Under the pieces are notes generated by a model, which was not told where the DNA came from, ran no database searches, and saw nothing but the letters and a program-made list of their open reading frames with translations. 64,000 nucleotides of DNA from Gavia stellata (Eukaryota; Chordata; Aves; Gaviiformes; Gaviidae): positions 20,659,930 through 20,723,929 of the forward strand of contig NC_082595.1 in NCBI RefSeq assembly GCF_030936135.1, written 5' to 3'. Made by a program: the position numbers and the translations under genes. This document shows, piece after piece, positions 1-64,000 of this stretch (position 1 is the first letter of the stretch; each line of letters opens with the position of its first letter).

Positions 1-778
1 AAACTTAACTATAATGACCAGTAGTATTTAACATAATCCTTAGAAGCTAGGTGTGAGACAGTTAACCCTGACAAAATCTTAGCTAAAACCTAGTAAGAGG
101 TCAATTTAAAACCTTCAGAAGAAAGTTTTCTTTCTTTCATTTAGGGCTCCATGTTTTTGGCACTGTCCCTGTAGGAGTCCAGTCGTCCTTTGGAATCTGC
201 GTTCTCCCTTTCTGTGCCCTGGAGCCCAATACAGGACATTGATTTGTGGACAACCTGAGCATAGAGCAGTTTTGTTGCTGGCAATTGCCATGTCTCTAAC
301 CGGACAGGAGGGAAGAGTCCCTCCCCCAACGCAATCTCCTTTGTGCTCCCTTTCTCCAACATTGTGTTTTTGCCAGTGTGGCTTTTAGCAGAGAGACTGG
401 GAAAATTGGCTCTGCATAGAGATTACAGGTCCTCAACCTTGTATCTCCTTTCTTGATTTGCCTTGTTGCCTTAAGATGCTGCTCACCTCAGGTTATAGGC
501 TTCGAATGGTTTTGCATGTTCCTGGTTCTCAGTAGTTTGAAGCAGCCACTGTGCAGCAGGTTCCACTGTGGGAGGATGCTGTGGGTGGGGTGTTTCAGCC
601 TTCCAGGTAGGGCAGTATTTGGCTTTTATACTGGGCTTTCAGATTCTTCAGATGCTGTGTAAGAGCTGGGGGAGCCTGAAGCAGCTGTGAGTCCATCAAA
701 GACTGTAGGATAATCTCTGCATGTTCTGAAGTAGCATCTTCCCTTTTCTGCCCCTCTGACCTGCAACTGTTTTTGCAG
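1..778 (+). other. XPO5: XPO5 intron (partial, left edge)
   Basis: Upstream of the first exon in the window. I searched all three forward frames for the expected preceding XPO5 segment (an EQLVRML-like stretch) and did not find it, so that exon should lie to the left. The interval ends in a pyrimidine-rich acceptor at 771-778. Confidence 0.7.
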
Positions 779-3643
779 CTGTTTGCTGTGTTTCTAAGAA
801 AGGCGTTGAGCATAACACTACTGCTGCTGTAGATGGAGACGGTGAGTAAATGCCCACCTTTTGCCTTTACTCCCCGTGGCTTGTGCAAGCACTTTTCCCA
901 TTTCTTCATGCATTCCTTGAGGGAGAGGCTGGCCTGTTGCTGGAAGTTCTGTGTGAGGGGTATAGATTTGGTAAGAAGCCTTCAGCTCTGTCCTGCCCAG
1001 CGTGTCTGGGGGCCACAGAAAAACCTGGTCTAGCCAAGGAACAAATGTGCTGTAGGGTTCACAGGTAGCATGCTGGAGCAGCTGATTCTTAAGGCACTAA
1101 GAGGGCTGAGGAGAAGAGGAGGATATGCATGGTCTTCCCAAGAGCTGGAGGTAGCTAGTTGGGTGTTCTTCCTGCCCCATAAAGGGTGGGTGCTTTCTGC
1201 TTGGAGAGAGGTGTTCTGTCAAGCTGTGCCAGCATACCAATTTTGTGTGCTGTCCCCTGGTCCCCAGCTTAGTTCTCACTGTGCCTCCCTCAGTCCTTGG
1301 GAGACCATGTTCACAGTGCTGCCTTTTCTCTGCTCTGCAGATGATGAGGCAATGGCCACGGAGGTGACTCCCCCTGCCAGCGCAGAGCTCACCGAACTCG
1401 GCAAGTGTCTGATGAATCAGGAGGTAAGAGCACATGCTCTGACTTCCATCATCCTTTCTCTGTAGTCTTTGTCACGCTTGTCTGTGGTGCAGCCAGATGC
1501 TGCCGCAGAGAGCTAGGCTGCTGGAGCATTCCCCAGTGTGAGAATCTTCTCTTGGGAACATACATGGTTTTTAAGGGCCTTGTTAATGGTTGCAGAAACC
1601 ACAAAGCAAATGGGGGTCGGGATCCAGTATAATATGCAGCTACAGAGTTTCAGCCCTTCTGTGGGCAAGGCCCTGGGCATTCAGCCCGCAGGGTGCTCCC
1701 TGGCTCTGCCTCCCTCCTGGGCTCCAGCTTTCATGAGGAAGAACTTCACCGCACAGCTCTTTTTCTGAAAAATCTGCCAGAGCTGGCACAGGAGCCAAAA
1801 TGTTAACACAACCCACTGTGCAGAGTACCTTCATTCCGATACCTCTGTACTCCTCCTCTCCTGTGGATGCCTCAGAAGCTCTTGCAGAAGCTTTTGCAGT
1901 GACTTGAGAGTAGAGGCGGATGGGAGTCCATGGGTGCTCCAGGGCCTTTCCAGGGGAGATGAAGGGAGCAGGTTTGCTTGACGTTGGTTCCTCATGGCTA
2001 TGGTGGTGCACACGGAGTGCATTTGAGCACCTTCACCTGGAGCAGCAACAGCACACAGGATTCTCAGAAGACGGCCCCGAGGAGCTCCTGCAGAGTCCCT
2101 GGATTGCTTCTTGGCTCCCTTCAGGTTTGAACCCTGGAGGTGGGAAATAGTTCCTCTGACTGTTTTCCCTCCCCGACTCCTTTTCAGGACGTTTGCACTG
2201 CACTGCTGATCACTGCCTACACATCCCTCTCCTGGAAGGACACCTTGTCCTGCCAAAGAACCACAACACAACTTTGCTGGCCGCTGCTCAAACAGGTACC
2301 CCTCTGGGAGGAAGAAGGGATTAGTTTGGAGGGTTGGGAGAGGAAGCTCTGAATGTAGTGAGAAGCATGGCTACTTCACCCCTGGGCACCTTATCGCTTG
2401 GGAAGACCAAGCTGCTGCAGAAAGACAGTCATATATTGATCAGTATCCTGCTTCTGTGCTGACAGTGCCTCTTCCCTAGGTGCTTCCAGGAAACCTCCTG
2501 CCTGATGCAGTGTCCTGGTTTTTCACAAGTGTGCTGAAGGGCTTACAGACACACGGGCAGCACGATGGCTGCATGGCAGCTCTTGTCCACCTGGCTTTCC
2601 AGATCTACGAGGCCTTGGTGAGAAACTCTGCCCTTTGTCCAGATGCCAGGTTGGCTGAGGAGTGGTGGAAAATTAATCCCGTGCCTGCTTGGGTAGGGGC
2701 AGAGGAGCTGATGGCCCTCCAAGGAGGGCAGGGCTGTTCCTCTAGCAGAGCTGTGTTAACCGTACTTCTCCCTGCAGCGCCCTCGCTATGCTGAGCTGAA
2801 GGCAGTGATGGAGCAGATCCCAGACATCCAGAGGGACTCATTGGAACAGTTTGATTCAAAGCTTCTCAACCCAACACTGCAGAAGGTGGCAGACAAGCGC
2901 CGGAAGGATCATTTCAAGCGCCTCATCACAGGTTGCATTGGGGTAGGTGATATCCTGGAGGAAAATGAACCTGTTTCCTTTCATGCCCGTCCCCTGCTGA
3001 AGCGATGGGGCAGCCAGTCTACCTGCTTCTCCCCAACCACCCCCCTTCCCAGCCAGGAAGCTGTTGCAGCATATTCTCCATGTTTGTTCTGCCTCTCTTC
3101 AGCCTGGAGGTACACTGGGAATGGCAGCACAGACTGAGCAGCCCCTCCAGCAATGACTCCTCACTGAGAGGCAGGGAGTGCCTTGCACAAGAGTGCCTGT
3201 GGGAACAGGGTGTTAAAATGTTTGAATGAAGCTGCTAGGGTGGGTGCTGGGCTTTTGTGGGGATGGTGGTGTTGGAGTCTGATAACATGGTGTTAAAAGC
3301 TGGGGAGCCGCTGCACTGGTGGTTACCCCAATGCCCTGGCACTTGGGAAGGACCAGGCCTGAGATTCCCCAAAATGCAAGCACAGGGTGTGGGCCTAGGG
3401 ATTGCTCAGAATCTGGGCTCTGCCTCTGATCTCCAAGCAGGCTGCCCCTGAGTTGAGTGGAGCTATGAAGGCAGTAATGACTGATGCCTGCCTATCTGTC
3501 CTCTGCAGAAGCCCCTCGGGGAGCAGTTCCGCAAGGAGGTTCATATCCGGAACCTCCCATCTCTCTTCAAAAAGGTGAAGCCATCATTGGAGACGGATGT
3601 GCTAGAAAATGAGGATGGAGAGGGCCTCACTGGACTCTTTTGA
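779..3643 (+). CDS. XPO5: Exportin-5, C-terminal part (six last coding exons)
   Basis: RanGTP-dependent nuclear export receptor for pre-miRNAs and other double-stranded small RNAs; a karyopherin-beta HEAT-repeat protein of about 1200 aa in human. Only the last ~229 residues are here; earlier exons lie left of the window. Exons by reading: 779-841, 1341-1423, 2188-2295, 2480-2617, 2778-2942 and 3509-3643, all GT-AG with compatible phases (the 841/1341 junction splits an Asp codon). Recognisable strings include KDTLSCQRTTTQLCWPLLKQ, HGQHDGCMAALVHLAFQIYE, KVADKRRKDHFKRLITGCIG and KPLGEQFRKEVHIRNLPSLF, near-identical to my memory of the human C-terminus. The stop is TGA at 3641-3643. This part is the C-terminal HEAT region and acidic tail. 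Convergent with POLR1C. No lesions seen. Confidence 0.97.
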
Positions 3644-3754
3644 GCCCTGAGCCTGGGATGCTGCAACCATCTCCTCCCCTACCTAATATTTTGTCTCTCC
3701 TTATAGTAAGCACATTAGATTCTCCTTGTCATTGCCTCCACAAGCGTTCGCCTG

Positions 3755-3760
3755 AATAAA
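3755..3760 (+). terminator. XPO5: Proximal XPO5 poly(A) signal AATAAA
   Basis: Canonical AATAAA about 110 nt after the stop codon. Downstream sequence is C/T-rich (GTCCTGTCCC). Use of this site is inferred. Confidence 0.55.
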
Positions 3761-4290
3761 GCCCCTTACAGGTCCTGTCCCATTCTCCTCCCTACACTGG
3801 GATGGGGCCTGCGGTGGCATTTGAACCAGTCTATTAAGCTTTCCCTGATTCCTTCCCCTCCCCTCTACTGAATGAGCATCTTTAGACCTCTGCTTCTCCG
3901 CAAGGTGGGAGCTGAGCCCATAGACTCTTATTAGGTAAAGCCTGGTCATCCTGTAGCCTTGGGTCACTCTTGCTCCGTTTCTTTGTCCCTTGGGGTTTAG
4001 GATTAATGCAAAAGGCAGAGTAGTGCACCATGTGAAAAGGGGCTACCCTAATCTTCCTCTGGCTACTAGTAGCCGGGCTTTGTGCGGAACACATCAGACA
4101 CTCCTGTCATGCCTATCAGCACTTGTCCCTAGCGGACTGATATTCTGATGAATCCGTTTCCCTCCAGGACGCTGAGCCTTGCGCTGAGGGCTGCGTGCCA
4201 GGAAGCCTAGCAGTGCTCTAGGATCTCCCTCGAGATCAGCCTTTCTAAGGTGCAGCTGCTCTCTAGAAGGAGGCAGACACTGTCATACAT

Positions 4291-4316
4291 TATATATACA
4301 TACGTATGTATATATA
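4291..4316. repeat. 26-bp perfect TA-rich palindrome in the XPO5 3' UTR
   Basis: The sequence centred on TACGTA at 4301-4306 reads the same on both strands for 26 bp. It consists of TATATA, CATACG and mirrored units, so it is probably a degenerate TA/CA microsatellite that can form a hairpin. Confidence 0.85.
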
Positions 4317-5312
4317 TGTGATCATACAGCTTGTTCTACCCAGAGCCAAATGGAAGGCTTTTACTTTGTGCCAGCCTTTCTTGGACATCTCTCAGGGGGA
4401 GCAGGACAGATGTTTTTATTATTACTGTTTTTTTCTTTTTACCATGCCCTGTAGACTAGAGCATGGCCAGGGCAGGGTACACAAAATCTGGACCAATATC
4501 TGAAGCACCTGCAAACCAAAAGGGATCTCCTCACCCTGTTGCTGTGGAGGTGACAGTAACCTGTGTTTTTACCTGCTCTGGTACTTCTCGGAGAATTGCG
4601 TGGTGGGGCAGGAGGGGTGGGGTTTATACTGCAGTTTACAGGGGGTGAGCCAGTTCAGAAACTGGGTTTTAGATGAGATGGGACTCTATCAAACCACTCC
4701 AGTCTGCAAAACTGATTCTTCTTACATGACACATGGTTCGCTCGATCTGTCCTAGTGTTAGCATAGGAGCCAGGAGGGGCTGTCCAGAGCTAGCTGGCAG
4801 TTTTGCCATCCAGGAGACAGAACAAGTAATAAACAGCCATGGCGGGCAGAGAAGGTGGTGTCTCCACTTGGACAGACCGGACAGAAAAGCTGGGGCTGGG
4901 AGGAGTGGGAGCACAGAAAGGAAGAACAGGTCTTGGGAATCCACTCACCCTCCTGCCCCTGCTGTACCACCAGCACCCTCCACTTTCCTCCTGGCCTCAA
5001 ACTTTTTTAACCTCTGAGCTAACATGACTCCTGGCTCTAGCAAAGGCTGGGTGTATTTATTGTGTTGTGATATTTTTAACATTCTGTGACTTCATGCTAG
5101 ACACAAAGGGTTTTTTTTAAAATGGTTTTTAGAACCTTTTTTGTAGGAATGTTTAAATCCAAAGCTGTCTCTGAACTGGTTGTGTTACACCTCTGAATGT
5201 CAGTAAAGCTATTCCAGTTTCATACACATCGTGTCATGGTTTCATTTTTATTCTTTGATCTGCTTTAGTAAGATCTGAGGCCTCTGCTCTGCCCACACTG
5301 CCTTTCTAAGGA

Positions 5313-5354
5313 TTGTTCCAGCTACCTAAGCTTCCTAAGCTTGTTCCAGCTACC
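5313..5354. repeat. 28-bp tandem duplication, 1.5 copies
   Basis: TTGTTCCAGCTACC occurs at 5313-5326 and again at 5341-5354, 28 bp apart. The spacer itself repeats CTAAGCTTC-like units. A small local duplication, not an element end. Confidence 0.85.
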
Positions 5355-6473
5355 AAAAAGGGAGCACCTTTGCTGGTAGTCAACGTACATTATCAGTCTA
5401 GAATGGTTCATCCCCTCCCTATGTAATTAAATTAGAAGGCAGGGGGAAAATTGCATTTTAAAGTGTTAGTATGCTGGTCACAGCTGGTTTATATTAATTC
5501 CACAACAGCTGCTAAGTCCCAGTTTACAGCTTGAAGGGTATGTGTTGCCAAAATGAAACCCTTTGGCATGGCTATTCCAGGGTATGTCCCATAAGCAATG
5601 TCGGAAATATGCAAAGCAATAGCACAGAAAGGTGCATATGCTACTGAAGTAGCCTCCAAGCCCAACCCTAGCTATTGCTGGGAGGAGCAGTGTCTTGTGA
5701 TAGTACTGTAGTTTAGCCATAACTCTCTCAGCTGACCCTTTCAGTAACAAAGTGATGTAGCTATTGCCTTTGGTCTGTCCCTTCACCTGATGAAGATTGC
5801 ATGAAAGGTCTTTCTTACAGCAAAAGCAGACACCCTCAAAGAGGTGGGCCTGAGCAGTATCAATGTAATAAGTTTTTGTTACAAAACCTTTTTCCAAGGC
5901 CCCGACTGCTATCCAGCTCATCATGGAAGCTGCTTCAGCTTGTGTAAACCCAAAGGATCCAGCTGGAAATTACTATTTTTCAAGTGGGATTAATATCTAA
6001 AGGATGTTTACAGTATAAGTAAGTATAGCCCAGAGAAACAGGTAGAGAAAGGTATGATTTGCTACACTAAATTCTAGCAATGTAGCAAGGATTGACTTAA
6101 ATAACTGCGGGACAGCAGTACTCCAGCCATTCTCTGAAGTTCCAAATCCTTCATCAGCTTGGCGAGAGACTTGCACAAGCCAAGGCCTACCTCGTGCTGA
6201 CTACCAGTAGTGCTCACCACTGAAACTAACTTGCAAGTTCTCCCAGGCTTCCCTGGGTGGAGACAGGCCTTTGACTGTCACTTGCCCTCCACCATCCAGT
6301 TCTGCTTCAAGGTCAGCCCAGAGTACATTCAGTCACTGAAAGGGAGAACAGACTAGTCAAATCTAACACCCAGGAAGAAATGCCTTACCTTGAGCTATTT
6401 AAGAAGGGACAGTCAGTCCTTACAGAGCATGTTTTTAAACCCCACCTTTGCACAGGGAAGCCCAGTACTATGT

Positions 6474-6888
6474 CATAGAATGGTTTGGGCTGGAAGGGAC
6501 CGTGAAAGACCATCTAGTCCAACCCCCCCTGCTGTGGGCAGGGACATCTTTCACTAGGGCAGGTTGCTCAAAGCCCAGTCCAACCTGACCTTCAACACTT
6601 CCAGGGATGGTGCACCCACAACTTCTCTAGGCAACCTGTTCCAGCATCTCACCACCACCCTCATTGTAAAAAATGGCTTACGTCTAACCTATGGCTGCAC
6701 TCTTTCAGTTCAAAACTGTTGCCCCTTGTCTTGTCACTACAGGCCCTGGTAAAAAGTCTTTTTCTATGCCCTCTTTATGTATTGAAAGGCTTCAATAAGG
6801 TCTCCCCAGAGCCTTCTCTTCTCCAGGCTGATCAACCCCAACTCTCTCAGCCTTTCTTCACAGGCGAGATGCTCCAGCCCTCTAACAG
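6474..6888 (-). mobile_element. CR1 LINE, 5'-truncated 3'-end copy
   Basis: Read on the minus strand this is the 3' tail of a chicken-repeat-1 non-LTR retrotransposon. It ends in ATTCTATG (complement of 6474-6481), preceded by the GGTCCCTTCCAGCC-type tail and, further in, sequence matching the familiar CR1 ORF2 end and 3' UTR (CTGGAACAGGTTGCC and GGAGAAGAGAAGGCTC strings). About 415 bp, heavily 5'-truncated as usual, no ORF. Divergence from the consensus I remember suggests an old fixed insertion. It supports an avian or other sauropsid source. Confidence 0.9.
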
Positions 6889-7150
6889 TACAGCCTTTTA
6901 GCTACCACATTAACTACCCTGGAGCTGTTTTGAGACACCTGCAAAAAAGTCCTGCACTGATACTGACTTGTTAAATCTCAATTCCTGCTGCAAGGTGCTT
7001 CACTACGCTGCCATACCAGTCCTTTTCACATACTGCATGCGATCTAAAATAAATGTTATTACGCATCTTTAGACCCACTGCCACTTTCTTCTCTGTGTAT
7101 TACAGTCTCACAATTGTGAACGGCACAGGAGACAACTGTAAAGAAAAGCC

Positions 7151-7156
7151 TTTATT
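7151..7156 (-). terminator. POLR1C: POLR1C poly(A) signal AATAAA
   Basis: TTTATT on the plus strand reads AATAAA on the minus strand, 180 nt after the POLR1C stop. It is followed on the minus strand by T/GT-rich sequence (CTTTTCTTTACAGTTGTCTCC). Predicted 3' UTR about 7135-7335. Confidence 0.8.
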
Positions 7157-9929
7157 TTAGTGCATCTCCTCACTGAGGCTCATTACCAACAGAAAACAAA
7201 TTCAAAGGGATGGTCCTAGGGCTCTTAACAAGCCCATCTCAAACTTCTTGCCTACAGAAGAGGAATCACCCCTGCACGCAGGTGCAGGAAGCCCAGAACA
7301 GCAGTGCAGGGATGTGCTTCCCAGCTATAGCCTTGTCATTCCATAGGCACAGAGTCCAGCTCATTCAGGAAGCGCTGACATTTTCCCATCAGTATCTTGA
7401 TGGCTTCACTCACCAGCACATCTGGAGGCAAGATACCTGTCGACTCCACTGAAACTGCACAGAGACACAAGTCAGCACAGCCACCATGCAGTTTCAGCCT
7501 ACGCCTGGCTCCAAGTATTTCTGTCCCTTGTCTTCCTTTACACCACACTTCTGATAAGCCAGATCGTCACAGCCAAAGGAAAAGAGGTTTCATTTGCCAG
7601 CAGGGAGCACAAGCGCATTCAATCCCAAAGCAACACCAAACCATAACCTCAGCAGTTACCCAGTGGAATATGAACATATGAAGGCTGACAATGGGGGGAG
7701 GGAAGGAGGAGGCAGAGACCCAGTTACACATGCTGGCCAGTCTCTGCTTGTTTACACAAACCACAGCAGGGCTCTATTTTCCGTGAAAAATGGGGCACTT
7801 ACAGATATAATGGTTTCGCACTCTTGCCAGGCGCACAAGGTTTTTCAGACCCTCATGACGGAAAACTTCTCTGCTGAATGTGTCCAACCGTGCATTGGCT
7901 ACTCTTGCCACCTTTTTTCCTAAAGGGGAAAAGATGAAACGAGATGGGCGTCTGTAGCAGATGGGTGTCTTGTGGTCATGACAGGTGCTTACCCCTCAAA
8001 CATGCACTCCCCAATCAGCAAAGGCAGCAAAGCCACAAATATAAAGAATTAGCTCATCCCCAACTTGAAATGCCAACCTGACAGAACTGGTGTTCTTGAA
8101 CAGTTCCAACCCAAACACAAAGCTTGTATGTACCCTTGGGCAGGACACAAGAAGTCTTCTCCGTGCCCAGCTGCTGGAACGAGCAAGCTCACTACCCAGT
8201 CTTAAGACAATTGAACAGTACTGGAAGCTGCAGTCAGCAGCCACAGGGCTCTGCGGACAGGCACCCAATGCCTTAGAATTTCAGGGAGATCCCAGTGCAT
8301 CACCCAACACATCTGCATGTGACAGCCACTCATCCATAAAACCAGGCTCAGAATAGCATGAACGGTTTCTAATCGGCAAGACAACATCACAACGTGGCTT
8401 TGTCTCTACAAGGTTTGGCTGTAGTCTCTAGTCAGTCTCTGCTAAGGCTTGTAAGGAAAAAGGCACTTTAGAACAGGCAAGAAGTACCTTTGATATTCTG
8501 GATCTCAATGACTCCAGGGGAAAAGCACTTCTGCAACATCTCAGCTGCTTCATCCTCAATAGGCTGCAGGAGAGTAATGTCAGGAAGCAGTCGATAACTA
8601 GCCGTGGCCACAGGAGAAAACTTGGCATGATCTTTACCTGCATGAAGAGTTAAGAGTTAGGGATGAGGGCAGGCCTCAGGGAACGAGAGCACAAGGACGA
8701 CGGGGCCTAAAGTTCCAGGGAGAAAGCCAGTTCTCCACTCTCCCCTTCACACGGCTGCGCCCTAGTCCAAGCACTCACACTGCTCCTCCCGCTGCCCCAG
8801 GACCCACAACTCACCTATACCCTTGACACAGTGCATAAGTACATCTATTTCCTGGCCAGGTCGCAACAGTGCAATGAGGATGTCGTCGTGAACAGGTCGG
8901 AAGTCAGCATCTGGAAAAAGGTCTGTCTGATTCCCCAGGGGCACCCACGTCATATGTTTACTGTACACTGCGAAGAGAAGCCACAAGTATCAGCCAGCTG
9001 CTGTGTCAAAACAGGTTGCTGACCTGTACAGGCCTGGAGATGGCAAAAAGCAAGTTAGCAGAATGAGGGAATCAGCTTCTCTCTGCTCACAGGGCTGAGA
9101 GAACAGACCAAATCCTGTCTCCCAAGACCAAAAAAGAAGAAAAACAGCACCTATTTTTAGGAGACATCTCACCTTTGTGATTGAAATATAGTTCATTAGG
9201 ATCAGATGATTCCTTGGCTGCCTGGGGGTTTCGGCTGCATTTTATTTTCAGCTGAAACTGCAAAGTATCAATTTCTGTGCCTTCTTCATCTCCTGGAAAG
9301 GGGAGAACAGCATGAGCCTCTATGGAATCACACTTCTGCTCAGTTTACACGGCCCTGATTTCCTGCTTCGGGGGAAACCTTCAATATTTCTATTTGATCC
9401 GAGACTCTCACCTTGGTTTCTATATTCAAAGAGTCTAGGGTCAGCTCGGATAGGGATGAGGCCCAAGCGATGAGCCAGGATTTCATCCTGCACAATGGAT
9501 GTGTTGTTGTACACAAAGACTTTCTCTACAGCCATCGTCGGCACCTCGGGGAGACAACAGATCAAGTCAGCATAAGATGACAGTTGAACTAATGCCAATA
9601 GAATATCCATCTAGAGTGTCCCTTCTCTCTCACAAATAAGTGCCCTACAGACTCTTTTCCAGGCTACGCAATATACCCTTACACCCAATATACCCTCTTC
9701 CCTGTTTTTTTTTTAAACAAACGATCACGAGAAGTGAAGAGCAGGTTGATCCACAGACGCTACCAACAGCACCCTTAAGAGCAACAAGCGCTATCGCTCA
9801 TGCTTCTAAGGCCCTAACGCTCTTTGGGCTCCTGGCGGGCTTGCAGAACCAATTTGCGCTTCTCTTCCAAACCCAGAAGCGGTCCGCAAGGGCTGACATA
9901 AGGCAGGACCCTCCCCACCCCCCATCACT

Positions 9930-15645
<5,716 letters not shown>

Positions 15646-16015
15646 TTTTACAGACTTGGACTTGCTTCTTTCACTACTTTCGGGGCTGCATAGGGCCATA
15701 ATAACCTGCTGCCTCATAGGAACTGGACAGAACAGCAGGAAGAAGACTTGGTTTTGTTTTCCTGGACCTATCCTTTGGGTTGCAGTTTTGGGCAGCTGAG
15801 TGGACTGCACCTCAGTGACTCAGAAGAACTATGCTCTTCCCCCACCCAGGTCTGGGCTGTCTTGAGTAGAGTGGTTCTGTTGCCTGCATGTTTAGCTGGG
15901 ATTTCCCAGCACAGTTGTCTCTTAGCCCTCTTTCTGCTTGCTGATGTAACCCCAGGGTTATCTGCCCTGTTCCTGTCCTGAAGAGGGAAGAATTAAATTG
16001 ACGTTGGTGCTGAGT
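15646..16015 (+). other. YIPF3: YIPF3 3' UTR
   Basis: Sequence after the YIPF3 stop up to the predicted cleavage site beyond ATTAAA at 15992-15997. The following GGTGCTGAGTGATGTCTT is a suitable GT-rich downstream element. Confidence 0.7.
15992..15997 (+). terminator. YIPF3: YIPF3 poly(A) signal ATTAAA
   Basis: Common variant signal ATTAAA about 345 nt after the stop codon, with a GT-rich stretch 15-30 nt downstream. Confidence 0.7.
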
Positions 16016-18303
16016 GATGTCTTACATTTGAGCCTACTTGTGTAATGGGAGAGTGGTGTTGGGTCTCTTTGCCTTTATCTGTCCTGTTCTAGACTCAAAG
16101 CAGGATTCTTTGCAATTTTCTGCTGTCCTGCTTCAAATGATCTGTCATACGTGGCCTGTCTTGGGCACCTTTTCTGTAGCCCAAAAGGCACAGGAACTTC
16201 GGTTTCTCTGGAGATACTCAGGAACAGCACAATGTTTAACCACATTCTCTTCCTTGTCATGTTCCAGATTAATCCCGCTCTTTTTACTCTGTCCAGGCTG
16301 CTACCACACCTCACCATCCCTTGTCCTGTGTATGTCAGAAATTTATCTGTCCCCATGCTTCCACAGCACCTCTTGTTCTTATCACCCTTCTTCCCGTGTT
16401 GCTCCGTGGGACAGCAGTTCTGACTGCAGGGGCAGCATGTTTGTGCATGGTCTTCTATGGATATTTCTATTGAAGAGGCCAGTTCACCTCAGCTCACTCT
16501 CATGCAGCTTGCTTTCATGTCTTCCAGCCGCAGGACTGTCACCCCATTGCTCTGAGCAGGAGCAGCATCCTGCTCCCCCAGACATGTAGTCTGCTGTGTA
16601 CCATCTGGCATTTCAAGCTGAGTCTAGGCCTTATTTCTGAAAGGGCTCCTGGAGCCTTGAGAGTCTGTGGCAAACTCTTCTCCAGCATTTCCATTAAACA
16701 AGGGGAGAAATGGGGGAGTCTATAATGGTAATAGAGTTGACACATATATCTCCAGCACACTGATGTAGGAAAGCTCCAGTAAGGATGGGGAAGCAAAGCA
16801 GACCCACCTAGGTTTCCTTGCACTGCAGTAACTCACAATTGTGTAGTTCACATGTAGCCTTCCCTCACTGCTCTAACTTGTACTGGTCCAAGAATGGAAA
16901 GCTGTTAGCTGCTATCTGGCTTTCACCTTCTCTCTTCCCTGTAGCTCTGGATGACTGGGGAGAGGAGCCACTCAGAGAAGTTCACCCTTATGCTCGGGCT
17001 GGGAAAAAACCCAAGAAGTTCCCCCATCTTGGTGTACCCACAAGTTAGCTGTGCACAAGGCAGATGGCATGTCAGAACTGCACTCTTTGCCCCCTTGCTT
17101 ATATTAGTGGGAGAGGATGCAGCTGTAGTGGCATTCAGACTAGTGCCAAGGTGCAATGAAAGAGAAAGATAGCACCAGCTACTGTCAGGCTGATCATCTG
17201 CTTCAGTTAAAACAAAAATGTCACCAGGTAGGACTTGTGCATTTTCAGTCACAGACCTACTTTCCACTGTTCGCTTATTCCCAAGTTCATAATTCATTCC
17301 CCTTCCAAGGGCAAGAAGCTTGTCTGCTAACAAACACATACATACTAGACATGTTGTCTCATGCTAGTCTCCTGCCCCCCTTCCTTGGGAAACATTTTGG
17401 CTGAAGAACACCACTCAGATCAAGCTGTTTGGGGGAATCAAATTGATTATTTGGGCTAGTAGTCTCCACATCTTTTTTTGTTTGACCAATTAAACCACTT
17501 TAAGCTCCTAGAATTTCCATTACTTTCAAACTTGACAAAATGGAAGTGTGAGTTTGTAATGCTGCGTGATTCCGGTACTTCCCTCTTTATAATTCCACAG
17601 GAGGTTTGTTTCCAATTTGCACTTCTTGCCCTGGCAGCCTAGAATGGGTCTGTTTTTCTTGATGCAAACTCTTCAAGCACAGGCAGAGGGGAAGGGAAGG
17701 AGAAAGAGATAATTGTCACTAGAATAAGTCCAGCCAAGAAGAAAAATAATTCTGTGCCAAATGCTATCACTGCTGGTCTACAGACACTGTCAGAAAAGAG
17801 CAGTGCTCCCCTCCCACAGCTAGCGACTTGGCTAAATCAGAGGAATGAAGCTGCACCCTGTGTTTTCACTCAAAGCACAGGAGAGAGCAGTGAGCAAACT
17901 CTTAATGCTTCCCCCGTGCAGTTTGTCACGTTGGCTGGGGACAGATGACCAGGGTGACAACCAACCACCGTCTCAGAAGCTGTGGGACTTGCACTGCTCC
18001 AGTTCTTCGGCCCTGATTAATTTTCTGTGCAGCAGCAGCTGGAAGCTGAATTGTTCTGTACTGACAGAAATTCAGCACTCAGCTGAGAGCTTGAGTATCT
18101 CCTTTTGCTGACAGAGAGGGATGCACTTTTGCAGAGAAATGCATCTGTGCTGCAGTTCCAGGAAGCATGCTGAGCACGCAGCCTTAGTAAAGTCCTTGTG
18201 GGAGGGCATCTCTTAGCGCTTACTCAAGTCCTCTGGTTATCAGAACAAGCCTTATAGCCATATCATGCCAGACTATCTCTGCCTTTGTTTCCTGCTATGG
18301 CTC

Positions 18304-18366
18304 TTGCAACAAATCTAAAGTAATTTTCTCCCTCCTCCCTTGCAGCAAATCTGAAATAATTCCCCC
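18304..18366. repeat. Imperfect direct repeat (TTGCA-CAAATCT units)
   Basis: TTGCAACAAATCTAAAGTAA and TTGCAGCAAATCTGAAATAA lie about 37 bp apart, differing at a few positions. An old local duplication. Confidence 0.7.
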
Positions 18367-18605
18367 ACCATCACCTTTCCCTTTTGAGGAAGGGTAGCTC
18401 TGTGAGAACTGTAAAAGCCCCTTTTTACTAAAGCTGAAATAAACATATAAAGCTGTCAGATTAGAAAGAGGAAGGTAAAATGTATATTAAAGCATCTATG
18501 ACCACCTCCTCTCCTCTGCAGTACCTGGGAGTCCAACCCTTCTTACAGTCCATCCTTGTTGCACTAATTGTCACCTTAGTTGTGTTTTGGGTTACAGATA
18601 GGCTG

Positions 18606-18647
18606 TTTCTTCTCACATTTGTTTTGTTTCTTCTCGCATTTGTTTTC
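18606..18647. repeat. 21-bp tandem duplication
   Basis: Two adjacent copies of TTTCTTCTC(A/G)CATTTGTTTT(G/C), 18606-18626 and 18627-18647, with two differences. Confidence 0.85.
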
Positions 18648-20429
18648 CTTCCTGTGTCTAGTCTCACTCTAGCTGCTCCTCATCCACTGTTTTTCTCTGT
18701 TTATGTGTTTGCTCTTAATGGCATCAGTCTGGAGTCAACTCTCATTCCTTGTGCCCCCAGTAGGTAAATAATAAACTACCTTCCTCATACCTGCCGGGTA
18801 ACTGCACATGACAAGGAAGCTATATCCAGTTCTTCACAAAATACCACTGCCAAATTTCTCTCTGCGTAGCCCTTAATTAGGTTTAGTAAGCCAAAGCTTT
18901 GGACCATTAGCTCCTGTGACACTTTTCCTGTACTTGAGCATAAAGCAAGGTAGGATGCTTGTCTCCTCCATGTGCTCTTGCTCCTGACAACAGGCAGTGA
19001 AGATGCCAGCACTAGGGCATCTTCATCAGTGCTTCCTGGCTGCTGCTTTCAATTGAAGTGGGACATGTCCCAAGGGCTCTCCTCCAAACACCTCTCTAAT
19101 AATAGCCTGTTTAATGAAGCATGGGTTAATTAGTGCCTGGAGGTAACTGCGAGGTGAGACTGAGTGCAGTTTTCCAGTCAACCTGTACAGATCAGCAGCT
19201 GGTATTTTCTTGGTCACCGCCCTGCCCACCACCCTGACATCCAGCCTCTGCCCCTCACAGGCCTGCAATACGTAGGATCCCATTCTCACCTGGACCATTT
19301 AATGTGAGCTTAGCGATCAGTTGGTCCTTTTATGAAAGCCATCATCTGTATAACAGCTGGATGCTCATAGCTGCTGCTCATATCCCAGTGCAGATGTGTT
19401 CCAGGCCAGCGGTCTGGTCTTGGCGCAGTTTGCAGGTACAGTATCAAGCCCATGCACCCCTGTGCAACAGGTAAACAGAGGGGTGTGTAAATAGCTCTAG
19501 AGAACAGCAATGGATTACTGAAAGGGCATGGTGACACCTACACTGTAAATTAGATGCTGCAGACAAAGTCTTAAAGGTGACATCTGAGTCCAGCTTCTTA
19601 TCTGCTGCTCCCCTTGTCTCATTCAGGACCTCATTCAGGGGTGACCTGCTCCTCCATTTCAATGGGGGAGAATTGCTTCATGTCCCACTCCACATCCTAC
19701 TTTTCCCCTCACTTACCATCCCCTCTCTCCCACCCCAGCCTGCAGACCAAGCAGAGGAGCCTGGGTTTGTCCCAGAGTTACCCACCGGACTGGAATTCAT
19801 TTGAGCGCTGCTGTGTGCAGCAGCCAGATTAGTTACGTGCAGAAAGCTGCCTACTTAGGCGGTTTAACCTAATTTCTGCATCACTGGCTTTCTTTTTCAG
19901 CTCAGTGGAGTTGAAAACACAGGGGCCCTGCTTCCTATTTCTCTCCAAAAACAGGATTACCAGATGGGGGGAGAAAAGGGACAAATCCCTCTGATCCGTA
20001 CCTGCGAATTAGTAGGGGGCGAGGTACGCCCCTCACACCTCAGGTCAGGCTGAGGGTGAAGGCTGCCGGCTTGCAGGGATATGGAAGCCTGCAGCGCTTC
20101 CCCAATCCTCCACCTTTCACCAGCTGCTCCAAGCACCAGCTTCCTGAGCCCTCAGCCACCAAGAGCGGTTCAGACCGACCTCACCATTAAGTCATGGGTC
20201 CAAGCCCGAGGTGTAGCCAGTTTAAGCATAAACGTCACTGAAGCTGGCGGGAGACTGCTGCTCCTCAGACCAGGAAGCACGCAGACTAGGCCATGGCCCG
20301 ATGGCTTTGGCCCCTTCCCCAGGTGGGAGCGGGGCCGGCAGGGAGAGCCCTTCCCAGGGGCTTCTCCCACCCTCCCTCCCCTCCTGCGCCCCCTCAGCTC
20401 CTGGGACACAGCCCCCGCCGGCCTTGGCC

Positions 20430-21680
20430 CCGCCATCGCCTCAGGGCCGCGGGCAGGAGCTGGCGGGCACCGGCGCTGCCCCTCACGGGCTTCGAGTGAC
20501 GCCGCGACCCAAGATGGCGGCGAGGCACGGCGGTGTGGGATGGGGGTTCCCGGGGGGTCCCGGGTCCCACCCCACCCCGCCCGCTCCCTTCCGCGAGGAG
20601 GCGGCCCCGCCCGGCAGCGGGCCGAGGGGAGGGCGGCAGGCGGCGGCGGCCCGCCCCGGGCGGTAGGAGGGCCCAGCGTGGCGGCAGGGAGGAGGCGGGG
20701 CGGCCCGGCAGGTGCGGGCGGAGCGGGGCGGGGAGCGGCGGGGCTGCCCGCCCCCCTCCCGGCGATGCTGTCGCAGCGGGGCGGCGCGGCCCGGCGGGGC
20801 TCAGAGCCCGGCGCCGGTCCGGATTAGCCCCCGCCGATGGCTCCCCCGGGTCTCGGCGCCCGCGGAGGGGCGGCGGCCCCGCCGGGTGTAGCGGGGCGGC
20901 CCGGCGGCCTCCGGTAGGGCTGCGCGGTGACGCCTCCGGGGCCGCGGTGGGCCGGGCCGGGACTGCCCGGCGGCAGCGGCGGCGGCGGCGTTGGCCCCCG
21001 CCCCGCCCCGGCCCGCAGCGCGCAGCGCGGCTCCCCCCGGCGCCCAGCCGCCGCGACGGGATCGGCGGGCTGCGGCGGCGGCGGGCGGCGGGCGGCGGCT
21101 CCCCGAGCGGGGGAAAGATGCTGCCGGGGTCCATCCAGATCTCCGGGGAGACGCTGTCGGGGGCGGAGATCCGGGACATCTGCGAGAGCCTGCGGGAGAA
21201 CTCGGTGCGGCTGCTGTCGCTGCGCGGCTGCCAGCTCTCCGAGCGGGACTTCGGGCACGTCTGCCGAGCGGCGGCCGAGTCCCGCTCCCTGGCCCAGCTC
21301 AACCTCAACCTGGGCATCGTCTCCAACATCAACCGCGTCAAGCAGCTGGCCGAGGCCCTGAAGACAAACCGCTCCGTCCAGTCCCTCTTGTGAGTACAGC
21401 GGGGCGGGGGGCTGCGGGGGGTGCCCCGGCCCCCTCCCGGGCAGGGACGGGTCTTTCGGGGGCTCGCAGCTCCGGCTCAGCTGCTGAATCTACGTCTCGT
21501 CGGAGGAAAAACACCTCTGGGGTTGCAGAGGGTAACCCCTCGCCCTTCACCCGGCTGGGAGGGAGCTACCTCTGCCCCGCCGGCTGGGCACGGCCTTGGC
21601 TTTCCGCCCGTCACCTCCAAGCAGGGTTGCCCCGGTGTCGGGGGCTGCCCCTGCCTCACTGGCATCCCCTGCACCCTCTC
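20430..21680. promoter_or_regulatory. LRRC73: CpG island and promoter of LRRC73
   Basis: Dense CpG sequence covering the upstream region, the first LRRC73 coding exon and the start of intron 1. TATA-less. It has AAGATGGCGGC at 20511-20521 (YY1 type), the same motif and orientation as in the YIPF3 promoter, which suggests transcription starts near 20490-20510 and a 5' UTR of about 600 nt. Start site and boundaries are inferred. Confidence 0.75.
20514..20666 (+). other. Possible upstream ORF in the LRRC73 leader
   Basis: The ATG inside AAGATGGCGGC opens a 50-codon frame (MAARHGGVGWGF...) that ends at 20666, before the LRRC73 start. It could act as a uORF only if transcription starts upstream of 20514. 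It is GC-rich, so openness alone is weak evidence. Confidence 0.3.
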
Positions 21681-24600
21681 GTTCCAGCCGGGACGGGAGG
21701 GTCACCGTAGCGGCTGGCTGACCCTCACAGCACAGGCTTCCCAGCGCTTTTTGCCCACCTGGGGTTAGGATTTGTCATGCTTCTCATTTCGTCTGCTTCT
21801 CCCTCCCCATCGGGTTAATTAGCACTCAGGAAGAAGGCTGCTTAGTAATTTTCCCTTTTACCTGCACAGCCTCCATGGGAGTCCCCTGACAGATGCAGGC
21901 TTGGCCCTCCTCAACCCTGCTCTCTCCATCCACCCCTCGCTGGTGGCTCTGGATCTAGGAGACTGCATGCTGGGTGATGAAGGCATCAACCTTATCTGTG
22001 GGCTCCTGCCACCTGACGGGGCTAAGTCCGGTAAGCACCAGGGGTTGTGGGCTGCACAATGACCAGTGGAGCTTCACATGGAGCAGATGCATGCAGCAGT
22101 AAATCCTCAGCCCTGGAGGAGACAGGCTGTGTAGTTTGTTTGGGCTGATGAATTTCTTTCCCCAACTTAAGTAAAGCAGAAAAGCAATAGAGGAGCCATT
22201 ACCTTGGGCAGGCATGGGCTTTCTGCTATTGATCTGTCCTGCTGGCAGTTTGGAGCTCAGGGACCAACAGGTTGCTTCTGGTTCATGACAGGAGCATTTG
22301 AAACTGGAGGAGGGGACAGCTTGGACTTTGAAGCTATTATTTTGTGTTTGCGTGTTGATAATGACCGTAGATAAATATATGGTGTGCCCCCATCTCAGCA
22401 CTTGGCTTTATTGTCAGTGCCTGAGAATTGTCCGTGCTTGCAAGTGCACTCTGTGAATGTGTAGTTGCATGGTCATAGCCTTAGTGCCAAGACTCAGGTC
22501 TTTGCTGGGGATGATCTTTGGTGGTCAGAGGCCAGTGGGCTAGTTAAGCTGAGAGCTGGCATGTGCTGAAATAACACCACCCCTCTCTCCTGACTCTCAA
22601 AGTGCTTTCCACCTCTCCCCAGCACCTTCTCCTCTGTGTGCTCACAGTGCCACTGATGCTGTTATCTCTGCTGGCCACCCCTCCCAGGGGCAGGCTTCAG
22701 AGCCTACTGTCCCTGTTATCCTCTTTCCAACCTGTCACCTTGTGTCACCTCCTTCTCCTGGTCAGTCACCTTGCACACCCCTTACTTGTTTCCATTGTGT
22801 TTGCTATTTAGGGTAAGGAAGGACACAGGTTGGGAGAGCAGAGAAGTGGGGCAGTCACAGCATGGGCAAATGAAGGGCTACTGCTGAAGGCAGTGAAATA
22901 TTTCAGTGATCAGGGAAATATGTGATGACATATTAGCCTGTCAGAGTACAGGGAACACGACTCAAAGCTGTTCTGGTTAGCTGGACTGGTTCCCCTGAGG
23001 CTGCTTTGGTGACCCTAAGGTTCTGGTTTGGCTTCTCTCTTCTCCAGGCCTCAAAGAGCTAACGCTGAGCGCCAACCCTGGTGTCACAAGCAAAGGCTGG
23101 GGACGCCTGGCCATTGCAGTGGCTCACAGCTCACAGCTCCGCGTGCTGAATCTGGACTACAACCCCCTAGGTAAGCTGGGGGCACAGGGAGGAGGAACAG
23201 GGGACGCTGCACTCCTGTCTCTCAGTATTTGTGTGATTTGCACTGGTGGGTGGTGGGGGACCGAGCTCTAGAAGAGCGGCAGAGCATCACCAGCAGGATG
23301 AGGCAGTTTCTTGCATAGGTCCCTTCTGGTCCCCGGCAGCAAGTTCACCCTGCCAGGTGCCCTCAGCTGTAGGGAGAGCCAGCCTTGCTGCTCTGGTTGT
23401 GTGAGGTGGCCACGTGCCCTGAGGGGAGGTGCAGAAAGGAGATTGTGCCTTGCGCACTCCACCGCCTTTGTCGTCACGTTTGACCCTCCATGTCTCCCCT
23501 GTTCCTGAAGCCCTGGGCGCTGATGCTGGCTTGGCAGATGCAGTATGTCCCTGAGCTCCCCCCTTCATCTTCCCAGCAGAACAGGGAGGAGGAAGAGAGC
23601 CTGGCATTTGTTGTCATAGAAACCAACTCTTACCAGCTCTGCTGCAAGGTGGTGAGGAGACGGGGCCATGTCTCCCTGATGATCAGCAGGGTGCTCCCCT
23701 CCTCACCCCGTCTGGAAACAGAGCCTCCCTCCAGGTCCTGTCTGTCTGACCAGGTACCTTCTCTTGGGCAGGAAAGGCCCCAGGGTGTTATCTGACAGCA
23801 GCCTGGGTTTTTTTCCAAGAGAAGGTGTCACAGTTATATGGTATGTTGGCACTCACTGGGGAATGTCAGGAGAACACACTGGAGTCTTGTCTCTTCATCA
23901 GCATCAATCTTTAATGCTCCTGGTCCTGCTGTGTCCACCCCCAAAAGTCTGCTCCTTTTCCAGGGAGGCAGTCCGTCAGCTGCTGCAGAGTCCTCTGTCC
24001 AGCTCCAACCTCCCCCTAGACTGAGGTATTCAGCTCCTTATTCTGCATCTGGGATGCCTTACAGGGACTGTTAAAGGCCCTCGCATCCTTGAGTAGGAAG
24101 GAGATATGGGAAGATATCATTCCTTGGGGAATAAAAGGTTTCACTGTGTTCCTTCATGTTCCCCTGATAATCTGTGACTGTTCTCATAACCGCAAAATGG
24201 TGCACTTTTACTTTGTCTCTTTTCCCAGTTAACAGCTTTTTTTCCCCCCCAAGGTAACTGAGATTTGGAGGTTGCCTGATGGCAGAACTACTCAGGGGAT
24301 GTTTCCATGACAGCCCCAGACCCATGAGGGCATGTGGTATTACATGAGGGAAGGCAGGCACTGCTGACAGCCCTGGTTTGCTTCTCCCACAGGTGACCAG
24401 GTAGCAGGGATGCTCGCCGTCGCTGTGGCCTCCAGTCGAACCCTCGAAGTTCTGGACTTGGAGGGAACAGGACTTACCAACCAGTCAGCCCAGGTATGAG
24501 AGCCTACAGTTATTCTACAGCATCACTGACGTCTCAAGGGCATAGATCTTGGCCATCTATAGATGCCCTAGGACCTATACCTGCTTCCATCCCCCTCCCC

Positions 24601-27046
24601 GAGCCTACATGCACCTCTTTCCCTCCCTGTGCCTGGGGGTGCTGTTGCTTCACCCTGTGGCATTTGGCCACAGGAGGAGCTCGTAAGCCATAGCTCTGAC
24701 CTGGAGCTCCTGGACCTCCCTCAAGTCGGCAGGGAGAAACACATGGCTCTATTTGTAGTTTGGTTTTCTTGGAAGAAGTAAGGGGTTGGACTTGTGACTA
24801 AGGATCAGAGCTAAAGCTCTGTGGACAGATAGGGGCCAAGGCATAGTAGCACAGGCTCTCCTTTCAGAGCCCCAGCTCCCAATGTTAAGAGGGGACTAGC
24901 CTGGATACGTGGCAGCAACAGGGTGTACAGAAGTCCCTTCCTCTTTAGATAGAGCCGGGAAATCCAGGCTCGGCTCTTCCCACAGAAAGATGGGAAGTCC
25001 TCAGGCTCTCAGAAAGCCTGGCAAAGGAAGGTCAAGGCCAAGGGAAGGTAGAGGTAAGAAGAGGAGGGCTGGAGTTTGCAGGGAGACAGAGCATTTAAGC
25101 TCTTTCTGCTCAGCCTAGCTGCTGTTTGTGCTGCTTGTCAGTCTGTTTATCTCGCTCTCTGCCCAGACCTTGCTGGACATGGTAGAGAATTACCCCACAG
25201 CCCTACGGACACTCATCCTGGCGGAGAACAACATTAGTCCCGAGCTGCAGCAGCAAATCTCTGACCTGCTCTCAGAGGGTGAGGAAGAGGAGGAGACAGA
25301 GGCTCGCGAAGTCACAGCCAGGGAGAAGAACCCCTGGATCTGCCAGAACAGTAAGAGCTCTGGGACCTCGGCTGCGGGCAGGGGCTAACAGGCAGGAATT
25401 GGGGTGTCTGGGGTGTTTCCAGTGCCACTGGTCTCTCGTGGTGGGGTTGGTGAATGGGTCCTGTCCCTTCTCCCTGTGAACTGGAATCCAGACAGCTTCC
25501 AGGCGTGACCTTCACGTTAAATAGCGTTGGGCTGAGCAGCGCTTGGAAAGGCAGCCTCCAAGGACAATGCAGCTGCTGCAAAGAGTGGAAACGGTACCTC
25601 TGAGGCATTTTCCCTGATGCTGCAGGAGCAAAATCTTTGTGCAAAGTCTTAAAACTCAAGGGCAGGAGCATTAAAGATTTCAGGGGCCATTGCCAGATAT
25701 CCTAGCCAAAACTCGTGTAATTCCTCACTGTTTCCAGAACCTCCCTGCAATCCACACAGCATCAGCTATTCCCATCTCTGCGTCCCAAATGCGTGAAGGG
25801 TTAGCCAGGTGCCACAACCTGTCTGTTGCTTGTAACAGAAAAAAAGGTACATTATGGAGATAGCAGTAGCCTGTTGTGTATTGTTTGTATACATGATATT
25901 GTATATTGTCATGCCTACTTTGTGATCCTGCTGGTTTGGGGTTCTTCTTTTACCTTTAGTTGTCCTTCTCCCCTCCCAATTCTCGTATCGGACTAGCAGC
26001 AGACAAGCACAACCACTCCCTGGCCCTCAGAACATCTGGATCCTCATTTATTAGAGCCATAAAAGTCGTTTACTGACAGCTCTGGCCAAGTTTTGGACCC
26101 AGTTTCCAGAAATTGATCCCCAAAATAGAGAACCCATGCAGCAGTTTTGAATGTGTAGGACTCTGGATCTGAAGCACACAGGCACTAAAGATCTCCTCCC
26201 TCACATCCAAGAAAAAAAACATTTTTTTTCTGTTTAAAAAGGCTTCTGGATGGGAAACTGGTACCATGCTGAGTTTCTTACTTGCTATGCATGCCCATCC
26301 TCCTTGCAGCTCATTCACTGGCCGTGGGGAGAGTCGCAACATTCCTGGCTGGCGCTCTGTGCTGTCACAGAGCCAGCAAGCTGCCCTCACCTTCTTGAGG
26401 CAGGCAGGGGAGGGCTGTACAAACCCTCCATTCATGCAGTGCAGAAAGTCAGATTTCCAGGCCTCTGCTGTCATAAAATGGCTGCTTGCCCACTGCGTTC
26501 CCGGCTCTTGGGAAGGCAACACCACGACCCTACGTGGGTTTGGTTGGCTTGCAGCCTGCCAGCCCATCCCACCTGGACACTGTCTCTCTATCTGAAAAGA
26601 CACTTGGCAAGTGCAGATTTAAAGGTCTGCACAGGGCTGGGTAGGCACGGCTGGGTCAGCACAACCAGTATCACCTGCAAGTGTATGTGGGGAGAGTTCA
26701 GAGCTGATGTTCCTCTCGACAGCCAAGATCACAAATGCAGATCCCCACCCTGGGCTCTTGCTGCTGTCTCTGCCTTCCCCCTCCCCAAACATCGATTATG
26801 TTCTGCTGCGTGGCCAGAGTAGACCTAGTTACTACTTAATCTCACAATCCTCTCAGCAGTTCACTTCCCACCCTGTGGCGCTCTAATTCCTCACCCTCAC
26901 TTCTGGATCTGGAGTACAGCTCCGCGCTCTCCTGCAGCCCAAACAGCTCATGTTTTTTTTCCTTTCTCACCACAGATTCCAGCTCCCAGATGGTCCTGAT
27001 GACGTCAGGTCTCGGTGACAGCCTCTTAGCAGAAACAGAAATGTAG
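21118..27046 (+). CDS. LRRC73: Leucine-rich repeat-containing protein 73
   Basis: Small leucine-rich-repeat protein (human C6orf154) of poorly known function. Exons: 21118-21389, 21870-22030, 23048-23170, 24393-24493, 25167-25350, 26976-27046; 912 nt, 303 aa plus stop (human ~316). LRR units fill residues ~20-245: RLLSLRGCQLSERDFGHVC, SLAQLNLNLGIVS, LVALDLGDCMLGDEGINLIC, LKELTLSANPG, LRVLNLDYNPLGDQVAGMLA, LEVLDLEGTGLTNQSAQ and LRTLILAENNISPELQQQI. They are followed by an acidic EGEEEEETEA run. The last exon encodes the conserved tail QMVLMTSGLGDSLLAETEM after a 1.6 kb intron. The start MLPGSIQISG matches human MLPSSIQISG. The frame is open upstream to 20533, but I kept the conserved ATG. The linker before the tail is shorter than in human. 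Confidence 0.96.
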
Positions 27047-27935
27047 CTGGGCTACCCTGCCTGCTTCTGCCAAGAAGAGCACCGTGCCTGCTGGGCGATC
27101 GTGCGTCCGCCAGCCCCCCTGCCTCCAGCGGGCTGCCCCAGCGTCTTCTCACACATTTCACGTCCTGTTGAGGCCCCCCTCGGCTCTCTGAGTGCTGGAG
27201 CCCAGTCCGAGCGAATCTTTACACACATCCCTGTGTTGTCACGCGCCCCGTCGGCCGCTTGTGATTGTCCAGTCGCTGCATGTGTAGCTCACGCTGCCCT
27301 GCCTCCCCCCTGCACCTGGCTGTGCCCGCAGGGCGCAGGCTGTATTTATTCAGATGTGTATAAGAGATGTTCTTTCTATTGCTTGTACTGCTGTCGCGAT
27401 GAGAGTTTTATAAAGGTCGCGGACGTGGCACCACTCACGGCAGCGTGAGCCTCCGTCACTCTGCGCCCCCGGTGGGCAGACGCCGCAGGGGCCGGCAGCT
27501 GCCCAGGGACAGGCGCAGGCAGGAGCCGTGCGGGGCGCTCGGAGCGCCGGCAGGGGGCAGCAGCCCCTCGCCCCGCTGCCCGCGCGGCTTGCGGGCTTTC
27601 TCCGGCCTTGGCAGGGGCAGCTTCTCCACGGCGCTCGCCCGGCCCCGGAGGGAGGTCGGTCATAGCCCAATTTGCTGTCCCCCAGGCCTTCCCTCTGCCC
27701 AGGAGGTAGAGGGCTGGGCTAGAGCCCGTCTGTAGGGAGCCTGGCACTAGCTGTCCACCCTCTGGTGAAGGCTTCAGCCCGCACCAGCGCTGCGGGTTGC
27801 ACTGTTCGCCCAAGTGGCCCTTGCTGGAGCTAGGCAAGGAAGGTCATGTTTCAAGGCTCGGATTAGGCTGGAAGTTTAACTTGTGGCAGCAGCTGCTACT
27901 CAAGGGAACACAGAATAAAATCATTAATTATGGGG
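27047..27935 (+). other. LRRC73: LRRC73 3' UTR (end uncertain)
   Basis: Two candidate ends: a weak TATAAA at 27409-27414 giving a UTR of about 0.4 kb, or AATAAA at 27914-27919 giving about 0.9 kb. The segment 27335-27425 (TGTATTTATTCAGATGTGTA onward) looks like a typical 3' UTR end. I cannot decide between them. Confidence 0.5.
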
Positions 27936-29044
27936 ACAAAGAAACAAGAAACTCCTCCTCTGTTATGCTTTGCATACACCTAGGTCAAAGGCACAGGCAA
28001 CATAACTCAGGAGATGGAGGAAATTTCATCACAGCCCTCTGACCTCTGCAGCACCATTCAACATGAAAAGGAAATGCTTCCAAATGTCCCTATCAGCATC
28101 CTACAGGAACTCCCTCTCTCTCATGTTTGGAGGGCTTCCTATCCAGGGTATGCCCAATCAAGCCCAAACCTCCCTCCCCACACAAAATACCAACACTAGC
28201 ATTACAAAACTCTTATGAACTCCAGGGAGGGGGTATGGTACATGTTCCCACGTAACTCAGTTTCCGTAACGAAGAACTGATACTCTCACATGACTCAGAG
28301 CTGGGGCTTCAAGAAAACCAAAAAATATTAAAAGAATTAGCTATACCTCATCCTACTCTAAATCAGCATGTGGAGGTCTTTGCCAAGACACAGATTAGAG
28401 GGACAGCCAGCAAAATACTTGAAATGAGGTAGGCAGAATTTTATGAGTAACACTGAGGCTGCTTACAGCACAAGCTTCATTGCAGAGGTTTTGATAAGCC
28501 TAACCTTTACAGCCTTTAGGTAATGCGAAAGTTGCCCACATTGTTTTTTAATGTTTCTCAAAGTTGCCTGGTTAAAGAACCTGCCCTTTTTTTAAGCCAC
28601 TGTCAGCTTCCGAGTCAAAAGTGACTCAAGTGCTGCTGTGAACAATAGATTCTGGTCTGTAGGCTCAGTCTGATCTTTGAGCTGACAGTCTACATTCAGA
28701 CCCAGAGAGCAGTTTCCAGAGCTTGGATACAATTACAGAAATAAAACACCACTCATCCCACACATCACTCCTTGCCTGGGACTGCACCTCTTGATACACA
28801 GATGACTTGATTTGCATAAGCACCTTGAACCAGGCTGCTGCTAAAGTGGGCACTCAGGATGACCAGTGAATTCACAGCTTCCTGGAAAGCTTACAGGTCA
28901 CAGGATTGCTCTCCCTGGGAAATCTAATGGGTGGCACACCCAGCAAACTTGGGACATTGTACCACAAGAGGCTCTGCTCCCTCACATGCTCAGGATCCAT
29001 CTGGTCCAGGTCTTAACCAACAGAAAGAACACTATAGCCATTGC
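27936..29044. other. Intergenic interval between convergent LRRC73 and TJAP1
   Basis: No coding sequence recognised. AP-1-like TGACTCA at 28282-28288 and 28622-28628 and an octamer ATTTGCAT at 28810-28817 are present. Single motifs like these are expected by chance. Confidence 0.5.
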
Positions 29045-31767
29045 CACCTACTTTTAAAATAGTTTATTTCTGGTCTTAAAATATACATCAGTTTGAAAAT
29101 TTCAGAAAAAAACCCACATTAGTTACAGATTAACAGTCTGGAGCTGGGACACTGAAAGTGGGGTCAGCTCAAGGCCCCAGAGCCAATACTGCTGGAGGTG
29201 AGCAGGAGTGCAGAGGGCAGGCACTGTGCCTGCCGGGAGAGGGCTCTGCTCCTCTTGAGGCCACTGCTCCCCCTCAACCTCTGCCAGCACCCTAATGCTG
29301 CAAAGCAGAAGTGTCTGGCAAGGAGCTGGGCACCCCTTTGCCACCCGTCTATTTCTCCACTGTTTTGCTTTTAAGTCTACCTTGACCAAAAGCAGAGGGA
29401 GGCTGGTTCTGCCCAGCACCATCAGCACCAGCTGCTTCAGCAAGAGTGGGTTTTGTCCCCTGACCAGCATGCCAGGATTCAGGGGAGATGGGGCTGAGCC
29501 CTGAGGGGCAATGCCTCCCCCTCTGCCCAAGCAGCTGTGCTGTCCCACAGGCAGGCCACCAGCAGCCTCAGAGCCAGAGGAGCTCACTCAGTGAGTATCC
29601 AACCCCAGGTGGTGTCCATGAGGCAGGAGCTGGCAGCTGCTGCAGGTACAAGCCCTCAGCAACACTGCAGAACAGAAGAAATGCAGCAGTGGAGTGGCTG
29701 ATGACAGCAAATGCAATGACCCCACCACCATGTTCAGGACCAGGGAGATGAACACCCTGCAGGCTCAGAGGACGCTCCCACTCTCAGCACCAGTCTGTTT
29801 GCACAGGTATCAAGCGAAATACTGTAGTGAAATACTGAGTCCCACCTCCCTGCCAGAGGGTGGCATCCAGCTCCACAACTGTTTGAGGTGGGAAACAAGG
29901 TGAGCCTGCAGGCAGCAGCTCTAGCCAGGGTACATAAAGCAACCTACACAGCTGCCAGAGAGGCCTGCAGCTCCCTTTCACAGGCCCTGGAGCCTCCAGG
30001 CTCAAGCTGAAGCCCTAACTGGCCCCAGCTGCAAGCTGCAGGCCCTTTGCAGGAAGAGGGGTTTGGGGAGGGGAGCAGGGCCCCCAGGCAGCTCTTGCCT
30101 GCATGTCTTGCTGTAAGCATATGAATAGGAGCTCTCTCCTGGACAGAGGGCTGCTCTCCTACAACCCAGTGAAGAGCCCTCTTTGAGTAGTGTAGGAGAA
30201 CACCACAAACCCAACTCAAAAACCAGACAGCAGGCTGAAGACAGCCAGCAGGATTTGAGTGGGACATGGCGCAGGGAACCAGGATATTCTCTGCCTCGCA
30301 CCCCCTGGGAAGCCAAGAAAACACCAGACAGACGAGGGCACAGGACAAAATTAAAACAGGACACCTAGGCTTTGTAAGCCCTCAAAAAAATACTTACATC
30401 TACAGACCTCTCCCCTTCCCTCCCCCCGCAACGAGACACTGAGCACACAAGACTGAGAAAAGTCACATAATATCACACTACACTAGGAAAAACACACAGA
30501 GAGGCCATAGCCCGAAGGGGAGGCCTGGGACAAGTGCCAGAGGCAGCCTGGAGCCCCCCAGAGAAGGGGGCATGAAAGGAGACCCTGGCAAAGGGCTGCT
30601 GCTGAGCCTTGAGGTAGTGTGTCTACAGGGAGCAGCTCCTCAGCACCTGCCAGCCTTGCACTGAGCCCTGCCCAGAAAAGCCCAGTAGCATCCTTCACAC
30701 CTTGCTCACCCGGGGCAAGACCTTGTCCTTGAGTTTGGAGGGGCTTCTGCAGGCTGGAGACCAGGATCAGAAGGAAGCACAGCTCAGAGCTGAGCCTCCT
30801 CAACACACCCTCAACGCAGGCATCGGCCCGGCTGCCAACGGCTGTGTCTGTTTATGCAGGGCGGGGAGAAATAAAAAACAATACACCCCAAAACCAAAGG
30901 CTTGGAAAGAAGAAAGAAGCCCACCCAAGAGCAAAGCATCAGCACCGTTCAAACAAAACAATAGCACAGAGAGCAGGGGAAGAGGTGTGAGGGAGGAGAC
31001 ACACAAACACAAACCCCAGTGCCTAGCAAGCAGTGCCTCCCAAAACCACCACAGCAGATAGGACCCGTGCCCCATGCCACAGCACCAGCATCCGTGCGTT
31101 GCCGCAGTGGGGGCTGGGTGCTGAGCCCAACGCACAAGTCAAGAGATGGGGACCTGCAGAGGCAGATTCTGGAGAACCACCCAGAGGGCAGCCAGGGAAA
31201 ACAAAACCCAGCAGGAAAATGAGACACCAGCAATCCCAGCATATCCCCAGGGGCACACAGCCATCCGCTGGGAGAGTCTCTGTGCCCCACTCACAGCCCC
31301 TGGGGGCTCCCCGGGAATCAGACACCACCACACAGTCACTCTGCCCTGTTGGCACAAGTTAAAAGAGAGCAGAGCAGCTGTGGGCAACCAGCATGAGAGC
31401 ACCCAGGGCCTCGGGTACCTGAGTGGGAAGGGGGAAGGAAGATGCGAGCATAACGAGGCACAGGCACCAGGATGAGGGGTACCAAGAACAAGCTCCGGTA
31501 CAGGCACCAGTGTGAGGCTGTGAAGAGAGCTGCGAGTGTGCCGGGGCAGTGGGTGTGCTTCTGCACACTGTGTGCTAGTACTGTGGGTCTGAGGTGCTGG
31601 GGAACAGGGACCCCAGCTCTTCCAGGTAGCAAAAGAAGAGAATAAATATAAAGTTTCAGAGCAGAGCCTCCCCGGGAGGAGGGTACTAAGGGAGGTTTCT
31701 CCCTCAGAAGGTGGACAGATAGAGGCATCCCACAGCTCTGCAGCATGTAGCTGCTTCTTGCCCTGCC
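29045..31767 (-). other. TJAP1: TJAP1 3' UTR
   Basis: On the minus strand, sequence from the TJAP1 stop to the predicted cleavage site beyond AATAAA at 29068-29063. About 2.7 kb. The ORFs within it on either strand are unremarkable. No earlier canonical minus-strand AATAAA was seen, so this is the most likely terminus. Confidence 0.6.
29063..29068 (-). terminator. TJAP1: TJAP1 poly(A) signal AATAAA
   Basis: TTTATT on plus is AATAAA on minus. It is followed on minus by A/T-rich and then GT-rich sequence (AGTGTTCTTTCTGTTGG). Confidence 0.65.
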
Positions 31768-34700
31768 TCAGCTGAGAAGGTTGCCCTGCTCCTGGGCTTG
31801 CGTCAGACTGTCCTTGCGATGTAAGTGGTGGACTCCCATCCTCTTGGGGCTGCGGTGTGGCCGACTGAAGGGAGGCTTGACCCTGCCTTCTCCACTTTCC
31901 TCTTGGGCACCTCCTTGGTTGCTCTCCTTGCTTCCCTGGAGCAACATTTCTCTCTCCTCAGCTGGGCTCTCAGGCAAGCCAAGGTCCACATAGTCCTTGT
32001 GCTTCTCTGGTGAGGGGCTTCCAGGCTCAGCAGTGCCTCCGCCACTTTCCTGCAACAGCTTCTGTGCTTCATCCTGGGAGAAATCTGTACCGTAGTCTGA
32101 GGAGAAATGGCTCCTGCGGGCTCTGGACTCAGTGCTGTCTGTGTCCACGCTCGAGTCCCGGCTCACGGTCCAGCTGCAGCTCTGCGCAGACTCCTCACCA
32201 TCCGAGTAAGCCGAGGCTGCCCTACCCAGCTCTTGCATGGAGCGGCTGAATCTCTTCTGGAGCTCAGGGGCCGTGTCATGGCTGAAAGCTGTGCGGTTCC
32301 TCAGCACCTGCTCTGAGGTGGGGGGAGCCTTGTCCACAAACATACGCTGCCAGTTGGCCAGCAGGTCCTCCTCAGAGCTGGCAGAGCTGGCAAAGGCGCT
32401 CGGGATTTGGGGAGGGCTGCTGAAAGGGCTGCTCTGGGAAGAGCCGTGAGCCCTGGCTGCTTTGGGGGACTGCTGACAGGAACAGCTGGAAGCTGAACGG
32501 CGCCCTTCTGAAGCAGGGCTGTTGGGGAGTGTCCGGTGTCTGTCGCAGCTCTCATCTTCGCTCTGTACCAGGCTGAGGGAGATGGCCTGGCGCGTTGCGT
32601 ATGTACAGTTGGGCAGGGGGCTGTTCTTTGGGATCCTTACCTTGTCCTCAGAGAACTCAATCACTTTGCGCCCAGGGTACATAGGATTGGGAGGTGAGGG
32701 TGTAGGGTACGGGCTTAACTTCTCAAAGGCAGGCACCTCCTCTGGCACACCTTCCACACTGCTCTGTGGCTTGCAGCCACCATTCTGCTGTTTCCCTGCA
32801 TCTCCGCCCTCCTTCCCCATCTGCCCTGCGCTGTTGCAGGCATCAGGAGGGGCTCCGCTCATGTCCACATGCACAAAGACATCCTCAGCCATGGGACAGC
32901 TGCCACTGCTAGACTTGGCTGAATTCAGAACCAGAGATTCTGGTTTCTCCAAGACTCTGGCAATGACTGAGGTGGGCACAACATCAGATGGAGCCAAGAT
33001 GTGGGTTGCCTCTTGACCAGGGCCTGCGGACTCCTGAGTGCTGTGCAAATGCTTATTGACCATGTCCTGTAGCTCATACGGAAGCTAGGGAGAAGGAAAA
33101 GGACATTAGAAGGGGGCTGCCACACAAGCCATTTAGTTCCAAATAATATGCCTTTTCCAAACAACCTTCAGGTGTACTTTGTACTCCTTACCTTGACCCT
33201 AACATTCACCTACCTTGCCTTGAGAAAGGTATCTGTTTCCAAAGCAAACCTGCCCCATGAGGGACTAACAAGGCTCTCTACCTGTCACACCAGTCGTGTT
33301 TCTAGGCCATGGTTCACAGGCCCCATTTTGTGAAGAGAACAAGAAAAGAGAGCACACAGGCTCAGTCCTCCATGTCTGTGAGCACAGAGACAAGGCCCAG
33401 CCAGTGCATGCTAGGAAGGGGTCTATTGATCTGTGGAAAATCAGCCGGTGGTTGCACTGAAGTGACTCAACAGCCCCCAGTGCTGGGATCCACAGTGCTC
33501 CCCGAAAGCTGTAATTGCAGCCATGCTGCCTTGGCAGCCTGCCTGCAGACCAGAATCGATGCCTTCCCTTGTTCCCACCAACTCCACCATCTCATCCCAC
33601 TTCCTCACTCTCTCCATTTCAGAGAGGCAAACATGGGGTTTACTACCAAAGCTGCAGCACTGGGGTTTCAACAGGAGTAAGCACTGCTCCTTGTCCTGCA
33701 AATGGGCACTACTGCTCTCCCCATCACCCTGCCAAGCTGCCCTCACCTTGGTCACCACACCCATGTAAAGAATGAAGTGGAGAGCAGAGCTCCACAAGCC
33801 ACTCAGTGGCACAGCAAGGTCTGTCCCATCACAGCCAGATGGAAACTGCATCCAAAACTGGGGACACAGGGCACACTGCATGACAACAGCTGGCTGTGAG
33901 GCACACTGTCTGCACAGCTGCTCAGCACCAACCCCTCTCCAGCAGCAGCCACATGGGATGCAGCACTCTGGGGGGCAGAATTCAAAGCTCCAGGGAGGGG
34001 AGACAGCTGGGAGAGAGGTCAAGGTTACCCCAGCAGTAACTGATACACTGACCTCAACAGTGCTAATTTGAGACACAATGGGGGAGGGAGGGTGACATAT
34101 TGGTCACCTGCTAAGTTAAAAAAGACAAGCACATGGTTTTGCCGAGAGGAACATTAGAAGGGATGGAGACTAGGGGTACAGCAAAGAGAGAACTGGGATA
34201 AGGGCCTGAATGATACTTCCAACTGAAGAAGTGATGCTAATAATGCAAAAGGCCTAAACTGCATCTTTGCCTATCCTGAGGGCAGGATAAGCTGAACAGA
34301 CCCCACGAGGGGGAGTATGAGTTGGTACCAACTTCTCCCATTCAGGATGCCTGAAAGACACCCTAGATGCTGCTGCCTCCCACATTTCTCCTCAGAATAA
34401 GAAGTGAAACAGGGCCAGACTACTGCTGCTTCACTCCTTATCAGGCAGCGTGGCCCTTCCATGTGGCCAGGTGAGGAAGGGAAGAGGACAGAGCAGGGTA
34501 AAAGAGAGGTCTGTCCTCCTGCCAGTTCCCATAAGGCACCCAGCAGGCTATCAAATTCAAGGTTATTGTGCTTTTTATAACAGCTCCTGGCTGAGCTGTG
34601 AAATGGAGCTGGCGTGAAAGAGGAGCTGGCAGAGGCTTTGTGTTGCTTTCTCAGTGGGAGTGGGAACTGGAGCCCTCCCCTCCCATCTGAGGCTGAAGGA

Positions 34701-37700
34701 TGAGAGGCCAACAGCCCTACAGAGAAAGATGGAGAAAGCAAGATGCAGGCAGAGACCACGAGCCCTTCTTCCCCACCTCAGCAGGACTGCTACTCACATC
34801 AGCAAACTTGTGGTTCCTGAAGTGGGACTTGTTACACTTGAGCAGCTGTACTGCAAGGTTACAGTCCTGTCGATAGCGTTCCTGCAAGAAAGGGCATAGG
34901 TGTGCAACAGTGTCAGACTGGCCCAATCTCTTACCCGAAAAGGCACCACTTGACCAAAAGCTGCTTGAACAGAAGCAGGAGGCATCTAATGAATTGCTCA
35001 TGAGGGCATCTGCCATTCCCTCCTCTCCACACCCCTGTGTATTTTCTTACAGCTCAGCCAAGGTGCCCCTTTCAACTCCAGCCCTTGCTCCAGGCATATA
35101 CTCTGTCAGTGTATCAACCCCCTCTCTCTCTGGGGATTTTAATAAACTCCAAAAGTCCCACCAGATTTGCTATCCCATCCCAAAGGTCTCCACCATGCCT
35201 GAAGACACTGCCTGATGTCAGGCATCTTGCAGACAGACAGACTGACTGGAGGGAGTTGAGAGCACTTAATAGAAACAAGCACAGATCCAGGAACTTCTAT
35301 ATTAATGGTGTAGAAAAGGCATCAGCTCCCTCCCAGCTCTAGAGTAAATGTCTCCTCCGTTGGTACAGCCTGGACTCAGGTCAAACCCTAAGCTCAAAAG
35401 AGCAAATACATCAAACTTGAAGATCAGTTCTTCCTTGCTCAACCCCTCAGACCCTTTTCTGTTTGTCTGTCCTTACTGTTGTGCACAGCTCCCACATGAT
35501 GAAGTCATTCACATGCTCCTTTACACTAATGACTTTGAACAAGAGGAAAAGCCCACACCTCACACACTTCCACAGCCATTTGCAGACTGACACTTACATT
35601 GAGTTCCTCCAGCTTATTGATGGTGGTTTTGGCATCAAGCAATTTATTAGTGAGCTCTACAATCTCCCAGTCCAGCGTCTTGCGGTCCATCTCTGCCTTT
35701 TTAATCTGGGATGCAAGAATACCAGGTGTAAATCTCCCCAGCATAGAAGAACCTGGCTTCACCACCCACCGCCCAAGCACAGCACAATGACATGTTCAGC
35801 TGGGATACAAAAACTTCCAGACAGACAGACAAGGGGGACAGCCTGGCTCTTCACCAAGGGAGGGACTCCAAAGGCCAAATGGAGCCAGCCACTCTGCTAG
35901 TTACAGACACAACAGGCTGAGTCTGAACCTCCTTAATGCAGTATCTCTTCTTGCAGCACAACCATGTTTCCTCTCTGCCCTGGTTCACACAATGCCTGGT
36001 GGAAAGCTAGTGGTTTTGAACAATCAATCCCATCCTGCCACTGGCAGCAAAGACCTCTGAGTTTGTGATACCCAGCCCTCTTTCCTGGGGCAACAGAACG
36101 AGAATACTGCCCACAAACATCCAGCAGTCAATGCTGAATGGACAAAAGGGGTTTTTTTGGCAGGGAGAGGGCACCATCTTGAAAGAGTTTAAGCCTTGCT
36201 CTAGTAAGAAAAAGGACCTGTGTAGCTTCATCTGGAGATCAGTTAATGCCCTCCCTAGAACAGGCAATCTTGTCTCTTTAGACTCCCTAACAGTTCGAGT
36301 ACAGGGCCGATAGAGACCCAGACATAACAGCAGAGTGGAAACAGCTCAGAACAACCAAGCCATTCCCTTCTCAAGAAGTTCTTCCAACACTGCCCAAAGA
36401 GTGTTCTGAGGCTGTGACCACCAGGGCCCAGCTGTGTGTCAGGGGTACAGCACAGTGACACACAAAGGGGTAGAGGAAGACAATGTTTCCCACATATGCA
36501 GTCTCTTCAGGCACTGGCACAATGAATATTAACCCAAGAAATTCAAGTGCTAGAACCAAAGAAATCTCATCCTGGGCTACATAGAGGCAATCAGCATCTC
36601 AGCTGTTTGACTTGCCTGCTCACAGCCCACAAAGGGAAGGAAAGGGAGCAAATGAGGTTCACAATCCTCCACATCTTGTGCAGTGCCACAGCTTATGGGC
36701 ACCACTTCCCAACAGGCCATGCTCCAGCTGGCTCAGAGTCAAACACTCTTAGGATGGAGCACTGCAAGCTAGGACCTGCTGCATCTGCGGGCAGCTGCTG
36801 GATACCAGGTGAGCCCTTGGCTGGACGAGGGCTGGGGCCCCTCCATCTGGGATGGCGTATGTGGGACTGACAATGAAACCAACAGGCTGAGACACGTAAA
36901 GAGGAAAAAGAAAAAACACACAAACGAAAAGACGCAACTGCAAAAATCCAGCTTTGGCTGAGAGAGGCCTGAGAGGTGAGTGCGCCCAGTGTGTGCCAGC
37001 GGCAGCGTGGGGAGGAGAAAGAGAGAGAGAGGGGAAGGGAGAGAAAAGAAACAGCCATGAGTGTTATGAATGCACACAACAGACATACACACACATTGGT
37101 TCTGCTCTGACTGCCCCCATCCTCCCAGCATGACCACCCCGAGACTGGCTGACACATCCCTGGCGTTTTGAGAGGGACTGAAGCAACATGACGGAATACC
37201 ATGCGATTATGTTGTGGGGAATCAAAGCTCACGTGCATGACCAAGTAGGGGCTCAGTAAATCAAGAAAACAGTTCATGACACCAGCCAGAATGGGGAGTA
37301 GATGGTCATGGCCAGAATCTCACCCCTCACCCACTGCCACATATGCTGGGTAAAACCAGGGCCCCTTCCCCCATCTGCTCCTAACACACAGGTCTCTTCC
37401 ACTTCTTCTCTGTAGTGAATTAATAGGGCACTTACCAGGGCATGCAGCTTCTCCTCCAGGTCTTGGTTGGTTCTCTGGGAAGCAGTGTAGCTGTTCTGCA
37501 ACCTACAGAAACAAGAGTCTGTACATGGGAACAGATCTCAGGCACCTACTCAAGTCCCCTGCATAGCTGCCAAGCAAACCACCAACTCCAGAACTTCAAA
37601 AAGGTCGGTACTGAGACAACCAGGCATATTAACCATGCTCCACCTTTGCCACATAATGGTCTTCAGACCCCAAATTACCGGATGCAAGATGAGGTTGGCT

Positions 37701-40700
37701 GGGTGAAAGGATCTTGCGGAGGGTGTGAATGATTTTGGAGGACTCCTCTGAGCTATGTCATATATAAGCATGTGACCAATGATTGATTTTTAACTGAGGT
37801 ACTTTTCAGGTAAAGCGGTGATGTATTTTCTTGCAGCCATCAGTGGCTCCTTTTGCACATGTGGGGTAACCATCCAAGCTGGATCCTGCCTTACATCCAA
37901 CAGATAAAGAATTCCCTGTTTTTGTCAGCCCATCATGCTGGCAGCATTCCTACACTGTACCCCGGAGGAAGTAATGCTTGCAGAGCCTTTCACTCCCCTA
38001 CAGTCCGGGGGTGCACCTTTCTGAGGATGCAGCATGCCTTTGATTTACACAACAGGGCACAGCCTGCTCACGCCAGCTGAGGGAGTCCTTGGTGGGAGGG
38101 ATCTCTCTAACTCTACCCCTCTCGTTTTCTTTTCCATACCTGCGGAATTTGTCCTTGAATTTCTCCAGCTCCTCACGGTTCTGGCCCAGCTCCATCTCCA
38201 GGTAGTCCTGACCTGACTCCAGCTCCCTCTCCATCGCCTCCATTTTGTTAGTCACATATGTCAGCCTTCGGCGAAGCTCCTCATTCTCATGCTGCAGCAG
38301 CCTGGGGCACACAGGAACAAGGTACCACTGAGTGCACAATGGGTACTCCACACTAGCAGCCCCACCCCACTGCCCTGCTCTGGGGCCCAAGACCCCACAC
38401 AGGGGCCCCAGGAAGTCAGAAACTGAACTGGCAGGAGACTCCAGCACACACAGTGAGAGGTGCATCTCTGTCAGGAGAGGGAGACTCAAATTCTCTTGGA
38501 GCAGGGGCAAAGAAGCACATGCCAGATGGCCAGCCATGGCTCCCAGTTCCCTCTCGGGTTACAGTGCTTGGATAAAGCCCAATAGCCAGATGAGCTGTGC
38601 AGCTCCAGTGTCCCTCACTGGTGAATGAAACCCACTCAATAATTTATCCCAGTCCAAGTTAGAAGAGTTGAAGGCAAAAAGAGTAAAATCATCATCTCCT
38701 CCCCTGAAACTGTTCAAAAGCCCTCACACCTTTAATACATGGTGGAAAGAAGACTCCATACAGCCTTAAGCCCAGAAGCAGAGATGGTGGGGTACATTTG
38801 CAGATGTGATCACAGTTGTCAGTCAAATCCATTCCAATACAAACTTCTCCATTCCTCCCCAGCCAGGACATGCCTGGTGGTCAGAAGGATTTCCTGTTGT
38901 TTTTCATTCCTTTGTGCTCAGTTGCTCAGAGAAACACAGCTTCTCCCTGGCAGTGCAAGCTTTCTCCTCACTATGGCTTGGAGCTCAGTGCTAGCAGCTG
39001 TCTGCGCCCCACACCACCACCAGCAAAGGGCTCAGCTCTCACCCTCAGTCAGCAGCAGGCCTCTGCATACTGCTTCTGGTGGCTTACACCAAAACAGTGG
39101 CAACAACAAGAATGGTTAAAAAAAGGCACTCCTCTCTCCACCTGTATTAAAGGCTTCATCTCCTACTTTCTTTCACACCCACCAACTTCTCTGCCTGCAC
39201 CTGCACTGGGGGTCCATGTTTCCTCCTGCTCCAGGGGGAGAGAGACATACAAGGCAGAGGTTGGCAAGGCACAGACTAAAGCTCTGCCCACATGGCCCCA
39301 AGAAGATTGAAGATCTGAGAGGAGCCTGCAGGGCCAGTCAGCTTCATTGTGCAGGTGGCACAGCCTGGATGTGAGGAATCAGCACCCACACAGTTGCAGT
39401 ATGACAGGCATAAAGAGGGAGCAGGACACTTACTTCATCCTTTCTGTATCCGTCAAGGGTTCCTGCACAGGGAAGAAAACAACTGTGAGATTCTTTCAGA
39501 AGAGGATTTGGTCTCTCACACCGTCCTAAAGGGCAGAGTGTTGGTTGCTAGATCCTACCTATGACTCTTCCTCACCTGCTCTGACAGGTCATGCTAGGCA
39601 AGCTTAGAGCTGCTAGGATCCGTACACACCGCTCAGCTGTCTGATACCAAGACAGACTGTGTGTTCTGGTTCAGGGTAGAAGAGCTAGACTAGAAACCAC
39701 CACACAAGTTAGGTAACTTTACTCTCCCACGGTGCAAACTCAGCATCTCTTGGAACATTGTCAACTTAGCTGGTGTTTCAGCTTCCTCCACATCCACAGT
39801 TAGTGGGTAGCAGGAATCTCACAGGCCAGCATACACTGAGGATTAAATTGTCACCACAGCAATCACAACACCCTTGAAGCCCCACAAAAAGAAGGGAAGA
39901 GAATCATTTGGGAGCTGAAAAATGCATCTACCATTTACACCGCCCAGATTGTGCTGTGAAAAGGGTTTCTTTCTGCAGGCCTGAAACCAGCCACTGTAAC
40001 TATTCTGGGATGGCAGAAGAAACACCGGTCAGAAAAGCCAGTGCAAGACATTAACGTTCTGGGCAAGACCCCCAGAGATGGCTGGAGCAGGGACCTGCAG
40101 AACAAGGAGATACAGCACAGTGACAGTGAGCACACAGCTCAGCTATTCTCACTTCGTTTGCACTCTCTGTGTTAACCCATGAGATGGCTGCTGCCTGCCA
40201 GCACAGCTGGGAGAGATTTCATTAGGACTAGAGGCAACTGTATTTTCTGTGAAAGCCCAAGACTGCAACCATTCTCACAAACTCCAAGCTGCCCATGAAT
40301 TATTTTTGGTGCTTGGTATCAGCAGCACTGCACAAACCCAAAGTGCTGCCACACTTCAGATTGTCCATTAAGTGTCACAGCCAGCTCTGGGCTGAGAGGC
40401 CATGTCACAGACAGCTATGGATGAGGTTGTTGAGCTGCTAGCAATGTTACAGAAGGCAAACCATGCCAGTCCTGGCCCTAAGACATCATGGGTCTGCTTC
40501 TTTCATCAATTCACACTTTAAAAGAATGGTCCTTACCACCTGCATACATCCTTCTGTCCCTAAAGGCAAACCATCAATCCATTATTTTCTTACATCCTGA
40601 CCCCACATGGCAATCAGTTAATTCATGCAGAATTATCTAGCAACTGCCTCCCCTACTCCCACAAATATACACACAGCAGATGCTAGTGACCAGGCAAAGG

Positions 40701-42669
40701 GGATAATATGATTCCTATTAAAATGAGGCAATGGCCCCAAAGCAGGCTGGAGAAAAGAGGTGAAGGCTCACAAAGACCTGAAACAGCCATCACACAAAGA
40801 TCCAGTACCCCAAAACAGCCAGGCACAGGGCACACACAAAGCACTGAGGACATCCCAGCACCTCCTGACAACGGACCTGCCTGCCTCCTGCACATGCCTG
40901 CTGCCCCACAGCCTGGAGGGCCTCCAACCTGCGAACACCTGGGCAGTCTGCAGTGGGGAGAACAGCACCAGCTCCTGCCTTCCTAACTCCTGGGGTCAAA
41001 AGAAAGCTGTTTCCTCCCAGGAAGATATACCCAACCCGGAGCACAGCCATGAGTGGCACCCACAAGAGAGCAGCTTCTGGTGATTAAGCACCCACAACAT
41101 GAGGTCTGGTGGCCTGCTTTCACTCTCCCCTCTGGCATTACAGACTAGATGAGATCCAGGTGGGGGCTTTGACCTTTGTAAAACCCCTGTCTGTGAGCCA
41201 GTGGCCCTGGCACCTACCTTGTTTAGTGCCAGGCTGAAGGAAGGGGAGGATCTAGATGGGGTAGGCCCCTCCTCCCGACTCCAGCGTGTTGGAGTGGAGA
41301 AGGATCCTTTCTCTGGGTAGTTCGGCTCCACTGCATGCTTCTGCCCAAGTTTAGCACACAGATGGTGTGGCTGTAATAGCCGTGAACAGGGACTGCTTTC
41401 ATCCCTTCTGCCCTCTGCACTGCTTTTCCATGAAGACAGTGAGTGCTGCTGCCCAGAGGATGTCCCTGCCAGCCCCACATCTGCCAGCTGCTGCAGCTCA
41501 TACTGACACAGATCTACTACCCTTCTCTCCAAGGAAAGGAGTTTTTCCTTACTGTCCTTCCTCCCAAGGACAGGTTTCTTTCTTAGTCTGGAAGCTCTCT
41601 CAGCCTCCTCAACACACTTTCTCTGGCATGAAGCCATTCCCAGCCCCTCACATTTCTTTTCTGCTTTTCTTCTGCTTGGGCCAGGGGATCTTTCAGTTGC
41701 ACGCTTGGTTTTGACCCCTTGCAGGTGACCTTCCCCTTGGCCTTCTGGCACGGAGCTTCTGGGGAAAAGGGGAGAGTTCTGGTCTTGTTCTGCTCCCCTG
41801 GTCTCTCCCAGTGAGCGCAAACGGATGGGACTCAGCACGCGCTGGGTAATCTCATCCAGGAATTTGGAGAACTGCAGTTTTTCCTCTGTGATCTTCTCCC
41901 TGCGCTTGACAGAGTCAGCGGCACTGCTGCTGCTGTGCTCCAGCGAACGCTTCTCCCTATGGCTGAGGCAGAGCTGAGGGTCACTGTACTTGCGTGAGCC
42001 ACGGCCACAGGAAAGCACCTCTACTGAGCGGGACTTGCGTAAGCTCTCAGGGCATGGGCCTGTCATGTCGGTCTGCTTCAGGATCCCTTTGAGAGGCAGG
42101 TGTGTAGAGGAGACCCGAAACTTCCTCGGTGTCAGGACTTCAGGAGGCTCTTTAAACATAAGCGAGCGTTCCAGGCTTCTGCTCTTGGAAGAGCAAGTGG
42201 GATGATGTCTTTCATCTCCAGACACCACAACTGCCTCCATGCTACGGCTCACAAATTTGCTGAGGTGCCCACGACTGTGGTTTGGGCACTGCTTCCCACT
42301 TCGCTGCCCCATCTTCCCACCACGTGGAAGTGCTGGCGAGACAGTCTGGGTCTTGATGTTCAACTCTGCTCTGCACCCTGTCACTTCTTTCTCACTGCTG
42401 GACTCCAGGGACCACGATGAGGAGAAGTTCAGGTTGCAAACCTCAAACCCCTCTGCCTGCTTGAGCTGGCCTGCCTTGGTGTAACTAAACCCTGTTTGCT
42501 GGTGCAATGGTGTTAAGCCCTTTGCCACCCGGCAAGCCGTTACCTGACTCTGCTCGGCCAAGATCACTCCATCCTGGTCGTCACGAATGATGGGTACCTC
42601 ATGGCGGATCTCGCGATGCTGTGGGGGCGCCTTGCGGTAAGGCTTCTTTGATGGAGCTGTGCTCGACAT
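31768..42669 (-). CDS. TJAP1: Tight junction-associated protein 1
   Basis: Coiled-coil protein (PILT) of tight junctions and trans-Golgi, related to BEGAIN. Exons in transcript order (short form): 42669-42544, 39462-39434, 38301-38140, 37502-37436, 35705-35598, 34881-34798, 33084-31768; 1893 nt, 630 aa (human 557). Strings seen: KKPYRKAPPQHREIRHEVP (N-terminus), EPLTDTERMKLLQHENEELR, ELGQNREELEKFKDKFRR, KKAEMDRKTLDWEIVELTNK, QLLKCNKSHFRNHKFAD and the tail MGVHHLHRKDSLTQAQEQGN. Residues ~53-185 form the coiled coil. The large last exon (438 codons) is Ser/Pro-rich, with PTSVIARVLEKPESL and YPGRKVIEFSEDKVRIP conserved. A second donor after 41218 would extend the first exon by 442 codons (separate entry). 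Start chosen by homology. Confidence 0.96.
37010..37050. repeat. GA-rich simple repeat
   Basis: Purine run GGGGAGGAGAAAGAGAGAGA and onward in a TJAP1 intron. Confidence 0.8.
41218..42543 (-). CDS. TJAP1: Alternative in-frame extension of TJAP1 coding exon 1 (442 codons)
   Basis: The frame that begins at the TJAP1 ATG stays open past the short donor (CAG|GTAACG, exon end 42544) for 442 further codons. It reaches a consensus donor AAG|GTAGGT (exon end 41218). Both donors are phase 0 and both join in frame to GAACCCTTG at 39462, giving a protein of about 1072 aa. The segment is basic and Ser-rich. It has RS(M/L/V)E motifs near residues 142, 164, 214 and 241, GILK at ~195-198 (fits the PP1-docking SILK consensus) and a helix-forming stretch LQFSKFLDEITQRVLSPIRL at ~265-284. 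Without splicing the frame would run to a stop at 40996. I do not recognise this segment in mammalian TJAP1. Coding status is strongly supported by length and phase; transcript use is inferred. Confidence 0.75.
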
Positions 42670-42702
42670 CCTCCCACCTGCGTGGCTCCGAAAGTGGGTT
42701 AC
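42670..42702 (-). other. TJAP1: TJAP1 5' UTR adjoining the start codon, possible acceptor
   Basis: On the minus strand a pyrimidine-containing run ends in TTGGTAG at 42703, a plausible acceptor 33 nt before the ATG. CACGCAG closer to the ATG is an alternative. If neither is used, the exon extends further upstream. Confidence 0.4.
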
Positions 42703-42989
42703 CTACCAACAGCAGAAAGTGCACAGAGGAGAGAGTCACCGGCGCTCCATCGAACCCTAGAAGTGACCCAGCAGGAATTCAGCTCCCCTGGAGTCCCAGA
42801 GCAGGTCCCCATGCAGAGTGCTAATAGAGCAGGGAAAGGATGTGGCCACAAGCCTTCAGGAGCAGCTGCAGGAGAGGGAGCAAAGTAAGAGGTAGCTGTG
42901 TCCTTCTCCCAGCCAGTGAGAGCAGAGGGCTGGCACATCCTCTCCCCGCCTCTACACACGCTCACTCACGTAGTTTGTGTGTGTCTAGA

Positions 42990-42998
42990 TTATATATA
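42990..42998 (-). promoter_or_regulatory. Possible TATA box of an alternative TJAP1 promoter
   Basis: Minus strand reads GCTATATATAATC. Transcription starting about 25-30 nt downstream (~42965) would give an unspliced leader of about 300 nt before the TJAP1 ATG. Based on a single motif. Confidence 0.2.
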
Positions 42999-44610
42999 GC
43001 AAACGAGAACAGACCTCATAGCAGCATATTGATTAGGCTCTTTAGGAAAGGCCTTTTCCAATATGGAAACTGCAAGCCTTAGAGGCAGCAGTGACAGCTG
43101 GAGCAGGAGTTATTGATCATGTGCTGTCACTGTCAGCAGGGACTGTGTGGGAGGAGACTCCAGCCATTAAAGAGCCCAAACCCAGAAGTTTTTGGCTTAA
43201 ACTAGAACCCCAATGGAACAGACCACAGGAGGCTTGTCAGAAGGACGTACCATACCATTACAACTGCTGGCTCTGTCAGAAAAGACAAAGACTACCCCCA
43301 CGTCACAGGCAGCATCAAATTAGGGAGCAATGCCACTGACGTTGTTACCTAAGGCCAGATTTTGCAACATGCAGCAGTACCACTAGCAGAAAGACCAGAT
43401 TAGTCCCTTTACCCGAGCCGTGTTGGGCAGGATTCTTCCTGCTGCAGGAGCAGTACAAGAGCAAAAAATGGGATAGAAGGAAAGCAGCTGTCTTGTACGC
43501 ATCGAAGAATCTCCTTCCTTCCCACCACTTTGGGACTGCAGTGAAGGGCAGGAAGACTTTCCCCCAAGCAGCCAGCATTTCAACCACCCCGTCGTACACA
43601 AGGCAAGAAGTCTCAGAGATGCCAAGCAGCCCCTGCAGAGCCTGATACCAGACTTTCCCCAATGACAACATATGCATCATTCATAGTCCCCCTATATTTG
43701 GGGTAAGCACCCACTTCTCATTCCCCTTTCCCTTGCTGGATCCTAACACTGATCAAGCCTAGCATCTCTGCAATCCTCAGCACCTGACCCGCAGCATTTC
43801 AAAGTGCAGGACCTGCCTCTACTTAGATCACCCTCTCCTCTCTTCTACAGGCAGGGCCATTTGACTCCCATTCACATACCTTCAAGGCAGTCAGTGGATA
43901 CCACTGGGCCAGTGACCTAGCAGACTTCACTTGCTTTGTGTTTTGGCCAGTGGAGTTTTACACGTTAAGTGTCTAAATGGAGCCCCAAGAATTCTCTCCA
44001 ATTCTTATCCATTCTTGCCTAGCTGTGTCTTGTTGACACTTAGACTGAGAGCCCTCGGAGGACTGGCAAGCATGAGGTTTCTGCACCAAGCACAGAGTGG
44101 CTCCAAGCCACAACAGGCTTTACACTTCACAGGAACATTTGCAAGCTGTCCTCCACTCTGCTAAAAACACAAGCTCACAAAAGTTTCTCACGCCTTTCCA
44201 CAGATATAAGCAACTTCCTAGGACTACCTGTAAATCTCCACCATCAGAATGCTGGAAACTCCCCCTTGCTGCAGTCATTCCCTCAAGGTCCCTTCTCCTA
44301 AAAAGACTCAAGTAGGTGAAGAGATCTTTAATACTTTAGAAAAATCACATCCAGAATACCAAATGCACATTCCACTGTGTTCCCAAGCAAAACTGATGGG
44401 CCTGACTTGCTGGGAAGACATTTCTCTTCTTCAAAGATGAATGCTGAAATCCTGACCAAAAGCAGGTTTGTCAACACCTCACCATCAAACAGGTGATCTA
44501 GGGGACTCTTCTGTCAATTCCTGCCAGACTAAGGACAGGAGATGCACATGGAGATATCCCAAGCTGAAATCACAATCGTTTCTCTAGCCCACAAGGATCT
44601 GAGCACTTAC

Positions 44611-44665
44611 CAGCCTAGGCTCAAATTCAAAGCCTCATGAAGCAGGGACACTCATTCAGATGCCC
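44611..44665 (-). other. Candidate 5' non-coding exon of TJAP1 (55 nt)
   Basis: Minus strand: acceptor TGTTTCTCTTCTTCAG directly before 44665 and donor CTG|GTAAGT after 44611, both near consensus. The exon is not open in the frame that continues from the 46239 candidate. It is therefore likely untranslated leader if real. Confidence 0.45.
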
Positions 44666-45808
44666 CTGAAGAAGAGAAACAAATAGCTTAGCATCCATCA
44701 AAACAGCCAGTTTGAAATCTCACCCCATAAATACGTAAGGAATAGGGAACGTTTATAACCAAGGACAATTGAATGTTCATCTCATTCCAGGTACCTGCCC
44801 CAACCCACATCAGATCTTCTGAAAGTAAATGAAATTAGCTTAGGATAGTTGGGCCACATAGCCCAGCAAGAGCTAGAAAGGCACCTGGCAAGGACATGTC
44901 CAAGGCACTTAGGCAACTAGGACCACACACACTCAAAATTCATGAAGCAATAGCTTCAAGGGAACTTTGGTTCCAGGAAGGACTAAACAAACCTCCTGCG
45001 AAATGGGATCCTCCCAGCTAATCTTCCCCACTACTGCAGAGGGATGCTAACTGTGAAGCCTTCTGTAGAGAAGCTTGGTAATGCTAACAATTACCTCACT
45101 CATCCTTTTAAGTCAGTGCTTCTCACCTACAAATGAGCTGGCAATTATCAGACTCTTGTTTGAGCCAAAACATTACGTCCTTGTGCCTACAGCTGTGATA
45201 ACCCACACCTCCATGAAAGAGGAAGGCAAGCTACTCTCTGACTTCCAGCAAGCAGCATGCCATGCTCTACTTTGCTGCTAACAGGCTTTTGTAAAATAGT
45301 GTCCAGACAACCAGGGATACAACACAAGTTCAGAAACAACCTTCCTCTCTGTTCAAAGCCCAGGGTACCCATCACTACAAGAAGAGAATTGGGTTGACCT
45401 GGAAGCCAGCTGTAAGAGTGTAGCTTTGTGGCCATCACTCTGCCACTGGCACGAGAAAGACTGCAGTGGAGTCTTCCCTTCCCTGATGCACTTCTGCTGC
45501 TGTGCTGCTTTTTCCCTGTCAATGGCACCAAGACCTGGGAGGCAGGACAGGAGTGCAGGGTGTGGAGCAGTTGTACGCACACAGGGAGAGCCAGATTGAA
45601 GGTGAACGGAACAGGCAGGCAACCAGGACCACGTAAACTCAAGATTTGCCAAAACAAACTGAAGAGGTGCCCTAGTGCTGGCGCTGCCCCAACAAGCTGT
45701 CTGGCCCCTTTCCTTACTACAATGCTATAGTCGGGTCTCGACTAGCACAAGAAAAAACAGCTTCACAACAATATAACTGCTCTGCGGGGCAAACTGTACA
45801 GTACAGGG

Positions 45809-45832
45809 GGAGAAAGAGAGAGAGAGGGAGAA
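45809..45832. repeat. GA simple repeat
   Basis: GGGAGAAAGAGAGAGAGAGG, a short purine microsatellite. Confidence 0.8.
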
Positions 45833-46238
45833 CGTGCACCTCCAGGAAGGACCAGGCCAGCATAGTTTGAATTTGCTTTTCCACCAACTCCCAGCAGGAG
45901 CTGGTTCAGCATCAAGGCAAAACCACCAGTCACATGGGCTGGCAGACAAGCAGAGGCTTCCAGGAACAGCTGCACAGTCCACGAATGTTTCCATTGCAGA
46001 GGTGCTCAGAATGAACACGCCAAAGGCCTCCCTGTCTCTCAGCACACAGTTCCTCAGCTCAAACAGGACTGTCCTGCTTTCCACCCCTGAGCCAGCAACT
46101 ATGCTACCTGCCATCTCATCCCCACCTAACTGGAAAAGATACCGGGATTTGAAACCTACCCTCATGATCTGAGAATTTCCAGAGACACTTAAATACTCAC
46201 AGTGCCTCCAGGCAACTTTCCCTCAAACAAGGACTTAC

Positions 46239-46333
46239 AGATCCAAAGTGACGACGTGTCCAAACATCTCTGGCCGCTTGTCTCCGAATCAGCTTTCCCC
46301 TGTCAGCATCCAGCAGCATCTGGCCAACAGATC
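46239..46333 (-). other. Candidate 5' non-coding exon of TJAP1 (95 nt)
   Basis: Minus strand: acceptor CTCGTGTTTCAG before 46333, donor TCT|GTAAGT after 46239. The exon retains several CpG dinucleotides (GACGACGTG, GGCCGC, CCGAATC on plus) in an otherwise CpG-poor region, suggesting constraint. One frame is open throughout (reads LLDADRGKLIRRQAARDVWT), so a coding role cannot be excluded. Splicing to the 44665 candidate closes that frame. Confidence 0.5.
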
Positions 46334-49300
46334 CTGAAACACGAGAAAGGAATCTTGGCGTCAGTCACCTATCAGCATAACACATGGAAACAGCCAGGCA
46401 CGCGCAGAGCAACCCACGGCCAGGTGTCAGGGCAGGAGTCAGCAGCAAACTGCTGCACCATCAGGCTACTAATGCCAGGACCCTCCAGTGAAATAAGCTC
46501 CTTGTCTTTACTCTGTCCCAGAAAAGGAAGGTCTTTTAACCATCTCTCCACTGAGCAGGATGGCTGTGCAGACCTGTAACTGACCTCTGAAAGGCAGCCG
46601 TTTTTTCTATATGGCTCCAGGGGTCACTGCTTCCCCACCTGCATTCCTGTCCAACACCAGGAATCCAGCCTCTGTCATTCTGCTCCAACCACCCTGCCAC
46701 ACCAACCTAATTTTGTTTTGCAGACTTCCCTACACTGAACAGCACAGTTAAGGCCTCCTTGCCTACAATACCTGAGCATCCTTGCTATCACAGAGAGAGA
46801 ATCCCCGGGAAGCTTGATTCACCACACCTCCGTTCAGAGAGGAGCAGATACTCTCTGCGGGATAGACGGACCTTGTGCTCTAAAGCAGAAACAGATATAG
46901 GTAATCTCCAGAAATAGAAGGACGCACTAATTCTGCTCACCACGCTATTCACAAACCTCCCTCTGAAGGAGCTTGCCGTCAAGTCCACATTTCGACTACC
47001 CTGGAGAAGCTCAGCTTTAGCCTGGAGCTAGAGCAGGAGGCAGCTCTTCAGCTATTCTAATTAGCACTGTAATACAAAAGGAAACTTAACCTCCTGGTTC
47101 CTTTTATCTGCCCTTTCCATCTCTCATCAGTAACGTTCCTTAACGTTTACAGTCCCCTTCCTAGCAGGCTATTGTCTGCAGCAGCTCCCATTCTATTGTC
47201 TTCTAGCTACTACCCACTGTAGTTCCAGTCTCATTTCTAAGCTCACTGAGTTACAGCTTCACTGGAATGGCTCATTCAGGGCTACAAGGCTTGGGCTCAC
47301 ACTAATCAGCATCAGCAATAGTCACATCTTCCAGGCAAACAGACATGAACACAGAAAGGGTCAGAAGACTGTAGTGGAAACCTAACAATTTGCTTTGTTA
47401 ATGCAAAAAGCTGAGGATTCCTCCACCCCCTCACAAAGACAAAACACACACAACCTCTTTCCTCTTCACAGTGAGGGAGTGCAGTGACAGTCACTGAGTG
47501 CAGCTGCACAGGCAGTATACAAGCTTGACTCTAGCTGTTTTTACCAGAGAGCATTCTTCAGTGTAAAATCCACTTGCAGAGTAGCTATGTTCTCTGTATG
47601 ATCTGAGAAAGGCAAAACCTTTACCACATACCAGAAACAGATGTGATATAGCACAGAATTACTTAAGACTATTCTGTACAGGGCCAACAGAACTAACAGC
47701 CACTTGGCATGCATGCAAAACCACAACACCACCCGTTTTACATCACTTTGTCTCCAGTAACAGGAAAGAAGTCCATAGCATACAAAAAAGGGTCCGAAAA
47801 AGAACCCTTTGAACAAAAAGGGAAGACACCAAAGAAAAAAAAGCACCATTTGTAGGTACCTACTGTCTTCCTGATGCTTGGCAAGTCCCTTGAGGCCTGA
47901 GATAGCTAATACACAGCTTTGGTTCTAGGATGCACGCAGTTTCTGTCTGTTTGCTGTTGCAGCAGCTGAGCATTCCCTGCAAAGAGGCAGAGGACTTGCA
48001 GGGTTTTCCTCATCATCACCTTCTCTTGTGTTGCCTTTTCTGACCTTATAAAACAGCCTGCTTACTGGTGTTCAGGGTCAGCAGTCTCCCTTCCTCAACA
48101 GAAATATGGTGATTATGTTGCAGACAATGTTTCTTATTTCAGGTACTGTGTCATCTTTCCAGCCTCCTCCTCTTAAAAGCAGTATTTCTTTAACCTTGCC
48201 TTTTATTCAGAAAGATAAACTTGTATGACAGAGAAAATACATTCCATAACACAATCACATTTGTGTCTAATGCAACACTACAGAAAGATTCATTGGCTAT
48301 CACAGAGTCAGTGTACTCCAAAAAATTCCAAATGCAATACCCACATGTAAAAAAATGCTGCTACTGTCCTTTGCCACATATCTGATCACGACAGCTAACC
48401 CAGAACTTTCACTCTGTGTGGGCCAACCTATACTCCGAATGCATATCCAATACAGAACATTGGCACACCTTGCTTTAGGAGGCAAGAACGTTTCTTCATT
48501 AGCATCATGAGAAGCAAAGCAAGACAGACTTGTCCAGTTGCCTTCCTGTGCTTATGGATAGAAGCAGCCTTAGCCTCCACATGTCTCAAGCCAGACTACA
48601 TGAGAAGTGGCTGCAGTAAGCCTGATCAAGACAACTAATCAGCAAGATGGATGATGCAATAACTGCATCAAGAGGTCTTGTCCAGGATAGACAAACAAGC
48701 TGTGTGAAGTTAAAAGCAGCACCTGTAGACTGCTGCTGGCAAGTATGATGGAAAAGGACTACAAGGCTATTAAAGGACACTTTAACATTTAATGAGAGAG
48801 ACCTTTTCATTCAGAGAAGGCATCTCAATTAAAAGTACTTTCAGATCCACTCTGCTGCTGGCTACTTTGAAGCTCATTTTAAAATAAAACGATGACAGCT
48901 CCTAGTGCAGAAATGCACAACTCAGTTCTGCTTGTACATTAATGCTCACAATTCAGATCTGAGTAATAGCATTATAGTGACTCTTGGATTAAAATCGAGT
49001 TTCAGCAGGATTATTGCTCATTCCTGCCTTTCCATACCAATTAACCTTGACTGTTAGGCAGAAACCTCTGTTCCCTGCATGGGAACAGTTCCAAGAACTA
49101 TCAAGAAAAAAGGATCAGGCTAGCTGTTGAACAATAGTCCATGTAACAAGCCCTACTTAACACCTAGCATATTTCCAAAGAAAATTAAATCCCTAGACTC
49201 TAAAGTCTTACATAGTTCTTGTTGAATGTAAATACCACCAGACATATCATGTGTCTGTCACACCCACTGCACCCTGCAGAAGTCTCTAAAAGTAATTAGA

Positions 49301-49800
49301 ATTGCACTTTTCTTACAGTCCCGCTCCCCTCTTCCACAATACAAAGATCCCAGTCCCTCTAATCAGTTGCAGTCCATATCCTTAAGTATGCATTTTATTA
49401 TCTACTCTCTTTGCTAAGAGTAGCTTAGCTTCCCTAACCCTTTTATAAAAGCCAGGACAGATCAGCACTGCTCAAGAAACACTAACATCGCTAACACGTA
49501 ACTGGAATAGAACGCAACAGCTGATTAACATCTGAACAGGAACAGGACAGGAAGCAAAGGACCCGAATCCAATCCCCAGAAGGAATGTTAATGGAGAATA
49601 AAAATACCCAGGGGAGATTTTGACCAGGAAATGAACACTAGCTTTCTAATGCATATAAAAGCACAGAACTACCTTTAATGGCTACATCTGAAATTGCACA
49701 AGAACCAGCTCAGTAAAAGGTCATTTGCCAAGTTACCTTTAGCACTGACAGCTACATCGGGGGCTACTGACAGCAGAAACGCTGACACACCAGAAGCTTG

Positions 49801-49853
49801 TTTAGTTTGTTCAGTGATTCCGTTAGCTTGATCTCTTTAGTTTGTTCAGTGAT
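49801..49853. repeat. 18-bp direct repeat, 35-bp period
   Basis: TTTAGTTTGTTCAGTGAT occurs identically at 49801-49818 and 49836-49853. Each copy is preceded by AGCTTG, at slightly different distances, so this is a diverged tandem duplication. Confidence 0.9.
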
Positions 49854-51070
49854 CCTTTCAACTCTCACAAGGTGGTTTAGGCTGTAAAATTCCAGAGCCT
49901 CTTCATCTTTGCACCTTGGGTTTCATATCCTTCCCCACTCTGTCTTCTTACCTGTGTTCTTTTAAGATCTTCCATGGGAAGACTTTTGGAGCATGTTTTT
50001 CAGATATTTAAAGAGATGTATACCAGGCCATTAGAAACAACTCATGGAGATTAGGAGAACTCTCAAGAGTTCCTGAAAATAACTGTCTGGGCTCTGCTAG
50101 AAAAAGCAAATCTTGATACTTTAACAACACGTATCTGGCAAAAAGCTGGTAAATCAGATGAGGGCAATTTGGGAGCCATGGCCTTAAACTTTCTCAAACA
50201 AAAGCTAGGGAATGGCTACAGCAAGCAAACATTTGAAGAGAAGTGAAGGAGGGTATGGGGTGAGCATTTCTGTAGAAAATCAACATGTAGGAATTCCCTT
50301 CCCAGACCTCTGTCAGCTCCTGTGCTGCGTAGGAGAGGCAGAAAAGGAGAAAGAAAACCATACATTACCTTCCTAGAGCATAAAATCAAAAGGCATTTAA
50401 TTAGGACAAGCTAGGAACAGCTTAAATTCTTCAACCACTGAGATGTGGACTCTCAGCCCCTGCAGGTATTCCCTAAGTCTCATACAACCTCCAGCAATTA
50501 ATATCAGCAGTCCTCTTGTTTCAGCCTTTGGTTTCAGAAGTTCTGGGAAAACTACAGCCTCCAGGTCCTCAGTGCCAGGGACCCAATGTCACTGAGCCAT
50601 CCCTCTAGCAGAGAATATACAAATGCTAGAAAATGCTGCAACCTACATATTAGCCTCAATGCGCTCTCCAAAACATCCTCTCTGTTTGAGTCGCAGTGAT
50701 GCACAGATGGCTAACACACTATGCAGTATCTACACAGCCGGACAATGGGGCAGAGCACGTTATTTGCATTATTTACAGAGGACAGATGGACAAGTTGTTG
50801 CAGTGACCCAGCCCAGAGAGCATCTGCAATGTTGAGGAGGCATTAAGTCCATGCTTGCAGGTGCTGGCAAAAGTAAATTTCAAGAACTGAAATGGCTGTT
50901 TACAGCAACCAGCTTTATTCTAAAACGCTATCACTACAACCGTGCTTGTGGAGTAATTCACGTGCCAGTTTTGTTCCCATAGAGCCTTCATCTGCAAGCA
51001 GAAAACACAAGATGTATAGACTAGATTTACCTTTTCAACAAGACAGACAACTGGCATCTGCAGTACTTAC

Positions 51071-51125
51071 ATAGTAACTTCTTCCTTGGCCATGAGTTTT
51101 GTATGTGTGGAAGTCACCATACATA
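51071..51125 (-). other. Candidate small exon (55 nt), minus strand
   Basis: Minus strand: acceptor GTGCTTCAG before 51125, donor TAT|GTAAGT after 51071. One frame reads MYGDFHTYKTHGQGRSYY without a stop. No gene recognised; could be a TJAP1 leader exon or chance. The acceptor pyrimidine tract is weak. Confidence 0.3.
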
Positions 51126-51607
51126 CTGAAGCACATACTGGGCGGAGACAGTGACCAGGAAACAGCATCAAAATTGAGTGAAATTTCTCTCAAGCTCTGC
51201 CTAGCTGTAGAAAAGTTCAACTCAAATCTGCTCAGCCATCTGAATTTTTTTAAACATTAAACATTTGTGAAAGTTTTGAGATGTTGCTTTTGCTGCATAC
51301 ACGGCACGCTAACTGGGTCTGCAGGCAGTTTTATTGGCAGGCTGAGGAGGAACCTTAAAATAACATTTCAGGGGTCTCAGATCTGTTCTAGACAAAAAAC
51401 CCGCCTAATTTATAAGGAGGAGCAGTCTACTTTAATCGAACACTATGGCTAAGAATGACCAAGTTGTACAAAGGCTTGCAATGATCAGTTCGCCCATCCT
51501 CCACCAACACGCACCACAACAGGCTCTTTCATTCCACAATCACATGGCTGCAGCCAAACATGACATACTGTTCAGCAAGTAATAAAAAGGATCAGCTTTT
51601 TCCCCAA

Positions 51608-51845
51608 GGTCTTGTCTACATATACACTGTACTAAATTAAATTGACTTAGAAAATAATGTAAAGCAGTATAACCCTCCTGGGTAAATGTTCTTAATTCAG
51701 TTTAAGAGCACTTTACATTGAATCAACTTAAGTTAAATAGATAGATACAAGACACAAACTAAATTAAGGATGGCTATACAAGAATGTTGCACTAATATAA
51801 TCACAGCTGTTTCTAATCTGATTAAGTTAAATCAGTACAACTTCC
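51608..51845. mobile_element. Possible ancient non-autonomous hAT-like DNA transposon remnant
   Basis: AT-rich block opening with GGTCTTGTCTACATATACAC and repeatedly using TTAAGTTAAAT/TAAATTAAATTGACTTA words in both orientations. This resembles, from memory, old hAT-type miniature elements of sauropsids. No clear terminal inverted repeats or target duplication seen, so the assignment is tentative. Confidence 0.3.
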
Positions 51846-52749
51846 CTGCAATGGCAAAATCCTTACCAATATTGAAGTTAACCCTTTTTTGCCCTTTTCT
51901 ACTTCCAAATAAGGTTTTGTTGGGTTTTGTGTTTGTTCTTTTTTTCTTCCAAAAAAATCCAGAGTGACATCTCTCTCTCAGAATCAATATAAGCTAACCA
52001 CACTACACAAGGTATATTAAGGTATTAAAGGTATTGACATTTATATGACTTGAAAGTGTTACTACTCCTGTGCCAACTAAACATTATAATAATGCACAGA
52101 CCAGCATGCCATAACATTTTCTCTACTCTCCCCAAGCACGAAGGGAAAGGTGATCGCAAATACTTGTGCTGTACCCTGCTTTCCATACACCCACACAGCT
52201 TTTGCTTGCTGATGTCCAACATACCTGGAGCAGTTCAGGCACCGGGAAGGCAATGTTCCCCACTCGCTCATTCCTAAGCATATGGCTCACTAACAGTTTA
52301 TCTGAGCAAAGTGGAGTGTGGAGTTAGAGCATGTTATCTAACTCCCCCCAGGCATGGTCTTACTACTGCCCCTCTTCCACCAAAATACGAAGTTTTCTTG
52401 CTAACTGTGGGGTAAGCACATACACAAAACAAGTCTGAGGTCACAGACCTAACATGCTACAAATCCACACTCCAAAATCACCTCTCATCTAGTCAGTTCC
52501 CACAGCATTTCCTCTTGAAACGTATTTGTCAAAATTAAATTCCAGCAATTCCAAAATTACTGGGTTTTTTTCCATTCCTTATTCAAAACTATCTGAACTG
52601 TTCCTCCTGAATAACAAGAATTTGTCTTCATTCTTTTGGTACTCTCACTTTCATCTCTACCTGCTTCTTCAGTCAGGTCTCTTCAAGCTCATTCCAACCT
52701 TCCTCACATCCACTCCAGCAATGCGACAATCAACCTCTCCTCACTGCCG

Positions 52750-52779
52750 CCTTCTACTACTGTCTACCTTCTACTACTG
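52750..52779. repeat. 13-bp direct repeat
   Basis: CCTTCTACTACTG at 52750-52762 and again at 52767-52779. Confidence 0.85.
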
Positions 52780-53971
52780 AGCTACCATATACAGAACTAA
52801 CTTACTCTTCAGTACAAGTTTTCCACGTTCAGCACGGAAATACAATAGTGAGAATTCCCTCAGAGCCCCTTGCAGAGAACTAAATCCCTCATTGTCCTTC
52901 AGAAACTAAATTGTGCCACAAGTCTGAACAACGTGGTGAGCTGTCACTTCTGCTGAGTACCAGCAGCAGCCATGAAATCAACTAGAGTTGTAAGTCCATT
53001 TAATTTATTATTTTTTTGAAAGAGCTACTTTGAAGCCCTGATCACATGGCAACATGGACTGTAGGTACACAAGAGTTCAGTTGCTAAGGGAACCACGCTT
53101 CCACTTGTTCTATTTTATGAGATTTAAATTTCAACTCTCAAAGGGCTGCAGGCACATTTTTGCAATAAACTGGTCTTAAGTCTGAGATTCACACTGGTAG
53201 CTTCTAGCAATTATAAGGTTATGTAGCCCCACACCAAGTCTAGGATTCATGCTCACCATAAATACATTCCATGAGGAAGGCAAGAACTATTTCCATTCCA
53301 TAAGTAAAGAAATTGAGGCACTAGAAGAAACAACAACTTTGTGCATTGTTTTTGCATGAAATTCCATGCTAAAGAAAAATAACCTCAGCTATTGTAAGAA
53401 AGGAACTGCAAGAAAATGCAGTGTGACACAGCCTTATTTCTTGCACCTAAAACAAGAGTGATGTGGGATAGAAAAGAGAAGGAAAGTGTGCACGAGCTAA
53501 ACACCTACCTGACAGCAATTGAGTTGAATAGCCTGCAATAAATAATGCAGCAACCCTCATCCAGTAGTAGGACAACAATATTTGTACTATACTCAATTCT
53601 CTCTGCTGCTGGGGTTTAATCCCAGAAAGAATTGTTTTGGTTTAATTAGCTTTTCCCTAGAGATGGTCAGATGTGAGAGGCAGAGAATGGTACAGGCTTA
53701 ACTGTTGGGTGATTGTGCAGCTGCATCTGTAGCTGAACAGTTAAGCATGTCCAGGAGTCCAGCTGTAGTTTGCACAACACAGTCCATCTCTGCCATTAGC
53801 CAAATGTCAGCTTCCTCTTTCTCCAGATTATGTATCAGTCAGAGGCACTACCCAAAGGCAAGCAAACAACTAACATGCAGTCTCACCACCATCCTCTTTC
53901 TCAGACAAAACCCTCAAACCTCAATCAACTGAAGTCCCTCTTTCTTTGGTGACAGAAGCACATTCAGAAGC

Positions 53972-53985
53972 ATTGCCATGGAAAC
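53972..53985. promoter_or_regulatory. RFX X-box-like palindrome
   Basis: ATTGCCATGGAAAC matches the RFX consensus GTTGCCATGGCAAC at 12 of 14 positions. A possible enhancer element within the TJAP1 upstream region; binding is inferred. Confidence 0.35.
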
Positions 53986-56900
53986 TTGAGCTATCCTCTG
54001 TGCTATTCATTAGAAAAGATCTTCTAGCACAGAAATATTTTATGATCTCTACGGCACTGAATACAGACAGCAGTCAATATAATGAAGTAAAATTACAGAC
54101 TCCAGCATTGCGTGAGGATAGCAGTGGGTCATTCTTCAACCAAGCCGCCTGATCCCCGCTTCACCTACAATGAGCAATAGCTCATTATAAGCTGGCAGGG
54201 AAAAGCAGTGTAGCGCTGAGAGAAACAGAAGTGGTGTTGGAGTTATAAACCTATCCAGCCAAAGGGAGAAAAGATAAAGGGGTTCACAGCCTTTTCCCAA
54301 AGTTGATCACATCCTGCCATTTTCCCTTCCCAGAGGTTAGGAGTGATGCTGCTACTGACTCCTTTGCAAAGCAGGATTCCTACCAGGCACAGATGCCTCC
54401 CACTTAACTCAAGTCACAGTCATTGCCTACTCTGGAGACCGCATCAAATATTCCCCATCGACTTCCACTCAGCCTCTGCACCCAGGCACAACGTGGAGTG
54501 TTGGAGCACCCACACACTGGCAGTAGTCGTCTCAACAGGCCACAAAGGCAGAACAAGGAAAGGAGACGGCTTTCAAAAACATGCTTTGGGCCTAGCAGAT
54601 TCAGAGCCTGAGCCAAGGGCAGGAACAGGCACAAAACTTGTCTCAACTCTGTAAACAATAGAGCAGCATGGCTCCTGAAGCAGAATGTAACCCTGGAGCA
54701 TCTTCTCTCTTTTTTGTGGTGTGGCCCTGTAGTTAATCTGCCTCAGTTTGCCTCATTTGGTTTTTTAAGCTCTTTGTTTTTTTATAATCATTCTCTTAGT
54801 CTTCAGCACCACTGAACTGCTGAGAGATTTTATTCTGAGAGTTCAGTCACAGAAATAAAACACTGTTTAATCCAGCTTAGGAAAACCAAACAGATCCACC
54901 CACCCATCTTTCACTGGTGACCCGTATAAAGCACGCAACTGGCTATGGCTCTTCTCTCCCCATTCACCCGGGCTCCAGTCAGTCCTTTTAAGAGCAGGAT
55001 CCTAACCATAGCAGAGGGGACTCACACCTCCATCCCCTGCCCTACAGGCTGTACATGCAAAGGCTGCAGGTCACCAGCAGTCACAGGCTGCACTGCTTGT
55101 CCTTCTGTATATGCTGTATTGTACCTCCTAGGTTCACCTCCTTCCCTTGGTGGGGATAACCACAGACGCCCCACCTGAGACCAAGTAGGGTTGCTTCAGC
55201 TCTTCTCTCAGACACAACCCCTCCTCAGGGCAGAGTCAGAGCTCTCATCAACCATCTCCTTCCACATTTGTCATCATTGCTAGCATAGGTGTTGTTCTTC
55301 AGCTGGACCTAATAATGAACACAAATTGTCTCAAGGGGCAATTGCGGTGAAGGCCCAGCACTTTAGTTTTACCACAAGGTCAGCTTGTCCAGACTAGCAC
55401 TACATCCCCTGCCCAGCATTGCTCTTGTAAAACTGAAATGCCTTGTCTTTACCACCATTATCCTTTGGGATAGCATAAGCCTCTTAATTATTCTGAGGTT
55501 AAGGAAAACCAATTCCTTTTTAGCAGTGAAGACAAGCTCTTCACCTCCACAGGGCTCCTCCCTGTAGACCCTCCTGTAAGTAAGCTCTACGCAGCTCTTC
55601 AGAGAGCAAGCTAGGCATGAGAGATAGTCAAGCTGTAAGTGAAGTCACCTATCCTCAAAGGGGGTCTAAATGAGAGCAGGGGATGATCAGCCCCAGATAT
55701 CCTAAAGAAATCAAGCCATCATATTCCAGGTACTTTTTTTTTTTTGGGAGGGGGGTGTCAAGTGTCAGACTAAACCACTCAAAGAGCTAACAGCTCACCC
55801 CTTGTCTAAGGGCAAAGACCATGGACAAATGCCAGTCTCTAGCCAGGCAGATGTTGCAAAGATAAAGTGTTTGTCCAGTGTGACAGCAAGCTGCTCGCTC
55901 ACGCCTTCAGCTTCATGCAGCTGCACGAGCTCAGCTCTACAGAGTCTGTGACTCTGGACTAAGGAATGTCTCAACTGGAGAAACACCACATCTGCTGCCC
56001 ACTCAAGGTGCCCCAGGATCAGACCAGTTCCCAATTTTACTGTCCAGCCCTGCTTTCTGCTCCCTGTCCCACCAGGGGGAGATCTAGCTACTTGGTGAGG
56101 GTTACTGCTCTAGCCAAAGGAGTACCTCTCCCTGGCAGAGGTGTTTGGGACTGGGCACAGAAGCACAGAGATCTGGATTTCTACACAGTCCTGAAGGCCA
56201 GTAGGGAAGCCAAAAGGAGGAACTAGTCACTTTCTCTCCACAACATATTAAAACTCACTGACAGGAAAGAAAAAGGCCAAGAATCAGTCCTCTCTCCTCC
56301 TTAGCCAATATCACATCCATTTCATTTCAGCTCCCTTATTCCATTCCTGGCAATCGGAAATGACAGCAGAAGCAGTATTTAATCCTAAACAAGACCTCCA
56401 TTTTGGCAGCCATAGCCTATATTGCACGACAAAGCTGAAACACCCAATGATTATACACACTTAAATGTTCTATCAATAACATTCCACTTTTAGACTTACT
56501 TATATTTTGCTACACCTCATGTTGCCACAGGGCATATTGTTCAGTTTGGCACTGCAGAACAGAGGAAGGAAAACAAAGATTCAGGCAACACACTTTCTTG
56601 TCAACACCCAAGCCCTAAAAGTCAGGTATGGAGTCAGTGGCAACTAGTTTGAAATAAAATGCACAGTTTACATGAAATTAAGGGAGGAGAGAACCCAATA
56701 TTAATAATTTCCAACTGTTTCATAAGGGTAGGAGTCTTTTGCAACAAGTAACATTCCCCTAATCGCCTATCATTGAGGTCCTGCTTTGAAAAGTGATACA
56801 TCCTCCTGAAGTGAGGGTGGCAGGGACCAGTCTGGTAACAGTAGCTTTGCAGAAACTGACCCAGAGACTTTGGCAACAGCTAAAAAGCAAAAACTATGCT

Positions 56901-59900
56901 GTAAGGCCAGAGCACTTCTGGGAGCCAATTCTTTCATGCCTGCTACTGTCTAAGGATGGCAGTAGGGAGGTTTTCTGCAGAAGACTAACTTTAATATGGA
57001 AATGACTGGCAGGTCACAGAATTTCAGGCTACTAGAAATTACCAGAAGGTAAACTGCAAGTCCCAAAGGTCAAAGCAAAGTGGGTAATGAAGTGAACAGC
57101 CCAGGGCTTACCCAGGACATGGATGATGCTCTGCTGTTCTTTCCACAAGCCTTGCCCATGGGCTGCCCATACTGATGCTGCCAAAAGGGACCATGTTTTC
57201 CTGTACCAGGCAAATGAAAGACTTACATAAAGAGGACAAGGATGGCTTGCATGGTAGGGCCTAGTGACCATTTCTCACAGACATCATGTCAAGGATCCCA
57301 AAACAACGCATATGCATCCTGATCTGCCACCCTTCACCAAGCTCCTGTCCTCCTCTCTTGAGATACCAGCCAGAAAAAGGAAGTTTTTCCAGAAGAAGCT
57401 GGAGCAGTTCAGCTGCAGTGCATACATGTAAGAACATTTACCCACCGACTCGGGGAAGCACTCCTTCCTGGGTTAAATCCCGGAGCCATGTCATCTCCAG
57501 GCAGACATCTCATGCACAGTTTGTACTGAGCAGAGCTTAATGGCATGAGCCACTCAGTCATCTACTGATTGCCAAGAGCACACAGGCTGCAGGGGGGACG
57601 AGCCAACCTTAATTGGCCTTATCGGTGTAAATTAAACCCTACAACACACCCAAGCAAACAGCCAGTTCCTTTGGAGGAGCAAGCATGAGTTATTTTGCTG
57701 CAGCTATAAAGGAAACATCACTGCTAGGACATGCCCCTGGAGTGACTGTGCCGCTCAGCTCTCGCGCTGCATTCCTGGGGTTGTTTAGCATGGACTCAGC
57801 TCCAGCCTTTCCACAAGCAAGAAGTCTGAACCCTGAATGCCATCTGCAAACACAGCCAGACTCCACCTCCTGCATGCCTGCAGGCCACCAGGTGTGGCCA
57901 AGAATGGCACAAGCTACACACTAAACACACCTTTGATGTGGAGCTGAAAGCATGTAGCCAGGGGGCATGAACAGCACGCCGCCCCGCCGCCGTGCTGACT
58001 CCCAGTGCAGGAATGTGGCTGCAACCACAGGCCAAGGAAGGCAAACACATTGCATTCCTCACCAGGCAGGGATGGAAAACAAGCAGCAAGCCCACACACC
58101 CACCATGCTGACACAGGCCACGCTCCCCATGCATGCCAGCCCTGCCACTGCCAGGACCCCAACGACAGCTTCAGCCTCAAACTCATCTGTGGGAGAGCCC
58201 TCAAGTTCTCCAGTCAACTTCTCGAGCCATGGGGCAAGAGAAACAGAGCAAGGCAGGAGAGTTATCAACTGGGCACACAAGCCACGGGAAGGAGAAGAGC
58301 AGCCACCAGGGCTGGGAAGTAACCATGTTCCAGGGCAAGAACAGAGAGCTCTGTGCAGCAGCCTGGGAAGGGAATTTCCCTGATTTTTCCTGTAAGACAA
58401 GGGGCAAATGTAACACTGAGCCTTGCTGAGCTAAAGGGGCAGAGCTGAATAGGAAGCTGACTTTGCGCATCAAGTGTGGTTGGAAGGATCCAGGCCTTTT
58501 TCCATATTCCCAGGAAACCACTCTACCTTAAGTCAAGCAGCTTCTCTGAGATACAGGTACTTCCTCATGTCCCAAAAATCCTTTTGTAAACACTGTCTCC
58601 ACTGCCCAGAGAAACAGATCTGATCTTCATTGTACATTATTCTCCCCCTACAGCAGCGATACCTGGTCACTTACATGATCAAGGGAAAAGAGGCTCAATG
58701 TACAAAAACACAAGACATCAGGTAACCTCTTCTCTCAGGACAACACTATTTTAGAGTCACAAGCAAACCCTATACTCTAGTCAGAAAAAACACTACTCCT
58801 CCTTCACATGGCACTGTTGCAAATCCCAAAGCTTTCCAAAGAATTCACAGTTCCCAAACACATAGTTACTCTAAAGAAAAAAAGATGAGGATGCATCAGG
58901 AGGTGAAGTTGTCAGCAGCGTTCTCAAGTCCATGAAAGGAAGGCTGTATTCTGACCCCCACGTTCTGAATCTGCATTTATTTTGTGTAATACAATTAAAC
59001 ACCAACCCACTCCTAAAAGCCCATTGCCCAGTGCTAAGGGCCAACTGTGAGACTTAATAGCCAGTTTTCTCTCAGTGCCAAGCAGGAAAGCCAATGCTCT
59101 CATGAGCACTGTAGCAAGAATACATCCCACTTGAATCTACACCCCAAAGGCTGCCAAAAAGCGCTTGTATCTGCTGTGCCTCACAGAGTAGGTTCTGAAC
59201 TTCAGCAAAGCACAGGGATGTCAGAAAGGAGCAGGATTTCATAAGGCAAAAATGACAGAAACTATTCTGCCATATCCACTTGTGTTAAATATATATTCCC
59301 TTCTAATTTCCAAGAAGCAAAGAGCACACACACGGAGGGAGCCCTGTGCTGTCACTGCACAGAACAGTGTCAGCAAATCCAAAGAACACCAATGAAGGGC
59401 TGGAACACTAATCTCTGGGGAACCTGGAAGGGGAAAGGTCAAAGTAGCCACAAGCTCCTAAAACATGTTGATGCATCTAGCAAGCTGCTGGAGCAGGGAC
59501 GTTTTATAAGGCTGCAGCCCAGCTGCTCCACACCCCACATGGGCATTTCAAGGCCCTCACCAAGGGGAACGGTCTGGTATTAGGTAACAGGAACAGACCA
59601 GATGAAGTCCAGTAGACTTTTCATTAAAATTCAAGGCCTCAAGCTCCCTATTCCCTTCCAAGCTAGTAAGGCAGGCTGCTGCAGTAGCTCCAGTACCTGG
59701 AAGAAAGAGGCATGAAAGGCCAGATTTACCAATAGATTTCTATCCAAAGATATAAATAGAAGCCTGGCAGGATTTACAAAAGCACCCAAACAGATTAGGT
59801 GTCTAAATCACCACATGCAGGAGAAAGGGCTTCTCCACTTCTAACCACTCCATACCGCTCCAACCCCAGCCACCACAAGAAAACCCATTTCAGAGAGGAC

Positions 59901-60179
59901 GGAAGCCCCTGCTGCTCTACAGGTTGCCAAGGGCCATCCCTGTGCAATCCACTTCGATGGTGACGGCACCCAAACTCCCACAAGTCTCAACAGTGCAACC
60001 TGCAATGTCTGTAGCTCTCACAGAGTGTAGGTCTGCCTGTTTCCCGGAATAGGAGCTGACTCTTCAGCCTCTCCTCTCCCTTCCCCCACTACATCTTTAT
60101 TTTTCATAGACTTAATACTGTTTCAACCCTCATCCTGCCACTGGTGGGCGGGTGAGTGGGGGAAAGGGGCCCTTTATAA

Positions 60180-60290
60180 TTGTAGTGTTGCAATCTGCCA
60201 GCCCGGCCAGGCGGCCTGTTCCCGCCTGCACTGTATTAAATACCTTATAACTGATTACACCCCCATGGGGCATGATTAGCAGTCTTCAGA
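60180..60290. promoter_or_regulatory. Possible conserved non-coding element
   Basis: GC-rich patch (CCCGGCCAGGCGGCCTG) next to AT-rich homeodomain-like words and a CCCCATGGGG palindrome at 60261-60270, unlike the surrounding sequence. It retains CpGs. Called on appearance only. Confidence 0.25.
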
Positions 60291-62031
60291 GAACAAAGTC
60301 TACTTTCATAAGAATAAGAACAGACACGTATTGCTAACCTACTACACAGCTGGGCAGGTGAGGAAACGGGGGAAAAAAAGGGGGGGAGAAGAGTTAACTA
60401 TACTGCTAACTCTATTCTTTCCTTCTCTCCCCTATCTCAGGGTCTCTGAGTTGAGATTTCCACTGCCCTGAATTGTTTCCTTCAGACCTACCCCAGAAGA
60501 TTCGGGTAACATAAGCTCATAAACAAACTGCTGTCTGTGGAAGTCAGGCAAAGTCCTAACCTGGAGAGGTAAGGCCTTGAGGCAAGCAGATTGAGCTTTG
60601 CTCTGGGTGACAGCAATTCCTTCACACCAGTTCCCAGGAAAAGGGAAGGGTGAATTCCAACAGCAGCATCAAAAACAAGGAGAAGGAGGGAAAGCTCGAA
60701 ATACGACCGCATACCCACGCCCCTCTCTCACCTCTGTATATACCTGGAAAGTCTATATAAGTAAGAGCAAAGCATCTAATCCAATCTGGAGGTTAAAAGC
60801 TCTCAAGAATCAGGTGATTTTTTTTTCTTGTGGGGAGAGAGGAGGCAGCAAACAGGAGGAAAGCCCTCTCCACCTGAAACAGATAATAGGGATCCCCAAG
60901 CATACACAGTCCATATGCATTGCCACAACAAAGAACCAGCCTGATGGAAACTTAGCCAATCTGACACGAAATGACCTACACCTCATTAGCAGGTGCCTTC
61001 CAAATCTCAAATGCCCACACAAACAGCCACAAACATTATTTGGTGCTATCTGGCCTCCATCTCAGCAAAGCACAAAGAATCAAACAGACTGTACAGCCTC
61101 TCACCAAAAGGAGTAAGAAAAACAGAGGCAACTCCTAGGGTCAAATCCTAGGATGAGTCCTTCCAGCTACTCCCCCCAAACCTACAAAAGAGGAGAGCAG
61201 AGCAGGAAGCTCCAGGAAAATAGTCTTTTTTCAGAGGGTCAGCTGTGCAGCAGCTTCAACAAGATAGTAAGAACCCTTCTAACTGTGTCGCTTTGGAAAC
61301 AAGTCACCTGCTTTACCCAGAGCCCGCTGGCTTTGCCCATGGCCCCATGGATGCTCATGGTACAGTCTGGAAGCACTTATGTTCAGCTGATGCATCTAGA
61401 AGATGTGCCTTGCTGACACATTCCACCCAGATTCTTACCCAACCCACCCAAGAAGGGATTTGTTGATGGACACACCAACCCAGCTAAAAATGGTCTACTT
61501 GTATCTGCTTTACTCAGCAGCTGGTCCTTCAGCCAACACATAGGAGGCATCTGAACTGTACTGTCTAGTCTCATTTGTACAGCAAAATCTGCATATTCTC
61601 TTTATTATAGAAAGACCTGAAGGCACCAACTGACTTTAGGCTCTGATGTACTCGGCATTGATGTAAAAGCATCAATACATTTAGAGTTATCAAACAGATC
61701 ATGCTTCCAGGGTTTGGACAAACGGGAGGTTTCACCATAAACACAAGTTAGTCATTAGAAGCTCCAGGAGATAATTTAAATTATCGCAGACAGCACAAAA
61801 GTAATTTTACTTTGGGAGCTGAAGTTGCAAAACTGTAATAAATGCAAGAGATACAGTAAAACTTGTTATAAAAGCTGAAAATTAGTTGTGAAGCCCCAGA
61901 TGACCTTGTATATACTTTGATTCTTCTACCATGGGCTAGCAAAAGGGAAACCACTCTTCACACTGTAAGAAAGCCAAAAACTCTATCATCCTTCAGCTCT
62001 CCTAGGAGACAGAAGTAGTCTGCCTGCATTT

Positions 62032-62051
62032 TGTGTGTATATATACACACA
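62032..62051. repeat. 20-bp perfect TG/TA palindrome
   Basis: TGTGTGTATATATACACACA is its own reverse complement; a microsatellite-derived hairpin like the one at 4291. Confidence 0.9.
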
Positions 62052-64000
62052 CATAAAATATGTAGAAATAATATATAAATAACATTTTAAAAAACACACA
62101 GCTAACAATGAATTCTTCAATCCCCCACCATGCTGGGCAGCTATCAATCAGTCATCTGAGCTCAAATTGGAGCACCGCTATCCAATGCTCTCCCCTGCTG
62201 TACCCTCACAGATACCCTGCACCTACCCCTCCCATTCCCAGAGTAAATTGCCTTCCACTGCAGAGAAGCACTCCCGCTATTCTGATACCGGTATTCACCA
62301 CCAAGGCAGGACACCCTAATTTAGCCCCACACTGGCCTTCTGCAAACTGCTAATCCCCAACACACAGCTGTTTTTCAAGTGTACGGGCGTGAGCAAACCG
62401 TAAACGATTTATGGCGCGTGGCAGGAAGACTCCTGGCTCCCTGTGTAGGCGGGGTTTTGGGACAAGATCATGCTTGGACTAATGTTTATATTGCAAGTTG
62501 TCAGTCGGGTAGTAAATCATCTCTGGAGCTGCATAGTAATACAGCTTTCCCCATCCAGCTGGAGCCTTGATGACACTGAATCCTGTTATAGCCATTTCAG
62601 ATACACCTGGGGACTATTTACAAAGGCATCATCTAATCAAGGAAAAATGGATACACATATAAGTAGACTCTACAGAAATTCTGCAGCCCAGCAAGTGTGA
62701 TTTACTTTCAGGAATCAATCCAACATGATACGAGAAGCTTCCCAAAAGTGGCACTCTGTACTACCCCTAAAAGAAATTGGACTGAGTGCCTACACAGACA
62801 TCTACTAACAGAGTGTATTGCTAGCAAAATGCAGTTACCTGAGAAAATCCTTCCGAGCAAAGTTTTAATTTCCTAGTATTTACATAACCACAGTGCAAGC
62901 AATGCTTAGAAATTCAATTCTAAAAGTTCAAGAAATATATTTTGCATACTTCAGTGCATGAGGTGCTTGCTGCTCAGAAAAATGAAACCACTTAAAGGTA
63001 GGATGTGAACTTGAAGTCCATTCTCAAGAAAGATTACTTAAAACAACTCTAATTTTAAACAAATATCCTGCCATTTTCCATTATTTTCTTCTCCCCCATT
63101 TGAAAGGGCTGTGCACACAATACACATGGTATGGATCTCCCACAGGTAAAAAGGAAGGGGGAAGAGTTCTCAATAAGGAAAAAATTATAAATAAAAACAC
63201 AAGAAAAACCAGAACAGTGGAATTAACTGCAATCACTTTTCAGTTATGTGAGATAAGACCAGATTTCAAGTCATCTCCCTAGAATATTTTTAACCTTCCC
63301 GTTGGGCAGCAGCAGAGTCCTCACTAATGAGCAGTAAAGCTGCAGGATGAAATCTGATTTAGGAGACAACGAAGCAACGCATCTTTGGAAATTGTATAGA
63401 GCTTGTGCAGCAAGACATACCCAGGTCTAGATAGAGTTAGCCTGAGTAGCATATGCTAAAATAATGGTCAAAAACCTTACTGCCACAACGATTATCTAAT
63501 TATTATCTCAGGGAAACTAATTCTATAAAGTAAAACTTGCCTAAGGCTTTTTATGAGCTTAAGTATAATTCCCCAATAGTTAGAGAAACTACCTCATCTG
63601 TCCCTTTTGATTTCAGAACCATTCATGCATGAGTGTTACATTAATGCAGCTGGACAACTGAGACTTTAAACACAAGAGTAAGAAAATCCAGTCATGACTC
63701 CTACAACATTGCCAAAGCCAGCTTTATCACAGAGCCAAAATACAAATGCAGAACTCAACTAAAGACACAGTAGTCACTGTGGGACTCTCAGTTCTGAATT
63801 TGCTGACCCCTAGAAATCAGAAATTTGAACGAGTTCTCTCTTGCCACTAGCAGCAGGTCAGATCCTCTGTGCCTAAAAACCAGCCTAACCCTTGCAGGAA
63901 ACCTTACTTTCCAATCCTGACCCATTTCACTTCCTCAGCGTCACAAAACTTCTGTGTAAGTCAGTAACCCTTTACTCACAGCTGTTATGCCTGCCACAAA

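Follow-up and report, generated by a model that had tools for sequence, protein, structure and literature searches.

A long in-frame extension of the TJAP1 first coding exon in Gavia stellata, bounded by two candidate splice donors and likely protein-coding

Introduction

The closest described system to the gene reported here is mammalian TJAP1/Pilt (PF15453), with which it shares a Pilt domain in the last exon, a Mint-binding peptide at residues 9-22 and coiled-coil exons. To our knowledge, mammalian TJAP1 carries no counterpart of the 442-codon first-exon extension described below. TJAP1 reportedly binds Dlg (PMC13305319, PMC10820826) and has been localised to tight junctions or to the Golgi, depending on the cells (PMC13305319), and the human TJAP1 peptide KPYRKAPPEHRELR (residues 9-22) is reported to bind the Mint1 PTB domain with a Kd of 20.9 µM (PMC10820826). 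Other papers list BEGAIN as a GK ligand (PMC6989407) and, for the GK ligands of DLG, stress an Arg at position -3 (LGL2a, SAPAP1) or -2 (LGL2b) (PMC9005747). As to exon type, long internal exons are described as often encoding disordered regions (PMC9825244), and human large exons as C-rich and SRSF3-dependent (PMC11719525). Among the matches listed for TJAP1 with isoform, chicken, BEGAIN, guanylate kinase/Dlg or 14-3-3, the titles and abstract openings mention no long form, and peptide strings from the extension retrieved an unrelated match only.

The TJAP1 locus and its two candidate first-exon donors

The window, a 64,000-nt stretch of Gavia stellata DNA, contains a minus-strand gene whose last exon matches the Pfam family Pilt (PF15453) with E = 3.9e-173 over profile positions 2-355 of 355, and we therefore identify the gene as TJAP1. 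Near its predicted N terminus, the peptide KPYRKAPPQHREIR (residues 9-22) is identical to human KPYRKAPPEHRELR at 12 of 14 positions. The coding features, all on the minus strand, are as follows:

42544-42669, minus: first coding exon, short form, 42 codons (126 nt), with the ATG at 42669 and KPYRKAPPQHREIR at residues 9-22
42542-42543, minus: short donor, CAG/GTAACG, phase 0
42669-41218, minus: first coding exon, long form, 484 codons (1452 nt), with the same ATG and the downstream donor
41218-42543, minus: in-frame extension of the first coding exon, 442 codons, marked by its open frame, codon score and CpG content
41216-41217, minus: long donor, AAG/GTAGGT, phase 0
39434-39462, minus: second coding exon, 29 nt (EPLTDTERM), followed by GTAAGT, with an acceptor common to both donors
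38301-38140, 37502-37436, 35705-35598, 34881-34798 and 33084-31768, minus: remaining coding exons, joining in frame

Joining the seven exons with the short first exon gives an uninterrupted protein of 630 aa, and exchanging that exon for 42669-41218 keeps the frame and gives 1072 aa. A preliminary description of this DNA had proposed two phase-0 donors that splice in frame to the EPLTDTERM exon, and our reconstruction confirms this, as both (exon ends 42544 and 41218) share the acceptor of 39462. Judged from sequence, the first coding exon would fit the alternative 5′ splice site type, with two in-phase GT donors and one acceptor. The second coding exon is of microexon size, and because 29 nt cannot be divided into whole codons, transcripts that skip it would lose the TJAP1 reading frame. 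Two possible acceptors lie 5′ of the ATG on the minus strand, CACGCAG before 42677 and TTGGTAG before 42702, and the open frame starts at precisely 42702, the stop that precedes it lying within the more upstream of the two.

Scanning 207 GT sites with a hand-typed donor matrix, we obtained 9.88 for the long donor, the highest value inside the open frame and the second highest of all sites scanned, vs 7.34 for the short donor, while the five other TJAP1 donors score 7.91-10.61. The long donor is thus closer to consensus than the short one on this matrix, as had been claimed; that the 1072-aa form is a major isoform, as had been suggested, does not follow from the higher score by itself. The top donor-like site of the region, CAG/GTGAGG (11.28, ending at 39576 on the minus strand), is intronic, precedes the second coding exon by 114 nt and is out of phase.

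The explanation that we favour, and consider probable, is that TJAP1 in this bird may use two alternative first-exon donors to make proteins of 630 and 1072 aa, the additional segment being a putative disordered linker and regulated spacer; here the exons are read from the sequence, and their use is what we infer. Its closest competitor is that the long form would be the near-constitutive normal product, with the donor at 42544 little used and the gene simply possessing a large first coding exon. This agrees with the short donor being the weakest of the seven TJAP1 donors and carrying a C at +5, with the long donor being the second strongest, and with the disorder that long internal exons are described as often encoding (PMC9825244), but donor usage is not predictable from matrices alone. 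The compact mammalian layout also corresponds to the short product, and we regard a near-constitutive long form as rather unlikely.

Coding signals in the extension

From the TJAP1 start (ATG 42669, minus strand), 557 codons can be read before a stop at 40998-40996, or 568 codons from stop to stop (42702-40999), which makes this the longest open frame in the window across all six frames, followed by the last TJAP1 exon with 438 codons. Within the 442-codon insert the three sense frames 0, 1 and 2 contain 0, 15 and 21 stops. For 442 open codons the background stop rate gives a probability of 6e-10 and the stop rate of the neighbouring frames one of 1e-8, both uncorrected for searching. Markov simulations of the region reached 442 codons in 0/2000 order-1 and 0/2000 order-2 sequences, where the longest open frames were 404 and 344 codons. 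The earlier statement that a frame of 557 codons exceeds chance is therefore upheld. Three parts of the insert taken separately gave probabilities of remaining open of 0.0036, 0.0022 and 0.0013, each at that part's own neighbour-frame stop rate. Three subregions need to be distinguished:

41713-42162, minus: best-supported middle part, containing the FSKFLDEITQRVLSP helix, with frame-specific codon bias and the top hydrophobic moment
41218-41712, minus: last third of the extension, open (probability 0.0013 at the neighbour-frame rate), without frame-specific codon bias
40999-41217, minus: 73 further codons of the open frame beyond the long donor, resembling intron (codon score -0.20; probability of being open 0.08 at the neighbour-frame rate)

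Codon scores, in bits per codon, were computed with a hand-typed human codon table against the local trinucleotide background and with stops ignored. The insert scores +0.111 and the last exon +0.222, compared with a mean of -0.176 and a maximum of -0.084 in 252 overlapping, insert-sized non-coding windows, a background that takes in sequence upstream of the gene in which exons may have gone unannotated. In the insert, frames 1 and 2 reach -0.050 and +0.039, both above the intron mean, so base composition accounts for part of the codon signal. When the insert's own composition is normalised for, frame 0 still leads over the whole insert (-0.139 vs -0.211 and -0.173), and in 42162-41713 its score of -0.019 is clearly ahead of frames 1 (-0.224) and 2 (-0.175), with standard errors of 0.05-0.06. 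In 41712-41218 no frame-specific bias was found, frame 0 being the lowest of the three (-0.224 vs -0.192 and -0.131). In sliding windows, the score falls to between -0.06 and -0.12 at 41712-41353, rises again to about +0.1 immediately ahead of the donor at 41218 and is intron-like beyond it; since the dip precedes the donor, there is no sharp drop at 41218 itself. The observed/expected CpG ratio of the insert, 0.312, is like that of the last exon (0.320) and exceeds those of the flanks (0.102 and 0.181). The insert shows only weak positional base asymmetry (chi2 8.1, p 0.23) compared with the last exon (42.9), and intronic windows give a mean of 4.6 and a maximum of 14.9 (n=92).

From the open frame, CpG content and codon score together, we conclude that the insert likely codes for protein, and this claim is the firm part of our preferred explanation. 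We read the coding segment as a putatively constrained middle followed by an end that may be fast-evolving or weakly constrained. One could instead suppose that the extension is a formerly coding or weakly used part of the exon whose constraint has relaxed, its open frame being a decaying leftover, as the weak positional asymmetry and the lack of frame bias in 41712-41218 would fit; set against 442 stop-free codons, a high-scoring donor in phase and exon-like CpG, however, this seems improbable to us. Still less credible is an open frame that arose by chance where the first intron is rich in GC and was never translated. Base composition alone does raise the codon score in all three frames, and an open stretch of 360 codons does arise by composition in GC-rich sequence at 20397-21476, but local GC at TJAP1 is only ~0.55 vs ~0.7 at 20001-22000, and none of the 4000 Markov sequences reached the length of the insert, so that we judge a chance origin very unlikely.

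Searches for relatives and the paralogue BEGAIN

With a self match alone among the 14 candidates scored in its own genome, no tandem array and no Pfam domain, the segment is almost certainly not a mobile element or separate gene inserted into TJAP1, a scenario that the lack of any family match would nonetheless fit. In the own genome (1.32 Gb, 1185 contigs; 14 candidates scored), the insert retrieved itself only, with the E limit set at 0.001 as well as at 10. No tandem array is present in the extension region, and short repeats at 40500-42800 are two-copy and imperfect. Rfam gave 0 matches in 39000-46000. Outside the bird genome, the insert had 31 pattern-matching stretches in prokaryotic contigs and 3 in viral contigs, with 0 confirmed relatives in either, and likewise no confirmed relative among phages; for the middle part, 12 stretches in viral contigs yielded 0 confirmed. 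Among 144 stretches in prokaryotic contigs that matched the middle part, one (L024; E 5e-6 relative to the candidates) was rejected as chance, because the match is out of frame to the genes there and depends on low-complexity Arg/Gly/Glu residues; in our reading of its translations, L024 appears to be a bacterial contig of high GC that carries genes for type IV pili.

The same genome holds a paralogue at C7:14309705-14372042, which we take to be BEGAIN. It resembles TJAP1 in its coiled coil, where identity across the first coiled-coil exon is 50-52%, in its exon order and in a related C-terminus that ends in RKDSLT.AQ. A tblastn search of 150 kb at this locus found nothing like the insert beyond chance (best E 0.35), and no plus-strand open run exceeds 203 codons in the 79.7 kb that precede its first coiled-coil exon, the longest one resembling a fragment of reverse transcriptase. 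A BEGAIN counterpart of the insert may lie farther upstream or have diverged too far to be seen. Near BEGAIN, C7:14231849-14232457 (L009) and C7:14342125-14346318 (L020) are presumably CR1-type reverse transcriptase-like fragments.

Predicted properties of the 442-residue segment

No Pfam or NCBIfam family matches the insert, and the whole insert has no match in the PDB. The middle part alone returned two weak PDB matches (E 0.51 and 1.5), which we took as chance. An AlphaFold2 model of the segment, run on a single sequence, a mode in which models are often poor, has a mean pLDDT of 40.8 and is mostly coil-like, with helices of low to moderate confidence at 250-278, 331-339, 345-361 and 372-401. 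The fraction of disorder-promoting residues is 0.64 in the insert and 0.65 in the last exon, and the net charge of the insert is +29. The highest 18-residue hydrophobic moment among the 484 residues belongs to QFSKFLDEITQRVLSPIR (residues 266-283; 0.646), the next separate window reaching 0.603. Taken together, the segment looks like a basic, Ser/Arg-rich, mostly disordered linker that may contain an amphipathic helix, rather than a folded domain. The suggestion in the preliminary description that it could be a domain is thus unsupported, given the disorder-type composition, the low-confidence, mostly coil-like model and the lack of a matching family in Pfam, NCBIfam or the PDB.

Four RS[LMV]E motifs occur at residues 142, 164, 214 and 241 with differing codons, and since the copies are alike at only 9-13 of 24 nt in pairwise comparison, they do not represent a recent DNA repeat. 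Four copies appeared in 0/20000 composition shuffles, the motif having been picked after looking, and 121 of 3000 shuffles were equally extreme when motif choice was allowed for, making the recurrence suggestive only. The sequence FSRSMQELG in the last TJAP1 exon resembles these motifs. The RS[LMV]E motifs may be compared loosely with the GK ligands of DLG (LGN, SAPAP, LGL2), a candidate phosphoserine being followed by a hydrophobic residue with basic residues nearby. All four have a hydrophobic residue at +1; two have Lys at -3, one other has Lys at -2 and the fourth has neither. Unlike those ligands, they carry the Arg at -1 in 4/4 cases, which is a weak match to the published preferences (PMC9005747).

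In exceeding 1 kb and encoding a disorder-type segment, the extended first exon resembles large disordered vertebrate exons as portrayed in two studies (PMC9825244, PMC11719525). It differs from the C-rich human class in that the insert is 25.8% C (29.6% in the last exon) and 55.8% A+G, and this purine-richer composition does not suggest SRSF3 dependence. A large disordered exon with alternative donors is a known type; its occurrence in TJAP1 is new unless already publicly annotated, and the finding would be ordinary if public annotation already carries the long form.

A proposed compact/extended switch

In our preferred explanation, use of the upstream donor at 42544 would produce the 630-aa protein, whereas use of the downstream donor at 41218 would add 442 codons and produce the 1072-aa protein, the added linker then separating the N-terminal Mint-binding peptide from the coiled coil. 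If used, this splice choice would alter TJAP1 by 40% of its length at that position. The segment may act as a regulated spacer that increases the distance from the Mint-binding end to the coiled coil, and also as a docking platform to which the candidate amphipathic helix (QFSKFLDEITQRVLSPIR) would contribute, the four RS[LMV]E serines being candidate phosphorylation sites of basophilic kinases. The docking role is a doubtful part of this proposal.

We further speculate, tentatively, that TJAP1 ancestrally had a long N-terminal regulatory region which persists in this bird, whereas the mammalian protein as known has lost it, and that this region serves as a switch between compact and extended forms of the adaptor: in the short form the Mint-binding end would lie near the coiled-coil dimer, and in the long form ~440 residues away from it, with docking sites under putative kinase control. 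The preliminary description had likewise considered a loss in mammals, or else a gain in sauropsids. If this were true, the mammalian reference TJAP1 would represent less than the full vertebrate design, and the splice choice would be a candidate cause of differences between junction and Golgi localisation outside mammals.

Genomic neighbourhood

The 360-codon open stretch at 20397-21476 (minus strand) lies in GC-rich sequence and overlaps an open stretch on the plus strand whose translation resembles leucine-rich repeats. We consider the minus-strand frame to be probably a composition effect, and the plus-strand stretch to be presumably LRRC73; Pfam gave no match for the latter. Four other stretches of the window tested alongside 2760-3134 matched no Pfam family. 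The plus-strand stretch at 2760-3134 itself is a C-terminal exon of Exportin-5 (Pfam PF19273, E 3.2e-9), a neighbour that agrees with the mammalian TJAP1 neighbourhood.
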